Part shown: one piece after another, positions 1 to 64,000 of the stretch
Position numbering within the stretch: position 1 is the stretch's first letter
How the letters are laid out: each line of letters starts with the position of its first letter
Assembly (NCBI GenBank): GCA_913055615.1
Contig: CAJXKK010000007.1
Span: forward strand, 1 to 64,000
Direction of reading: 5' to 3'
DNA: 64,000 nucleotides
Source: an uncultured Ectothiorhodospiraceae bacterium
GTDB lineage: Bacteria > Pseudomonadota > Gammaproteobacteria > XJ16 > Halofilaceae
Position numbers and translations under genes: made by a program
Notes under the pieces: model-generated
Told to the model about the DNA's origin: nothing
Database searches by the model: none
Seen by the model: the letters and a program-made list of their open reading frames with translations, nothing else

Positions 1-408
1 ACCGACGAGGACAAGATCGCGGCGGCGAAGAAGTTCATGCTGGATCTGGAGAACAACTACGCCAGCGCCAGCTATTACTCGAAGTTCTACAACTTCCCGG
101 CGCACGCCTCGCAGGTGCCGCAGCTTTTCGGGGACGACAGCTGGCTGGACGACGACCCCTGGGGCGCCGAACCGGCGGATAAGCTCAAGCTGTTGCAGAC
201 CGCCGAGGACTGGACGGCGTGGCTCGGCTACCCGGGCTATGCGAACCCGGCCATCAGCGAGGTATACCAGACCAACCTGGTCTCCAGCATGATGGCGGAC
301 GTTGCACGCGGCGCGAAGACACCGGAGGAAGCGGTCGAGAATACCGCCGGGGAGATCCGGGATATCTTCGAGAAGTGGCGTGAACGCGGTTACGTCGGCG
401 GCGACTGA
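1..408 (+). CDS. ABC transporter sugar-type substrate-binding protein, C-terminal part (5' truncated)
   Basis: The reading frame is open from the first base of the window, so the gene begins upstream; 135 residues are visible before the TGA. The tail is rich in Asp, Glu, Trp and Tyr (for example DDSWLDDDPWGAEPADKL), typical of a secreted solute-binding protein, particularly in a halophile. Placement directly before an ATPase and two MalF/MalG-type permeases supports a family 1 extracellular binding protein. The substrate cannot be named; sugars, polyols or glucosylglycerol are all possible. A strong hairpin (431-470) follows the stop codon and separates this gene from the rest of the operon. 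Confidence 0.75.
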   Translation, partial: TDEDKIAAAKKFMLDLENNYASASYYSKFYNFPAHASQVPQLFGDDSWLDDDPWGAEPADKLKLLQTAEDWTAWLGYPGYANPAISEVYQTNLVSSMMADVARGAKTPEEAVENTAGEIRDIFEKWRERGYVGGD

Positions 409-430
409 CGTTCCGCACCACTTGACCATC

Positions 431-470
431 GCCCGGCCGGCCATACCCGATGAGGCGTGACCGGCCGGGC
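431..470 (+). other. Intergenic hairpin between binding-protein and ATPase genes
   Basis: A perfect 10-bp GC stem (GCCCGGCCGG at 431-440, CCGGCCGGGC at 461-470) with a 20-base loop lies 22 bases after the binding-protein stop. No T-run follows, so it is not a classical intrinsic terminator. By analogy with mal-type operons it may protect the upstream mRNA or attenuate transcription so that binding protein exceeds permease; that role is inference. Confidence 0.6.
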
Positions 471-570
471 AACATCCTCGCGGAGCAGCAGGCACTCGAC
501 CGTGGCACGGTTGAGATGGTGCGCCGTGATCCCGTGAAATCCCAGATCACCCCAACCCGGACATGGATCC

Positions 571-1623
571 ATGGCGATACTCGAAACGCGGGCACTGGAA
601 AAACACTTCGGCCGCATCCCCGCGGTCAACGGCATCGACCTCACTTCCGAGGACGGCGAACTGCTCGCGATCCTCGGCCCATCCGGCTCCGGCAAGAGCA
701 CGCTGATGCGCATGGTGGCGGGGCTGGAGGAGCCGTCTTCCGGCGACATCCTCGTCGATAACGAGTCCATCGTCGGGGTGCCGCCCAAACGGCGCAACGT
801 GGCGATGGTGTTCCAGAACTTCGCGCTTTATCCACACATGAGCGTGCGCGAGAACATCCGTTTCCCGCTGGTCGCACGCAAGGTCCCGGAGGCGGAACAG
901 CAACAGAAGATCGACTGGGTCACCGGCATCCTCGAGATCGAGAACCTGCTCGAGCGCCGGCCGACGCGCCTGTCCGGTGGCCAGATGCAGCGCGTGGCGC
1001 TGGCGCGCGCGCTGGTCCGTGACCCGGAACTGTTCGTATTCGACGAACCGCTGTCGTCACTCGACGCGCAGATCCGCAGCCAGGCACGCGGCGAACTGCG
1101 CGAGCTCCACGACCGCACCCGGATCACCACGCTGTACGTGACCCACGACCAGCTCGAGGCCCTCGGCCTCGCCGATCGCGTGGCCGTGATCCACGAGGGC
1201 CGGATCCACCAGCTGGGTACACCGCGGGAGCTCTACGAGAATCCCGGCAACCTGTTCGTCGCCGGCTTCATCGGCGATCCGCCGATGAATCTGATCGATC
1301 TGGGCGATACGATCCTGGGTGCACGTCCCGAGCACCTGCTGGAGGCCGATAGCGTGTCGCAGGAGGAGATCGCTGTGGATCTCGATGTCGAGATCGAGCA
1401 CCTCGAGTTCCTGGGCGCCGAATGGCTCATTTATGGTGCCGTGCGTGGTGGTGTCCCGGAGGGCGACCGCGCCCCGCGGGTGATTGGCCGCCTGCGCCAG
1501 GCCGAACCGCCGGGTTTCGGCACCGGCGAGCGCCGGCGTTTCGTGATCCGCCAGTCCAATGCGCGATACTTCGATCCGCAGAGCGGTGAGCGGACGAATG
1601 GCCCCGGGGTGGCCGCCGCATGA
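571..1623 (+). CDS. ABC transporter ATP-binding protein, MalK/UgpC type
   Basis: A 350-residue ATPase that energises sugar import. Walker A is GPSGSGKST at residues 36-44, the Q-loop segment is MVFQNFALYPH, the signature is LSGGQMQRVALARAL, and Walker B is LFVFDEPLSSLD. The region after about residue 235 has the TOBE-like tail of the MalK/UgpC subfamily, including GARPEH. The start is ATG at 571; no convincing ribosome binding site precedes it, which fits readthrough from the binding-protein gene. The 3' end overlaps the next gene by ATGA, indicating translational coupling. The solute is unknown. Confidence 0.9.
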   Translation: MAILETRALEKHFGRIPAVNGIDLTSEDGELLAILGPSGSGKSTLMRMVAGLEEPSSGDILVDNESIVGVPPKRRNVAMVFQNFALYPHMSVRENIRFPLVARKVPEAEQQQKIDWVTGILEIENLLERRPTRLSGGQMQRVALARALVRDPELFVFDEPLSSLDAQIRSQARGELRELHDRTRITTLYVTHDQLEALGLADRVAVIHEGRIHQLGTPRELYENPGNLFVAGFIGDPPMNLIDLGDTILGARPEHLLEADSVSQEEIAVDLDVEIEHLEFLGAEWLIYGAVRGGVPEGDRAPRVIGRLRQAEPPGFGTGERRRFVIRQSNARYFDPQSGERTNGPGVAAA

Positions 1624-2594
1624 GTACCGTGACCGGAGGACACCACCCCGTATCGGCCGCTCCCACCGGTTTGATGGGGCGTATCAGCGAGGCGCTGGAA
1701 CGCCCGGGCGTACTCGGTTGCGTCATGCTCGCCCCGGCGGTCCTCTATGTCGTGTTCTTCGTGGCCGTCCCGTTCTTCATGGCGATCCTGCTCAGCCTGA
1801 GCGATGCCACCGCCGGCGATCCGCGGATCGACAACTTCGTCGGCCTCGACAATTTCATCGCCGTAACCGGCCAGGAGGCGTTCTGGACGGCCCTCTGGAA
1901 CAGCCTGATCATCACCGCGGCAACGGTTACGACCATCGTGGTACTGGCCACCATCGCCGTGGAGATCCTGGCACGCGAGTTCCGCGGCAAGCGGCTGGTG
2001 CAGGTCCTGTTCATGATGCCGTGGGCGATGCCGGTGTCACTGGCGGCGATCACCTGGCTGTGGCTGCTGGATTCGCAGTTCAGCCCGATCGACTGGGTCC
2101 TGGTCCAGATCGGGATCCTCGGACCCGACGGGCTCTTCGGGCCGAGCCGTCATGTGTATTACCTCGGCCGCACGGGCTGGGGCATGGCCTCGGCGGTGTT
2201 TGTCGACGCCTGGCGGACCCTGCCGCTGGCCACCATCATCGTGCTTGCGGGCCGCCTCTCCATTCCCCGTGAACGACTGGAGCAGGCGCAGATCGACGGC
2301 GCCGGTTTCTTTCGCACGCTGTTCCGCGTCGTCCTGCCCGCGCTGGCGCCGGTGCTGATCGTGGCGATCCTGTTCACCGCCCTGCTGGTGATCGGCGAGG
2401 TCTCGACCATCGAACTGCTGACACGCGGCGGGCCCGGGCACTCGACCCAGATCCTGCCGCTGTGGGCCTATGAGAAAGGCATCGAAAGCGGTGACCTCGG
2501 CCAGGGGGCGGCGATCGCGCTGTTCCTGTTCCCCGTCCTGCTGGCGGCGGCGATCGTGGCGCTGCGCTTCGCATCCCGCCTGCACGACGACTGA
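1620..2594 (+). CDS. ABC transporter permease, MalF/UgpA type
   Basis: An inner-membrane permease of 324 residues with hydrophobic segments spread along its length and the cytoplasmic EAA-like loop EQAQIDGAGFFRTLFRVVLP, which contacts the ATPase. It starts inside the ATPase stop codon (ATGA at 1620). It should pair with the next gene as the heterodimeric channel. Length and order (ATPase, MalF-like, MalG-like) match CUT1 carbohydrate importers. Substrate not determinable. Confidence 0.9.
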   Translation: MSTVTGGHHPVSAAPTGLMGRISEALERPGVLGCVMLAPAVLYVVFFVAVPFFMAILLSLSDATAGDPRIDNFVGLDNFIAVTGQEAFWTALWNSLIITAATVTTIVVLATIAVEILAREFRGKRLVQVLFMMPWAMPVSLAAITWLWLLDSQFSPIDWVLVQIGILGPDGLFGPSRHVYYLGRTGWGMASAVFVDAWRTLPLATIIVLAGRLSIPRERLEQAQIDGAGFFRTLFRVVLPALAPVLIVAILFTALLVIGEVSTIELLTRGGPGHSTQILPLWAYEKGIESGDLGQGAAIALFLFPVLLAAAIVALRFASRLHDD

Positions 2595-2606
2595 ACGGAG
2601 CGACCC

Positions 2607-3443
2607 ATGCACAGAAATGTACGCAAGTCGGGGTTCTACTTCGCGGTCGTTGGCCTGGTGCTGTTTTCGATCCTGCCGATCCTCTATGCGGTCATTACGG
2701 TCTTCAAGAAGCAATCCGAGCTGTTCGATGCCGGCGCGAATCCGTTCATCTATGAGCGCGGTCCGACCATCGAGCACCTGCTCTTCCTGTTCACCGACAC
2801 GAAGTATCCGCTGTTCCTGTGGAACTCGCTGGTCATCGGCGTCTGCGTGGTCGCGATCACCGTGCTGCTGGCCGTGCCCGCGGCGTATGCCCTGGCGCGC
2901 CTGACCGGGCGCTGGGGCGAGAGTTCGGGCATGGCGATCTTCCTGGTCTATCTGGTGCCGCCGTCGCTGCTGTTCCTGCCGCTGTTCCGGATCGTAGTCG
3001 ACCTCAACCTGACCAACACCATCTGGTCCCTGGTGCTGGTCCTGCCAACGGCGACGGTACCCTTCTGTACCTGGCTGCTGCTGGGCTTTTTCCGCTCGGT
3101 ACCGCGGGAACTGGACGAGGCGGCACTGATCGACGGCTGCTCGCGCTTCCAGGCATTCCGCAAAGTGGTTCTGCCCCAGGCGTTGCCGGGGATCGGCGCC
3201 TGCGTGGTCTTCGCGTTCTCGCTGTCGCTGGCGAACTACATCTATTCGGTGACGTTCATCAGCGAGAGTGCATCGCGCAACCTCAGCGCGGGCGTGCCCA
3301 TGGAGCTGATCCGCGGTGACGTCTACTTCTGGCCCTCGCTCATGGCCGCGACCGCGATCGTGGCGATCCCCCTGGGGATCGCGTACGGGCTGTTGTTCGA
3401 CTACCTGGTCCGCGGTTTCCAGAGCGCCGAGGCCAAGGCCTGA
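2607..3443 (+). CDS. ABC transporter permease, MalG/UgpE type
   Basis: The 278-residue second permease of the importer. About six membrane segments are apparent and the EAA loop reads DEAALIDGCSRFQAFRKVVL. The start is ATG at 2607, preceded by GGAG a few bases upstream and only 12 bases after the previous stop, so it is in the same operon. This is the last gene of the transporter; a convergent miniprotein gene lies downstream. Confidence 0.9.
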   Translation: MHRNVRKSGFYFAVVGLVLFSILPILYAVITVFKKQSELFDAGANPFIYERGPTIEHLLFLFTDTKYPLFLWNSLVIGVCVVAITVLLAVPAAYALARLTGRWGESSGMAIFLVYLVPPSLLFLPLFRIVVDLNLTNTIWSLVLVLPTATVPFCTWLLLGFFRSVPRELDEAALIDGCSRFQAFRKVVLPQALPGIGACVVFAFSLSLANYIYSVTFISESASRNLSAGVPMELIRGDVYFWPSLMAATAIVAIPLGIAYGLLFDYLVRGFQSAEAKA

Positions 3444-3492
3444 AGACACGACCGCATCGGGCGCCCCGGACTGCGGGTGCCCGGGAACCGGC

Positions 3493-3666
3493 TCAGGAGT
3501 GGGCGTGGCGCCCGATCCGCCACCAGCCGAGCGCCGACAGCACCAGCCCCGTGGCGATCAATAGCCAATGCACCGTGTCGAGACGGCCGATCATGATGCA
3601 ACCGACGATACTGCCGGCGAGGACCGAAGGACCCAGGCGGTGCGCCATATAGTCGAACGGATTCAT
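3493..3666 (-). CDS. 57-residue two-helix membrane miniprotein
   Basis: A short gene read from the reverse strand: ATG at 3666, TGA at 3493-3495. A clear purine-rich site (AGGGGGAAACT) precedes the ATG. The protein begins MNPFDYMAHRLG and has two hydrophobic stretches, about residues 15-27 (VLAGSIVGCIMIG) and 33-48 (HWLLIATGLVLSALGW), separated by GRLDT and ended by a basic His-rich tail. Small DUF-type inner-membrane proteins of this shape are common but I cannot assign a family. It is convergent to the ABC operon and divergent from moaB. The good ribosome binding site and clean hydropathy argue that it is real. Confidence 0.6.
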   Translation of the reverse strand: MNPFDYMAHRLGPSVLAGSIVGCIMIGRLDTVHWLLIATGLVLSALGWWRIGRHAHS

Positions 3667-3823
3667 AGTTTCCCCCTCGATGTGTCATGGTTCCGATGGT
3701 GCCATTCCCCGCCTGCCGGACTCGACAGACACGGGCTCGATTTCCTCCCGGCGGGACAGCGGTTCGACACCGTGCGGGCGCAACGGGACCTGATACACTC
3801 GATTATCAATCGGACAATACTCC

Positions 3824-4348
3824 ATGGCCACCGAAGAACGCGCTTTTCAGCCCCTCAATACCGCTGTGTTGACCGTCTCCGACAGCCGTACCGAGGCGAA
3901 TGACAAATCCGGCCAGTTGCTGGTGGATCGGCTCACATCGGCGGGCCACACGATCGGCGATCGGCGCATCGTACGCGACGACCGCTACGCGATCCGCGCG
4001 GTCGTCTCCGAGTGGATCGCGCGCGCGGATATCGATGCCGTGATCGCCACCGGCGGCACCGGCCTCACCGGCCGCGACGGCACCCCCGAGGCGCTGACGC
4101 CACTGTTCGACAAAACCATCGAAGGGTTCGGCGAGATCTTCCGCGCGATCTCCTTCGAGGAGATCGGGACCTCGGCTTTGCAGTCGCGCGCGCTCGCCGG
4201 CGTGGCGAACCGGACCTTCGTGTTCGCGCTGCCCGGTTCTTCCGGGGCCTGTCGCACCGCGTTCGACCGGATTATCCGCGACCAGATCGATTACCGCACC
4301 CGCCCCTGCAACCTCGTCGAATTGCGCCCGCGCCTCGACGAGCGATAG
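3824..4348 (+). CDS. moaB: Molybdenum cofactor biosynthesis protein MoaB
   Basis: A 174-residue MoaB/MogA-fold protein. The MPT-binding motif TGGTGLTGRDGTPEAL is intact, followed by the segment GFGEIFRAISFEEIGTSA and the C-terminal ALPGSSGACRTAFD loop diagnostic of MoaB rather than MogA. The family adenylylates molybdopterin or is retained as a MogA paralogue in cytoplasmic Moco synthesis. No other Moco gene is adjacent; the MoaD/MoeB-like genes lie about 39 kb away. It appears monocistronic, with phrB starting 51 bases later. Confidence 0.92.
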   Translation: MATEERAFQPLNTAVLTVSDSRTEANDKSGQLLVDRLTSAGHTIGDRRIVRDDRYAIRAVVSEWIARADIDAVIATGGTGLTGRDGTPEALTPLFDKTIEGFGEIFRAISFEEIGTSALQSRALAGVANRTFVFALPGSSGACRTAFDRIIRDQIDYRTRPCNLVELRPRLDER

Positions 4349-4399
4349 TCAGCTGGCAGCTACCGCATCCCGAATCCGCCACACCCCGAAAGGCCCGCC

Positions 4400-5845
4400 A
4401 TGTCGACCGCAATCGTCTGGTTCCGCCGCGACCTGCGCCTGGCCGATCATCCGGCGCTGGCCGCCGCACTCGAGCGCCACGAGCGGATCATCCCGCTGTA
4501 CATCCATGCACCGGAAGAAGAAGGCCAATGGGCACTGGGCGGCGCCCAGCGCTGGTGGCTGCACCATTCGCTGAAGGCGCTGGCCGCCAGTCTGGAGGCC
4601 GGGGGCGCCCGCCTGACCATCCGCCGGGGTCCGTGCGAACAGGCATTGGGCGAGCTCCTCGATGAGACCGGCGCGGAGGCGGTGTACTGGAACCGGCTCT
4701 ACGAGCCCCGGGTGATCGAGCGCGACCGCCGGATCAAGGCCTGGCTGCGGGAAAACCGGGAGGTGCACGCCGAGAGCTTCAACGCCGCCCTGCTCTACGA
4801 ACCGTGGCAAGTCGAAACCGGCCAGGGGCAGCCCTACCGCGTGTTCACGCCGTTCTGGAAACGGATATCGGGTTATGGGCTGTCGGATTCGATCGAACCG
4901 GCCCCCGTGACCATTCCCGGTCGGCAACACGCGCCGGCATCCGAACCGATCGCCGCCCTCGACCTCAAACCAAAGATCCCGTGGGACCAGGGCCTGGAGG
5001 CCGCGTGGCAACCGGGCGAACCCGGCGCGCAGGCGCGCCTTGAGCGGTTCTGCAGCGATATCCTCAGCGACTATCGCGAGGACCGCGAGCGCCCCGCGCT
5101 GGACGGGACATCGGCGCTGTCACCGCATCTGCACTTCGGCGAGATCGGGCCCAGGCAGATCGTCCGGGCACTGCGCCAGCGCGGACAGGCGGAGACCGTA
5201 TCGGCCGGGGTGTTCCTGAGCGAACTCGGCTGGCGCGACTTCGCACACCATCTGCTGTTCCATTTCCCCGAGACGCCAGAGCGGCCGCTCAACCCGCGTT
5301 TCGAGGCATTTCCGTGGCGCGACCCACGGGCAGAGGCCGCCGACGATCTGGCCGCATGGCAGGCCGGGCGTACGGGCGTGCCCCTGGTCGATGCCGGCAT
5401 GCGGCAACTGTGGCACTGCGGCTGGATGCACAACCGGATCCGGATGGTGGTCGCCTCGTTTCTGACCAAGAATCTCCGCATCAACTGGCTGCACGGTGCC
5501 CACTGGTTCTGGAATACACTGGTCGATGCGGATCTCGCCAGCAATACGCTCGGCTGGCAGTGGGCGGGAGGCTGCGGCGCCGACGCGGCCCCGTACTTCC
5601 GCATCTTCAATCCGGTCCGCCAGGGCGAGCGCTTCGATCCGGATGGCTCGTATGTACGCACCTGGGTGCCGGAGATCGCCACGCTGGCGGACCGGCATAT
5701 CCATGCGCCATGGCAGGCGCCGGCGAACGTCCTCGAGGCCGCAGGCATCACGCCCGGCCTCCATTACCCGCGGCCGATCGTCGATCTCAAGGCGAGCCGC
5801 CAGGCCGCACTCGCGGCCTTCGAAACGATCAAGGGGAAGGCATGA
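4400..5845 (+). CDS. phrB: Deoxyribodipyrimidine photolyase, class I
   Basis: A 481-residue light-dependent DNA repair enzyme. It has the N-terminal alpha/beta antenna-binding domain starting with IVWFRRDLRLADHPAL and the C-terminal FAD domain with GVPLVDAGMRQLWHCGWMHN, NRIRMVVASFLTKNL and the ASNTLGWQWAGGCGADAAPY block, all hallmark CPD photolyase segments. Length matches bacterial class I enzymes. The stop overlaps the start of the glutaredoxin-like gene by ATGA, so the two are probably co-translated. A cryptochrome-like role is possible but the repair motif set is complete. Confidence 0.94.
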   Translation: MSTAIVWFRRDLRLADHPALAAALERHERIIPLYIHAPEEEGQWALGGAQRWWLHHSLKALAASLEAGGARLTIRRGPCEQALGELLDETGAEAVYWNRLYEPRVIERDRRIKAWLRENREVHAESFNAALLYEPWQVETGQGQPYRVFTPFWKRISGYGLSDSIEPAPVTIPGRQHAPASEPIAALDLKPKIPWDQGLEAAWQPGEPGAQARLERFCSDILSDYREDRERPALDGTSALSPHLHFGEIGPRQIVRALRQRGQAETVSAGVFLSELGWRDFAHHLLFHFPETPERPLNPRFEAFPWRDPRAEAADDLAAWQAGRTGVPLVDAGMRQLWHCGWMHNRIRMVVASFLTKNLRINWLHGAHWFWNTLVDADLASNTLGWQWAGGCGADAAPYFRIFNPVRQGERFDPDGSYVRTWVPEIATLADRHIHAPWQAPANVLEAAGITPGLHYPRPIVDLKASRQAALAAFETIKGKA

Positions 5846-6144
5846 AACACGTAGCCGTCGACGACGCCGAGGCACCTGCGGACATCGCGGAACTGATCCG
5901 CTCGGCCCGGGTCGCAATCTTTCGCAGCAACCTGACCGACACCCGCGGCCTGATCGCACACCTCGATCGGGAAGGTGTCGGCTACCGAGAGGTCACGATG
6001 GGCATGGGCTCGAGCGCAGAGCGCGATCGCTTCCACCGCCTGCGCGATTGGACCGAATGGCCCCTGTTGCCCCAGGTGTTCATCGACGGCGCATTCGTCG
6101 GCGGCGCCGACGAGGCGATTGCATCGCTCCGAGGCAGCGGCTGA
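5842..6144 (+). CDS. Glutaredoxin-like protein without any cysteine
   Basis: A 100-residue protein starting at an ATG overlapping the photolyase stop. The C-terminal half carries the glutaredoxin glutathione-binding block LLPQVFIDGAFVGGADEAIA, matching the usual TVPQVFI-GG-D motif. The position of the CxxC or CGFS active site (after VAIFRS, residues 24-29) reads NLTDT, and no cysteine occurs anywhere. A thiol-redox reaction is therefore not possible; a binding or structural role is more likely. Translational coupling to phrB suggests a shared light- or stress-response context. The fold call is confident, the function unknown. Confidence 0.75.
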   Translation: MKHVAVDDAEAPADIAELIRSARVAIFRSNLTDTRGLIAHLDREGVGYREVTMGMGSSAERDRFHRLRDWTEWPLLPQVFIDGAFVGGADEAIASLRGSG

Positions 6145-6246
6145 GGCGGATCGGCAGGATTGTCCCTCGGACCGGATGCCGATCCGTGCTAACGTTTCAA
6201 CCGCGCGTAACAACTTCTACCCCGCCGAAGGGCTCGCCTCGTATCC

Positions 6247-8553
6247 ATGACCGACCACGAAGAAAACCGAGAAGAATTCGACAAGCAGGCGCTCATTTAT
6301 CACCGGATGGAGCCGCCCGGAAAACTCGGCGTCATCGCGACCAAGCCGCTGGCCAACCAGCGGGACCTCAGCCTGGCCTATTCACCGGGCGTGGCCGCGG
6401 CATGCCGGGCGATCGTGGACGATCCGCTCGAGGCATCGACGGTGACCGCCCGCGCGAACCTGGTGGGGGTCATCACCAACGGTTCGGCGGTGCTCGGTCT
6501 CGGCAACATCGGCGCGCTCGCCGCGAAACCGGTCATGGAAGGCAAGGCGGTCCTGTTCAAGGCGTTTTCGAATATCGACGTATTCGATATCGAGGTGGAC
6601 CAGCCCGATGTCGACCGGTTCTGCGATGCCGTGGCGGCGCTCGAGCCGACCTTCGGCGGCATCAATCTCGAGGACATCAAGGCGCCGGAGTGCTTTGAGA
6701 TCGAGCGCCGCCTCGGCGAGCGCATGAACATACCGGTATTCCATGACGACCAGCACGGCACCGCCATCTGCGTGGCGGCCGCGACGCTCAACGCCATGGA
6801 GGTGGTCGGCAAAAAGGTCGAGGACCTGCAGATCGTGTGCTCGGGTGCCGGCGCCGCCGCCCTCGCCTGCCTCGATATGCTCTGCTCCGTCGGTGCCCGC
6901 AAGGACCACATCACGGTAACCGACGCCAAGGGTGTGGTGCGCACCGACCGCGAAGACGGAATGGATAAGTACAAGGCGCGCTACGCCCGCGAAACCGACG
7001 CGGGAACACTCGGCGAGGTGATCGATGGCGCGGATCTCTTTCTGGGATTGTCTGCGCCGGGCGTGTTGACCGCCGAAATGGTCAAGCGCATGGGTTCGGA
7101 CCCGCTGATCTTCGCGCTGGCGAACCCGGTACCGGAGATCTGGCCGGAGGAGGCGCTGGCGGCCCGCGATGACGTGATCATGGGCACCGGGCGCTCCGAT
7201 TACCCGAACCAGATCAATAACGTACTGTGCTTTCCCTTCATCTTCCGGGGCGCGCTCGACTGCGGCGCCACCGAGATCAACGACGCGATGAAGGTGGCCT
7301 GCGCCGAGGCGATAGCCGCCCTCGCGCAGAAAGAGGCGACCGAGGCGGTCGCCAGCGCCTACGAGGATCAGTCCCTGACATTCGGCCGCGAGTTCCTGAT
7401 CCCGAAGCCGTTCGACCCGCGCCTGATCCTGGAGATCGCGCCGGCGGTGGCGCGGGCGGCGATGGAAACCGGCGTCGCTGCCCGGCCGATCCATGATTTC
7501 GAGGCCTACAACCATCGGCTGCACGCGTTCGTCTATCGCTCGACCATGGTCATGAAGCCGGTCTTCGAGAAGGCGCGGCAGTCACCGAAGCGCGTCGTCT
7601 TTTCCGATGGCGAACAGGAACGCGTACTCCGCGCAATTCAGGTGGTGGTCGACGAGGAACTGGCCATGCCGGTCGTCATCGGCCGGCGGGAGGTCGTGCG
7701 CCGACGCATTGACCGGCTGGACCTTCGCCTCGACATCGATACGGATTTCGAACTCTGCGATCCGGAGGATGATCCGCGCTACCGCGAGTACTGGACCCTC
7801 TATCACCAGTGCATGGCACGCAAGGGCGTGTCACCGGATACCGCCCGCACGGTCGTGCGCACCAACAACACGGTCATCGCCGCATTGATGGTCAAGCGCG
7901 GCGAGGCGGACGGGATGATATGCGGCAACACCGGCATCTACCAGGACCATCTGCGCGACGTTGAGGATATACTCGGCCGACGTCCTCGGGTCGGTCATCT
8001 CTCCGGACTGACGATGCTGATCATGCCCAAGGGCACGCTGTTTCTGGCGGACACGCACATTTCGCCGGAACCGGATCCGGACGCGCTCGCCGAGATGGCC
8101 GTGCTCGCGGCCCGCCAGATGCGGCGCTTCGGGATCGAACCGGAGGTCGCCATGCTGTCGCACTCCAACTTCGGCACCTCGAACGCGGAGTCGGCCCAGC
8201 GGGTCCGCGAGGCGGTCGCCATGCTGCGCCGGGATCACCCCGACCTCGAGGTCGAGGGTGAGATGCAGGGCGATGCGGCGCTCGACGAACACATCCGGGA
8301 GCGACTGTTCCCCGACGCCGAGCTCAAGGGTGAAGCGAACCTGCTGATCATGCCCTCGCTGGACGCGGCGAACATCGCCTACAACCTGCTCAAGCAGACC
8401 AGCGATGCCCTGTCCGTCGGCCCGATCCTGCTCGGCTGCGACCGCCCCGCCCATATCGTGACGCCGTCGGTTACCGCGCGCGGTATCGTCAACATGACCG
8501 CCATCGCGGTGACGGACGCCCAGCTGCAACAGGACGGGCCGGGCATTACCTGA
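6247..8553 (+). CDS. maeB: NADP-type malic enzyme with C-terminal phosphotransacetylase-like domain
   Basis: A 768-residue MaeB. The N-terminal malic enzyme part (about 1-430) has [13 protein letters not shown], the catalytic Lys region [14 protein letters not shown], the metal-binding DDQHGTAI and the nucleotide loop [13 protein letters not shown]. The C-terminal part (about 435-768) resembles phosphate acetyltransferase ([27 protein letters not shown]) and in this family is regulatory, sensing acetyl-CoA. It converts malate to pyruvate and CO2 with NADP+, feeding NADPH production. The start ATG at 6247 follows a 102-base gap. It is convergent with the DUF502 gene. Confidence 0.95.
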
Positions 8554-8648
8554 ATCCAGTGGGCCATGCGGACGCTCGCGCCCGGAGAGGTCCTGAGCGC
8601 GTGTTCGGGAATGGAGCATCATCACGCCCACGCCCGGGCAGCGGCGGA

Positions 8649-9308
8649 CTACCCCTGATTGACGCTGCCCCCGGCCGATTGCGGGCGATTGACCCCTGCC
8701 GTGAGCACGACGCGCATGGCCTGCTCGATCGTCAGATCGAGTGGCCGCAGCCGGCTGGCCGGGAGATAGAGGGTGTAACCACCGACCTGGTACCCCATCG
8801 GCATATACACGGACACGAGCGGGTCATCCGCGCCGCGCGCGAGTTCCGGCAGCCCCTGTCCGACGTCGTTATCGGTCACGAAGCCGATCAGGTGTACCTC
8901 GGGCTGGATCTCCACCGAGACCACCTGCTTGAGATCGGACTCCCGCCCCGAGCGTGAGAGGAACCCGACGAGATCGCGCAAGCCGGTATACACCGTCTTG
9001 ACCAGCGGAATCCGGCTCAGCAGCGCCTCGCCCAGATCGACCAGCCGGCTGAACAGCCATGCGTTCAGAAAGGCCCCTACCAGGAGCACGATCCCGATCG
9101 CGAGTGCGATACCGAGGCCTGGGAAATACCAGCCATCCGGCAACACGACACGGACCGCCCCGCCGAACAGCGATTCGGCTTTCTGCAGCAGCCACCAGAC
9201 CAGGTAGAGCGTGATGCCGACAGGTAGAACCGTCGCCAGTCCGGAGAGGAACGTGCGCCAGAGGCGCTGCCAGAGCCCGTCACCGGCCGTATCGATCTTA
9301 TCAGTCAC
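8649..9308 (-). CDS. DUF502 family inner-membrane protein
   Basis: A 219-residue protein with two strong N-terminal membrane segments (about 20-42 and 62-85, the second IALAIGIVLLVGAFLNAWLF), then the conserved DUF502 stretch LSRIPLVKTVYTGLRD and a C-terminal soluble domain with PMGYQVGGYTLYLP. The start is GTG at 9308, overlapping the end of the deacetylase gene by 8 bases, so it is the third gene of a coupled operon. DUF502 proteins have no established biochemical role. Confidence 0.88.
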   Translation of the reverse strand: MTDKIDTAGDGLWQRLWRTFLSGLATVLPVGITLYLVWWLLQKAESLFGGAVRVVLPDGWYFPGLGIALAIGIVLLVGAFLNAWLFSRLVDLGEALLSRIPLVKTVYTGLRDLVGFLSRSGRESDLKQVVSVEIQPEVHLIGFVTDNDVGQGLPELARGADDPLVSVYMPMGYQVGGYTLYLPASRLRPLDLTIEQAMRVVLTAGVNRPQSAGGSVNQG

Positions 9309-10359
9309 TGTACCAGGTGCCGTCGGGGTTGGGTTTCATCCAGACGAAGCTGTACCAGAACCACTGGTCGCCCTGCGTCGCCGGCGCGGTGCAGTTGATC
9401 TTGGTCCGGCCGGTGCCGAGTGCCTGCGCGGGTCGCGCACGAAGCCTGGCCGGTGAGCCGTCAGCGACCTCGGCCTCGGCGGCCCCGCCCCCGACATAGC
9501 AGCGCACCGTCTCGGGCCGATAGGGACCTTCCTCGAGCGTCAGGGTTACCGCCGGGCGCTCCGCATCCGGGCCAAGCACCCCGCTGGCGGGCGCCACCTT
9601 CGCCACGGGCAGTGGCCTTGAACGGACCTTGAGCGCGAAGCTGTCCAGGGAATCGTAACCGCTCGCGAGCGGGAAACGCGGTAAAGCGGTGAAATCGCTG
9701 TCGGGGCCGATTGCCCCGGACTGCTGCCCGAACCCGACATAATCGAGTTCCGCCAGCAGTCTCTGGAGCGGCGGCGAGAACTCCCCGAATGGCCATGCGA
9801 AGAGGCGGGCCGGCGATTCCAGCTCCTCGTCCAGACGCTGCCGGGCATCGACGATATTGGCCCGGGCGTCATCGAGCCACTGCTCGCGATCGCGATCCCC
9901 GCGCGCGACCATGTGGGCATGGTCGACGCTGTGGTTGGCGATGGTGACGCCCGCGGCCTCCATTTCCCGGAGTTCGTCCCAGCTCGTGAATGCGTCGATC
10001 CCCTTGTCGATGGACCCGGTCGCGACAAACACCGTGAACGGCCAGTCCCGCTCCTGCAGACGCGGGAACACCTCGTCGTAGACGGAGGCATAGGCATCGT
10101 CGAACGTGAGCGCGACGGTCCGCTCGGGGATGTGATCCCCCTCGCGCGCGGCCTTGACCAGTTTCAGCAGGGGCCAGACATTGAAGTTGTTCGCCGCCAG
10201 ATGATCCATGTGCGCCTCGAACTTCTCCGGCGTCACACTGGTCGAAGGCGGCGTGTCATCCGCCACGTGGTGGTATTCGAGAACCACGGCGCTCGAGGCG
10301 GACACGATCGGGGCCCACAGCGCGGCCGCCAGCAGGATCGTCCATCGCACGGCATCCAT
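9301..10359 (-). CDS. Secreted polysaccharide deacetylase (NodB-type)
   Basis: A 352-residue exported carbohydrate esterase family 4 protein. The ATG at 10359 gives a signal peptide (MDAVRWTILLAAALWAPIVSA) and lies 4 bases after the upstream stop; an open frame continues further upstream but overlaps the Bax-like gene. NodB motifs are present: TFDD at 85-88 with the Asp base and metal Asp, and NHSVDHAHM giving metal ligands His143 and His147. The last 90 residues form an extra domain I do not recognise. Likely substrate is an N-acetylated surface polysaccharide or peptidoglycan, consistent with the adjacent glucosaminidase-like gene. Confidence 0.88.
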   Translation of the reverse strand: MDAVRWTILLAAALWAPIVSASSAVVLEYHHVADDTPPSTSVTPEKFEAHMDHLAANNFNVWPLLKLVKAAREGDHIPERTVALTFDDAYASVYDEVFPRLQERDWPFTVFVATGSIDKGIDAFTSWDELREMEAAGVTIANHSVDHAHMVARGDRDREQWLDDARANIVDARQRLDEELESPARLFAWPFGEFSPPLQRLLAELDYVGFGQQSGAIGPDSDFTALPRFPLASGYDSLDSFALKVRSRPLPVAKVAPASGVLGPDAERPAVTLTLEEGPYRPETVRCYVGGGAAEAEVADGSPARLRARPAQALGTGRTKINCTAPATQGDQWFWYSFVWMKPNPDGTWYSD

Positions 10360-10363
10360 GATG

Positions 10364-11215
10364 CTACCCCGATTGCCGATCCGGCTGCTGGCGGAGCCCG
10401 TTGCGCTCGATAACGCTGCGGATGTGCTGGACATATTTCTCTCCAATCGCCGCGTAATTGACCAGCCCCGCGGCCATCTCATAGCCATCCGGCGATTCAC
10501 CCTCCGCCCGTGCCCGGGCCCGGATCTCGCGCAGTTCCGCATAGGCGGGATGCGAATTGAGATTATGGATATAGCTGCGTACCGAGGCACCCACGCCGTC
10601 GAAGGACTCGACCTCGTAGGTCTTGCCGGCCGGGCGCCGCTTCGGCACCACCCCGCAACCGGGTTCGAAGCACCACTCCCCGAAGAGATTATTGGCCTCG
10701 CGCGCAAAGCGCGACTGCCCCCAGGCCGACTCGAGGGCCGCCTGCGCCAGCGCCAGCGGGACCGGGACGATATCGATACGGGTCAACAGCGCACGCCCCC
10801 GCGCCAGCGGCTCCTCCGCCTTGACGCGGTATCTCTTCGCCTTGCGGGCGAGCCATTCGCGGTCTCCAGTCGAGATCGATGCGTCTGCTTCCAGTGTCTC
10901 GACCAGTTCCTGCAGACGCTCGCGCTGTTTGCGGATCCGACTGTTCTCGGCGCGTACCACGGGGCGCAGGAATTCGAAAAAGGCCTGTTTTTTATCCGGG
11001 AGTTTCCGCTCTTTCTCCGGCTCCCGATCGGACTCCGAATCGAGTTCCGGGAGATCGGCGACATTGCGCACACCCGGGTCCGGAGGCGCGACCATCAGCG
11101 AACCGACCACCCCGAACACGATAACGAGCCCGGCGATCATGCAGACGACCACGATGGGCCTGTGCTCACGCAGGAGCGCCAGGAGGCGGCGCCCGCCGGT
11201 TTCATTCGTTGCCAT
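10364..11215 (-). CDS. Membrane-anchored Bax-like glucosaminidase domain protein
   Basis: A 283-residue protein with a cytoplasmic N-terminus, one membrane anchor (about 20-43, IVVVCMIAGLVIVFGVVGSL), a charged linker to about 100 and a C-terminal glucosaminidase-like domain. The motif ALAQAALESAWGQSRFA contains the expected catalytic Glu (Glu162), followed by NNLFGEWCFEPGCG, characteristic of the Bax family in proteobacteria. Such proteins cleave peptidoglycan glycan strands in the periplasm. It is the first gene of the operon with the deacetylase and DUF502 protein, suggesting envelope remodelling. Confidence 0.87.
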   Translation of the reverse strand: MATNETGGRRLLALLREHRPIVVVCMIAGLVIVFGVVGSLMVAPPDPGVRNVADLPELDSESDREPEKERKLPDKKQAFFEFLRPVVRAENSRIRKQRERLQELVETLEADASISTGDREWLARKAKRYRVKAEEPLARGRALLTRIDIVPVPLALAQAALESAWGQSRFAREANNLFGEWCFEPGCGVVPKRRPAGKTYEVESFDGVGASVRSYIHNLNSHPAYAELREIRARARAEGESPDGYEMAAGLVNYAAIGEKYVQHIRSVIERNGLRQQPDRQSG

Positions 11216-11294
11216 GAGTCTATTGTGCCCGACTCATGCAGTCCCGTGCCAATCCGTGGCGCCGGACGGTCGGTACCGGTCGTAACAGGCTGCG

Positions 11295-11510
11295 TCAGTC
11301 CGCCAGGTCGAACAGCAGGCACTCGCTGTCCGTGGAGACCGCGAGCGGATACGGGATCCCCGCCTGCTGCCGCTCCGCATCGAATGCGCGCTGTTCGATC
11401 GCATCGCCAAAGCGCCAGTGCGCTCATATCGACTCCGGAGAACAGATCCTCAAGCAGGCCCGCGATCCCCTGCCAAAGCGTTCCAGGGCCCTGTCACCGT
11501 GGCGACCATG
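11295..11510 (-). pseudogene. Probable frameshifted gene remnant
   Basis: In the 406-base gap between the Bax-like and dienelactone hydrolase genes, the reverse strand shows protein-like text split over frames: an ALERFG segment near 11490, GIAGLLEDLFSGVDMSA near 11430-11475, then HWRFGDAIEQRAFDAE running to a TGA at 11295-11297 and ending LAVSTDSECLLFDLAD. No frame alone has a start codon and useful length, and two single-base shifts would join them. The family is unknown. The rest of the gap holds nothing I recognise. Confidence 0.35.
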
Positions 11511-11622
11511 CAAACCTGATAAGGCGCCCGGATGGAGTGGTTGCGGCGCTCGGGGAAAGCGCGGCGTTGGGCGAACGCGCGCCGGCCGCTACAATCAGGG
11601 GAAATCCGATGATGGAACTCCC

Positions 11623-12492
11623 ATGCAACGAACCTGCCAGTCCCTGCCCTGCATCCTTGCCCTTTTACTATTGGTCGCGTTTGGTGCCGCCCACGCCGAG
11701 GATAACGATTACGGTGAACGCGTGGCGGAAGAGCACGCGGACGACAGTCCGAGCGCCAATATCGAAGTGGACGAAGACACCGTGCGGGCGGAAACACGCG
11801 ATTACGCGACGCTGGACGGTGAGCCCGTGAGCGGCTACCTCGCCCGTCCGGCCAACGGCTCGGGCCCCTTCCCGGCGGTCGTGCTGATCCATGAATGGTG
11901 GGGGCTGAACGACAATATCCGGGCCATGGCCCGCCGCTTCGCGGACGCCGGTTACGTGGCGCTGGCAGTCGATCTGTATGAAGGGGAAACGGCCGAACGG
12001 CCCAAACGGGCCCGTTCACTCATGGAACAGGCCATGGAACGGACCGATCGGCTCGAGCGCAATATCGAGCAGGCGTTCTACTATCTCGACGTGATGCCCT
12101 CCACGGACCGGATCGGCAGTGTCGGCTGGTGCTTCGGCGGCGGCTGGTCCCTGCGTACGGCGCTGATGTTCCCGGAGGAACTCGACGCCAGCGTGATCTA
12201 TTACGGCGAACTCGAGACCGATCCCGACCGCCTCAATCCGCTGGACGTCCCCGTCCTCGGCCTCTTCGGCAGCGAGGACGGTGTCGTGTCGACCGACACG
12301 GTGCGGGAATTCGGTCAGACCCTCACCGAACTCGAGAAGCCGCACGAGATCCACGTCTACGAGGGCGCGGGCCACGCCTTCGCGAACCCCTCCGGAGAGA
12401 ATTACGACTCCGCCACCGCCGCGCGCGCATGGTCGGAGACGACGGCGTTTCTGAATCGCTACCTGAAAAGTCCATCCGCGGCGTCGGAATAA
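11623..12492 (+). CDS. Secreted dienelactone hydrolase family alpha/beta hydrolase
   Basis: A 289-residue exported hydrolase. The ATG at 11623 gives a signal peptide ending AAHA at about residue 25; longer open sequence upstream lacks coding character. The mature part has the DLH oxyanion region LIHEWWGLNDNIR, the nucleophile elbow GWCFGGG (Cys170 in place of Ser, as in DLH), Asp219 in LFGSEDG and His251 in GAGHAFANP, forming a Cys-Asp-His triad. An acidic stretch (about 26-60) follows the signal. Its substrate is an ester or lactone that I cannot specify. It is convergent with the DUF4340 gene. Confidence 0.9.
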   Translation: MQRTCQSLPCILALLLLVAFGAAHAEDNDYGERVAEEHADDSPSANIEVDEDTVRAETRDYATLDGEPVSGYLARPANGSGPFPAVVLIHEWWGLNDNIRAMARRFADAGYVALAVDLYEGETAERPKRARSLMEQAMERTDRLERNIEQAFYYLDVMPSTDRIGSVGWCFGGGWSLRTALMFPEELDASVIYYGELETDPDRLNPLDVPVLGLFGSEDGVVSTDTVREFGQTLTELEKPHEIHVYEGAGHAFANPSGENYDSATAARAWSETTAFLNRYLKSPSAASE

Positions 12493-12529
12493 CGACGCCG
12501 AGGGAAGCCGGCGTGGCGGGGGAGCCGAC

Positions 12530-13567
12530 TTATTCTCTGACGTCCTCGAGTACGCCTTCGAGCGTGTGCGTCATATTGACGAATTTGTACTCGGGGATTT
12601 CGTACAGCCAGCCGTCGAAACGCGTATTGAGCGTCTCCACCTGCTCGCGGACCCGGTCGCCGGCACCGTCCACCGCCTCCGCCCGGAGGCGGATGTAGCG
12701 CGGCCCCTCGCCCCGGTCAGCGGCGAACGCATCGATCACGATCCGCAGCCCAGCCAGCGTCTCGAAATGCGCCTCGGCCAGTCGCGGGGGCAGATCGAGC
12801 GTAGCGGCCGGATGCACGTCCTTGAGTCGCAGATCGGAGACGATCCGCGCGATCGAGCGGGCGATGCTGTTCGAAAGGGGCTGGCGACCCTCCGGGCGGT
12901 TGGCAATCTCGAAATACCGGGATCGCGGCTCCTCGCGCGCGATCCGGACCGGTTCGCCGTCGCGGGCCGTGATCTCGACCGAGCGCATGCGTTCGATCGG
13001 AATTTCGGTGAGACGGTCATCGAGCCAGTCACCGATATCGGCGGGCATCTCGATCCGCTCCGACACCAGCCACGCGCGGCCATCGTCCTCATCGGCGCGG
13101 CGCAGATACGTGCCGCCGGCATCGCCGCCGGCCGTTTCGCCGATAATGATCCGGGGCGCCGGATCGAGCCCTTCCAGCGTCAGTTCGACCCCACCCGCAT
13201 CCGGATCCTCGATCGGCTGCAGTCCAAGTCGGGCCCAGCCTTCCGCGCGGTCGGTCTTCGCTTCCTCGCGCCGCGCCTCCGAAAGGGCGATCAGGATGCC
13301 GCGCAGGGTCTCGCGGTCGGCGGGGTAGTCATAGCGATTATCGACACGCCACTCGTCGCCGTCGCGCACGACATGCGCGAGCAGACGATCACCGGCGGTA
13401 CGCACACCGATGGCGGCGATCGCCGGCAGGCGGTCGGCGAGGCCGGGCAGGAATCGATCGTCAGCCGACTCCGGCGCCGGTTCGGGCACGGGTTGCCGTA
13501 CGTACCAGGCCGCGCCGACCGCGAGCACCGTTACCAGCGCGAGCAGTCCCAGTACGCGTCCGCTCAC
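12530..13567 (-). CDS. DUF4340 domain periplasmic protein of Gld-like ABC system
   Basis: A 345-residue protein with an N-terminal membrane segment (LGLLALVTVLAVGAAWYV) and a DUF4340-type repeat organisation (two similar halves containing LxGLQP and LRLKDV segments). The start codon is GTG at 13567, overlapping the stop of the GldG-like gene (GTGA). DUF4340 genes usually end operons encoding GldA/GldF/GldG-like ABC exporters, exactly as here. Its molecular role is not established; it is probably membrane-anchored facing the periplasm. Confidence 0.85.
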   Translation of the reverse strand: MSGRVLGLLALVTVLAVGAAWYVRQPVPEPAPESADDRFLPGLADRLPAIAAIGVRTAGDRLLAHVVRDGDEWRVDNRYDYPADRETLRGILIALSEARREEAKTDRAEGWARLGLQPIEDPDAGGVELTLEGLDPAPRIIIGETAGGDAGGTYLRRADEDDGRAWLVSERIEMPADIGDWLDDRLTEIPIERMRSVEITARDGEPVRIAREEPRSRYFEIANRPEGRQPLSNSIARSIARIVSDLRLKDVHPAATLDLPPRLAEAHFETLAGLRIVIDAFAADRGEGPRYIRLRAEAVDGAGDRVREQVETLNTRFDGWLYEIPEYKFVNMTHTLEGVLEDVRE

Positions 13568-15450
13568 GCCGCTGCACCCGCGCGGCGTCGCCGCCGGCGC
13601 CGGCGTATTCCGAATACGAGCAAAGCGGCAAGCGCGACCACACCGGGGACCGCGACGATGTTCAGCAGCCGGAGCCGATCGCCCAGCGCTTCGATGCGGG
13701 CATCGAGGCGCTGCCGGACCTCGCGCAGTTCGCTCCGCAACTGGTTGCGCCGCTCACGCTGTGCTTCCAGTTCGCTCTGCTGTTGCTCGCTGAGGATGAC
13801 ACCGCCCTCACCCTCCTCACGGCCGCTCCGCAGTTGTTCGAGTCGCTCTTCGGTCTCCTCCAGTGCCTCGCGGACTTCACGCTCCTTTTCCCGGTACTGG
13901 TTGGCCGCTTCCTGCTCGAGTTTTTCCACCCGGGTGAACGGGCGCGCCGAGGTCCCCGCGCCGCGGATGCCGATGAGCGCGTCGCTGCCGAGCAGATTCT
14001 CGACCGCGTTCGCCACCATATCGCCGTTACCGGCAAAGGCCTCGCGTACCCGCTGCTGCCCCTGGCGCCGTTCACTCACCCAGAGGCGATCGGACAGGAC
14101 ATCCGTATCCGCGAACAGCACCATGTTCGCCGGATCGGCCGCCGCGGCCCGATGCCCGGCCGCGGGGGGCTCGCCATCGGCCGGTGGCCCCTCCGGCCAA
14201 GCCGAACGCAGATCGCCCTGCAGCCGCGCCGCCACGGTCAACGGGCGCTCCAGCGGTTTCAGTCCGCGCGCGAGTTCGGCCGGATCGTCGAGACTGACGA
14301 AGCGCTCCGCCGGCAGCACACCCGCCGACGGGGCAGCCTGCACCAGCGGCTTGATATCGAGACCACCATCGCCATTGGTGATGACGCCCGGCGAGCCGAA
14401 GACCACACGCTCGACCGTGGCGGTAATGACGTCGTCCGTCGCCAGCCCCTGACGGGTGATCCCGAGCAATCCGGGATGCACGGTCTGGCGGCCCTCACCG
14501 GTACTGACGACCAGGCCATTGCGCGGATCGGCGACGGCGTGGTCGAGCGTGACGTCGACCCCCCATGCCTCGAGCAGCGACCCGGGATCGGAGGCGCTCA
14601 CGCGGCCGTCCGGGTGATCCCGGGTCGGCCCGGACGCGGTATCCGCCACCGGGTCGATGAACACCGCCGCGCGCCCCCCGTGGGTCAGGTACTGATCAAC
14701 CGCATACAGCGTGCGTTCCCGATAATCGCGCGGGTGCACCAGCATGAGCACGTCGATGTCCGGGTCGATGCCGGTGGTCGGCGTATCCACCTCGCGGATC
14801 TCCGCGAACTCCTTGATTCGGTCGATCACCGCCCACGCGGGGATCGGTTCACGCGTGCTCGGGTTGTAGCTCTCCGTGATATCGAGCCGCGACATGACGC
14901 CGACCACGGGCGGATCCGGGTTCATCAGCGACCAGACGAGGCTGGAGATATCGTATTCGAGGAAGCGCTCGCGCTCGGGCTCGAAGAACTCGATGACCTC
15001 GACGCCATCGGTGCTGTTGGTCGCGACCAGGCCCAGGAAAAGGCGGGCATTGTCGCCGGTCCCCGCGGGCACGGGCTCCAGGCCGTGCTCTTCGGCGCGC
15101 TCGCGCGCCTCGGTCAGGGGCTTCGGGTCGACCGTATGCACCTCGATCCGCCCGCCGGACAGGGCCGCGTATTCCTCCAGCAGTTCCCGCACCCGCTGCG
15201 CGTACTGGCGCACGAAGGGCACGCCTTCGGCCGCGTCATTCGAGAAGTACAGGGTCAGCTCGATCGGCTCGTCGATCTCCTCGACGATGCCGCGCGTCTC
15301 CTCCGACAGGGTGTACAGCCCGTCCTCGGTCAGGTCGACGCGCGCGCCGACCAGCAGTGCATCAGCCAGCAGCACCACGGCGACGAAAAGGACCGCGCCC
15401 AGCGCGATACCGGTAATGGACTGGACTCGGCGACCCGGCGCGAAACGCAT
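13564..15450 (-). CDS. GldG-like ABC transporter auxiliary protein
   Basis: A 628-residue protein with an N-terminal membrane helix (about 12-35), a long extracytoplasmic GldG/IFT52-like domain (DLTEDGLYTLSEETRGIVE at the start, MLVHPRDYRERTLYAVDQYL mid-protein), a predicted coiled coil near residues 530-600 rich in Glu, Arg and Gln, and a C-terminal membrane helix ending in a poly-Arg tail. This is the ABC_transp_aux architecture. It lies between the permease (3-base gap) and the DUF4340 gene (overlap). In Bacteroidetes GldG supports gliding; in proteobacteria the role is unknown. Confidence 0.87.
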   Translation of the reverse strand: MRFAPGRRVQSITGIALGAVLFVAVVLLADALLVGARVDLTEDGLYTLSEETRGIVEEIDEPIELTLYFSNDAAEGVPFVRQYAQRVRELLEEYAALSGGRIEVHTVDPKPLTEARERAEEHGLEPVPAGTGDNARLFLGLVATNSTDGVEVIEFFEPERERFLEYDISSLVWSLMNPDPPVVGVMSRLDITESYNPSTREPIPAWAVIDRIKEFAEIREVDTPTTGIDPDIDVLMLVHPRDYRERTLYAVDQYLTHGGRAAVFIDPVADTASGPTRDHPDGRVSASDPGSLLEAWGVDVTLDHAVADPRNGLVVSTGEGRQTVHPGLLGITRQGLATDDVITATVERVVFGSPGVITNGDGGLDIKPLVQAAPSAGVLPAERFVSLDDPAELARGLKPLERPLTVAARLQGDLRSAWPEGPPADGEPPAAGHRAAAADPANMVLFADTDVLSDRLWVSERRQGQQRVREAFAGNGDMVANAVENLLGSDALIGIRGAGTSARPFTRVEKLEQEAANQYREKEREVREALEETEERLEQLRSGREEGEGGVILSEQQQSELEAQRERRNQLRSELREVRQRLDARIEALGDRLRLLNIVAVPGVVALAALLVFGIRRRRRRRRAGAAA

Positions 15451-15453
15451 CGT

Positions 15454-16188
15454 TTATTCGCCCTTTTTCATTTCGATGACGGTGACGTTCGCGAACAGGA
15501 AGAACACGATCAGTCCGAAGAAATAGATCAGATCGCGCAGTTCCAGTACCCCGCGGCGTATCGACTCGAAATGCGCCTGGAACGACAGCGCCGATATGGC
15601 GTCGACCACGCCCTGCGGCGCCCATCCGCGGAAGGCATCGAGCACCAGCGGGTAGCCCGCCATCAGGAACAGGAAACAGAGCACGAACCCGATCACGAAC
15701 GCGACGACCTGGCTGCGGGTCAACGCCGACACGAAGCTGCCGATGGCCAGGAAGCCGCCGGCCATGAAGGCGCTGCCGATATAGGCCGCCAGGATGACAC
15801 CATTATCCGGCTCGCCGAGATAATTGACCGTCCACCACATGGGCGCCGTCAGCACGAGCGCGAACAGCACGAACACCCAGGCCGCGAGGAATTTGCCAAT
15901 GACGGCCTGGGCGGTCGTGACCGGCAGCGTGAGCAGGAGTTCGATGGTGCCGGTATCGCGCTCCTCGGCCCAGAGCCGCATGGCCAGCGCCGGCACCAGG
16001 AACGCGTACAGCCACGGGTGCAGCCCGAAAAACGGCCCGAGGTCGGCCTGCCCGCGTTCGTAGAAGCCGCCGAAGTAGAACGTCAGCGCGCCCATCAGGG
16101 CAAGGAAAATCACGAGGAATACGTACGCCACCGGGGTGACGAAATAGCCGGTCAACTCGCGCCGGAAAATCGCGCCGATCGCCCTCAT
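15454..16188 (-). CDS. GldF-like ABC transporter permease
   Basis: A 244-residue ABC-2 type permease with about six membrane segments, starting MRAIGAIFRRELTGYFVTP. The ATG at 16188 overlaps the ATPase stop (ATGA); in-frame sequence upstream overlaps the ATPase gene and is not expected to be translated. Conserved ABC-2 segment LWAEERDTGTIELLLTLPVT is present, matching GldF and NosY-like permeases. It should form the membrane channel with the ATPase encoded just upstream. Confidence 0.9.
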   Translation of the reverse strand: MRAIGAIFRRELTGYFVTPVAYVFLVIFLALMGALTFYFGGFYERGQADLGPFFGLHPWLYAFLVPALAMRLWAEERDTGTIELLLTLPVTTAQAVIGKFLAAWVFVLFALVLTAPMWWTVNYLGEPDNGVILAAYIGSAFMAGGFLAIGSFVSALTRSQVVAFVIGFVLCFLFLMAGYPLVLDAFRGWAPQGVVDAISALSFQAHFESIRRGVLELRDLIYFFGLIVFFLFANVTVIEMKKGE

Positions 16189-17117
16189 GCCGCCGTCTCC
16201 GATGCGGTGATGTCGCGGAACACGTCGTCGAGCCGCCCGCCCTCGGCGCGCAGGGCCGTCACGGTCCAGCCCTGCACCTGACAGCATTCGCGTACCCGGG
16301 CGGCGGTATCGAGTCCATCCTCCCCGAATACGGTTACGCTATGGCCGTCGGCCGCGCGTTCGATACCGGTCACGCCCGGCAGTCCTTTCAGGACATCGAT
16401 GGCATTACCGATCTCCTCGGCGATCGCCACCGTGACCGCGTTGCGGTAGCGCGAGCGCGCCAGCAGCCCCGCGGGCGTGTCGTCGGCCACCACCCGGCCG
16501 CTGCGGATCACGACGGCCCGGGTGCACACGGATTCGACCTCTTCGAGGATGTGCGTCGAGACGACAATCGTCTTCTCCGGCGCGATCGTATTGATCAGGC
16601 GCCGCACCTCATGCTTCTGGTTCGGGTCGAGCCCGTCGGTCGGCTCATCCAGGATCAGCACCGGCGGATCGTGCAGTAATGCCTGGGCGAGGCCGACGCG
16701 GCGCTTGAAGCCCTTGGAAAGGGTCGCGATCGGCTGATAGAGCACCGGCCCGAGATGCAGCTGCTCGACCACCGTATCGATGCGCCGTCGGCGATGCTCG
16801 CCGCGGAGTCCGCGCATGTCGGCTATAAAGCGCAGAAACGCGTGGGGCACCATTTCCGCGTAGGCCGGCGCACCCTCGGGGAGATAGCCGAGCGCCAGCC
16901 GGGCCGCGTGTGGCTCCGCGACCACGTCGTGGCCACAGACGGCGGCACAGCCCTCGCTGGGTGCGAGGAAACCACTGATCATTTTCATCGCGGTCGATTT
17001 GCCGGCACCGTTCGGCCCGAGGAATCCCAGCACTTCGCCCGGTTCCACGCGTAGGGTGAGATCATCCACCGCGGTAAACAGGTCGAATCGTCTGGTCAGG
17101 TGTTCCGTCTCGATCAT
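16185..17117 (-). CDS. GldA-like ABC transporter ATP-binding protein
   Basis: A 310-residue ATPase. Walker A is GPNGAGKS at 34-41, the signature region is LSKGFKRRVGLAQALLHDPP (the variant LSKG typical of this ABC-2/drug exporter class), and Walker B is VLILDEPTDGLDP. It heads the operon ATPase-permease-GldG-DUF4340. Its start is only 11 bases from the divergent ChaN-like gene, so the operon promoter must overlap that gene's 5' region. Exported substrate unknown. Confidence 0.92.
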   Translation of the reverse strand: MIETEHLTRRFDLFTAVDDLTLRVEPGEVLGFLGPNGAGKSTAMKMISGFLAPSEGCAAVCGHDVVAEPHAARLALGYLPEGAPAYAEMVPHAFLRFIADMRGLRGEHRRRRIDTVVEQLHLGPVLYQPIATLSKGFKRRVGLAQALLHDPPVLILDEPTDGLDPNQKHEVRRLINTIAPEKTIVVSTHILEEVESVCTRAVVIRSGRVVADDTPAGLLARSRYRNAVTVAIAEEIGNAIDVLKGLPGVTGIERAADGHSVTVFGEDGLDTAARVRECCQVQGWTVTALRAEGGRLDDVFRDITASETAA

Positions 17118-17128
17118 GGGCGCAGCCG

Positions 17129-18103
17129 ATGGACAAACCGGGGGTTGTAAAGATCATGCACAGCGAATGCAAGCCCGCATCCGGCGAGCGATGCCCGCAC
17201 CTCTGGCTGGTGCTCCTCGCTTTCATTCTGGGCGCGAGCGGCGCCGAGGCGGCGCAACCGCTCGCCGGGCGTATCTGGAAACCCGGCGAGGCGCGCTTCA
17301 CCGACCCCGACGAGGTCATCGCGGCGGCCCGGGCGGCGCACTTCGTCCTGCTGGGGGAAACGCATACGATCGCTCGGCATCATGCCCTCCAGGCTCGTCT
17401 GATCCGGGCCATCGCCGGCGACGGGCGCCGACCGGCCGTTGTGCTCGAGATGGTCGCGCGCGACCGGCAGGGCGATATCGACGAATGGCGCCGGGCCTCC
17501 ACTCCCGATGCGGAGGCATTCGGCGCCGCCGTGGAGTGGCGTGACCGCGGCTGGCCACCGTGGCCGGAGTACCGCCCGATCGTCGATGCGGCGCTGGCGC
17601 ACGATCTGCCCATACTTGCCGGCGGACCCGGTTCGACGCTCTCCCGCAGGGTGGCCGCCGAAGGCCTCGCCGCCCTCGCGGATCATGGCGGGCAGACGCT
17701 TCCCGGACTGGCGACGCCACTGGAAGCCGCGGCCGAGCGACGCCTGCTCGCCACCCTGGAGCGCGCACACTGCGGCCTGTCCGAACACGCCCCGCTCGAT
17801 CGCATGATTGCCGTGCAGCGCCTACGGGATGCCTCCATGACCGCTACGATGATAAACGCGGCCCCGGACAATGGCGCGATCCTGATAGCGGGCCACGGCC
17901 ATGTGCGCGGTGATTATGGCGTCCCCGTCTATCTGCGCAGGGGAGCGCCGGAACGCGACTTCGTGACCATCGCCTTTGTCGGAACCGCCGGTCGGCCGAC
18001 CATTGCCGAACAGCGCGAGGCCGCGGGTGGTACGCTGCCATTCGATTACGTCTGGTTCACCAACGGTGGAGCCGCCGGACCAGACTGTACTGCCCGCGAG
18101 TAA
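17129..18103 (+). CDS. Secreted ChaN family (haem-binding uptake, Tiki-like) protein
   Basis: A 324-residue protein. The conserved first motif LLGETHTIARHHALQARLI and the following VVLEMVARDRQ are characteristic of ChaN/DUF399, a family related to the EreA/Tiki hydrolase superfamily. LIAGHGHVRGDYGVPVYL near the C-terminus supplies a second His pair. A hydrophobic export segment (LWLVLLAFILGASGAEA) lies at about residues 25-41. A second ATG at 17156 gives a more normal signal peptide and follows a GGGGG tract, so the real start may be there. Function in iron or haem handling is family inference. Confidence 0.82.
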   Translation: MDKPGVVKIMHSECKPASGERCPHLWLVLLAFILGASGAEAAQPLAGRIWKPGEARFTDPDEVIAAARAAHFVLLGETHTIARHHALQARLIRAIAGDGRRPAVVLEMVARDRQGDIDEWRRASTPDAEAFGAAVEWRDRGWPPWPEYRPIVDAALAHDLPILAGGPGSTLSRRVAAEGLAALADHGGQTLPGLATPLEAAAERRLLATLERAHCGLSEHAPLDRMIAVQRLRDASMTATMINAAPDNGAILIAGHGHVRGDYGVPVYLRRGAPERDFVTIAFVGTAGRPTIAEQREAAGGTLPFDYVWFTNGGAAGPDCTARE

Positions 18104-18424
18104 AACGCGCGTAGGGACCGAAGCGAGGGCTTTACGCCCGATACCTGTTGCCCGCCAGTCACGCGATCGTGCGCGGATTACAGCCTCCGCGAAGCGCAAC
18201 GGATATCGTGCTGTCGTCGGGCGCGCGGCGGATATTCCCACGCAACCGCCGCGTGGGGGAAAATTCCAGCGCTTGCGGGCCGCGCGTGCGATGGATTTCC
18301 CGGAAACACGGACGCATCCATTCGACCACTTGGCAAAACGCGGTGCTGTGACAGAATCACATCAACAGCGCAGCCGCCGGCCGCACTGCACGGGCCGGTC
18401 CGAACCACTCACGGGATTCGAACC
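18104..18424. other. 321-base intergenic stretch without a recognisable gene
   Basis: Between the ChaN-like gene and doeB. I see a 7-bp hairpin (CCCACGC with GCGTGGG, near 18238-18258) and a weak promoter candidate at 18330-18357. No convincing small gene with a ribosome binding site is visible. Confidence 0.5.
18330..18357 (+). promoter_or_regulatory. Candidate promoter of doeB
   Basis: TTGGCA (18330-18335) and CAGAAT (18352-18357) are separated by 16 bases, and the ATG follows 67 bases downstream. The -10 matches the sigma-70 consensus at only four of six positions, so this is tentative. Confidence 0.3.
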
Positions 18425-19477
18425 ATGATCGCGAACGAAGGCGAAACACCGGGCTTCCTTCAGAAACCCCCGCGCGTCACCTCCTCCATCGACTGGAATG
18501 CGGAGGGCAAGCAGCACGGCTATATCAGTGCACCCTATTCGGCCAACGACTCCGCCTGGGGCGCGGTCCGGGTGCCGATCACCGTAATCCGCAATGGCAC
18601 CGGGCCAAATGTCCTTTTCACCGGTGGCAATCACGGTGACGAATACGAGGGGCCGATCGCTCTGAAGAAACTCGCGGCCTCGATCGACCCGGCCTCGATC
18701 CGGGGGACGGCGATCATGATCCCGTGCCTCAACCCCCCGGCCGTACAGGTCGGCGCGCGCTGCTCGCCGCTCGATGGCGTCAACATGAACCGGGCCTTTC
18801 CCGGCCAGCGCACGGGGTCTATCACCGAGATGCTCTGCCATTACGTGAGCTATGTGCTGCTGCCCCGGGTTGAGGCGGTTATCGACATCCATTCGGGCGG
18901 CAAGACACTCGATTTCATACCGTTTGCGGCCATGCATTACCTCAACGATGCCGAGCAATTCGAGCGCACCCGTGGCGTCGTCCAGGCGTTCGATGCACCG
19001 ATTTCGCTGATCATTGAGGAGCTCGACACCGAGGGCATGATCGACGGCGTGGTCGAGGAGTCGGGCAAGGTGTTCATGTTCACCGAACTCAGCGGCGGGG
19101 GGACCACCACGCCGGAGACGGTGCAGATCGCCGAACAGGGGGTCATCAACGTCATGAACCACCTCGGCATGCTCGAAGGCGAGCCGAATACGCGCGAGCG
19201 GCGCGGGGAGCAACCCTCCCGGGTGATGGCGACCCCGGACATGAACTCCTACACGATCTCCGACGAGACCGGTCTGTTCGAATGCCTGGTCACCCTCGGT
19301 GACAATGTTGAAGACGGCCAGCTGATCGGCCGGATCCACTCGATCGAAAAGACCGGCCTCGAACCCGGCCTCTACTACGCGAATCGCACCGGCACCCTGA
19401 TCGGCCGCCATTTCCCGGGACTCGCGCGCCCGGGCGACTGTCTGGCCGTGATCGGCATCGATCAGGAGGAGTTCTGA
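18425..19477 (+). CDS. doeB: N-acetyl-L-2,4-diaminobutyrate deacetylase DoeB-like (AstE/AspA family)
   Basis: A 350-residue zinc carboxypeptidase-like amidohydrolase. Zinc ligands appear as His70 and Glu73 in GGNHGDEYEGP and His156 in DIHSGGKTLDF. The stretches DGVNMNRAFPGQ and HSGGKTLDFIPFAA are those I associate with DoeB, which removes the acetyl group from N-acetyl-diaminobutyrate during ectoine breakdown. DoeA (ectoine hydrolase), DoeC and DoeD are not adjacent, so this copy stands alone or has another N-acyl substrate. A general succinylglutamate desuccinylase/aspartoacylase family call is safe. Confidence 0.82.
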   Translation: MIANEGETPGFLQKPPRVTSSIDWNAEGKQHGYISAPYSANDSAWGAVRVPITVIRNGTGPNVLFTGGNHGDEYEGPIALKKLAASIDPASIRGTAIMIPCLNPPAVQVGARCSPLDGVNMNRAFPGQRTGSITEMLCHYVSYVLLPRVEAVIDIHSGGKTLDFIPFAAMHYLNDAEQFERTRGVVQAFDAPISLIIEELDTEGMIDGVVEESGKVFMFTELSGGGTTTPETVQIAEQGVINVMNHLGMLEGEPNTRERRGEQPSRVMATPDMNSYTISDETGLFECLVTLGDNVEDGQLIGRIHSIEKTGLEPGLYYANRTGTLIGRHFPGLARPGDCLAVIGIDQEEF

Positions 19478-19504
19478 TCCGGCACTATGTGCCGCGTGGT
19501 TACG

Positions 19505-19930
19505 CTATCGTCGTTGCGCCAACCGGCGGTTGACCGCCTGGCGCAGGCGCTCGACACGGGCGCGATTGACGCCGAAATCGTACCAGCCGAAACGGGCGCA
19601 CGAGCGCAGATACACGAGGCGCTCGTCCGCCGGCAGGTGGCACTCGAGATCGTCCGGGAACCGGAATACGCGCGAGCGCTGCACGGCATGGATGTAGTCC
19701 GTCCCGGCCGTGACGATCTGCATCCGCGGCCACGACCCGATCAACTCCAGTAGCAGCGCGCTCACCTCGGCCCGGGCAATCGCGTAGCCGATCGGTGCCA
19801 CCCGGCGGGCCGGGCGCTCCTCGAGGCTGGAGACGCAATGCGGTCCCGCAGGGCATTGCGCGAGACGGCCTTCGCGCAGCCCCGGTGGGTTATCCAGCTG
19901 CAGGCTCCGTGACCGGGACCGCCGGCTCAT
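19505..19930 (-). CDS. DUF1499 domain protein
   Basis: A 141-residue protein with the DUF1499 signature: NPPGLREGRLAQCPAGPHCV near the start, a central block with TAGTDYIHAVQRSRVFRF, and FPDDLECHLPADERLVYLRS followed by SCARFGWYDFGVNRARVERL. The ATG at 19930 follows GGAGGT some 12 bases upstream; a longer TTG-initiated form from 19993 is possible. The family has no known activity. It is divergent from the NlpC/P60 lipoprotein gene and convergent with doeB. Confidence 0.83.
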   Translation of the reverse strand: MSRRSRSRSLQLDNPPGLREGRLAQCPAGPHCVSSLEERPARRVAPIGYAIARAEVSALLLELIGSWPRMQIVTAGTDYIHAVQRSRVFRFPDDLECHLPADERLVYLRSCARFGWYDFGVNRARVERLRQAVNRRLAQRR

Positions 19931-20010
19931 GGCCCCGATGCGACCTCCGGCGCAGGCATTCCCCCGGCCCGGCAGGCCGCGCAATTCCTCCAAGGATTTT
20001 CAGGTTCCAC

Positions 20011-20038
20011 TTGCAAGCCTCCGGAAACAGGGGATAAT
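20011..20038 (+). promoter_or_regulatory. Candidate sigma-70 promoter for NlpC/P60 gene
   Basis: TTGCAA (20011-20016), a 16-base spacer and GATAAT (20033-20038) lie 28 bases before the ATG at 20066. The -10 matches five of six consensus positions. It is one of the better promoter-like sites in the window. Confidence 0.45.
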
Positions 20039-20065
20039 CGGGCGCAACGCATCGGAGCATACACC

Positions 20066-20560
20066 ATGCGAGCCACACGAACCGCCCGTGGACGTCCCGC
20101 CCGACTTGCGCTCTGCCTGGCAGCGATCGCCCTGCTCGCCGGCTGCGCCAGCGGCCCGCGGCCCGCCATCGAGTCCAACGCTGATGGCGCCACGCACCAG
20201 CGCGCTGCGCAGATCGCCCTGTCGATGCAGGGTACGCCGTATCGTTACGGGGCCAACGGGCCGGACGCGTTCGACTGCAGCGGTCTCGTCCAGTACGCCT
20301 ACGGGCGTGCCGGCGCGCAGGTGCCGCGCACGACGGACGCGCAATACGACGCCGTCAACCGACGCTATCTGCACCAGCTTGAGCCCGGCGACCTCGTCTT
20401 CTTCCGTATCGGCGGCATCGGGGTATCCCATGTCGGGATCTACATCGGCGACGATGAGTTCGTGCACGCGCCCAAGACGGGGTCGAATGTCCATGTCAGC
20501 AGCCTCGACCATGAATACTGGCGTTCGAGAGTGGTGCGAGCCGGTTCCCTGACCCGCTGA
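20066..20560 (+). CDS. NlpC/P60 family lipoprotein (peptidoglycan endopeptidase)
   Basis: A 164-residue lipoprotein precursor. The signal sequence ends in lipobox LAGC with lipidated Cys27. The NlpC/P60 catalytic core has Cys71 in DAFDCSGLVQYAYG, His122 in IGVSHVGIYIG and a third polar residue near His134 in DEFVHAPKTG. The family cleaves peptide cross-links or D-Glu-containing stem peptides in peptidoglycan. It appears monocistronic with its own promoter-like site. Length matches compact Spr/NlpC-type lipoproteins. Confidence 0.93.
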   Translation: MRATRTARGRPARLALCLAAIALLAGCASGPRPAIESNADGATHQRAAQIALSMQGTPYRYGANGPDAFDCSGLVQYAYGRAGAQVPRTTDAQYDAVNRRYLHQLEPGDLVFFRIGGIGVSHVGIYIGDDEFVHAPKTGSNVHVSSLDHEYWRSRVVRAGSLTR

Positions 20561-20582
20561 CGGACGCATGCTCGCGTGCCCG

Positions 20583-21698
20583 TCAGTGACGACCTGACGG
20601 TACCTGCATCGCACCCGCCGGCGTACCGGGCGCCGTGGAGCGCAGGGTGGCGCGTTCCGCGATCCGGGCCTCGGCGAGCCGATCGGCCGCCAGCCACGTC
20701 GGGATCCCGTCGCGGCGGGCGCGGGCGAAGATCGCCGTCATCGTGTCCTCGATCCGTTCGGCCATGGCGTGGGCCCGTTCGGCGCTGTAGCCCTGCATTT
20801 CCAGCGATACGTTCATCACGCCGCCGGCATTGATGGCGTAATCGGGCGCATAGACGATGCCGAGGCGATCCAGTTCATCACCTTCGTCGGTCGTCGACAG
20901 CTGATTGTTGGCCGCCCCGGCAACGATATCGCAACGCAAACGCGGCAGCGTCGTCGGATTGATCACCCCGCCGAGTGCGCAGGGAACGAACACCTCGGCG
21001 CCGGTATCGAAGAGCCCATCAGAGTCGACGGGCACACAGCCGTATTCGTCGACGGCGTGCTGGACGCGCGCGGGATCGACGTCGCAGACAAATACCCGCG
21101 CATCATGATCGCGCAGGCGCTTGATCAACTCGGTGCCGACATGCCCCGCCCCCTGAACCGCGTAACCAGCATCGCCGATGCGATCGTGTCCGAAGCGCTC
21201 GCGCAGGCAGGCCCGGATGCCGGCGACCGCCCCCTGGGCGGTGAACGGCGACGGATCGCCGCTGCCACCCCGGTATTCGTGCGTACCCGTGACCCATGGC
21301 GTCTCCTGCAGGATGTACTCCATGTCCGCCGCCGTCATGCCGACGTCCTCGGCCGTGATGTAGCGCCCGCCCAGGGTATCCAAAAAGCGGCCGAAGCAGC
21401 GCATGCGCGCCTCGGTCCGATCGACCGCGGGATCACCGATGATGACCGCCTTGCCGCCCCCGTGTTCCAGCCCGGCCAGGGCGTTTTTATAGGTCATCCC
21501 CCGCGACAGGCGCAGGACATCGGTCAGGGCGGCCCCCTCATCGTCATACGGCCACATGCGCAGGCCACCGAGGGCCGGGCCCAGCGTCGTGTCATGGATG
21601 GCCACGATCGCCCGCAGACCGATGTCCGGGTTGTGGCAATAGATGACCTGCTCGTGGCCACCGGCATCCATCCCGCCGAACACCGCGCCGCCATTCAC
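20583..21698 (-). CDS. Leucine dehydrogenase-type Glu/Leu/Phe/Val dehydrogenase
   Basis: A 371-residue NAD-dependent amino acid dehydrogenase. The glycine-rich active site loop GGGKAVIIGDP holds catalytic Lys83, and MTYKNALAGLEHG supplies the second lysine (Lys71). The Rossmann motif is VQGAGHVGTEL and the C-terminal part has NAGGVMNV. The start GTG at 21698 overlaps the upstream gene's TGA (GTGA). It deaminates branched-chain amino acids to keto acids in this family; phenylalanine or valine specificity cannot be excluded. Confidence 0.9.
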   Translation of the reverse strand: MNGGAVFGGMDAGGHEQVIYCHNPDIGLRAIVAIHDTTLGPALGGLRMWPYDDEGAALTDVLRLSRGMTYKNALAGLEHGGGKAVIIGDPAVDRTEARMRCFGRFLDTLGGRYITAEDVGMTAADMEYILQETPWVTGTHEYRGGSGDPSPFTAQGAVAGIRACLRERFGHDRIGDAGYAVQGAGHVGTELIKRLRDHDARVFVCDVDPARVQHAVDEYGCVPVDSDGLFDTGAEVFVPCALGGVINPTTLPRLRCDIVAGAANNQLSTTDEGDELDRLGIVYAPDYAINAGGVMNVSLEMQGYSAERAHAMAERIEDTMTAIFARARRDGIPTWLAADRLAEARIAERATLRSTAPGTPAGAMQVPSGRH

Positions 21699-22252
21699 GT
21701 GCCGGCCTCCCGGTCCGCCGCCCTGTCGAAACCGTTCAGCAGATCGATCATGGCTGGGGCATGGTCCTCGAACCGCTCGGCATCCACGACCAGACCGTAA
21801 TCGGCCACCCCCTGCTCGCCGCGCCACAGGTAACTGCGGACCACGACCTCCTGGCCGTCGGCCGTGGTCGCCCGAGCGCGCATGAACAGCACCTCGTGGC
21901 CATTCACGCGGCGGCGCTCGAAGCCCTCGACCTCATGGCTCTGAAATGCGGAGTCGAGTTCCTCGATCTCGCGCTCGCGCAACTGCTCATGCGTGAGGGG
22001 CTCACGGCGGTAATCGAAAGCGCCCGAGATCGCGCCCTCCTTGTGGATCACCCGCGCCAGCAGCGCCAACTGCGAGCGCTGCGGCCGGATCTCCCATTGC
22101 GCGCTGTCGTAATGCAGCCGGAACGGGAGATCCTTCGCCTCCAGCACCTCGTCGGCCGCCTCCGGCTTCGAGAACGTCGGCGGATCGGCGGCCCCCACAG
22201 CCGTGGCGATGGATACCAGTAGCAGGATGACAAACGCGCGAGTGCGCCCCAT
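21695..22252 (-). CDS. Exported protein of unknown function
   Basis: A 185-residue protein with an N-terminal signal peptide (RAFVILLLVSIATAVGAA) chosen from ATG 22252, which is preceded by GAGGG; in-frame sequence from 22309 is less likely to be translated. The mature part is acidic, with no Cys and no motif I recognise; FERRRVNGHEVLFMRARATT followed by LWRGEQGVADYGLVV suggests a compact beta-rich fold. It is translationally coupled to the leucine dehydrogenase gene and divergent from ettA. Confidence 0.7.
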   Translation of the reverse strand: MGRTRAFVILLLVSIATAVGAADPPTFSKPEAADEVLEAKDLPFRLHYDSAQWEIRPQRSQLALLARVIHKEGAISGAFDYRREPLTHEQLREREIEELDSAFQSHEVEGFERRRVNGHEVLFMRARATTADGQEVVVRSYLWRGEQGVADYGLVVDAERFEDHAPAMIDLLNGFDRAADREAGT

Positions 22253-22392
22253 GGCACGAACCCTCTCGTGTGAAAAGTCGCCATACCCTGGCACAGGGGG
22301 CTGCGGCAAGGAACCGCGTCAGCGCCGGTGGACCGAAACGCCGCATGCGCCGATAATACGCGCCTTCGCGAACAACCCCGGCAGGACCACTC

Positions 22393-24060
<1,668 letters not shown>

Positions 24061-24072
24061 CAGGCGTTGTCT

Positions 24073-24376
24073 GGAACCACGGATGGACACAGATGAACAC
24101 AGATATACTCAGTGATCCCTTTGAGGGGACTGGAGCTTCGCTGAAACCGGGCACGTGAATTTAGGGCCAATTCCGGAACCACAAGATGAACACAAAATAA
24201 CGCCGTGTGGATGTCGTCCGGTGCGCTCTGACTTGAGCTTTATTTTGTGTCCATTTCGTGTTCACTTTGTGGTTCTGAATTTACCTGTCGGATACGTCCG
24301 TGGTCTCAGCGAAGCTCCCGAGCGCGGAAGTTACCCCTCATCATCTGTGTTTATCTATGTCCATCTGTGGTTCTAC
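24073..24376. repeat. Nested three-level inverted-repeat element, copy 1
   Basis: The 338-base gap after ettA holds no gene but three concentric inverted repeats. Outer arms: GGAACCACGGATGGACACAG... (24073-24105) and the matching CATCTGTGTTTATCTATG... (24342-24376). Middle arms: GGAGCTTCGCTGA (24132-24144) and TCAGCGAAGCTCC (24306-24318), perfectly complementary. Inner arms: CCACAAGATGAACACAAAAT (24179-24198) and a mirror with ATTTTGTGTCCATTTCGTG (24242-24260) through TTTGTGGTTC to 24277. The inner arms use CACAAAAT-type words and the outer arms CACAGATG-type words, and each pairs with its own partner. Short peptides read across these arms are artefacts. Confidence 0.85.
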
Positions 24377-24398
24377 CAGCCCCGGAGACCGTCTCCAC

Positions 24399-25223
24399 TC
24401 ACTGCACGTCGTTGAGTGACCAGTCATAGCGGTGGTCGTCGTACTCCGTGCGGCGTTCGATCATCGCCGCGCCGGATTCGTCGGCGTATTTCTGCAGGTG
24501 CTTGATCACGCGCAGTTCGCTGTCACCGAAGTCTTCCTGGAACCAGTCGTAGATACTTGAAACGATCAGTCCATTGTCGTCGGTGACCGTAAATCCGCGG
24601 CTGTCGTTTATGTAACCGCGCGCGGCCCGGTCGAGCTGTTCTTCCATGTCCTCCGGCGTGAACGCCTCTGCCTGCAGATCGGGGCAGCCCACGGATGCGC
24701 AGTTGACCGCGTAGTGGATCCGCGGATCGGACCAGATCGGGCGCAGGATGCGGTGCTCGATATCGTCGAGTGACAGCTCCTCGTCCTCGACCGTCACCAG
24801 TTTGGCTCCCCAGGGGCCACTGCTGAACCAGCCGGGTGAGATATCGATGTCGCGGATCGAGTCGACCGGGTAGTGCTCGAGCACGATGTCGACGGTCACG
24901 GCGTTATAGAGATTAACCCAGTACGCAAACTGCTCCGTCCGGCTGTACTCGCTGATGGGGACGTCGGCAAGGCGTGCGATATAGCGATCGAGCCGCTCCC
25001 GGTCGGCCGCTTCGACCCCACCGTAATCCAGCCGCGTCACGTCTTCATCGTCTTCCCGCAGATATTTCCCGAGAAACTCGGTCCAGGCGGCATGGTCGAT
25101 CGTCGCCTCCGATGAATCATCGTGTGCAGTCCAGCGCTCCCAGAGATCGGCCTCGGGGGCCGCCGTGGCCGCGTGGCTTACCGACAGCCCGCACAACAAC
25201 AGGCCAAGGATCAATCGCTTCAT
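24399..25223 (-). CDS. Secreted DUF547 protein
   Basis: A 274-residue exported protein. The ATG at 25223 follows GGAGAG and gives a signal peptide MKRLILGLLLCGLSVSHAATA. The DUF547 core is recognisable in EQFAYWVNLYNAVTVDIVLE and in HYPVDSIRDIDI, followed by LSLDDIEHRILRP and the conserved VNCASVGCPDLQAEAF. DUF547 proteins have a papain-like or structural fold with no confirmed activity. The gene lies 100 bases downstream of the hybrid kinase on the same strand. Confidence 0.88.
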   Translation of the reverse strand: MKRLILGLLLCGLSVSHAATAAPEADLWERWTAHDDSSEATIDHAAWTEFLGKYLREDDEDVTRLDYGGVEAADRERLDRYIARLADVPISEYSRTEQFAYWVNLYNAVTVDIVLEHYPVDSIRDIDISPGWFSSGPWGAKLVTVEDEELSLDDIEHRILRPIWSDPRIHYAVNCASVGCPDLQAEAFTPEDMEEQLDRAARGYINDSRGFTVTDDNGLIVSSIYDWFQEDFGDSELRVIKHLQKYADESGAAMIERRTEYDDHRYDWSLNDVQ

Positions 25224-25323
25224 GGTCAGTCTCTCCGTAATACTCCGCGCCATTGCCGGGCAGGCCGTGCACGCGCATGGCGCTCCGACATCCTTGACCC
25301 AGGACGAGTTCCGTCGCGGTTGA

Positions 25324-27486
25324 TCAGGTGCGCACCAGCCGATCGATCAATGATTCCAGGGCGGCGGGATCAAGCGGCTTGGTGAGGAAACCATCCATAC
25401 CGGCCGTCAGGCCCTGCTCGCGCACCTCGACGGCCGCATTCGCGCTCAACGCGACGATCGGCAGACGCTCGCCTGGCTTTTCCCGCGTACGCACCCGCCA
25501 TGTGAACTCGACACCATCCATTCGCGGCATTCGCAGATCGACGAGCACCAGATCAAAGCCGCCGGCCACAAGCCGTTCCAGCGCCACCCAACCACTGTCG
25601 GCCACGGTGACAGTATGGCCGAGACGTCCGAGCAGCGTCGCCGCCAGGCCAGCGTTCACCGAGTCGTCCTCGACGACCAGAATACTCAACGAAACCGCGG
25701 CGCCCGCGCCGCTGCGGGAAGTACCTGGCGCCGATCCACGTTCGTCCGTTTCACGGTCGATTACGGCCACCAGCGCGGCCCAGAACTCATCCGGGTGCCA
25801 GGGCTTGCCGAGCGCGGTTGTCGCGGCCCCGTGCGCCAGGCGTGCGCCATACCCTATACACAGGGTAGGCACTGCATGGCCGAGGCGCTCGCGTAATCGC
25901 CCGGCAAGCGCGGCCAGATCGAGCCCTGGGGGCGTGTCCGCGATGATGGCTACCTCGACCCGCCGGCCCACGCCCGGCTCCCGGAGCTGGCGCTCAAGTT
26001 CTTCATCGTCTGAACACGGAACGGTCTCCATACCGGCGTGGTGGCAGGATTCCTCGAGGGCACTGAGCGCCTCCGGATCACATTCATACACCAGGGCGGT
26101 GCGCCCCCGCAGAACCGGCGGCGGCGCGGGAGGCAGGTCATGGGCCGCGTCGGGCAGCAGCGGCAGACGGACCCGGAAGGTCGAGCCCCGCCCCTCCTCA
26201 CTATCGACGGAGATATGCCCGCCCATTCCCGTCGTCAGCCGGTGGGCGATGGTCGTACCGAGTCCCGTGCCGCCGCATTGTCGGCTCGCGCGCGTGTCCG
26301 CCTGCCAGAAACTGTCGAAAATCCGGTCGAGGCGCGCGCGCGGAATACCGACGCCGGTATCCGCGATCACGACCTCTACATGCTCCTCGGGCAGCCGCGC
26401 ATCGGCTGGAGACCGCTCCACCTCGATGCAGATACGTCCGGCGGGCGTGAATTTCACGCTGTTGCCGATGAGGTTGTACAGGATCTGCTCGAAACGGAGC
26501 CGGTCGCCCCAGGCCACAACCGGCAGCTGGCCGTCGATACAGCAGATGAGTTCGACGCCGTTATCGAGCGCTTTCTGCCCCACATTGCGGCTGACATCGA
26601 GTACGCTGCGGCGCAGTTCAAAGAGTTCCGGGTGCAGGTCAAGGCAACCCGAATCGATCTTGGACAGATCGAGGATGTCACCGATCAACGCCTGGACGGT
26701 CTCACCCGATGCACAGATCGACTCCGCGCAACGTCGCTGCTCCGTGCCGAGATCGGAGTCGCGCAACAGCCGTGCCGCACAGACCATGCCTGCCAGCGGC
26801 GTACGCAGTTCGTGACTTACGGTGGCCAAAAAGTCGCCGCGGGCCGCGTTGGCGGCTTCCGCGCGCTGCCGGGCCGCCTGCAGGTTACGCAGCAAACGAT
26901 CCTGGTAGAGCGGCAGGATCACGAGCGCGACCAGGATGAATCCGACCTCGAAGCCGTGCGTGTGCCATCCACCCATCGTGGTGGCCACTGCCGCGTAGGA
27001 GATCACGCTCCCGATCGACGCGATCGTGAGGTTTGTGCGCCCGTACCGTGTACCCTGCGAGAGAAACGACAGGATGTACACCAGATAGAACGGCGCGAGC
27101 AATTCCCCCGAGAGCCAGATCAGCAGTGTGATCGCACTCAGATCGGCGACGATCGCGATGCGCGTACGCCACGGACGCAGCCACGGGCGTCGGATGATGT
27201 CGTACAGCAGGCCCGCGAACCATACGAAATGGACACCGAATAGCCACGCGTATAGCTGCCAGGAGATCGTGTAGTGGCCCAGGGTGGCGCCGATGCCGAT
27301 GAACACGGCCATTACCAGCCAGGCGGCCAGGCGAACGAGTGCGGACTGGAATTCCTGGCTCTCGCGCAGGCTCGCGACCACTCGAGGTACCGGCAGGCGC
27401 GGCCTGGGGATCAGGAGGCAATCACGCGTCTCACCCCGGAAGCGGGATCCGTTGACGCAATTCCCCGGACTGGATCGATCATCCAT
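25324..27486 (-). CDS. RpfC-like hybrid sensor histidine kinase with degenerate plus intact receiver domains
   Basis: A 720-residue membrane kinase. The start ATG 27486 follows AGGGAA; open sequence upstream lies antisense to another gene. Residues 50-195 carry about five membrane helices. HisKA contains FLATVSHELRTPLAGM with His225; HATPase has GNSVKFT, ADTGVGIP and GGTGLG. Residues 460-575 resemble a receiver that lacks the usual phospho-Asp pocket. Residues 600-720 are an intact receiver with Asp650 and Lys703. Unlike Xanthomonas RpfC there is no HPt domain at the end and no rpfF or rpfG neighbour. Phosphate would need an external HPt or a direct regulator. Confidence 0.9.
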   Translation of the reverse strand: MDDRSSPGNCVNGSRFRGETRDCLLIPRPRLPVPRVVASLRESQEFQSALVRLAAWLVMAVFIGIGATLGHYTISWQLYAWLFGVHFVWFAGLLYDIIRRPWLRPWRTRIAIVADLSAITLLIWLSGELLAPFYLVYILSFLSQGTRYGRTNLTIASIGSVISYAAVATTMGGWHTHGFEVGFILVALVILPLYQDRLLRNLQAARQRAEAANAARGDFLATVSHELRTPLAGMVCAARLLRDSDLGTEQRRCAESICASGETVQALIGDILDLSKIDSGCLDLHPELFELRRSVLDVSRNVGQKALDNGVELICCIDGQLPVVAWGDRLRFEQILYNLIGNSVKFTPAGRICIEVERSPADARLPEEHVEVVIADTGVGIPRARLDRIFDSFWQADTRASRQCGGTGLGTTIAHRLTTGMGGHISVDSEEGRGSTFRVRLPLLPDAAHDLPPAPPPVLRGRTALVYECDPEALSALEESCHHAGMETVPCSDDEELERQLREPGVGRRVEVAIIADTPPGLDLAALAGRLRERLGHAVPTLCIGYGARLAHGAATTALGKPWHPDEFWAALVAVIDRETDERGSAPGTSRSGAGAAVSLSILVVEDDSVNAGLAATLLGRLGHTVTVADSGWVALERLVAGGFDLVLVDLRMPRMDGVEFTWRVRTREKPGERLPIVALSANAAVEVREQGLTAGMDGFLTKPLDPAALESLIDRLVRT

Positions 27487-27666
27487 TTCCCTGTCCCCCG
27501 GCGTGCCGGCGACGCAATATACTGACGGGCGCCGCGCCAACGCCAACTTCGTTACATTTCTCCCCGTCAGCCCGCAACGCACCGTAGGCGCTGTTACAAA
27601 TGGCGTCGGCATCCCGGCGGGCCATGCGTGGCACAATCGTCGCGTTACCGAAAACCGACCATCCGG

Positions 27667-28209
27667 ATGGCCGCAACGATGCACGTCGCCCTCCTCGCCG
27701 ATACCCACGGCTGGCTGGATCCCCGTATCGCCACGATCGCGCGGGCCTGCGAGATCGTGGTGCATGCGGGCGATATCGGCGCCGCGTGCATACTCGAAAC
27801 GCTCGCGGACGACCAGGCCCGGGTCGTCGCCGTGAAAGGCAACAACGATACGGAGCGCCACTGGCCGTGCGCGGATCACGCGGTACTCGACCGGCTCCCG
27901 GAGGCGATGACCGTCGACCTGCCGGGCGGGCAACTCTGGGTTGCGCACGGCCACCGTTTGCCGGCACACACCCGCCACCGGCGCCTGCGCGAGCAGGCGC
28001 CGGAGGCCGCCGCGATCGTTGTCGGGCACAGCCATCGGCGCGCGATCGAGTGCGCGCCTGCACCCTGGATCCTCAACCCGGGCGCGGCCGGACGCAGCCG
28101 CGCCTACGGCGGTCCGGGCTGTTTCGTGCTTAACGCCTCTCCGGGCGGGTGGTCCATCGAGACGCACGTGTTCGACCGGCTCCCGCAGTCACGCCGCCGT
28201 TCTTCCTGA
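27667..28209 (+). CDS. YfcE-like metallophosphoesterase
   Basis: A 180-residue calcineurin-like phosphoesterase. The metal-binding series is complete: LLADTHG, VVHAGDIG, VKGNND, VAHGH and VGHSH, ending with NPGAAGRSR. Starts at 27667 (MAATMHVALL) or 27679 (MHVALL) are both possible; no strong ribosome binding site decides. Small YfcE/MJ0936-type enzymes hydrolyse phosphodiesters or phosphomonoesters; the natural substrate is unknown. It precedes the ars genes by 61 bases on the same strand but is probably independent because the arsR operator lies between. Confidence 0.88.
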   Translation: MAATMHVALLADTHGWLDPRIATIARACEIVVHAGDIGAACILETLADDQARVVAVKGNNDTERHWPCADHAVLDRLPEAMTVDLPGGQLWVAHGHRLPAHTRHRRLREQAPEAAAIVVGHSHRRAIECAPAPWILNPGAAGRSRAYGGPGCFVLNASPGGWSIETHVFDRLPQSRRRSS

Positions 28210-28248
28210 TCCGCGGACTCCGCATTCGTGTCGATTGCGCCAGCGATT

Positions 28249-28272
28249 ATATTTCGATTATTCTGGAAATAT
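28249..28272 (+). promoter_or_regulatory. Candidate ArsR operator overlapping the arsR start codon
   Basis: ATATTTC (28249-28255) and GAAATAT (28266-28272) form a perfect 7-bp inverted repeat around a 10-base spacer; the second arm covers the first two bases of the arsR ATG. GATTAT also occurs twice (28245-28250, 28256-28261). The patch is much richer in A/T than its surroundings, as expected for a promoter/operator. Autorepression by ArsR here is inference. Confidence 0.5.
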
Positions 28273-28591
28273 GGAAACGAGCACCGCTGTGGACGCGCTC
28301 GCCGGCCTCGCGCAAGCGAACCGGCTGGAGATTTTTCGGCTGCTGGTGCAGCGCGGCCCGGGTGGCGTGCGCGCGGGCGAGATCGCGTCGACGCTGGGAC
28401 TGGCGCCGGCAACGCTTTCTTTCCACCTGTCAGCGCTGCGCCACGCCGGCCTGATCGAATGCGAAGCCGCCGGGCGGGAACGGATCTATCGTGTCGCCTT
28501 TGAGCACATGCATGCGCTCGTCGATTACCTCACCGAAAACTGCTGTGGTGGCGCCGACTGCCATCCCGCGAACCAACGGAGATCCGCATGA
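28271..28591 (+). CDS. arsR: ArsR family transcriptional repressor
   Basis: A 106-residue winged-helix repressor. The helix-turn-helix region is GEIASTLGLAPATLSFHLSA, followed by LRHAGLIECEAAGRERIYRV, the beta-wing. The C-terminus has NCCGGADC, adjacent cysteines that could bind trivalent arsenic; the classical CVC site in the recognition helix is absent. The ATG lies within a palindrome. It overlaps arsC by ATGA. It probably controls arsR-arsC-acr3 and the CCGG miniprotein. Confidence 0.92.
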   Translation: METSTAVDALAGLAQANRLEIFRLLVQRGPGGVRAGEIASTLGLAPATLSFHLSALRHAGLIECEAAGRERIYRVAFEHMHALVDYLTENCCGGADCHPANQRRSA

Positions 28592-29109
28592 CCGATCCAT
28601 CCCCCGGAGCACCCTGGCGCGTGCTGTTCCTGTGCACGGGCAATTCCGCCCGGTCGATCATCGCCGAGAGCCTGTTGCGGCACTGGGGCGGCGATCGGTT
28701 CGAGGCACACAGCGCGGGCAGCGAACCCTCCGGCATGATCCAGCCCCTCGCCCTGGAGTTGCTGGAACGTTACGGACTGCCCACCGACGAGCTGGGTTCG
28801 AAATCGCTGTACGTATACACGGGCCCGGACGCCCCGCCCTTCGACTTCGTCATCACGGTCTGCGATCACGCCGCCGAGCAGTGCCCGATGTTCCCAGGCC
28901 AGCCGATCACGGCCCACTGGGGGCTGCCCGATCCGGCGCAGGTCGAGGGTGACGAGGCGCAGCGCATGCAGGCCTACCGCAATGTGCTGGCGGACTTCGA
29001 GGGGCGCATCAAGCTGTTCCTCAACCTGCCGCTCGCCAGCCTCGACCGGCTGTCCAGTCAAAGCCGCGTACGCGCGATCGGAGATGACGACACACCGAAG
29101 TCGGCCTGA
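28588..29109 (+). CDS. arsC: Arsenate reductase ArsC, thioredoxin-coupled LMW phosphatase type
   Basis: A 173-residue arsenate reductase with the low-molecular-weight phosphatase P-loop CTGNSARS (Cys16-Arg22). Two further cysteines, Cys92 and Cys99 in VCDHAAEQCP, have the seven-residue spacing of the redox cascade seen in S. aureus ArsC, so electrons should come from thioredoxin. It reduces arsenate to arsenite for export by the downstream Acr3. The start overlaps the arsR stop. Length is somewhat above the usual 135-140 residues because of a C-terminal extension (NLPLASLDRLSSQSR). Confidence 0.94.
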   Translation: MTDPSPGAPWRVLFLCTGNSARSIIAESLLRHWGGDRFEAHSAGSEPSGMIQPLALELLERYGLPTDELGSKSLYVYTGPDAPPFDFVITVCDHAAEQCPMFPGQPITAHWGLPDPAQVEGDEAQRMQAYRNVLADFEGRIKLFLNLPLASLDRLSSQSRVRAIGDDDTPKSA

Positions 29110-29220
29110 TCCCGCCGCTTCGGGTGCGGAGACCGGGGCGAACGCCTCGATCCGCCCGAGGACCAATCAACAACACCGTCAGCCCGTGACAACGGGCTGG
29201 CCAACCCACACGGAGCGATC

Positions 29221-30318
29221 ATGACCGACACGTCCGCCACGAGCGACCAGGAACCGGATATCCGCGAAGGCATGGGCCTGTTCGAACGTTGGCTCAGCCT
29301 CTGGGTTGCACTGGCCATCATCGCCGGAATCGCACTCGGGCAATTGGCGCCTGCGATCCCCGATGCGCTGTCGCGCTACGAATACGCGCAAGTCTCCATT
29401 CCGGTCGCCGTGCTGATCTGGGCCATGATCTTCCCGATGATGGTGCAGATCGATTTCGGTTCCATCCTCGGCGTCCGCCGTCAGCCGTGGGGTCTGATCA
29501 TCACGACCACCGTCAACTGGCTGATCAAACCCTTCACGATGTTCGCCGTCGCCTGGTTTTTCCTGTTCGTGGTGTTCGAGCCACTGATACCAACGGCACT
29601 CGCCCGGGAGTATCTGGCCGGCGCGATTCTCCTGGGCGCGGCGCCGTGCACGGCAATGGTGTTCGTGTGGAGCTACCTCACCCGGGGCGACGCCGCCTAT
29701 ACGCTTGTGCAGGTGTCCGTGAACGACCTGATCATGCTGTTCGCCTTCGCGCCGATCGTGGTCTTTCTGCTGGGGCTGTCGGATATCGCGGTGCCGTGGG
29801 AGACGGTGGCGCTCTCCGTACTGCTGTATATCGTGATCCCGCTCACGGCCGGCTATATCACGCGTCTGACCCTGATCCGCCGCAACGGGATCGACTGGTT
29901 CGACAACGTGTTCATGAAACGCATCGGCGTGATCACGCCGATCGGCCTGATCCTGACGCTGGTGCTGCTGTTCGCCTTCCAGGGCGAGGTGATCCTGAAC
30001 AATCCACTGCACATCGGGCTGATCGCGGTCCCGCTGATTATCCAGACCTTTCTGATCTTCGCGATCGCCTACGGCTGGGCCCGTGCGTGGCGCGTACCGC
30101 ACAACATCGCGGCACCGGGTGCAATGATCGGCGCGAGCAATTTCTTCGAGCTCGCCGTGGCCGCGGCCATCTCGCTGTTCGGGCTGCAGTCCGGTGCCGC
30201 GCTCGCGGCCGTGGTGGGCGTGCTCGTGGAGGTCCCGCTGATGCTGGCGCTCGTGCGGATCGCCAATCGCACCCGCGGGCATTTCCCGGCCGCGCAACCC
30301 GCTGTCGCGCCCGGATGA
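29221..30318 (+). CDS. acr3: Acr3-type arsenite efflux transporter
   Basis: A 365-residue inner-membrane transporter with ten hydrophobic segments. The Acr3 hallmark GAAPCTAMVFVWSYLTRGD, with the essential Cys, is present, and YTLVQVSVNDLIMLFAFAPI and GASNFFELAVAAAISLFG match conserved helices. It exports arsenite using the proton motive force. GGAG precedes the ATG at 29221, 111 bases after arsC. Its stop overlaps the start of the CCGG protein gene. The family is Acr3, not the unrelated ArsB. Confidence 0.95.
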   Translation: MTDTSATSDQEPDIREGMGLFERWLSLWVALAIIAGIALGQLAPAIPDALSRYEYAQVSIPVAVLIWAMIFPMMVQIDFGSILGVRRQPWGLIITTTVNWLIKPFTMFAVAWFFLFVVFEPLIPTALAREYLAGAILLGAAPCTAMVFVWSYLTRGDAAYTLVQVSVNDLIMLFAFAPIVVFLLGLSDIAVPWETVALSVLLYIVIPLTAGYITRLTLIRRNGIDWFDNVFMKRIGVITPIGLILTLVLLFAFQGEVILNNPLHIGLIAVPLIIQTFLIFAIAYGWARAWRVPHNIAAPGAMIGASNFFELAVAAAISLFGLQSGAALAAVVGVLVEVPLMLALVRIANRTRGHFPAAQPAVAPG

Positions 30319-30623
30319 GCGCATACGACCGACTCCGGCTCACCGTCGACTCGGGCGCCATCGACTGGATCCAGCGCCACGGCGGCGTCGTCACCCTGCG
30401 CCAATCTCCCCGGCACGGGTGCTGCGGCGGCACCGCGATGCTGCCGGTCGCCGAGGCGCGCACGCCTGAAATGGCACAAGAGTGGATCGTACGCGATATC
30501 CACGGCGTAACCGTCTACATCGACCGCGAACTCGATGCACACGCGGGGTCGCTGACGATCCGCGCCGAGGGCTTCCGCCATTGGCAGCGCCTGTTCGTGG
30601 AAAACACGCGAACGCAGACGTAG
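30315..30623 (+). CDS. Small CCGG-motif protein at the end of the ars operon
   Basis: A 102-residue protein read from an ATG overlapping the acr3 stop (ATGA). It contains vicinal cysteines Cys36-Cys37 in HGCCGGT, then LPVAEARTPEMAQEWIV and a short beta-rich C-terminal half; no signal peptide or membrane segment. It resembles short CC-motif proteins, some of which have a selenocysteine form, but I am unsure of the family. Vicinal thiols are well suited to bind As(III), so a chaperone or sensor role is plausible inference. The TAG stop lies inside a 136-bp repeat, so the last few residues may be repeat-derived. Confidence 0.8.
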   Translation: MSAYDRLRLTVDSGAIDWIQRHGGVVTLRQSPRHGCCGGTAMLPVAEARTPEMAQEWIVRDIHGVTVYIDRELDAHAGSLTIRAEGFRHWQRLFVENTRTQT

Positions 30624-30753
30624 GCCGGCCTTGCGCGCCACCCGGCGGTGGATACCACCCCGGGCACATAACCGCGCAATGCCGGCATTTCCCGGCGGCT
30701 GATCATGCTGGATGACTGAAACGCAACCGGCGCCGGGAAAAGCCGGCCTACGT
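30618..30753. repeat. 136-bp palindrome-ended repeat, copy 1
   Basis: Perfect 12-bp inverted ends ACGTAGGCCGGC (30618-30629) and GCCGGCCTACGT (30742-30753). The interior contains GCGGTGGATACC and CGCGCAATGCCGGCATT segments. The second copy at 31538-31673 has identical length and orientation and is roughly four-fifths identical by eye. The TAG in the left end terminates the CCGG protein gene. It looks like a non-autonomous palindromic intergenic element. Confidence 0.85.
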
Positions 30754-30850
30754 ATGTGTTCGTGGAAGCGAGCCCGCACGCGAGTGCGCCGGCAACCGCG
30801 GCACAACACGATCGCGCGCGCTCGCCTTCGGCAAAACCGCGCCTACGAGG

Positions 30851-30871
30851 CCCTTCGCCCTTCGCCCTTCG
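30851..30871. repeat. Heptamer tandem repeat CCCTTCG x3
   Basis: Three exact copies of CCCTTCG, directly followed by CCCTGCCGCCTGC, which resembles the CTGCCGC heptamer of the array at 31696-31730. Both arrays lie within 0.9 kb of each other on either side of the same gene. Confidence 0.85.
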
Positions 30872-30934
30872 CCCTGCCGCCTGCAGGCCGTCTTTGCTAC
30901 AGTCCAGAGGGAATCAAGACTGGAGCGATAGACA

Positions 30935-31516
30935 ATGGACGATACCGTCCGCGCCGCAATGGCGAAGTGGCCCGATGTACCGGGCCTGGCAGGCTGGCTG
31001 TCGCTGGATGAATCCGGTCACTGGCGTCTGAAGGGCGAACCGATCACGCACGCCGGACTGGTCGGCTTCATCAACCGCAATTACGACCACGATGAGCAGG
31101 GCCGCTGGTTCTTCCAGAACGGGCCCCAACGCGGCTTCGTGAGCCTCGATTACACACCCTGGGTGCTGTACGTGGACGGTGGCAACGAGCTGTGCCGGCA
31201 TACCGGCGAGCACATCGAGGCAGTGGACGGCGCATGGATCGATGAGGAGGGCAATCTCCTGCTCCATTTCGAGGATGGTGTCGGACTCGTGGACAGCGAC
31301 TCGCTCGCCGCAATCGCCGAATGGCTGGTCGATGCGAACGGTGAGCGCGCGGCGCCCGAAACACTGGAGGCTGCGGTCGAGACCCTCCAGGCGGGGAAAG
31401 ACGCCGGCCTGCAACTGCTGCAAAACGGCCGAGCGATCGACGTCGGCTTCATCAACCGCGCGGACGTGCCGAAGCGATTCGGGTTCGAGCCCGATCCGAG
31501 CGCCGACGAAACCTGA
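30935..31516 (+). CDS. Conserved DUF protein (DUF2944/2946-like), function unknown
   Basis: A 193-residue soluble protein starting from ATG 30935 with GGAG upstream. It begins with VRAAMAKWPDVPGLAGWLSL and contains HAGLVGFINRNYDHDEQGRW followed by FFQNGPQRGFVSLDYTPWVL, blocks I recall from a proteobacterial DUF family whose exact number I am not certain of. Acidic, without membrane segments, and with a single Cys. It sits alone between the two 136-bp palindromes and between two heptamer arrays. No function can be assigned. Confidence 0.8.
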   Translation: MDDTVRAAMAKWPDVPGLAGWLSLDESGHWRLKGEPITHAGLVGFINRNYDHDEQGRWFFQNGPQRGFVSLDYTPWVLYVDGGNELCRHTGEHIEAVDGAWIDEEGNLLLHFEDGVGLVDSDSLAAIAEWLVDANGERAAPETLEAAVETLQAGKDAGLQLLQNGRAIDVGFINRADVPKRFGFEPDPSADET

Positions 31517-31537
31517 CCGACCGAACACTGCTACCGA

Positions 31538-31673
31538 ACGTAGGCCGGTTTTGCGCGGTCCGCGGCGGTGGATACCGCCCGGGGCATATCATCGCGCAAT
31601 GCCGGCATTGCCCGGCGGCGGATGAAGATGGATGACCGAAACGCAATCGGCGCCGGGCAAAGCGGGCCTACGT
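31538..31673. repeat. 136-bp palindrome-ended repeat, copy 2
   Basis: Ends ACGTAGGCC (31538-31546) and GGCCTACGT (31665-31673) are complementary over 9 bases. Same length, orientation and internal landmarks as the copy at 30618-30753. It begins 22 bases after the stop of the DUF gene. Confidence 0.85.
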
Positions 31674-31695
31674 AATGTCGCCTCAGTCCTTGGCC

Positions 31696-31730
31696 CTGCC
31701 GCCTGCCGCCTGCCGCCTGCCGCCTGCCGC
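31696..31730. repeat. Heptamer tandem repeat CTGCCGC x5
   Basis: Five exact head-to-tail copies of CTGCCGC end directly against the reverse-strand stop codon of the flavodoxin-like gene (31731-31733). Slippage here could change the distance to, but not the sequence of, that gene. Confidence 0.9.
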
Positions 31731-32207
31731 CTAGATAATGTCCGTATCAAGACTCGCCGCCATATACAGGCCGAGCTCCTCACACTGCTCGAGAAAGGCG
31801 TCATCCCATGAACCGCGGCAGATCAGCGGATCCTGCACGGGTCGCCAGCTGAGCCCGGTACAGATGCTCTCGACCGCCCGGCGCGTGCCGGTGCCGTCCA
31901 TGCCCGCACGTACGTACAGCGCGTATGGCAGGCCTTCCGTGTGCTCGATCACGTTGTAATAGGTGCGATCGAAGAAGTCCTTGAGCGCGCCGCTCATGTA
32001 ACCGAGATTCTCGGTGGTGCCGAGGATGACCGCATCGCAGGCGAGCACGTCGTCGGGCCCCGCCTCCAGCGGTCTCACGTGCCGGGTGTCGACGCGCTCG
32101 ATGTCTTCGTGCGCGGCACCGCGCAGCACGGCTTCGACCATCCGCTGCGTGTTCGGCGAGGGATCGTGGGCAACAACCAGCAGATTGCGTCGTTCAGCCG
32201 CGGCCAT
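31731..32207 (-). CDS. Flavodoxin-fold NAD(P)H-dependent oxidoreductase-like protein
   Basis: A 158-residue protein with an N-terminal strand NLLVVAHDPSPNTQRMVEAV corresponding to the FMN phosphate loop, then AVILGTTENLGYMSGALKDFFDRTYY (read in part), the typical FMN-reductase segment. It likely binds FMN and transfers electrons from NAD(P)H to an unknown acceptor. It lies 14 bases upstream of nothing on its own strand except the DUF3185 gene end (32221), so the two may be co-transcribed with DUF3185 first. Its stop codon abuts the heptamer array. Confidence 0.82.
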   Translation of the reverse strand: MAAAERRNLLVVAHDPSPNTQRMVEAVLRGAAHEDIERVDTRHVRPLEAGPDDVLACDAVILGTTENLGYMSGALKDFFDRTYYNVIEHTEGLPYALYVRAGMDGTGTRRAVESICTGLSWRPVQDPLICRGSWDDAFLEQCEELGLYMAASLDTDII

Positions 32208-32220
32208 GGTTCATCGGCGC

Positions 32221-32436
32221 TCAGTTGCGGAAAAGCAGGACCAGTCCGGCGACGAGGCCGGCACCACCAATCCCGTAGAACAGCAGGACGTCATTCGAGG
32301 AATCGCCGGAGATCGCCGATGACAGCTGGTCGCCCAGCGATTGCGACTCCCGATAGCCCCATACGATCAGCCCCCCACCGGCGATGCTCAGGGCCGAGCC
32401 GATCGCCCGGGGCATGCTCTTTGAACCGCGTGCCAT
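32221..32436 (-). CDS. DUF3185 two-helix membrane protein
   Basis: A 71-residue protein with two hydrophobic helices (about 11-27, IGSALSIAGGGLIVWGY, and 51-68, LLFYGIGGAGLVAGLVLL) joined by the DUF3185-type loop SQSLGDQLSSAISGDSSND. Length and layout match the family. ATG at 32436; an internal Met8 is an alternative. The function of DUF3185 is unknown. It lies just upstream of the flavodoxin-like gene on the same strand. Confidence 0.82.
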   Translation of the reverse strand: MARGSKSMPRAIGSALSIAGGGLIVWGYRESQSLGDQLSSAISGDSSNDVLLFYGIGGAGLVAGLVLLFRN

Positions 32437-32545
32437 TGGTATTCACCTTCTTGATCCCCGGTTCCTACGGTACACGTCCGTGCCGGTCGGCGTAATGCAC
32501 CGTTGGCGGAGAGTGGCCACGCGATACGGGTTGCCGCCGCGCGGC

Positions 32546-33346
32546 TCAGTGGCGCCGCGCCTCCCGGATCCGCTCGTATGCCAGGCTTATGTCCTGGCTC
32601 TTGGACTTCGCCATCTCGACCATCTCGTCGGGCAGGCCCTTCGACACGAGTTTGTCCGGATGGTGCTGGCTCATCAGGCGCCGGTATGCCTTCTTGACCT
32701 CGTCATCGCTGGCATCTTTCGACACGCCGAGGATCTCATACGCATCCGCCAGGCTCATGCCATCCTGAGCCTTCGCACCACCGCCCGCGCGCTGCTGGCT
32801 GCGCTGGCCACCGCGCAGCATGCGCTCGAGCAGCCGGAACCGCTGCTCGGCGACCCCGAGGATCGTGCACATGTGCAGCAGCAGCTGCTCCTCCGCCTGA
32901 TCGAGCTCGCCATCCGCATAGGCGGCCTGCAGTTGGATCTCGATGAACATCTGGATGACATTCGTGCGCCGCCGGCACTCGTCGCGGAACTGCTGCAGCG
33001 TGCCGTCGAGATCGAAATCCGACTGCTTACCCTGATTGAAAAGCCGGATAGCCGCTTCGCGCTGGTCCGGTGTCAACTGCATCTTCTGGATGACGGCCTC
33101 GGCGAGCTGGATCTCGCTGGGAGAGACGTTGCCGTCCGCCTTGGCCAGATGGCCCATGCAGGAGAATGTCGCCGTAAAGAACGCGGCCTGTGCCCGCTCC
33201 TGTGAGCCGGCCCCGCCGAGCGGGCCCTCGATGGCGTTGAGGCCGCGGTCGAAGGAATGCCCCAGCGCGGCCCCGAGAACGGCACCCAATGGCCCGCCGA
33301 CCATCAGGCCGAACGCACCTCCGACAAGCTTGCCCCACCAGCTCAT
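32546..33346 (-). CDS. djlA: Membrane-anchored DnaJ-like co-chaperone DjlA
   Basis: A 266-residue protein: N-terminal glycine-rich membrane segment [20 protein letters not shown], a TerB-like helical domain (about 45-170), a short Gln/Gly linker and a C-terminal J domain with [20 protein letters not shown] and the HPD tripeptide in SQHHPDKL. DjlA stimulates DnaK and affects envelope signalling. The ATG at 33346 is chosen because E. coli DjlA begins similarly (WGK); an in-frame ATG at 33376 exists. Confidence 0.93.
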
Positions 33347-33571
33347 ACGCTCTGTCTCACGGGAATCCTGGTGCATGAAGGTCGTTCAGGCGCGGCGTGC
33401 CCCGGTGACGAAACTGGAGCGCGACGAACATGCGACCGTGCCGAACGCGGAATGATAGCAGTGCTGATGCCATCCCGGACCTTTGCTGGACCGGGATTCA
33501 TCCCGCATCCATCCCGCGTTCATGCGGTGACCGGCATTGTGCAATCCACATGGACGATTGCATTGGGCGCC

Positions 33572-36663
<3,092 letters not shown>

Positions 36664-36673
36664 GGCGCGTTAC

Positions 36674-39600
36674 TCAGGCTTCCGCGAGGTCGGCGGCTTC
36701 ACGGACATCGACCGCGACCAGACGTGAGACACCGGCTTCGCGCATCGTGACCCCCGTAAGCTGATTCGACAGTTCCATAGTCTGCTTGTTGTGCGTGATG
36801 AAAATGAACTGCACGCGATCGGACATTTCCCGCACGAGATCACAGTAGCGGGCGACGTTGGCATCGTCCAGCGGGGCATCGACCTCATCGAGCATACAAA
36901 ACGGCGCCGGGTTGAGCTCGAAGAATGCGAACACCAGCGCCACCGCGGTCAGGGCCTTCTCGCCGCCGGACAGCAGGTGGATATTCGACACCCGTTTGCC
37001 GGGCGGGCGCGCCATGATCGTCACGCCCGTCGACAGCAGATCGTCGCCGGTCATCTCCAGGTGCGCCTGACCCCCGCCGAACAGCCGCGGGAACAGCGCC
37101 TGCAACTGCTGATTGACGATATCGAAGGTCTGTTTGAACCGCTGACGGGTCTCGCGGTCGATCTTCGCGATCGCGTTCTCCAGCGTCTCCAGCGCCTGAT
37201 TGACGTCGTCATGCTGCTGGTCGATGTATTCCTTGCGCCGGGTCTGCTCGTCGTACTCATCGATCGCGGCCAGGTTGACCGGGCCAAGGCGCTCGACCTT
37301 GCGCGCGAGCTGCTCGACATGGCTCTGCCAGGCCTCGGCGGTCGCATCCGCGGGTAGCCCTTCCAGCAGCGGCTCGGCCTCGCGCTCGATTTCGTCGAGC
37401 TGCTCCTGGACGGTCTCGCGCCGGACCCGGGTCTCCTGCACCGCCATCTGCTCGGTGCTCACGCGCTCGCGGATCTCGCCGGCGCGGCGTTCGCAGTCGC
37501 TGCGCTGCTGCTCCAGCGAACGCATGCGCTGCTCGATCTCCTCGACGCGCTGACGCGCGGTGTTCATCTCCTGCTCGATCTCGACCCGCGCAGAGAGCTT
37601 CTCATTGAGTTCCACCTCCAGCGCCTGGATCGGCTCATCGCTGCCCTCCAGCGTCTGCTGCAGATCGTCGCGACGTTGCTGCAGTTGCTCCAGGCGCGAC
37701 TGCATGCGCTCCAGGTTCTGGGCCGTGGCGTCGCGCGAACTCTTGGTTGATTCCACCCGCAACTCGACCCGATGCCCCGCATCCTGATCGGATCGGGCCT
37801 GCTCGCGGGCCTCTTCCAGGTCGCTCGCAAGCTGCTCACGGCGCCGCTGCAGTTCGGCCCGTTCGGCGTCGAAGGCCTCGCTCTGTTCGAGCGCGCGGTT
37901 GCGCGCGGTCTCGGCCTCGCGCATCTCGGCGGTCTCGCGCTCGATCTGTTCGCGCAGCTCGCGCGCCTCCTCCGAAAGCCGGTTCCGCCGCTGCCCGATC
38001 TGCTCCAGGCGCATGCGCCGGCCCTCGAGCCGGGACTCGAGATCGGCGTGCTCACGGTGGGCCTTGTTGAGCGTCTGCTGGGTGTCTTCACGCTCGCGTT
38101 CGAGTTCGGCCACCCGCGTACCGAGGCGTTCGATCTCGGCCTCGTGGGCGGAGACGGTCTCCTGCGCGCCTTCGAGTCCCTCACGCGCGCTCGCGAGTTC
38201 CTGTTCCCGACGCAGGACACCCGCATCGTCATCGGACGGCCGCGCAAAGCGCAGCCAGTTCGGTCCCATCCAGACGCCGTCCGGGGTGACCACGGACGCG
38301 CCCGCCTCGAGTGTGTTGCGCTGGCGCAGCGCGGTATCAAGATCGGGCGCGGTGTACACGCCGGCCAGCAGGCCCGCGAGCGGCGCATCGCCGTTGACAC
38401 GCTCGAGCAGGCTGGCGCCGCCCTCCAGCTCGGCGCCCGCGGCGACGCCGTTGCCGTCGACGAGGCTGATGCCGCCGGCCTCGAGCCGTTCGACCGCCGT
38501 GGCGACCGGGTCGAGTGCATCGATGCAGACCGCTTCGAGGAACGGGCCCAGCACGACCTCGACCGCCCGCTCCCAGCCGGACTCGACCGACAGCGACCGC
38601 GCCAGACGCGGATTCGCACCGATGCCCTGGTGCTCCAGCCACTCGACGACATGTTCGTCAGACTGGCCCAGCGCCGCCTGCTGCAGCGCTTCGAGGGAGG
38701 TCACACGGGCGGACAGGTCTTGCTGTTCGGTGCGGGCGGTCTCGAGCGTGCGGCGGATTTCGCTCTGCTCACCCCGGGCCTGCTCCAGGGCCTCGCCGTT
38801 CTCCGCGAGGCGCTCCTGCAGGCGGCTGGTCTCGCGTTCGGCCTCCGCCACCTGCTCGGCGAGGGACTCGATCTCCACCTCCAGGCCCTCTGGATCGAGC
38901 TGCCCCGACTCCTCCTCGACCTTGCGCAGGCGCTGGTTCGCCTGTTCGATATGGCGTTCGAGCTGCTCCATGCGCGAGCGCTGGACCTGCGCAGTCTGTG
39001 CCGGCTCGGTCGCCCGGCGATTGAAATCGTCCCACTCCGTCTGCCAACGCTGCATGGCCTGTTCGGCCGCCTGCAGCGCCTGGGTGGAGGCGTCACGGCT
39101 GGCCTGCAGACGCTCATGTTCCGGTCGATCTTCGGCCAGCGCGCTGTCCAGCGTCTCCAGGCGCTCGCGATCGGCGCGCACCTGTTCCTCGGTCTCGGCG
39201 CGCTCACGCTCCACCTGGGCGAATTCGTCGCGGCTGCGCTGGCGGGCGTCCTTGCTATGCTGGATCTGCTGCTCGGTAGAGGAGATCTCGGCACCGATGC
39301 GGTAGTAACGGCCCTGTACTGCGTTGAAGGCCTCGGTCGCCTCGTGGTGCTCTTCGCGCGCCGTTTCGAGCGCGGCCTCGGCATGGCGCTGCTCGGCGAC
39401 GACCTCCTCCAGCTGCGTACGCTCACTGGACAGGCGGCGCTCGCGCTCCTCGAGTTCAGCGGCCATATCGCGCCACCGCAACGCCAGCAGCTGCGCGTGG
39501 GCCTCGCGTTCCTCGGCCTTCAGCTCTCGGTATTTCTCCGCCGTGCGCTTCTGACGCGCGAGGTGTTCGAGGTGCTTCGCGACCTCGTCGCGCAGATCGG

Positions 39601-40183
39601 TCAGGCGCTCGAGGTTCTCGCGCGTGTGCCGGATCCGGTTCTCGGTCTCGCGCCGGCGTTCCTTGTATTTGGAAATACCCGCCGCTTCCTCGAGATAGAT
39701 CCGCATATCCTCGGGCCGGGCCTCGATCAGGCGCGAGATCATGCCCTGCTCGATGATGGCGTAGCTGCGCGGCCCGAGGCCGGTCCCCAGGAACAGATCC
39801 GTGATATCCCGCCGCCGGCACCGGGTGTTGTTCAGGTAGTAGTTCGAGGCCCCCTCGCGATTGACCAGCCGCTTGACCGAGATCTCATTGTACTGCGCAT
39901 ACTCACCGGTCAGGGTGCCGTCGGTGTTGTCGAACATGAGCTCAACCGAGGCCTGGCCGACGGGCTTGCGCTGCGAGGAGCCGTTGAAGATCACGTCTTC
40001 CATGGAGCCGCCACGCAGGTGCTTCGCGGACGATTCGCCCATCACCCAGCGCACGGCGTCGATCACGTTCGACTTGCCACAGCCATTCGGACCGACCACC
40101 CCCACGAGGTTGGTCGGGAAATGGACCGTCGCGGGATCGACGAACGATTTGAAACCGGCGAGCTTGATCTTGCTGAGGCGCAT
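36674..40183 (-). CDS. smc: Chromosome segregation ATPase SMC
   Basis: A 1169-residue SMC protein. Walker [10 protein letters not shown] at about 32-40, long coiled coils (about 170-500 and 670-1010, dominated by Glu, Arg, Gln and Ala), a hinge near 515-650 with [20 protein letters not shown], and the C-terminal head with the [14 protein letters not shown] signature and [15 protein letters not shown] Walker B. It works with ScpA/ScpB in chromosome organisation. It heads the smc-zipA-ligA operon and is divergent from queF. Confidence 0.97.
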
Positions 40184-40299
40184 GCGGGAGCGATTCCTCG
40201 ACGCGGACCGACCCGCCGTACGCGGGTCCGGGGCGAAAACCCGGCATTATTGCCCGCGGCCTCCGTGGCCGGCAAGGCCGCCGGGGTTGTGGATGCCGA

Positions 40300-40324
40300 T
40301 TTTTGGTTCTCGCCAAGGCGCGAA
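40300..40324. repeat. 25-base direct repeat, copy 1
   Basis: A word beginning TTTTTGGTTCTCGCCAAGGC is repeated exactly at 40841-40865. The two copies flank queF in the same orientation, 541 bases apart. Both follow a GGCATTATTG word at some distance (40242 and 40823 regions), so the shared unit may be longer and degenerate. Confidence 0.85.
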
Positions 40325-40414
40325 CCCGAACCCACTCCGAACCACGACACGAAGCGGATGCGAGGACCCGTCGCATCGGCGATAATGCGCCGCTCACGAC
40401 ATCGGATGAAACGC

Positions 40415-40804
40415 ATGACGACGCAGCCCACGAAAACGCTCGACACCTTTGAAAACCCGAAATCCGGGCGTGATTACACCATCCGGATGTCTATCCCGGA
40501 GTTCACCTGCCTGTGCCCCAAAACCGGCCAGCCGGATTTCGCGACCTTCGAGCTGGAGTACGTGCCCGACGCCCTGTGCGTGGAGCTGAAGGCGCTCAAG
40601 CTCTACATGTGGTCGTTCCGCGACGAGGGCCATTTCCACGAGGATGTCACCAACCGCATCTGCGACGACCTGGTGGCGGCGGTGGCGCCGCGCTTCCTGC
40701 GCCTGACCGGCCACTTCAACGTCCGCGGCGGCATCTACACCACGGTCGTGGCTGAACACCGTGCCGAAGGCTGGTTGCCGTCCGCTCCCGTCTCGCTGCC
40801 TTAG
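40415..40804 (+). CDS. queF: 7-cyano-7-deazaguanine reductase QueF (short, YkvM type)
   Basis: A 129-residue enzyme of the unimodular QueF subfamily. Motif [14 protein letters not shown] carries catalytic Cys34 and the Asp that follows; [20 protein letters not shown] is the NADPH-binding QueF block. It reduces preQ0 to preQ1 for queuosine in tRNA. The ATG at 40415 is preceded by GGA at a suitable distance; an ATG at 40406 is also in frame. Other queuosine genes are not nearby. Exact direct repeats flank it. Confidence 0.94.
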
Positions 40805-40840
40805 GCCGTTGCCAGCCTCGGGGGCATTATTGGACGTGGG

Positions 40841-40865
40841 TTTTTGGTTCTCGCCAAGGCGCGAA
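40841..40865. repeat. 25-base direct repeat, copy 2
   Basis: Second exact copy of the repeat at 40300-40324, in the 168-base gap between queF and the propeller gene. It continues into GAAGAACGCCATGGGACGC, a word type seen in dispersed intergenic repeats of many proteobacteria. Confidence 0.85.
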
Positions 40866-40972
40866 GAACGCCATGGGACGCAAAGGAAAGTAAGGTGCAA
40901 GGGCGCGATACGGAGGTCTTCGAGAAAAGCGTGAAAGTGATACACGCCGAACCGAACCGAGAAGCCCCGAAT

Positions 40973-42058
40973 ATGCCCGTGACACTCGTAATCGGTACAC
41001 GCAAAGGCCTGTTCCTCGCCCGCAGCGAGGACCGCGGGAACTGGACGCTGGACGGCCCGCATATTGCCGGGTACGAGGTCCAGAGCGCCTGGCTCGACCC
41101 CCGCGACCCGCGCTTGGGTTATGCCGCGGCACATCACCCGGTCTGGGGCGTGCATGTCTACCGCACGGAGGACGGCGGCCGCAACTGGGAGCCGCTGCCG
41201 GAAGTTCCACGGCACCACGCCGATGAAGGACCGCACAGCCTGCGCACGCTCTGGTGCCTGGCGCCGGGGTCGGCTCAGGCGCCAGGCACCCTGTTCGCCG
41301 GGATCGAACCACCAGGCCTGTTCGTCAGTCACGACGCGGCCGAGACATGGTCCCGCCTGGAGGCATTCGACCAGCACCCGACAGCGTCGCTATGGCATCC
41401 GGCCAAAGGCGGACTCGCGGTGCATTCCATTCAGGTCGAGGAGGCCAACCCCGAGCGGCTCTACACCGCGGTCTGCGCCGGTGGCTGTTATCGCTCGGAT
41501 GACGCAGGGGCCAGTTGGATCCCGATCAACGAAGGCGTGCGCGCCCCCTACCTTGCGGATCCTCTGCCGGTTGCCGGGCACAACGAACACCGCCTGCTGG
41601 TGCACCCGCGCCGTGGTGGCCGGCTCTTCCGCCAGAGCCACACGGGTACCTGGATCAGCGACGACGCCGGCGACAGCTGGCGCGAGATCACCGCGGGCCT
41701 GCCCAGCGATTTCGGTTACGCGCTGGCGACCGACGCGGACAGCCCGGATACGCTGTTCTGCATCCCGGAGGCCAGCACGCAGATGCGCTACCCGGTGGAT
41801 GGGCGACTGCGCGTCTACCGCACGGAGGACGCCGGCGACCACTGGCAGGCGCTGTCGGCGGGTTTGCCACAGAGCCATGTCTACTGCACGGTACTGCGCG
41901 ATGGCATGGACAGCGATCATCTGGACCCGCTCGGTCTCTACTTCGGCACGTCGAGCGGGCATCTGTTCACGAGCCTTGATCGCGGCGAGCACTGGCACTG
42001 CCAGGCCGAGTTCCTGCCGCCGATCCTGAGCGTCAAGGCGACGATCAAGACCGTATGA
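40973..42058 (+). CDS. BNR/sialidase-like beta-propeller protein
   Basis: A 361-residue predicted beta-propeller with several BNR/YCF48-like Asp-box blades: VYRTEDGGRNWEPL, LFVSHDAAETWSRL, CYRSDDAGASWIPI, TWISDDAGDSWREI, VYRTEDAGDHWQAL and FTSLDRGEHWHCQ. No signal peptide, so it is probably cytoplasmic and not a sialidase. The ATG at 40973 begins MPVTLVIGTRKGLFLARS; sequence upstream lies in a repeat. Its stop overlaps the yqeC start (ATGA), tying it to the sulfur-carrier cluster downstream. The role is unknown; scaffold or binding function is inference. Confidence 0.85.
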   Translation: MPVTLVIGTRKGLFLARSEDRGNWTLDGPHIAGYEVQSAWLDPRDPRLGYAAAHHPVWGVHVYRTEDGGRNWEPLPEVPRHHADEGPHSLRTLWCLAPGSAQAPGTLFAGIEPPGLFVSHDAAETWSRLEAFDQHPTASLWHPAKGGLAVHSIQVEEANPERLYTAVCAGGCYRSDDAGASWIPINEGVRAPYLADPLPVAGHNEHRLLVHPRRGGRLFRQSHTGTWISDDAGDSWREITAGLPSDFGYALATDADSPDTLFCIPEASTQMRYPVDGRLRVYRTEDAGDHWQALSAGLPQSHVYCTVLRDGMDSDHLDPLGLYFGTSSGHLFTSLDRGEHWHCQAEFLPPILSVKATIKTV

Positions 42059-42819
42059 GCGAACGCCTGCTCGAACTGCTGGGTGCCGACCGCGGCATCG
42101 TCTGCGCGGTCGGTGCCGGCGGCAAGAAGACCACGCTGTACGCCCTCGCCAACGCGCATCCCGGGCGGGTCGCAGTGACGGCGACGGTCTTCATGACCGC
42201 GTTTTCGCGGCGCCTCGGGGCCTACCGGCTGATCACCGAAGAACCCGACCTGCCGGCCACGGTTGCGGCCACGGGTGAGCACCGCCGCGTCGCCTACGCC
42301 CGCCCGAGCGAGAAGCCCGGGCGCGTCGCTGGGGCGCCACCCGACGTGATCGGCGACTGCCATCGCCAGGGCGCCTTCGATCTCACCCTGGTCAAGGCCG
42401 ACGGTGCCCGGATGCGCGCGATCAAGGCGCCCGCGCCGGATGAGCCCGTGATCCCCGAATCCGCCACCACCGTGCTCTGTATCGTCTCGGCGGCCGCGAT
42501 CGGCGAACCACTGGATGAGCGCATCGCCCACCGCCCCGAACGAATCGAGGCGGTAACCGGCCTGCGGGCCGGGGATCCGATCACGCCGGGCGCTGTCGGC
42601 CGACTGCTGAGCGCCAACAACGGTGGCCTGCAGGGGATTCCGGACCAGGCAAGCGTAATCGCGGTCATCAACGCGGTCGATGACGCGGACCGTCGGGCGT
42701 TGGCCCGGGAGGCGGCCCGTGCGGCACTGCAGCACGGCGGCGATCGGATCGCGCGGGTCGTCCTGACCTGCCATCGCGATGGCCAAAACCCGGTGCTCGA
42801 GGCGGTCGAACGCGAATGA
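42055..42819 (+). CDS. yqeC: YqeC family selenium/molybdenum cofactor protein
   Basis: A 254-residue protein with a P-loop-like N-terminus AVGAGGKKTTLYALA (Lys24-Lys25-Thr26) and the YqeC segments VKADGARMRAIKAP and EPVIPESATTVLCIVS. In organisms with selenium-dependent molybdenum hydroxylases YqeC acts in labile selenium cofactor synthesis. No hydroxylase, yqeB or selD is in the window. It is translationally coupled to the propeller gene and 54 bases before the sulfur-carrier gene, so a role in sulfur or selenium loading of a cofactor is plausible. Confidence 0.85.
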   Translation: MSERLLELLGADRGIVCAVGAGGKKTTLYALANAHPGRVAVTATVFMTAFSRRLGAYRLITEEPDLPATVAATGEHRRVAYARPSEKPGRVAGAPPDVIGDCHRQGAFDLTLVKADGARMRAIKAPAPDEPVIPESATTVLCIVSAAAIGEPLDERIAHRPERIEAVTGLRAGDPITPGAVGRLLSANNGGLQGIPDQASVIAVINAVDDADRRALAREAARAALQHGGDRIARVVLTCHRDGQNPVLEAVERE

Positions 42820-42873
42820 GAACGCGCAATCGCGTGCTACGGTTGGTATTCGTCTGACCGATGGAATGGACTC

Positions 42874-43152
42874 ATGGCTGAAGTAACGCTACGGATCCCG
42901 ACCCCTCTGCAACCCTATGCCAACGGCAACGGGGAACTCCGCGCCGAGGCCGGGTATGTCGATGAACTGCTCGAACGGATCGGCGCCGAGCACCAGGCGC
43001 TGGTCCAGCGCATACGCACCCGGGATGGCCAGTTGCGTCCCTACGTCAATGTCTTCGTACGCCGGACCGATATCCGCGAGTTGCAAGGGCTGGAAACGGA
43101 ACTCCACGACGGCGACGAGGTTATCGTGATGCCCTCCGTCGCCGGAGGCTGA
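42874..43152 (+). CDS. MoaD/ThiS-like sulfur carrier protein ending in Gly-Gly
   Basis: A 92-residue ubiquitin-fold protein. It begins VTLRIPTPLQPYANGNGEL, has the central VNVFVRRTDIRELQGLETEL and ends DEVIVMPSVAGG, so the C-terminal diglycine (91-92) needed for adenylation and thiocarboxylation is already exposed. It overlaps the JAMM gene by one base (TGATG) and is followed by a matching E1 enzyme. It may carry sulfur for Moco or another metabolite, or act as a small modifier; the partner is not evident. Confidence 0.9.
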   Translation: MAEVTLRIPTPLQPYANGNGELRAEAGYVDELLERIGAEHQALVQRIRTRDGQLRPYVNVFVRRTDIRELQGLETELHDGDEVIVMPSVAGG

Positions 43153-43577
43153 TGGCACCGCGTTTCATTCTCCCACTGCGGCACCGGCAACGCGTCCGGG
43201 AGCTGTCCGGCGCGGCATGGCCGCTGGAGGCTTGCGGTCTGCTCGAGGGCATTTGCGCGCCGGCGCCGACGGTCATCACCGCCGTCCATCCTTTCCCGAA
43301 TGTCCACCGGGATCCGCGGCGACGCTACACCATCGACCCGGAGGCCTGGCTGCGGCTGGAACACGCGGCCCGCCGGCGTGGTCACACGGTTATGGGGGTC
43401 TGGCACTCGCACCCGCATGGCGATCCGACGCCGTCCCCGACCGACCGGGAACAGGCCTGGCCCGGCTGGAGTTACCTGATCGCGGGTGTTACAAACACGG
43501 GCATGCGCGACCTGCGCTGCTGGCGAATCGACGAGCGCGGCTGCCACGAGCAGACGATCGTCACGGAGAGGCCCTGA
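43152..43577 (+). CDS. JAMM/M67 metallopeptidase
   Basis: A 141-residue JAB1/MPN-type peptidase. The complete JAMM set is visible: Glu26 in LEACGLLEG, His85 and His87 in HSHPHGDP, Ser95 and Asp98 in SPTD. Such bacterial enzymes (QbsD, Mec+) trim or release ubiquitin-like sulfur carriers. Since the upstream carrier already ends in Gly-Gly, the more likely job is cleaving carrier conjugates or product, rather than exposing the diglycine. It sits between carrier and E1 genes. Confidence 0.9.
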   Translation: MAPRFILPLRHRQRVRELSGAAWPLEACGLLEGICAPAPTVITAVHPFPNVHRDPRRRYTIDPEAWLRLEHAARRRGHTVMGVWHSHPHGDPTPSPTDREQAWPGWSYLIAGVTNTGMRDLRCWRIDERGCHEQTIVTERP

Positions 43578-43578
43578 A

Positions 43579-44742
43579 ATGAGTGCGCGTGAACGGCGTC
43601 TGAAAGAACTGCGAGAGGAGATCGGCGAGGTCACCCCGGCGGAGGCCAACGAGCTTGTCGACCAGGGCGGTCTGCTGATCGATGTCCGTGAGCCGGAAGA
43701 GATCGCCGAGGGCAGCCCGACCAGCGCCCTGCGGATTTCACGCGGCTGGCTCGAACTGCAGATCGAACGGCAGGTACCGGATACCGACCGGACCCTGCTG
43801 GTGCTGTGCAGCGGCGGCACCCGCTCCCTGTTCGCCGCCGACGGCCTCCGCCGGCTGGGATACAGCCACGTCCGTTCCGTCAGTGGTGGTTTCAACCGCT
43901 GGAAGGACGAAGGCCTCGCCTTCGAGATCCCGCGGGTACTCGATGCCGATGCCCGGGCCCGCTACGCGCGCCAGATCAGCCTCCCGGAGATCGGTGCCGA
44001 GGGGCAGGCCAGGCTGGCCGGATCGCGCGTCCTGCTGATCGGCGCCGGCGGCCTCGGTTCCCCGGCCGCAATGTATCTCGCCGCGGCGGGTGTCGGCACG
44101 CTGGGCATCGTCGATCACGATACGGTAGACCGCAGCAATCTCCAGCGCCAGATCCTGCACACCGACGCGGCGGTGGGTACGCCCAAGGTGGAATCGGCAC
44201 GCCATACGCTCAACGCGCTGAATCCGGGCGTCGAGGTACTCGGGATCGAGGAACACCTGACCTCCGACAATATCGAGCGCATCTTCGAAGGCTACGACGT
44301 GATCGTCGATGGCTCGGACAATTTCCCGACCCGCTATCTCGTCAACGATGCCTGTGTGCGCCTCAGTCTGCCGAACGTCCACGGCGCCGTGTTCCGTTTC
44401 GACGGCCAGGCCTCGGTTTTCTGGCCCGGCGGACCGCACGGCGGCCCTTGTTACCGCTGCCTGTACCCGGAACCGCCACCGCCCGATCAGGCTCCCTCCT
44501 GCGCCGAGGCCGGCGTCATGGGCGTACTCCCCGGCCTGATCGGCACCCTGCAGGCGCTGGAGGCCCTGAAAATCCTTTTGGATAAAGGGCAGCCGCTGGT
44601 TGGCCGCCTGCTGTGCTTCGACGGGCTCGGCGGGGAATTCCGCGAACTCCGCGTGCGCCAGGATCCCGCCTGTGCATGGTGCGCCACCGACGGCGACGTA
44701 CCGGCGTATATCGACTACGAACGGTTCTGCGCCGCCGGCTGA
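43579..44742 (+). CDS. moeB: Rhodanese-MoeB fusion, E1-like sulfur-carrier adenylyltransferase
   Basis: A 387-residue fusion. Residues about 18-115 are a rhodanese with active-site Cys77 in LCSGGTRS. Residues 120-387 are a ThiF/MoeB E1: GAGGLGS at 155-161, DHDTVDRSNLQRQ, DGSDN at 245-249, catalytic Cys308 in APSCAEAG and zinc cysteines 291/294 and 365/368. Rhodanese precedes the E1 domain, opposite to MOCS3/Uba4. It can adenylate the carrier and supply sulfane sulfur itself. The ATG at 43579 follows GGAGAGG. Gene symbol is by family, not proof of Moco role. Confidence 0.92.
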   Translation: MSARERRLKELREEIGEVTPAEANELVDQGGLLIDVREPEEIAEGSPTSALRISRGWLELQIERQVPDTDRTLLVLCSGGTRSLFAADGLRRLGYSHVRSVSGGFNRWKDEGLAFEIPRVLDADARARYARQISLPEIGAEGQARLAGSRVLLIGAGGLGSPAAMYLAAAGVGTLGIVDHDTVDRSNLQRQILHTDAAVGTPKVESARHTLNALNPGVEVLGIEEHLTSDNIERIFEGYDVIVDGSDNFPTRYLVNDACVRLSLPNVHGAVFRFDGQASVFWPGGPHGGPCYRCLYPEPPPPDQAPSCAEAGVMGVLPGLIGTLQALEALKILLDKGQPLVGRLLCFDGLGGEFRELRVRQDPACAWCATDGDVPAYIDYERFCAAG

Positions 44743-44746
44743 ACCG

Positions 44747-44980
44747 ATGTCCGGCGACCATCCGATCCCACCCGACCCCGAGGCCCTTGCCGGTCTGGTG
44801 CGCGACGCCTGCATCGACCGGCTCCGCCATAGCTATGAACAGGCCGCCATCCAGGGCCTCTGCGGCGAGGGCGCGTTCGAATATGCGCTCGATCGGCTGC
44901 GTCATCTGCCGGCCGCACGACTGGTGACGAGCGCGTGCCCCGACGCCAACCCGCCAACCGACCAGGGGAGCGACCCATGA
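44747..44980 (+). CDS. 77-residue conserved-looking miniprotein
   Basis: Starts at ATG 44747, 4 bases after the E1 gene, and its TGA overlaps the start of the next small gene, so it is inside the operon. The core LVRDACIDRLRHSYEQAAIQ and GLCGEGAFEYALDRLRHL is predicted amphipathic helix with Cys22, Cys39 and Cys64. The Pro-rich ends suggest disordered tails. I recall short proteins with a similar AxxIQGLC-EG segment but cannot name the family. Its position after carrier, peptidase and E1 makes it a candidate accessory factor. Confidence 0.7.
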   Translation: MSGDHPIPPDPEALAGLVRDACIDRLRHSYEQAAIQGLCGEGAFEYALDRLRHLPAARLVTSACPDANPPTDQGSDP

Positions 44981-45114
44981 CGCTGCACCTCGAACTCATC
45001 CCGATCCTCTCGATCGCCGCCGGCATCGCACTCATCGTCACGCCACCGCGGAGCATGCGGGCGATCCTGGCCGGTTACCTGATCATTGTCGGTGTGATCG
45101 GGATCATTCAGTAA
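44977..45114 (+). CDS. 45-residue DUF3096-like membrane miniprotein
   Basis: ATG at 44977 (ATGA overlap with the preceding stop, AGGGGAG upstream) to TAA at 45112-45114. Two hydrophobic segments (about 7-22, [16 protein letters not shown], and 29-44, [16 protein letters not shown]) separated by PPRSMR. This fits DUF3096-type small membrane proteins, of unknown role. Probably the last gene of the sulfur-carrier operon; the TAXI gene begins 67 bases later. Confidence 0.75.
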
Positions 45115-45181
45115 CGCGGCACGTGCTATCTTTCGGGATGTCCGGCGCATCCACCCGGGCGCCAGAGCACAGGAGAATCTC

Positions 45182-46165
45182 ATGGACAAACTCCATTCGA
45201 TCGGTCGTCTGCTCCTCGCCGCCGCCCTGACCGGCGGCAGTGCCATCGCGGCGGCGCCAGCCGCCATGGCCGCGGAATTCTTTACCATCGGTACCGGTGG
45301 CGTGACGGGCGTCTACTACCCGGCCGGCGGCGCGATCTGCCGATTCGTCAATCGCAACCGAGATGATCATGGCCTGCGCTGTTCGGTCGAGAGCACCGGC
45401 GGCTCCGTCTACAACCTCAACACCATGCGCGAGGGCGAACTCGATTTCGGCGTCGTGCAGTCGGACTGGCAGTACTACGCGCACAAGGGCGAGAGCCGAT
45501 TCGCCGATCAGGGCCCGTTCGAGGGCCTGCGCGCCGTATTCTCGCTGCACCCGGAACCGTTCACGGTCGTCGCCCGCGCCGATGCGGATATCGAGAATTT
45601 CGATGACCTCCAGGGCAAGCGCGTGAACGTCGGCAACCCGGGGTCCGGCCAGCGGGCCAACATGGAAGAACTCATGGACCGCAAGGGCTGGACCATGGAT
45701 GACTTCGCGCTCGCGTCCGAACTCAAGCCGGCCGAGATGGCGCAGGCGCTGTGTGACAACAAGATCGACGCGTTCGTCTACGTCGTCGGCCACCCCTCGG
45801 GGGCGATCAAGGAAGCGACCACCACCTGCGAGGCGGTGATGGTCGATGTGGACGGCCCGGCGGTCGAGAAGCTCATCAATGACAATCCGTTCTATCGCCG
45901 CGCCGTAATCCCCGGCGGCATGTATGAAGGCACGCCGGACGACACCGTGACGTACGGTGTCGGGGCGACCCTGGTGTCATCGGTCAACACCTCCGACGAA
46001 GTCGTCTACGAGACGGTCCGCGCGGTATTCGAGAACTTCGAGCAGTTCAAGTCCCTCCACCCCGCTTTCGGCGTACTCAAGAAGGAGGAGATGGTGGCGG
46101 ACGGACTGTCGGCACCGCTGCACGACGGAGCGCTCGAATACTACGAAGAGATCGGCCTGCGGTAG
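45182..46165 (+). CDS. TAXI family TRAP transporter solute-binding protein
   Basis: A 327-residue periplasmic protein with signal peptide ending AAMA near residue 35. The TAXI opening [20 protein letters not shown] and the later [18 protein letters not shown] are family hallmarks. TAXI proteins deliver glutamate-like or other carboxylates to fused TRAP permeases. AGGAGAA precedes the ATG. A 14-bp hairpin follows the gene before the permease. Substrate unknown. Confidence 0.94.
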
Positions 46166-46188
46166 GCGGGCACGTCCCCAATGTGCGT

Positions 46189-46220
46189 GCGCCGGCCGAT
46201 CACCCATGATCGGCCGGCGC
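46189..46220 (+). other. Intergenic hairpin between TAXI binding protein and TRAP permease
   Basis: A perfect 14-bp stem (46189-46202 GCGCCGGCCGATCA, 46207-46220 TGATCGGCCGGCGC) with a 4-base loop CCCA, 23 bases after the TAXI stop. No T-run. Same position relative to gene order as the hairpin at 431-470 in the ABC importer. Likely stabilises the upstream mRNA or attenuates downstream expression. Confidence 0.7.
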
Positions 46221-46258
46221 CGCACGGTAATCATCCCGCCTGTTCCGGTCGGCACGCG

Positions 46259-48877
46259 ATGACGCAAACTGGCGGTACCGACAACACGGCGGGGCGTGAC
46301 CCGGATTCCATCCAGCGACTGCTGGAGACGGACAGCGGCGCAAGGCATCCGGCCGGCCCGACCGGACACCTGCTGCTGGTCGTCGCCCTGTGCTGGTCGC
46401 TGTTCCAGCTCTGGCATGCATCGCCCCTGCCCTACATGCTGGATTTCGGGGTGTTCAACAGCACCCAGGCGCGCGCCCTGCACCTCGGCTTCGCACTGCT
46501 GCTCGCCTGGCTGGCATGGCCTGCGCGCCGGGGGCACACCGGCGACACGCGCATACCCTGGTTTGACTGGGTGCTGGCGCTGACGGCCGCCTTCGCCGCC
46601 ACCTACGTGTTCTGGTTCTACGCCGGGCTCTCGGAGCGGCCGGGCGCGCCATTGATGCGGGATATCATCGTCGCGGGGATCGGTATGATCCTGCTGCTCG
46701 AGGCCGCCCGGCGGACATTGGGGCTCCCGCTGGTGATCGTGGCGCTCGTGTTCCTCGCCTACGTCTTTTTCGGCGATGCCGCCATACTGCCGGAGATGCT
46801 TCGCTGGAAGGGTGCGTCGATCAGCCGCGCCATGTCGCATCAGTGGCTGACGACGGAGGGCGTCTACGGTATTGCGCTCGGCGTCTCGACCAGTTTCGTC
46901 TTCCTGTTCGTGCTGTTCGGTTCCCTGCTGGAACAGGCCGGTGCGGGCGGCTGGTTCATCCGGGTCGCGTTCTCACTGCTGGGCGCCATGCGCGGCGGGC
47001 CGGCGAAAGCAGCGGTACTGGCATCGGGTATGACCGGGGTCATCTCCGGCTCCTCGATCGCCAACGTGGTGACCACCGGTACGTTCACCATCCCGCTGAT
47101 GGGCGGCGTCGGATTCACGCGCGACAAGGCCGGTGCGATCGAGGTGGCGAGTTCCGTCAACGGGCAGTTGATGCCGCCGGTCATGGGCGCGGCGGCATTC
47201 CTGATGGTCGAATACGTCGGCATCTCCTATGTCGAGGTCATCCGGCACGCGATCCTGCCAGCCATCATCGCCTACGCGGCGTTGCTCTACATGGTCCACC
47301 TGGAGGCGCTGAAGGGGAACATGCAGGGGCTCCCGCGGCGCCATCCGTGGAATCCCCTGCACGCGGTCATCGCCTTCGGCCTCACCATCGCCGGCCTGAT
47401 CATCCTGAGTGCAGGGGTCTACTGGGGAATGGGCTGGATTCGGGGGCTCGCGGGCGATGCCGCCGTGTGGATCGTCACCGCCGTGCTCGCGGTCATCCAT
47501 ATCGGGCTGATCCGCCACGCCGCGCGGTTCGCGCCCGCTACCGAGGACGACCCTGAGGCTCCCCGGACCGAGCTCCCGGATCCCGGGCCGACAATCCAGT
47601 CCGGGCTGCACTTCCTGCTGCCGGTGATCCTCCTGATCTGGTGCCTGACGGTCGAACGCCTGTCACCGGGCCTGTCCGCCTTCTGGGCCACCGTGGCGCT
47701 GATCCTCATCCTGCTGACGCAGCGTCCGCTTTTCGCGTGGTTCCGCGGCGATGTCCCGATCGCGCCCGAGATTCATCGGGGCGGGATCGAACTGGTCCAT
47801 GGCCTCATCGGCGGCGCCCGCAACATGACCGGGATCGCGGTAGCCACCGCGACCGCCGGGATCATCGTCGGCACCGTGACCCTGACCGGCATCGGCCAGG
47901 TCATGACCGAATTCGTGGAGCTGATCTCAGGCGGCAACCTGCTCGCCATGCTGATCCTGACGGCCTTCATCTGCCTGGTACTCGGTATGGGCCTGCCCAC
48001 CACGGCCAACTACATTGTCGTCTCGTCGCTGATGGCGCCGGTCGTGGTCACGCTGGCCGGCGAACAGGGCCTGATCGTCCCGCTCATCGCGGTCCATCTG
48101 TTCGTGTTCTATTTCGGCATCATGGCCGACGTCACGCCACCGGTCGGTTTGGCCTCGTTCGCGGCCGCCGCGGTATCCGGCGGCGATCCGATCCGAACCG
48201 GTGTGCAGGCATTCGTATACAGCCTTCGCACCGTCGTTCTGCCGTTCCTGTTCCTGTTCAACACGGAACTGCTGCTGATCGGTGTCGACAGCGTCCCGCA
48301 TCTGATCCTGACGACGACCGTGGCCATCATCGGCATGCTCGTATTCGCGGCCGGTACCCAGGGATGGTTCCTGCGCCGCTGCCGGCTTTGGGAAACCGTG
48401 GCGCTGTTGCTGGTCGCTTTCTCGCTGTTCCGGCCCGGTTTCTGGGTCGACCGGATCGTCCCGCCGTTCGAGGACATCTCCGCGGCGAGACTGCAGGGAT
48501 GGGTGGAGGAACTGCCGGCGAACGCCGATCTGCGACTGGTGGTCGAACGCGAGGACTTCCATGGCGATACGAAATCGATCGTGACCGTCATCGACGCCGG
48601 GCCGAAGGCCGACTTCAACACGCGCATGCGTGAGGCGGGCTTCGTATTCCTGGAGCGCGACGGCGACGACTGGACCGCCGAACCGGCCTTCAACGGCCCG
48701 CTCGACGATCCCCGCTACAAGCCCGCCATGACCATCGAACAAATTCGCGCTCCGGTCGAACAGCCCGCCCGCGAATGGATCTACATCCCCACCCTGCTGC
48801 TACTCGCCGGCATCATGGCGGTGCAATTACGGCGTCCGGACGACTTCGAGAAAAGAACCACGAATGAACACGAATGA
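46259..48877 (+). CDS. TRAP transporter fused permease (DctQM type, TAXI-associated)
   Basis: An 872-residue inner-membrane protein, combining small and large TRAP membrane subunits. The N-terminal third has DctQ-like helices; the DctM part includes GMTGVISGSSIANVVTTGTF, MGLPTTANYIVVSSLMAPVV and FGIMADVTPPVGLASFAAAA, typical for TAXI-type 4TM/12TM fusions. The C-terminal 150 residues form an extra soluble domain and final helix. The ATG at 46259 is chosen for its lack of overlap with the hairpin. The final residues and TGA stop lie in a dispersed repeat, so the native C-terminus may have been changed. Confidence 0.93.
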   Translation: MTQTGGTDNTAGRDPDSIQRLLETDSGARHPAGPTGHLLLVVALCWSLFQLWHASPLPYMLDFGVFNSTQARALHLGFALLLAWLAWPARRGHTGDTRIPWFDWVLALTAAFAATYVFWFYAGLSERPGAPLMRDIIVAGIGMILLLEAARRTLGLPLVIVALVFLAYVFFGDAAILPEMLRWKGASISRAMSHQWLTTEGVYGIALGVSTSFVFLFVLFGSLLEQAGAGGWFIRVAFSLLGAMRGGPAKAAVLASGMTGVISGSSIANVVTTGTFTIPLMGGVGFTRDKAGAIEVASSVNGQLMPPVMGAAAFLMVEYVGISYVEVIRHAILPAIIAYAALLYMVHLEALKGNMQGLPRRHPWNPLHAVIAFGLTIAGLIILSAGVYWGMGWIRGLAGDAAVWIVTAVLAVIHIGLIRHAARFAPATEDDPEAPRTELPDPGPTIQSGLHFLLPVILLIWCLTVERLSPGLSAFWATVALILILLTQRPLFAWFRGDVPIAPEIHRGGIELVHGLIGGARNMTGIAVATATAGIIVGTVTLTGIGQVMTEFVELISGGNLLAMLILTAFICLVLGMGLPTTANYIVVSSLMAPVVVTLAGEQGLIVPLIAVHLFVFYFGIMADVTPPVGLASFAAAAVSGGDPIRTGVQAFVYSLRTVVLPFLFLFNTELLLIGVDSVPHLILTTTVAIIGMLVFAAGTQGWFLRRCRLWETVALLLVAFSLFRPGFWVDRIVPPFEDISAARLQGWVEELPANADLRLVVEREDFHGDTKSIVTVIDAGPKADFNTRMREAGFVFLERDGDDWTAEPAFNGPLDDPRYKPAMTIEQIRAPVEQPAREWIYIPTLLLLAGIMAVQLRRPDDFEKRTTNEHE

Positions 48878-49283
48878 TTTGCCTGGAGCAAATCATCGCG
48901 CAAGCCCCGAAGGGGCGAGGCGCAAGGACGCGCCGAGCAATGAACACGTATGCTGCCGCCTGGGGGTCGAAGGCGTTCCGGAGCTTCGCTGATATTTTAC
49001 GGGTGCATCGCGCGTAGGTAGAACCACAGATGAACACAGATAAACACAGATAAACACAGATAAACACAGATAAAATCGGAAAGTCGATAAGGTATAGATA
49101 TCTGGCCCCCGATCATTGCCTCGAGGTTCGATTACCGTCGCCTTCGACTTTTATCTGTGTCCATCTGTGTTCATCTGTGGTTCTTCTAGCCTGCACTGAC
49201 CCCGGAGACTCTCAGCGTAGCTCCCGGGAAATCACCGTTTCGGGAGAACCATTCGTGTCCATTCGTGTTCATTCGTGGTTCTT
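48855..49283. repeat. Nested three-level inverted-repeat element, copy 2
   Basis: The 421-base gap to the cysteine synthase gene has no gene. Outer arms use CGAATG words: ACCACGAATGAACACGAATG (48857-48876) and CATTCGTGTCCATTCGTG (49250-49267) on to GTGGTTC at 49275-49281. Middle arms: GGAGCTTCGCTGA (48980-48992) and TCAGCGTAGCTCC (49212-49224), one mismatch. Inner arms use CACAGATG words: 49021-49075, including three exact TAAACACAGA decamers (49041-49070), and 49149-49185. The order and middle arm match the element at 24073-24376. A 9-bp hairpin (48874-48896) overlaps the TRAP stop codon. 48897-48950 adds short GC hairpins. Confidence 0.85.
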
Positions 49284-49298
49284 CCCTGATCCAGCCCG

Positions 49299-50252
49299 TC
49301 ACACGTTCGGGTCGTGGAATCGGAAGTGTTCGGAGAGGTATTTTTCGCCTTCATCGCAGAACAGCGTGACGATGTTTTTGAGTTCCGGGTTGCGTTCGCG
49401 CAGGCGTTTGGCGGCGACGAGGTGGCCGCCGGATGAGGGGCCGACGAAGCAGCCGTGGTTCTGGGCGATGCGGCGCATCTCGGCGACCGCTTCATCACTG
49501 TCGACGGACACGAAATCATCGATCTCGGTGCGGTGCCGCGAGATGATCTCGGGCACGAAGCCATCGGCGATACCCTCGATCAGGTGCTTGCCGGTCTCGC
49601 CGCAAACGATGGTGCAGGATTCTTCAGGTTCCATGCCAACCAGACGGCACTGTGGATTGACCTCGCGGAAGGCCTGACCCACACCGATCAGGGTGCCGCC
49701 GGTCCCCACACCGACAACGATCGCATCGGGTACGGTGCCCTCGGGCAACTGCTGCAGCAGTTCCTGTCCGAGCCAGGTCCGGTTTTCCTCGACGTTCCAC
49801 TCGGAGGCGAACTGCTGTGGGCAGAAGTAGCCTTCCTGTCCACCGAGCTCTTCCGCCTTTTCCAGCGCGGCATTCACGTGGAAGTCGCCAACCAGCAGGA
49901 CCTCGGCACCGAGCGCGCGCGAGATCGCCAGGCGCTCTGAGGTCATGCCGTTCGGCATCACCACCATCATCCGGTAGCCCTTGACAGCAGCGACCATGGA
50001 CAACGCGTTGCCGGTGTTGCCGCTCGAGGCCTCGACGATGGTATCGCCCGGCTGCAGGCGGCCTTCGCGCTCGGCGCGTTCGATCATGTATTTCGCGATG
50101 CGCGCCTTGATCGACCCGGAGGGGTTCAGAAACTCGAGTTTGCACCAGATACCGTCGATATCGATGAGCGGCGTGTTGCCGATGCCATCCAGCACGCTCG
50201 AGGAGCCGCCGTGCCGTCCCACGATACAGTCGCTGCTTGCCAGATCGCTCAT
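49299..50252 (-). CDS. Cysteine synthase-like PLP enzyme (fold type II)
   Basis: A 317-residue beta-replacement enzyme. PLP Lys49 lies in NPSGSIKARIAKYM, the substrate loop is ASSGNTGNALS, and the phosphate loop is GVGTGGTLIGVG. It probably forms cysteine from O-acetylserine and sulfide or thiosulfate; the Gly-Ser-Ile version of the GGSxKDR motif and short N-terminus leave cystathionine synthase or SbnA-like roles open. GGAGGAA precedes ATG 50252. It is monocistronic on the reverse strand and is not adjacent to the sulfur-carrier operon. Confidence 0.88.
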   Translation of the reverse strand: MSDLASSDCIVGRHGGSSSVLDGIGNTPLIDIDGIWCKLEFLNPSGSIKARIAKYMIERAEREGRLQPGDTIVEASSGNTGNALSMVAAVKGYRMMVVMPNGMTSERLAISRALGAEVLLVGDFHVNAALEKAEELGGQEGYFCPQQFASEWNVEENRTWLGQELLQQLPEGTVPDAIVVGVGTGGTLIGVGQAFREVNPQCRLVGMEPEESCTIVCGETGKHLIEGIADGFVPEIISRHRTEIDDFVSVDSDEAVAEMRRIAQNHGCFVGPSSGGHLVAAKRLRERNPELKNIVTLFCDEGEKYLSEHFRFHDPNV

Positions 50253-50438
50253 GCGGGCAATTTCCTCCGGTCGAATCCTGGACACGCCCCGGCCGCAATC
50301 GGGCATACGGCGCGGAAGGCGGTCGGATTTTTCCACCGGCCGGCATGGCGGTCAACGCGCGACAGCGGCGATCGTCGTGTGCGGGCAACCCCGTGTCGTC
50401 GCGGGTATGACGTGGTCTGCAGCTGCGCGCGGTCGCGC

Positions 50439-51203
50439 TTATTCGGCACCCTCGCCGGCACCGCGATTGCGCGACTCCTCAGTCGCCTCGACGAGGGTAC
50501 GGCCCGACAGCTCCTTGAGCCGGAACCAGACATCATCCTCGACCTGGAGTCCGTCCTCCCACACGCGGTTGGACTGGCGCTCGAAGTCCTCGGGCCGCAC
50601 GACCTGCAGTAGCGTCGCCGCATCCGGATCGGGATGCAGCGACTGCAGCATGGAAAAGTGTGGCGAGGCGATCAGCGTGACGGAGCGATTGCGCGTCAGC
50701 GTGTCGTCCTCGTCCTCGATCTGGTAGAGCAGGAGCGTCGGATAATCCTCGTATGCGCGGATCGACACGACCTGCTCAACTACCACCGGGTCCTCGCTGT
50801 TGCGCCAGAACGCCATCAGGTTCATGCCGCGACGGGCACAGCGCGCCAGGTACCCCATCATGAGTTTGCGGTTGTAGCAGTCGTGGACCTTGACCACCGA
50901 CAGGCCCTTGCGCCGTGCCTTCGCGTAGGCGAGATCAGCGGCCAGGCTGCCGCACAGCAGGATAGAGTTCCCCGTCGCATCGATGACACCGAGTGAGGAA
51001 TCCTCGAAAGACCGCTTCATGGCATTGCGCGGCTCACTCGTGAGACGCGTCAACGCCCACCGCAGGGTATCGACTCCGCCGAGCCCGTGCTGCTCCAGCC
51101 AGACGACCATATCGGCCGCATCTTCGTGATCACCGGGTGGAAATCCCAGGCCCTCAAAGGCACGCCGGCAGAGCCCGGTGAGTTCGTTCTGCGAGACCCT
51201 CAT
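50439..51203 (-). CDS. DUF3726 family protein
   Basis: A 254-residue protein whose N-terminus MRVSQNELTGLCRRAFEGLG, followed by DHEDAADMVVWLEQHGLGG, resembles the helical lid of malate/lactate dehydrogenase family 2, as recorded for DUF3726. Catalytic dehydrogenase residues and a full nucleotide-binding domain are not evident. ATG 51203 overlaps the upstream gene's TGA (ATGA), so the two are translated together. No function is known to me. Confidence 0.75.
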   Translation of the reverse strand: MRVSQNELTGLCRRAFEGLGFPPGDHEDAADMVVWLEQHGLGGVDTLRWALTRLTSEPRNAMKRSFEDSSLGVIDATGNSILLCGSLAADLAYAKARRKGLSVVKVHDCYNRKLMMGYLARCARRGMNLMAFWRNSEDPVVVEQVVSIRAYEDYPTLLLYQIEDEDDTLTRNRSVTLIASPHFSMLQSLHPDPDAATLLQVVRPEDFERQSNRVWEDGLQVEDDVWFRLKELSGRTLVEATEESRNRGAGEGAE

Positions 51204-52942
51204 CCGAGAACCTCTTCGGGATCGGGCATCAGTGGCATGAACCAGTCGTCGTCGAACGGCTGGCCGATGTCCTCCACAAGCGGCGCGCCCTGGAACAATG
51301 TAATCCGGACCCAACGGCTCGAGCGGGGATCGAATTTCGTGGCCCCGAAGAACGACAGTTTGCAGCGCAACAGGTGCATCGGGAGCATATCCCCGGCCAG
51401 CAGATTCTTGCGTATCTCTCCGTACGTCGTCTGCGACATCGACTGCACGCGCCGGATAATGCCCTTGAAACCCGGGCGCTCCAGCAGAAACTCGACTACC
51501 GTGGTCCGACCACCGAACTGCTCCCGGTACGCAACCAGCGCATCGTAGGCCCGCCGTACCTGCCGGGCGATATCCAGAGGCATCTCCCGGTCGTCGCCGG
51601 GCTCTTCCCCGCGGATCCCCAGGCGCGGCTCTTCCTTCTCCGCGGAGCGATACCAGAACAGGCGCGTCTGTTCGGGATCGTCGAAGTCCACGGCCAACGC
51701 CCAGTCATAATTCGACTCGATTTCCTCGATCAGGCGATTGAGCGTCATATCGGGCACCAGGTCGTAGCGCTCGAGGGCCCCCATATAGAGCTCGAGTTCG
51801 TCGACGAGGTCGGGATAGAGTTCGATGATCAGTGAATGCAGCAGCTCCTGCGTCTCGAACGACCAGTGCGCGCGCGCATGGTCCGACAGTTCCTGCCACA
51901 GCCGTCGCCCTTCCGGGGCCTGTTGCCGCAGCCAGTCGCGGGCGATGCCGAGTTCCTCGACAAGCGTCTCGTTGTGTTCGGTCTGTCGGGAATCGTCCGA
52001 TACGGTTTCGCGTGTATGCTGCTCGCCGCGATCGATCAGCGTCAGTAAACGCTCAAGACGATCCCGATCGCTGGTCTCGCCGAGACAGCGCGCGAGAGCC
52101 GTCTCCCGCATCAGCACCCATTGATTGATCAGTTTCGGATGACTGACCAGGAATGGTGCCATCCCGAGTCCGGTCGAATTGCCGATACCGAGGTAGCGTT
52201 TGAGCCGATCATCCATGCGCACGGCCGTTTCGGGCGCCCGACAGGCGGCGATGTGTTCCACCTGCGCGATACTGAAGTGGCGCAGCAGGTACACGGTGAA
52301 CATCTGGGCGGAGAACGGCAGACCGAAATCTTCCCAGTCCCGGATCTTGGGATAATCGGCGATACCGAATTTCCCGTTCCCGTACACCGCCGTGGTCCGA
52401 TAGAGATAGCCGACGCGCGCGATTTGACGCGGATCCGGCTGCCGCCCCTCGGACAGGGCCTGGACCATGGAGTCGAAGTTGCGCACGCTGCGGTTCGCGC
52501 GTGACAGTACGATCACGCTCGCATCGCAGCGTCCGGCCTCCTGACGCGGTATGTTTTCGCGCAACGACTCGAGACGCTCCTCGTCGACCTCGCCCACGCA
52601 CAGCGCGAACGCACAGTCCCAGGCATTGGCGATGACCCGATCGGAGCGTTGGCTGGGATCGAGATACTGGGAGAAAAGGACGAATTCGTAGACGTGCTCG
52701 GGCGTGGTAATGCGATAGATCGCCGTACCGTAGCCATCGCGGTCGATATCGAACCGGCGGTTCTCCACCCGCCAGCCCTCGTCCATCATCTTACGCACGA
52801 CGGTGCGGATGAAACTGATCCGGCTGCCATGGAGACTGCCCAGCCTGTCGAGCTGCATGACCTCATCGGCCGGGCGCAGCGGGACCGGACCGGCATGCGG
52901 TTCCGGGTGTGCGGGCTGGAAGTCACGGGATTCCGGTAACAT
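51200..52942 (-). CDS. Large conserved-looking protein coupled to DUF3726
   Basis: A 580-residue soluble acidic protein. ATG 52942 follows AAGGGG; an in-frame ATG at 52963 is an alternative. I do not recognise the family. Notable blocks: LDRLGSLHGSRISFIRTVVR near the start, YRITTPEHVYEFVLFSQYLD, a VYLLRHFSIAQVEHIAAC segment and RLKRYLGIGNSTGLGMAPFL. The GIGNSTGLGMAPFL stretch looks like a glycine-rich binding loop. No membrane segments. Overlap with the DUF3726 gene implies a shared complex or pathway. Confidence 0.7.
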   Translation of the reverse strand: MLPESRDFQPAHPEPHAGPVPLRPADEVMQLDRLGSLHGSRISFIRTVVRKMMDEGWRVENRRFDIDRDGYGTAIYRITTPEHVYEFVLFSQYLDPSQRSDRVIANAWDCAFALCVGEVDEERLESLRENIPRQEAGRCDASVIVLSRANRSVRNFDSMVQALSEGRQPDPRQIARVGYLYRTTAVYGNGKFGIADYPKIRDWEDFGLPFSAQMFTVYLLRHFSIAQVEHIAACRAPETAVRMDDRLKRYLGIGNSTGLGMAPFLVSHPKLINQWVLMRETALARCLGETSDRDRLERLLTLIDRGEQHTRETVSDDSRQTEHNETLVEELGIARDWLRQQAPEGRRLWQELSDHARAHWSFETQELLHSLIIELYPDLVDELELYMGALERYDLVPDMTLNRLIEEIESNYDWALAVDFDDPEQTRLFWYRSAEKEEPRLGIRGEEPGDDREMPLDIARQVRRAYDALVAYREQFGGRTTVVEFLLERPGFKGIIRRVQSMSQTTYGEIRKNLLAGDMLPMHLLRCKLSFFGATKFDPRSSRWVRITLFQGAPLVEDIGQPFDDDWFMPLMPDPEEVLG

Positions 52943-53133
52943 GGCGATGCCCCTTCGAAACACGACCGGGCGTCACCACGGGGCTCGACCCGGTCGCTGA
53001 TCTGGATGTCGTGCCCTGGATACCGGAACGGAATGTCCGGCACCCGGCAGCACGCGTGATGGGGCGCGGAACGCGCACCGCGGGCCTTTCAGCCCCGGCC
53101 CGCCGGCTGTGGCCGGATGGGCGCGGGATCAGC

Positions 53134-53159
53134 GCGGGGCCGGCAGGCGCCGGCCCCGC
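53134..53159 (-). terminator. GC hairpin downstream of the BCCT gene
   Basis: A 10-bp stem GCGGGGCCGG (53134-53143) with CCGGCCCCGC (53150-53159) and a 6-base loop, 14 bases beyond the stop of the BCCT gene in its direction of transcription. There is no T-tract, so termination would be weak or need Rho; it separates the transporter from the DUF3726 pair. Confidence 0.45.
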
Positions 53160-53172
53160 AGGTACCGCCAGT

Positions 53173-54738
53173 CTAGCGCACGATCCCCTGATTGCGCGCC
53201 ATCTCATAGGCCGCCTGCGGCCCCGTCCACAGCGACGGCAACAGCACCAGCGACACCGGAATGGCGGTGATCACGATGAACTGCTGCAGCGCGCTGATCT
53301 GGCCAGCCCCCATGTAGAGGAGGATACCGGCCATCACCGCCAGCGCGATGCCCCAGAAGGCCCGGACACCGGTGTTCGGGTCATCATGTCCAGAGGCCAC
53401 CATCGAAATGGTGTAGCTCATGGAGTCGCCCGTGGTAGCCACAAAGATCGTGGTCAGGACCAGGATGAGGAACGCCATCAGGCCACCGAGCGGCAACGCC
53501 TGCGCGACCGTCAGGGTAGCGACGTCGAACTGGAAGTTGGTCAACGCCTCCTGCAGATCGATCGCGCCGTTGATCTGGTAGTAGATCCCGGAGCCGCCCA
53601 GCAGCGTGAACCACACCGTGGTCACGATCGGGGCGGCGACAGCGACGGCCAGGATCATCTGCCGGATGGTGCGCCCGCGGGAAATACGCGCCACGAACAG
53701 GGCCATCAGCGGCCCGTAGCCGAGGAACCATGCGAAGAAGAACACAGTCCACCACTTCATCCACCAGCCGGGCGCCGTCTCGGTCGTCATCGTCGACATG
53801 GCGAAGAAGGACGAGATGTACTCGCCGAATCCCTGCGTCCACGCGTTCACGAGGAACAGCGTCGGACCGAAGATGAAGATGAACGCGGCGATCCCCATCG
53901 CGAGAAACACATTGAGCCGACTGAGTATCTGGATACCGCGATGGATACCGGTGACCGCCGACGTCACGTAGATCGCGCCAAGGGCAATGAGGACCACGAG
54001 CTGGGTCCCGAAGGTATCGGGCAGACCGAACAGGACGTTGGCACCATATGCGACCTGGGTCGCGAGGAAGCCGATCGGGCCGACCGTGCCGGCGACCACC
54101 GCGATCACGCAGACCGAATCGACGATACCGCCGAACGCGCCCTTCATGACCCGGTCACCGAATATCGGATACAGCAGCGTGCGCGGCTGCAGCGGCTGGC
54201 CCTTGACGTAGTGCGCGTTCACGAGCACGAGGCTCGTCAGCGAGCCAAGAATCGCCCATGCGAGGAATCCCCAGTGCATGAACGACTGGGCCAACGCACC
54301 CTTGATCGCTTCGGCAGTGCCCACTTCGGCATCGAAGGCCGGCGGCGTCTGGGCGATAAAGTGATAAACCGGCTCACCAGCAGCGAAGAACACGCCACCA
54401 CCGGCCAGCAACGTACAGAGGATGATGGATATCCACTTGAACGTGCTCATCTCCGGCTTATCGAGATCCCCCATAACCGCGCTGCCGGCCGGGGAGATGC
54501 AGACCGCGAGAGCGATGAAGAAGGTCAGCAGGAGCAGCAGCTGGAAGAAGGATCCAAGGTACTGCGCCGTCCACGTGAAGCCGCTGCTGACGACTGCCGA
54601 CAGCAGATCCACGTCATAGACGGAAAATGCGACAAAAAGAAGGACGAACCCAACGCTGATACTGAGCACCCACGGGTCACCCAGACCCGCGTTCATACCC
54701 GCACGATGCGGATCATTCGAGCTGTTTCCGTTACTCAT
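53173..54738 (-). CDS. BCCT family betaine/choline/carnitine-type transporter
   Basis: A 521-residue transporter with twelve predicted helices. Hallmarks are GFTWTAQYLGSFFQ in the early helices and the tryptophan-rich WWMKWWTVFFFAWFLGYGPL followed by the FVARISRGRTIRQ signature. It imports a trimethylammonium or related zwitterion with Na+ or H+. The C-terminus is short, without the long osmosensing tail of BetP, which favours a catabolic role. It lies downstream of the M19-like and aldehyde dehydrogenase genes on the same strand. Confidence 0.93.
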   Translation of the reverse strand: MSNGNSSNDPHRAGMNAGLGDPWVLSISVGFVLLFVAFSVYDVDLLSAVVSSGFTWTAQYLGSFFQLLLLLTFFIALAVCISPAGSAVMGDLDKPEMSTFKWISIILCTLLAGGGVFFAAGEPVYHFIAQTPPAFDAEVGTAEAIKGALAQSFMHWGFLAWAILGSLTSLVLVNAHYVKGQPLQPRTLLYPIFGDRVMKGAFGGIVDSVCVIAVVAGTVGPIGFLATQVAYGANVLFGLPDTFGTQLVVLIALGAIYVTSAVTGIHRGIQILSRLNVFLAMGIAAFIFIFGPTLFLVNAWTQGFGEYISSFFAMSTMTTETAPGWWMKWWTVFFFAWFLGYGPLMALFVARISRGRTIRQMILAVAVAAPIVTTVWFTLLGGSGIYYQINGAIDLQEALTNFQFDVATLTVAQALPLGGLMAFLILVLTTIFVATTGDSMSYTISMVASGHDDPNTGVRAFWGIALAVMAGILLYMGAGQISALQQFIVITAIPVSLVLLPSLWTGPQAAYEMARNQGIVR

Positions 54739-54776
54739 ATCTACCCCCGTTTCGGGTTATCGTATAAGCCGACGCT

Positions 54777-55766
54777 TCAGACCGCCGGTTGCAGGGCGTC
54801 GTCGAGGAAACGAAGCCAGTTACCACCCATGATCCCGTCGACCTCGGCGTTACTGAACCCCCGGTCCCGCAGGCCCCGGGTGATATTCGGGAAGTCCGCG
54901 GACGTGCGGAACCACGGCAACGGATCCGGCCAGCTGGGCCGCTCGACCGAGCCTTCGCCGTAATCCATGACCTTCGACCAGTTGCCGTTGCGCATCCACT
55001 GCAGCACCTCGACCGGCTGATCCTGACACAGATCCGTGCCGATCCCCAGGTGTTCCGCACCCATCACATCGGCACTGCGCGCTATCATTTCCGTAAATTC
55101 GTCGATCCCGGTCCCGGATCCATTCCGGAGATGGAACGGATAGCAGCTGAACCCCATCAGCCCGCCACTCTCGGCCAGCGCCAGCATGACCTTTTCCGAC
55201 TTGTTCCTGCTGGTGTCGTGATAGAACTGCGGATTGGCATGCGACACGACCACCGGGCGCTCGGACAGCCGGATCGCCTCCAGCGTCGAGAATTCCGCGC
55301 TGTGAGACATATCGATCACCATCCCGACACGGTTCATCTCGGCGATCACCTGGCGTCCGAAGCGGCTGATGCCCGGGTCCGTGTCCTCGAAACAACCGGC
55401 GCAGATAAGCGACTGATTATTGTACGAGAGCTGCATGATATGCACGTTGAGCCGCTTGAGGATAGCCACCATATCGATGTCGTCCTCAATCGGCGAGCAG
55501 TTCTGCAGGCCGACAATGATACCGGTTTTACCGCTCTCCCGCGCGTGTCTGATGTCGTCGGCGGTTTCCACCGGCATGATCAGGTCACTATGGGCCTCGA
55601 ACCGCCGGTTCCAGTCACCGATATTCGACAGGAGTTCGCGTGCATTCTCCCAGTACGTGGCGGTGACATGGACCGCATCGATCCCGCCGGCCCGCATCTG
55701 CTCGAATACCTCGCGGCTCCAGTTGCAGTACTGGAGCCCATCGATTACCGCGGTGTCATGCGCCAT
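54777..55766 (-). CDS. Peptidase M19-like (renal dipeptidase family) protein
   Basis: A 329-residue TIM-barrel protein of the membrane dipeptidase family: GKTGIIVGLQNCSPIEDD, VGMVIDMSHSAEFS, VVVSHANPQF and HLGIGTDLCQ are recognisable. The usual N-terminal metal-binding DGHND is replaced by DGLQYCNWS, so the HxD ligand pair is missing. The same substitution is found in the dipeptidase-like gene of the Pseudomonas dimethylglycine catabolism locus, which starts similarly. Activity on ordinary dipeptides is doubtful. It is between the dehydrogenase (9-base gap) and BCCT genes. Confidence 0.85.
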   Translation of the reverse strand: MAHDTAVIDGLQYCNWSREVFEQMRAGGIDAVHVTATYWENARELLSNIGDWNRRFEAHSDLIMPVETADDIRHARESGKTGIIVGLQNCSPIEDDIDMVAILKRLNVHIMQLSYNNQSLICAGCFEDTDPGISRFGRQVIAEMNRVGMVIDMSHSAEFSTLEAIRLSERPVVVSHANPQFYHDTSRNKSEKVMLALAESGGLMGFSCYPFHLRNGSGTGIDEFTEMIARSADVMGAEHLGIGTDLCQDQPVEVLQWMRNGNWSKVMDYGEGSVERPSWPDPLPWFRTSADFPNITRGLRDRGFSNAEVDGIMGGNWLRFLDDALQPAV

Positions 55767-55775
55767 GGATCCGCC

Positions 55776-57221
55776 TCACATCGCCCGCATATAGGAGGTC
55801 TTGACCTCGGTATAGAACTCGCGGGCGTACTGCCCCTGCTCCCGCGGTCCGTAGCTGGACTCGTTGCGGCCACCGAACGGGACATGGTAATCCGTGCCCG
55901 CGGTCGGGAGATTGATCATCACGCAGCCGAAGCGCGCGTTGCGCTTGAAGTGCATCGCGGGGCCGAGGGAGCGGGTGACGATCCCTGCGGTCAGCCCGAA
56001 GCGCGTGTCGTTCAGGGTCGCGAGCGCCTCGTCGTAATCGCGCACCTTGATCACGCAGGCGATCGGCCCAAACATCTCTTCCTGATTGACCGTCATCCGG
56101 TTGTGGCTGCCGGTAAACAGGGTCGGCTGCAGGAAATACCCCTCGGTGTCGCGGGTGACCCGCTCGCCACCGAAGGCGAGCGTGCAGCCCTCCTCCTTCG
56201 CCTTCTCGATCCAGGCGAGATCCTGTTCCAGCTGATTGGCGTCGACGACCGGGCCGACCTCCGTGCCCTCTTCGAGCGCATGGCCGACTTTCGCTTTCGA
56301 CAGCCGCTCAACCAGCGCCTCGACGAAGCGGTCGTGAACCCCCTCGGTGACGATGATGCGCGAGGAGGCCGTGCATTTCTGACCGGTGCCGGAGTAACCG
56401 CCGCCGAAGGCGCACTGCACCGCAGTCTCGATATCGGCGTCGTCGAGGACGACGAGCGCATTCTTCGAGCCCATCTCCATCTGCACCTTGGTCAGGTTCT
56501 GCATCGCCTTCGCGCCGACCTGCTTGCCGGTCTCCACGGATCCGGTGAAGGTCAGGGCATCGACGTCGGGCGACTCGACCAGGGTATTGCCGACCTGGCT
56601 GCCGCGGCCCATAACGAGATTGAAGGTCCCCGGCGGCAGATCCTGGCGGCTGATGATCTCGGCGACCTGCGTGGCGCTGTACGGCACGAGATTCGCCGGC
56701 TTCCAGATCACCGCGTTGCCGAAGGCGAGCGCAGGCGCGATCTTCCACACCGGCGTCGCCATCGGGAAATTCCAGGGCGAGATGACGCCGACGACACCCA
56801 TCGGCTCCCGCCAGGTCTCGACCTCGATCCCGGGCCGGACCGAATCCGCCGTATCGCCCATCTGACGATGAACCTCGGCCGCGTAGTAATGGAAAAACTG
56901 ACCGGACCGATACACCTCGCCCTTGCCCTCGGCGAAGGGCTTGCCCTCTTCCCGCGCCAGCTCGCGACCGAGCTCGGCGGCACGCTCCATCAGTTCCGTG
57001 CCGATCGCGAGCAGTGCGTTATAGCGATGCTCGAGGCCCTTGGCGTACCACTGAGGCTGGGCCGCGCGGGCCGCGGCGATCGCCTCGCGGGTCTGCTCCG
57101 TCGACGCCTGCGCGAACTCGCCCAGGCTGTCCGATATATCGGACGGATTGACATTGCTGACGGTCGACTCGCCGTCGACCCATTCGCCATTGATAAAGTT
57201 GCGGTAGCGCGCTTCGGCCAT
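55776..57221 (-). CDS. NAD(P)-dependent aldehyde dehydrogenase, ketoglutarate-semialdehyde type
   Basis: A 481-residue aldehyde dehydrogenase: Asn151 in SPWNFPM, Lys174 in WKPANLVP, general base Glu249 in MEMGSKN and nucleophile Cys283 in GTGQKCTASS. The C-terminal block FGGRNESSYGPREQGQYARE, ending in FYTEVKTSYM, closely resembles alpha-ketoglutaric semialdehyde dehydrogenases of arabinose and hydroxyproline catabolism. First gene of a three-gene operon with the M19-like protein and BCCT transporter, divergent from a LysR regulator. Confidence 0.9.
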   Translation of the reverse strand: MAEARYRNFINGEWVDGESTVSNVNPSDISDSLGEFAQASTEQTREAIAAARAAQPQWYAKGLEHRYNALLAIGTELMERAAELGRELAREEGKPFAEGKGEVYRSGQFFHYYAAEVHRQMGDTADSVRPGIEVETWREPMGVVGVISPWNFPMATPVWKIAPALAFGNAVIWKPANLVPYSATQVAEIISRQDLPPGTFNLVMGRGSQVGNTLVESPDVDALTFTGSVETGKQVGAKAMQNLTKVQMEMGSKNALVVLDDADIETAVQCAFGGGYSGTGQKCTASSRIIVTEGVHDRFVEALVERLSKAKVGHALEEGTEVGPVVDANQLEQDLAWIEKAKEEGCTLAFGGERVTRDTEGYFLQPTLFTGSHNRMTVNQEEMFGPIACVIKVRDYDEALATLNDTRFGLTAGIVTRSLGPAMHFKRNARFGCVMINLPTAGTDYHVPFGGRNESSYGPREQGQYAREFYTEVKTSYMRAM

Positions 57222-57333
57222 GGTTCCCCCTTGTACTCGGTCCCGTCATCCTGGAACACTGCACCCCAAAAGAACAATTATTAAGAAAAATGCTATGGTA
57301 AATTAAACTTATGATGCGCGGAGAGTGGGCAAG
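57222..57333. promoter_or_regulatory. Divergent control region between dehydrogenase operon and LysR gene
   Basis: A 112-base gap whose central part (57270-57312) is markedly A/T-rich against the GC-rich background and contains TTAAG, AAATTAAAC and several T-N11-A spacings as in LysR boxes. It probably holds both promoters and the LysR operator. I cannot fix exact -35 and -10 sites. Confidence 0.5.
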
Positions 57334-58251
57334 ATGGTCCCCGACGTCAAACTCCAGCAGCTGCGGTATTTCGTGCTGGTGGCGGAGCTCAAGAGTTATC
57401 ACGCGGCCGCGGAACGGGCGGCCCGAACCCAGCCCGCGATCTCGCTCGCGATCCGTGAGCTGGAACACCGGCTCGGTGAGACCCTGTTCGAGCGCGGCAA
57501 CAAGACCGAACTGACCCCCTACGGCCGTCACTGCTACCCCCACGCAAAAGCGCTGCTCGAGCATTACGGCCGGGTAGTCGATCAGATGGCCCTGGCCGCG
57601 GAGAAGCGCATCGGGCGCGCGTCGATCGCCTGCGTCCCGTCGTTCGCGAGCCAACTCCTGCCACGCATTCTCGACGCCTTTGCCTCGCGCTATCCGGATG
57701 TCCAGCTGAGCGTGGAAGACGACACAGCCCATAATGTGCAGCGGCGAGTCCTCCAGCAACGCGTCGATTTCGGTGTCGCCAGCCAGTGGGAGCTCGATCC
57801 CAATCTGGATTTTCAGCCGTTACTGCAGGATCAGATGGGGCTGGTGTGTCGGCGCGACCATCCACTCGCCCGGATCGACCGCGCGCTCGCATGGGCGGAC
57901 TTGGCCGGGCATACGCTCATTACCAACGGCACGGTGCGCCTGCTCGATGGAACGCCGGCGCAGCACGCCATGGCCGGGGCGCAGTTCTCGGTGTCCAACA
58001 TCATCTCTCTGCTGGCGACGCTGCGCGCGGGCATCGGGGTCACGGCCCTGCCCGAACTGGCACTGGCGGACGATGACCCCGAGCTGTGTTTCCTGCCGCT
58101 TAGCGCGCCCCACGTAGAACGCGAGATCGGCCTGCTGACGCCACGCCGACAGAGCCTGTCACCGGCGGCGGCGGCCCTGCGTGACACCATTCTTGAGCTC
58201 CAGGCGGGTAACCGCGATCCGGGTCAGGCGTCCCCGAGCGGCACCGATTGA
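57334..58251 (+). CDS. LysR family transcriptional regulator
   Basis: A 305-residue regulator. The N-terminal helix-turn-helix contains LKSYHAAAERAARTQPAISL and IRELEHRLGETLFERG; the rest is a LysR effector-binding domain. ATG 57334 follows GGAGAG by about 8 bases; an in-frame GTG at 57325 is less likely. Divergent from the aldehyde dehydrogenase operon, which it most likely activates in response to a substrate such as a betaine or its breakdown product. Confidence 0.92.
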   Translation: MVPDVKLQQLRYFVLVAELKSYHAAAERAARTQPAISLAIRELEHRLGETLFERGNKTELTPYGRHCYPHAKALLEHYGRVVDQMALAAEKRIGRASIACVPSFASQLLPRILDAFASRYPDVQLSVEDDTAHNVQRRVLQQRVDFGVASQWELDPNLDFQPLLQDQMGLVCRRDHPLARIDRALAWADLAGHTLITNGTVRLLDGTPAQHAMAGAQFSVSNIISLLATLRAGIGVTALPELALADDDPELCFLPLSAPHVEREIGLLTPRRQSLSPAAAALRDTILELQAGNRDPGQASPSGTD

Positions 58252-58283
58252 CCGCGCCATTCAGGTGCCCTAAATTGCTGAGC

Positions 58284-58856
58284 ATGAAGGATAAACTCAA
58301 AACCGGAGACGCCCTGCTCGTGGTCGACGTGCAGAACGACTTCTGCCCCGGCGGTGCGCTCGCCGTGCCGGACGGGGATACCGTCGTGCCGGTCCTCAAC
58401 GCCTGGATAGAGGCCGCCCAGGCCGCGGGCATACCGGTCATCGCTTCACGCGACTGGCACCCGGCCGATCACTGCAGTTTCGACGACCGCGATGGGCCGT
58501 GGCCGCGCCACTGCGTGCGCGAAACCCCCGGTGCAGCGTTCCACCCGGATCTTGACCTGGCAGACGATGCGATCATCGTCAGCAAGGGCCGGGACCGCGA
58601 CCGGGACAACTACTCGGCCTTCGATGACACAGGACTGGCCGATCGTCTGCATGGACTGGGTGTACAACGCCTGTTCGTCGGGGGTCTGGCCCAGGACGTC
58701 TGCGTCAGGGCGACCGTCCTCGATGCCTGCGAGGCGGGCTTCGATACCCACCTGATCCGCAACGCCACCCGTGCCGTTGACGTGTCGCCCGGTGATGGTG
58801 ATCGAGCCCTGGAGGCCATGCGCGCCGCCGGCGCCTGGATCGAAGATACCGCGTGA
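58284..58856 (+). CDS. pncA: Nicotinamidase PncA
   Basis: A 190-residue isochorismatase-fold amidase. Catalytic triad Asp15 (VVDVQNDFCPGG), Lys101 (SKGRDRDRDNY) and Cys140 (LAQDVCVRATVLDA); metal ligands Asp57, His59 and His63 in DWHPADHC. It hydrolyses nicotinamide to nicotinate. The stop overlaps the pncB GTG start (GTGA), so nicotinate passes to the next enzyme in the NAD salvage pathway. Confidence 0.96.
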   Translation: MKDKLKTGDALLVVDVQNDFCPGGALAVPDGDTVVPVLNAWIEAAQAAGIPVIASRDWHPADHCSFDDRDGPWPRHCVRETPGAAFHPDLDLADDAIIVSKGRDRDRDNYSAFDDTGLADRLHGLGVQRLFVGGLAQDVCVRATVLDACEAGFDTHLIRNATRAVDVSPGDGDRALEAMRAAGAWIEDTA

Positions 58857-60226
58857 ACACGCGGAGCGGTCACAGCGGAACGGCGCCCTCGGCCCTGTTC
58901 ACGGACCTGTATGAACTTTCGATGGCCCAGGCCTATGTCGCCGATGGCCAGAACGAGCCGGCATCGTTCGAGATCTTCTATCGCGATCCGGGGCCGCAGC
59001 GCGGGTATGTCCTCGCGGGCGGTCTCGAGGCAGTCCTGTCGGCCCTCGAGGGCTTCGCCCTGCGTGCGGATGAACTCGAATATCTCGCGGACACGGGCCT
59101 TTTCAGCGACGCCTTCATCGAGTGGCTGCGCGCGGTCCGCTTCGACGGTGAGGTCGACGCGATGCCCGAGGGAACGGCCGTGTTCCCGAATGAGCCGGTG
59201 CTGCGGGTAACCGCACCGCTGCCGGTGGCCCAGATCCTGGAGACACGTGTCCTCAACGCGGTCCATTACGATTCGCTGGTCCTGACCAAGGCGGCCCGGA
59301 TCGTTGATGCTGCCGGTGGCCGCGGCGTGGTCGACTTCGGCGCCCGTCGGGCCCACGGCTTCGATGCCTCCGTGGCGGCGGCGCGGGCCAGCTGGATCGC
59401 GGGCTGCGGCGGGACTTCGAACATGGTCGCCGCACAGCGCTATGGGCTGCCGGTGGTCGGCACCATGGCCCATAGCTACGTCGAGGCCTTCGCTGACGAG
59501 CTGAGCGCTTTCCGGGCATTCGCCGGCCACTATCCCGAGACGACGCTGCTGGTCGACACCTACGACACGCTCGGCGGAGTCGAAAACGTACTGCGTCTGG
59601 CGGACGAACTCGGCAACGACTTCCGGGTCCAGGCCATCCGGATCGACTCCGGCGATCTCGACGCACTCAGCCGAGCCGCGCGCGAACGGCTCGATACCGC
59701 CGGTCATACAGATATCCGGATCATCGTATCGGGCGGTCTCGGCGAGCAGCGCATAGCCGAACTGGTCGCCTCCGGGGCACCCATCGACGGCTTCGGCGTC
59801 GGCACGGACCTGGTCGTGTCGCGCGACGCACCCACGCTGGACTTCGCCTACAAGCTGGTGAGCTATGCCGGTGAGCCGCGCATGAAGGTGTCCCCAGACA
59901 AAGTCAGTCTCCCGGGGGCCAAGCAGGTCTTCCGCCGCTGGGCCGACGGCCTGTTCGCGGGGGATACGATTGCGGGGAGCCGCGAGGCATTGGCCGGCGA
60001 ACCGCTGCTGCAGCCCGTGATGCGGGGCGGGCGACGGCTGGATCCACCCGAGAGCCTGAGCACGATGCGCGAGCGCGCCGGGAATCAGCGCGCCGCGCTG
60101 CCGCGGCGCCTGCGCGAGCCCGTGCCTACGGGGGAGTCGTACCCGGTTGCGGTCAGTCAGGCCCTGCGGCGGGAGACCGAACGACTGCGCGCGGCCCATC
60201 AGCCGGTGACTCCCGACGAGCACTAG
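58853..60226 (+). CDS. pncB: Nicotinate phosphoribosyltransferase PncB
   Basis: A 457-residue enzyme converting nicotinate and PRPP to nicotinate mononucleotide. Typical segments are FTDLYELSMAQAY at the N-terminus, DFGARRAHGFDASVAAAR, AHSYVEAF, the DTYDTLGGVENVL block and GVGTDLV. Starts with GTG overlapping pncA. The TAG stop (60224-60226) is immediately followed by a 159-bp MITE-like element. Confidence 0.96.
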   Translation: MNTRSGHSGTAPSALFTDLYELSMAQAYVADGQNEPASFEIFYRDPGPQRGYVLAGGLEAVLSALEGFALRADELEYLADTGLFSDAFIEWLRAVRFDGEVDAMPEGTAVFPNEPVLRVTAPLPVAQILETRVLNAVHYDSLVLTKAARIVDAAGGRGVVDFGARRAHGFDASVAAARASWIAGCGGTSNMVAAQRYGLPVVGTMAHSYVEAFADELSAFRAFAGHYPETTLLVDTYDTLGGVENVLRLADELGNDFRVQAIRIDSGDLDALSRAARERLDTAGHTDIRIIVSGGLGEQRIAELVASGAPIDGFGVGTDLVVSRDAPTLDFAYKLVSYAGEPRMKVSPDKVSLPGAKQVFRRWADGLFAGDTIAGSREALAGEPLLQPVMRGGRRLDPPESLSTMRERAGNQRAALPRRLREPVPTGESYPVAVSQALRRETERLRAAHQPVTPDEH

Positions 60227-60385
60227 CAGTCTGTCGGACTTAGGGCATCGTAGCGAGGCGAGTGGGAATCGAGGCCAGATTTTCGATCATCCGAGGAGAA
60301 TAGTGGTGACTATTTGACGAGGAGGATCGGGAATATGGACCGATTCCCACTTGCCGCAGTAGATGAGCCTAAGTCCGACAGACTG
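60227..60385. mobile_element. MITE-like palindromic element (159 bp)
   Basis: Perfect 18-bp terminal inverted repeats, CAGTCTGTCGGACTTAGG at 60227-60244 and CCTAAGTCCGACAGACTG at 60368-60385, extended by one base pair outside. A second inverted pair lies inside (GTGGGAATCG near 60260 and CGATTCCCAC near 60340). No coding capacity. Such ends are typical of non-autonomous derivatives of an insertion sequence; no transposase or clear target duplication is visible here. It occupies most of the gap between pncB and the convergent ybaK-like gene. Confidence 0.88.
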
Positions 60386-60406
60386 CCAGGAGCCGGTCCG
60401 GGCAGA

Positions 60407-60874
60407 TCAGCCGACTTCGACGACCTCGCCTGCAGTCGCGCGGATCAACTCGGGCAGCGTCAGCGAGAAAACGGTTTGCGGCGTACCGGCCGCGGCCCAG
60501 ATCGTGTCATAGCGTTGCAGCCGCCGATCGATCAGGGTCGGGAGATCATGATTGTGGCCGAAAGGCGGCACGCCGCCGATCGCGTAGCCGGCGGTGTCGC
60601 GCACGAAGCGGGCGTCCCCGAGCGCTGCGGGGCCACCGACGCGCTCGCCGATCCGCGCTTCATCGACGCGGCCATCGCCCGTGCCAAGGACCAGCAGCGG
60701 TGCCGCCCCGGGACCGGAGAACACGAGCGACTTCACGATGGCGCCCGTGTCACACCCGAGCGCCGCGGCCGCGTCATCCGCCGTGCGGGCGCTCGCGTCG
60801 AGCTCGACGATGGTATCGGCCAGCCCCCGCGCCAGCAGGGCGGTCCGGAGCCGTTCGACGCTTTTGCCCGCCAT
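60407..60874 (-). CDS. YbaK/EbsC-type aminoacyl-tRNA deacylase
   Basis: A 155-residue editing domain protein. Conserved residues include Lys48 in GAIVKSLVF, then LLVLGTGDGRVDEARIG, DTAGYAIGGVPPFGH and WAAAGTPQTVFSLTLPEL, as in YbaK/ProX deacylases that hydrolyse mischarged tRNA. Specificity (Cys-tRNAPro, Ala-tRNAPro) cannot be set. ATG 60874 overlaps the dsbB stop by one base (TGATG). Confidence 0.92.
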   Translation of the reverse strand: MAGKSVERLRTALLARGLADTIVELDASARTADDAAAALGCDTGAIVKSLVFSGPGAAPLLVLGTGDGRVDEARIGERVGGPAALGDARFVRDTAGYAIGGVPPFGHNHDLPTLIDRRLQRYDTIWAAAGTPQTVFSLTLPELIRATAGEVVEVG

Positions 60875-61377
60875 CAGAACAGGCGCCGCTCCACGGGACG
60901 GAACAGCTGCACCAGGGCGATCAGCGTCAACACGACGAACAGGAACAGCGTCCAGGCGGGAATCGAGAACCCGAGGAATTGCCACTGGATATCGGCGCAG
61001 GAACCCGAGCCCCGCAGCACCATATCGACGACCTGCCCGAGCGGGAAGTTGTCCAGCATATAATCGAGGCTGCCGCCACAGGCGGGCACCTGATGGGCCG
61101 GCAGGCTCTGCAGCCACAGGTGGCGCCCGGCGACCGCCAGCCCGAACGCCAGCGGTATCAGCGTGAGGCCGGCATAGACGCGGCGGCCGTTGCCGCGCGG
61201 ACCATGCAGCGCGGCCAGCAGGAACACTACGCCCGCCGTAGAGAACGCCACCCGATCGAGTATGCACAGCGGACACGGCTCCAGATCGAGGCGCATCTGC
61301 AGCCAGAGGATCCCGTACGCGAGCGCGCCGAAACAGACCGCCGCGCCGACGGCATTCAGCGTCCGCTCGCCCACCAT
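60874..61377 (-). CDS. dsbB: Disulfide bond formation protein DsbB
   Basis: A 167-residue, four-helix inner-membrane protein. Redox pairs are Cys35-Cys38 in EPCPLCILDR and Cys100/Cys127 in PACGGS and GSGSCAD, the DsbB arrangement. It reoxidises DsbA with quinone. ATG at 61377, touching the ACT-domain gene by one base (TGATG). A dsbA is not in the window. Confidence 0.95.
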   Translation of the reverse strand: MVGERTLNAVGAAVCFGALAYGILWLQMRLDLEPCPLCILDRVAFSTAGVVFLLAALHGPRGNGRRVYAGLTLIPLAFGLAVAGRHLWLQSLPAHQVPACGGSLDYMLDNFPLGQVVDMVLRGSGSCADIQWQFLGFSIPAWTLFLFVVLTLIALVQLFRPVERRLF

Positions 61378-61907
61378 CAGGCGCGCTGCCACTCGGTCGA
61401 CAGCTGGAGCTGACTCGCGGTATTGCGGATCGCGGCGATGCAGGCATCCGCCCGGCCCTCGGGGAGCCACACGGCAAGCCGGATGACGTAGGTGGAACCG
61501 CTGCCGCTGGGAATGCGCTCGGCGTTCAGGCGCACGATATTGGCATCGTAATCACTGAACACCTCGGTCAGGCGCGTGACCAGACCGGGCTGGTCATCGC
61601 CACGGATCGTGATGCGATGGGTGATCCGGGCTGAGGGACCGTGGACGGGCGCGATGTCGAACTCGTCGACCCGGATATCCGCCCCTTCGAGTTCCGGCAG
61701 CTCCTTCAGCCGCTGTTCGATCTCGGCGATCCCGACCGGCACCGGCTCCTCGACCACCACCGTAAATTCGGCGCCGGTCCCGAGTACGGCGAAGGTCGTA
61801 TCCCCGAGATTGAGGCCGAGATCGAACAGGCAGCCGGATACGGCCGAGACCAGACCGGGCTCGTCGCGGGCGAACAACTGGATCAGCAGGCTTTTCCGGG
61901 CCGTCAT
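61377..61907 (-). CDS. GcvR-like protein with two ACT domains
   Basis: A 176-residue protein with tandem ACT domains: LLIQLFARDEPGLVSAVSGC at the start and THRITIRGDDQPGLVTRLTE at about 95. GcvR represses the glycine cleavage operon with GcvA in E. coli; this is the closest architectural match, though other double ACT proteins exist. First gene of a tightly packed run with dsbB and the ybaK-like gene. Confidence 0.85.
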   Translation of the reverse strand: MTARKSLLIQLFARDEPGLVSAVSGCLFDLGLNLGDTTFAVLGTGAEFTVVVEEPVPVGIAEIEQRLKELPELEGADIRVDEFDIAPVHGPSARITHRITIRGDDQPGLVTRLTEVFSDYDANIVRLNAERIPSGSGSTYVIRLAVWLPEGRADACIAAIRNTASQLQLSTEWQRA

Positions 61908-61974
61908 GCAGCACTGTCCTCCTTATGAGGTATAGATCTTACGAGTCCACCCCGACCCTGTCGACCACGGACGA

Positions 61975-63030
61975 TCAGCACGCCGGCCCGGCCGCCACGG
62001 TCGGGGTGGCGTCCTCCAGGCGCGCCAGGCCGGCTGCGTCCGGATTGTGCAGGACACCGTGTTCGGTCACCAGCGCGTCGACCAGATTCGCCGGGGTCAC
62101 ATCGAAAACCGGATTCCATGCACGGGCGTCGGGCGGGGCCACCCGTCGCCCGGCCCAGGCCAGGACCTCGTCACCGGTGCGGGTCTCGATCGGAATCGAG
62201 GCGCCATCCGCAGCCGCCGGGTCAATCGTCGATGACGGTGCCGCGACCATGAAACCGATGCCGAAATGCCGCGCCAGCACGGCCAGCCCGCAGGTCCCGA
62301 TCTTGTTGGCGACATCGCCGTTGGCGGCGACCCGGTCGGCGCCGACAATGACCCATCCGATCCGGCCACTGGCCATCAGCGCCGCCGCGGCCCCGTCGAC
62401 GATAACCTGCCCCTCGATACCCTCGCGGGCGAGTTCCCATGCCGTCAGGCGCGCCCCCTGCAGCCACGGGCGCGTCTCCCCCATGAACACCGCGTCGATA
62501 CGGCCACTGGCCCAGCCCGAGCGGATGACACCGAGCGCGGTCCCGAAACCACCGGTCGCGAGGGCACCGGTGTTGCAGTGGGTCAGCACACCCGTGGGGC
62601 CGTCGATCTGCGCGGCGCCAGCCTCCCCGATGGCGTGGTTCGCGGCCAGATCCTCGGCGTGAATCGCCTCGGCCTCCCGGGCCAGCCGCCCGGCGAGTTC
62701 ATCCGGCGCCACTGCGGCCGCCACCCGACTCATCCGTTCCAGCGCCCAGTGCAGGTTGATCGCGGTCGGTCGGGCCTGACCCAGCGTGGCCCCCGCCGCC
62801 CCGAGATCGGCGCCGGCATGCGCGGCGAGCGCAAGGCCATAGGCGGCCGCGACCCCGATCGCAGGCGCGCCGCGCACGACCATCGCCCGGATCGCATCGG
62901 CGACCCCGGACGCATCGGTGCAATCGATCCAGACCTCGTCGAGCGGCAGGTAACGCTGATCGAGCAGCGTCAGGCGGTCACCGTGCCAGATCATCGCACG
63001 CACGCTGTCGACGTAACTGTCAGAGGACAT
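61975..63030 (-). CDS. mtnA: S-methyl-5-thioribose-1-phosphate isomerase MtnA
   Basis: A 351-residue isomerase of the eIF2B-like fold. Active-site Cys152 in LTHCNTGAL and Asp232 in [18 protein letters not shown], and [13 protein letters not shown] at 53-65. It converts methylthioribose-1-phosphate to methylthioribulose-1-phosphate. GGGAG precedes ATG 63030. Divergent from the mtaD-like gene, 121 bases away, giving two steps of methylthioadenosine salvage; the intervening phosphorylase is not in view. Confidence 0.96.
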
Positions 63031-63151
63031 TCGTCATTACTCCCTGCAACCATCCAGGAGTGTACAAGGCGGCCGGAGGCACGACCACGGCAATCCGGCG
63101 GCGAAAGCGGCCATGGTGCCTTGTCCGGCCGTTACCCCGGCGGTATCGTGC

Positions 63152-64000
63152 ATGGCCATGAACGAGCCCCAGGATTCCCCCGATACCCTGCTGCTGCCGA
63201 GCTGGGTGGTCACCGTCGACGAAGCCGACCGCGTCCTTGCCGGGCATGCGGTCGCCGTGCGTGACGGCATCATCGCCGCGATACTGCCCGGCGAGGAAGC
63301 GCGGCGCCGCTGGCCCGACGCCGAAACCGTGGACCTTGCCGGACATGCGCTGATGCCGGGGATGGTGAACGCGCACACGCACGCGGCCATGTCGCTGCTG
63401 CGTGGCCTGGCCGATGATCTGCCACTGATGCAGTGGCTACAGGAACACATCTGGCCAGCCGAGGGCCGCTGGGTCGACGAGTCGTTCGTGCACGACGGCA
63501 GCGGTCTCGCCTTCGCCGAGATGCTGCGCGGCGGCACCACCTGCCTCAACGACATGTACTTCTTCCCCGAGGTCACCGCGCGGCTGGCCGAGGAGATCGG
63601 CATGCGTGCCGTGGTCGGCATGATCGTACTCGACTTCCCGACCCGGTACGCCGACGGGCCGGATCAGTATTTCGAGAAGGGGCTGGCGCTGCACGATCGC
63701 TACCGCAGCAATGCGATGATCCATACCGCTTTCGCGCCGCATGCCCCCTACACGGTCTCCGACGAGCCGCTCGAACGGGTCCGCATGTACGCCGATGAAC
63801 TGGATGTGCCGGTTCAGATGCACGTCCACGAGACCCGCGGCGAGTGCGAGCGTGCCCGGGCGGATCACGGTGAACGCCCGCTCACGCGGCTCGAACGCCT
63901 GGGCCTGCTGTCGCCGGGCTTCGCGGCGGTCCACATGACGGTCCTCGAAGACGGCGAAATCGAGGCCTTCGCCCGTACCGGCGCCAGCGTCATTCACTGC
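63152..64000 (+). CDS. mtaD: MtaD-like 5-methylthioadenosine/S-adenosylhomocysteine deaminase (3' truncated)
   Basis: At least 283 residues in an open frame running off the window. It begins MAMNEPQDSPDTLLLPSWVV (ATG 63152; Met at 63158 also possible) and has the amidohydrolase metal motif NAHTHAAM, LLRGLADDLPLMQWL, the GGTTCLNDMYFF segment, HTAFAPHAPYTVSD and VHETRGE. TRZ/ATZ family enzymes next to mtnA act as MtaD, deaminating methylthioadenosine to methylthioinosine, as in Pseudomonas. No strong ribosome binding site precedes it. Confidence 0.9.
   Translation, partial: MAMNEPQDSPDTLLLPSWVVTVDEADRVLAGHAVAVRDGIIAAILPGEEARRRWPDAETVDLAGHALMPGMVNAHTHAAMSLLRGLADDLPLMQWLQEHIWPAEGRWVDESFVHDGSGLAFAEMLRGGTTCLNDMYFFPEVTARLAEEIGMRAVVGMIVLDFPTRYADGPDQYFEKGLALHDRYRSNAMIHTAFAPHAPYTVSDEPLERVRMYADELDVPVQMHVHETRGECERARADHGERPLTRLERLGLLSPGFAAVHMTVLEDGEIEAFARTGASVIHC

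Follow-up and report, generated by a model that had tools for sequence, protein, structure and literature searches.

The palindrome at positions 48855-49281 of the window, the whole 64,000-nucleotide stretch of DNA that was analysed, is probably (roughly 55%) a nested foldback element made of MITE-like relatives of GxxExxY elements stacked by serial insertion. The inverted arrays of ~10-bp words would form the termini of small mobile units of one class, the coding form of which would carry a single gene for a GxxExxY (TIGR04256/PDDEXK_3) PD-(D/E)XK nuclease, each protein clade having its own words. The non-coding palindromes of the genome under study (G000) bear the words of the 'LGHGLLEKPYENAL' clade and would most simply be MITE-like relatives of the coding unit, each tier being one unit inserted into an older one. 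The words would then agree within a tier since one unit carries both arms, and disagree between tiers since the units come from different word classes, and as outer shells decay, the word class seen at a given site could shift over time. The nuclease may act on the words and move or copy the units, and one arm may be copied from the other via the hairpin.

The order outer arm, GGAGCTTCGCTGA, inner arm, inner mirror, TCAGCGTAGCTCC, outer mirror, which the sequence-only reading had described, is present at 48855-49281, and sequence inspection and arm alignment give a three-tier palindrome over this span. Its parts, preceded by the first such locus of the window, are listed below, G002 being a sister species.

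24074..24373, no strand: first locus, with an outer CAGATG class, an inner CAAAATG/CGAAATG class and the middle motif at 24132-24144 and 24306-24318
48855..48872, plus strand: left outer word array, part 1 (GAACCACGAATGAACACG), kept in G002 at the same site
48873..48938, plus strand: 66-nt insert with three small hairpins within the left outer array, missing from the orthologous G002 array
48939..48952, plus strand: left outer word array, part 2 (AATGAACACGTATG), from sequence and comparison with G002
48953..48979, plus strand: left outer spacer, locus-specific and weakly paired at this locus, from comparison with G002 and spacer pairing
48980..48992, plus strand: middle motif GGAGCTTCGCTGA, from motif search
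48993..49020, plus strand: left inner spacer, unpaired, with spacer pairing tested for the whole family
49021..49074, plus strand: left inner word array of five CAGATG/CAGATA words, from arm pairing
49075..49149, no strand: central loop, diverged from G002
49150..49183, minus strand: right inner word array of three CAGATG-class words, from arm pairing and pattern search
49184..49211, minus strand: right inner spacer, from sequence
49212..49224, minus strand: middle motif mirror TCAGCGTAGCTCC, with one mismatch, from motif comparison
49225..49249, minus strand: right outer spacer, from sequence
49250..49281, minus strand: right outer word array of three CGAATG words, from arm pairing

The outer arms at 48853-48876 and 49260-49283 are complementary at 24 of 24 nucleotides, and the inner arms are 88-95% paired, with five words in the left inner array against three in the right; the right middle arm is one base off the exact complement of the left. 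A search of the window for the word-array pattern with up to three mismatches gave six matches against 0.00 expected in shuffles. The middle motif alone is not unusual at three mismatches (21 found, 27.7 expected), unlike its exact paired copies, which are unusual. As RNA, the locus has a predicted fold of -195 kcal/mol (z -10.1 against shuffles). A known structured RNA family was rejected as an identity for the palindrome, since the Rfam search gave no family above the gathering score and sub-threshold, chance-like matches only. The upstream ORF at 46181-48877 (DctM/DUF3394) ends inside the left outer array, which provides its final codons and stop (EKRTTNEHE). The 66-nt insert has 14 distinct copies in G000 loci and one in G002 loci, and both strands of its first stem vary (GATTTGC/GCAAATC versus GATTCGC/GCGAATC), as a pair-preserving structure would.

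Across G000, the middle motif with at most one mismatch occurs 76 times against seven in a reversed control, and the pattern AACCACnnATrnACACnnATr, at the same tolerance, 181 times against none; most of these 181 word arrays are members of nested inverted pairs. When the word classes are written as a (CGAATG), b (CAGATG), c (CAAAATG/CGAAATG) and d (AAAAATGG), with > for the middle motif, G000 loci read as nested palindromes whose commonest grammar is a>b and whose rarer ones are b>c, b>a, a>b>c, a>d and single-tier a>loop; simple b elements occur without the middle motif. The four classes combine freely as tiers. As the sequence-only reading had noticed, the word class of each tier differs between 24074-24373 and 48855-49281 while the arms stay paired, and the genome-wide class map bears this out. 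The G000 palindromes have terminal inverted repeats, as classical MITEs do, and such inverted short repeats are present in many copies as intergenic hairpins, the locus at 48855-49281 being one among dozens of nested ones. Element counts come from pattern searches and retrieved stretches rather than one whole-genome scan, and they are minima, since contigs of the 87-contig draft begin or end inside elements; the palindromes break the G000 assembly and are hence undercounted. Contigs with ends within such elements are C5, C6, C13, C29, C30, C51, C59, C71 and C73. L186:1530-2330 holds a tandem duplication that takes in the upstream flank and left half of an a>d element.

The tiers can be followed at shared sites by comparison with G002 and with a further sister species, G001, used as the outgroup. 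Flanks of G000 and G002 are mostly about 85-93% identical, and 29 of 32 retrieved G002 palindromic loci have an element in the same G000 gap (27 at the first comparison and two more by targeted search); in the reverse direction, five of six queried G000 loci have an element in G002. The gap of the first locus (24074-24373) holds a CGAATG element in G002. An outer a tier is kept around an inner tier that is b in G000 and d in G002 at L031-L200, L024-L191, L035-L183, L043-L202, L015-L201, L022-L255 and L023-L259, and an outer tier of class b in G000 corresponds to one of class a in G002 at L010-L190, L006-L253, L213-L187, L216-L201, L217-L196 and others. Interiors as well as words differ at the class-switched sites. 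The L024 element resembles L057 at another site (86% over 306 nt) and is unrelated to the G002 element at its own site. The L022 site has a>b in G000, a>d in G002 and, in G001, a plain hairpin where the element is missing; the L193 site has a in G002, b in G000 and no element in G001. Pristine tiers are enclosed by decayed ones at L201, L187, L190, L194 and L376, so that the tiers seem to stem from insertions made at different times, one inside another.

The idea that one ancestral insertion simply decayed, against which the sequence-only reading had argued, is rejected because tiers at shared sites differ between G000 and G002. The active copying or correction proposed in its place holds only in part: it is not the whole account, since the tiers turn over independently, and the outer tiers kept around swapped inner ones, the pristine tiers within decayed ones and the empty outgroup sites largely show arms that arrived as independent insertions. 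Between L014 and L251, the interior is apparently inverted between G000 and G002, with outer arrays and flanks unmoved. At L185/L372, where G002 has an a element, all that G000 retains is GGAACCACGAATGA, joined to the start codon that follows, apparently through a loss in G000 that left an end remnant.

Loci with the exact word pattern are found in Verrucomicrobiota, Planctomycetes, Acidobacteria, NC10, Cyanobacteria, Proteobacteria and others, and at several of them the arrays enclose a short GxxExxY-family ORF. GxxExxY genes lie exactly between inverted arrays of CAGATG in G000 (C6), of CGAATG in G002 (C14) and of CGAAA in G001 (C12), and CGCCAAG arrays flank a GxxExxY gene at a locus common to G000 and G002 (C5 and C11, respectively), so that the genus has five such genes between inverted arrays of four word types; just two GxxExxY genes are present in each of G000 and G002, which tells against the nested-insertion reading. 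The 'LGHGLLEKPYENAL' clade is represented by one gene between CAGATG arms in G000 and one between CGAATG arms in G002, and the ends of the non-coding elements match those of the coding element in the same genome (the G000:C6 gene with its CAGATG arrays). Also against that reading, the analysis found no tie of the middle motif to any GxxExxY gene.

Pseudomonadota genes picked by protein alone likewise lie between inverted arrays. For 105 GxxExxY genes, the inverted-repeat score between upstream and downstream sequence has a median of 20.5; the median is 8.5 when pairs are mismatched and 9.0 in control ORFs, some of which overlap elements, so that mismatched pairs are the cleaner control. Of the 105 genes, 83 reach or exceed the 95th percentile of the mismatched scores (14.5). 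The words are clade-specific, word similarity tracking protein identity with close pairs excluded (Mantel r 0.25, 0 of 2000 permutations). PDDEXK_3 is present in 29 of 29 genomes selected solely by word arrays, these being the whole genomes behind word-array loci and so chosen for their words, against 18 of 120 random Pseudomonadota and 3 of 14 controls. In one genus (L386-L405), a GxxExxY element lies between trpD and trpC in 14 species (470-626 bp) and is absent in six, four with clean gaps of 9-12 bp and two with remnants. As to a target-site duplication, the empty sites hint at a flanking ATGA at each end, a sequence that the two genes themselves require, and flanks elsewhere are too diverged. 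The CGCCAAG-type GxxExxY element common to G000 and G002 is near trpE and is different from this trpD-trpC element.

The GxxExxY protein scores 120.6 bits against TIGR04256 (cut-off 35), matches PF13366 and has invariant PD-(D/E)XK residues E28, D67 and K79. Its predicted structure has a PD-(D/E)XK nuclease fold with a pLDDT of 96, and a structure search with this fold gave lambda-exonuclease and Cas4-like matches; the fold is predicted with confidence. Libraries of anti-phage and phage families gave no nuclease match beyond one at chance level. The gene between the arrays is a member of the GxxExxY/PDDEXK_3 family (TIGR04256, PF13366), and the flanking arrays go beyond what the literature searched says of this family, whose mentions there are few and mostly incidental annotations; a literature search on the word sequences and GxxExxY, with most subscription papers outside its coverage, found no account of flanking arrays.

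The part of the copying claim that finds support concerns the outer spacers. The spacer between the outer array and the middle motif is locus-specific, yet self-paired (0.63 and 0.67 within loci versus 0.49 and 0.53 between loci), a level reached by 0 of 2001 shuffles in each of two genomes, and the pairing is perfect at L008, L015 and L202 and 96% at L032. The inner spacers, from the middle motif to the inner array, showed no within-locus pairing in the family test. Outer spacers that are locus-specific and yet self-paired need a process beyond nested insertion, and they point either to arms copied one from the other or to arms born as foldbacks.

These outer spacers fit an explanation close to that of the sequence-only reading, in which fixed palindromic sites are rewritten in place, arms being copied via hairpins (quasi-palindrome correction) and words being spread by gene conversion. 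It would also suit L008 of G000, where the two arms are identical while those of the orthologue L207 in G002 are unpaired, and the sites common to both species at which G000 has class b and G002 class a. In simple CAGATG elements, the arrays are alike over 30-40 nt at 95-100% and the loops are unrelated, which plain copy-and-paste of whole elements would not predict; such array likeness without loop likeness keeps rewriting alive. It is nevertheless rather unlikely, since the inner spacers are unpaired, switched sites differ in interiors beyond the words, fresh tiers lie within decayed outer shells, and each arm of the orthologous CGCCAAG nuclease element in G000 and G002 has drifted on its own.

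It is improbable that the palindromes are retained because they terminate transcription in both directions or act as RNA hairpins, their conservation resulting from function and not from mobility. Such a role would agree with the strong predicted fold, with the plain hairpin of G001 at the element-free L022 site and with the flanking genes, which are convergent or tandem at 32 of 33 scored G000 loci (divergent at one) and at 22 of 25 G002 loci, divergent flanks being rare; but neutral insertions would avoid promoters too, and the nesting, the class switches, the clean empty gaps and the word arrays by which GxxExxY genes are flanked in many phyla are left unexplained. Mobilisation of REPIN-like repeats by a RAYT (Y1 HUH) transposase is highly improbable, because the Y1_Tnp genes, although present in all three genomes, are unlinked (none of the six loci examined is near words, middle motif or insert) and G001 has them yet lacks such arrays, even if the published REPIN-RAYT system has a similar layout, with short repeats in inverted orientation that form hairpins between genes (PMC3116915).

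In that system, each sequence class of the repeats is tied to its own gene on the chromosome (Bertels and Rainey 2011, PMC3116915), and the likeness to the elements here extends to dozens to hundreds of inverted short repeats, intergenic hairpins and classes linked to one gene. In contrast to that system, the ends here are arrays of ~10-bp words instead of single REPs, the linked gene encodes a PD-(D/E)XK nuclease instead of a Y1 transposase, and the nesting is concentric, up to three word classes deep. The elements are not assigned to REPIN-RAYT, since they show no linkage to the Y1 transposase that defines it. To our knowledge, word arrays and per-tier classes are absent from descriptions of ERIC/RUP/MITE-type sequences. 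These sequences are likewise non-coding, intergenic inverted repeats in many copies, and those with known partners have IS-type transposases (review PMC2229807). The nearest published paired-word repeats are the GGGAATC heptamer arrays of Xanthomonas, which are also tandem short words in inverted pairs (about 70 convergent pairs, the pair type usually kept between species); unlike the ~10-bp words here, their words are of 7 bp, and no general association with mobile elements was reported (PMC4692102).

With nested insertion of GxxExxY-related units as the preferred reading, the position of GxxExxY genes between inverted word arrays in many phyla suggests a widespread class of tiny mobile elements with non-coding relatives, a class that is apparently undescribed. 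Two orphan facts are thereby joined: short-word repeats are scattered over the genomes of many phyla, and small nuclease genes without an assigned role make up a large family. The clade-specific words amount to a code that is directly testable at the bench, and the nested tiers log successive insertions at fixed sites, so that word-class history can be read as layers. A wider proposal is put forward tentatively: GxxExxY genes may be the core of widespread, undescribed minimal mobile elements, in which the nuclease would recognise its own words, spread itself and word-ended foldback DNA and regenerate arms via the hairpin, with PF05635 elements as a second branch. Genes of PF05635 (23S rRNA IVP / four-helix-bundle) often lie between inverted arrays of ~7-bp words (L348-L371), and the inverted-repeat score of 16 of 22 such genes clearly exceeds the 99th percentile obtained for mismatched pairs, which suggests that the design may be broader than GxxExxY.
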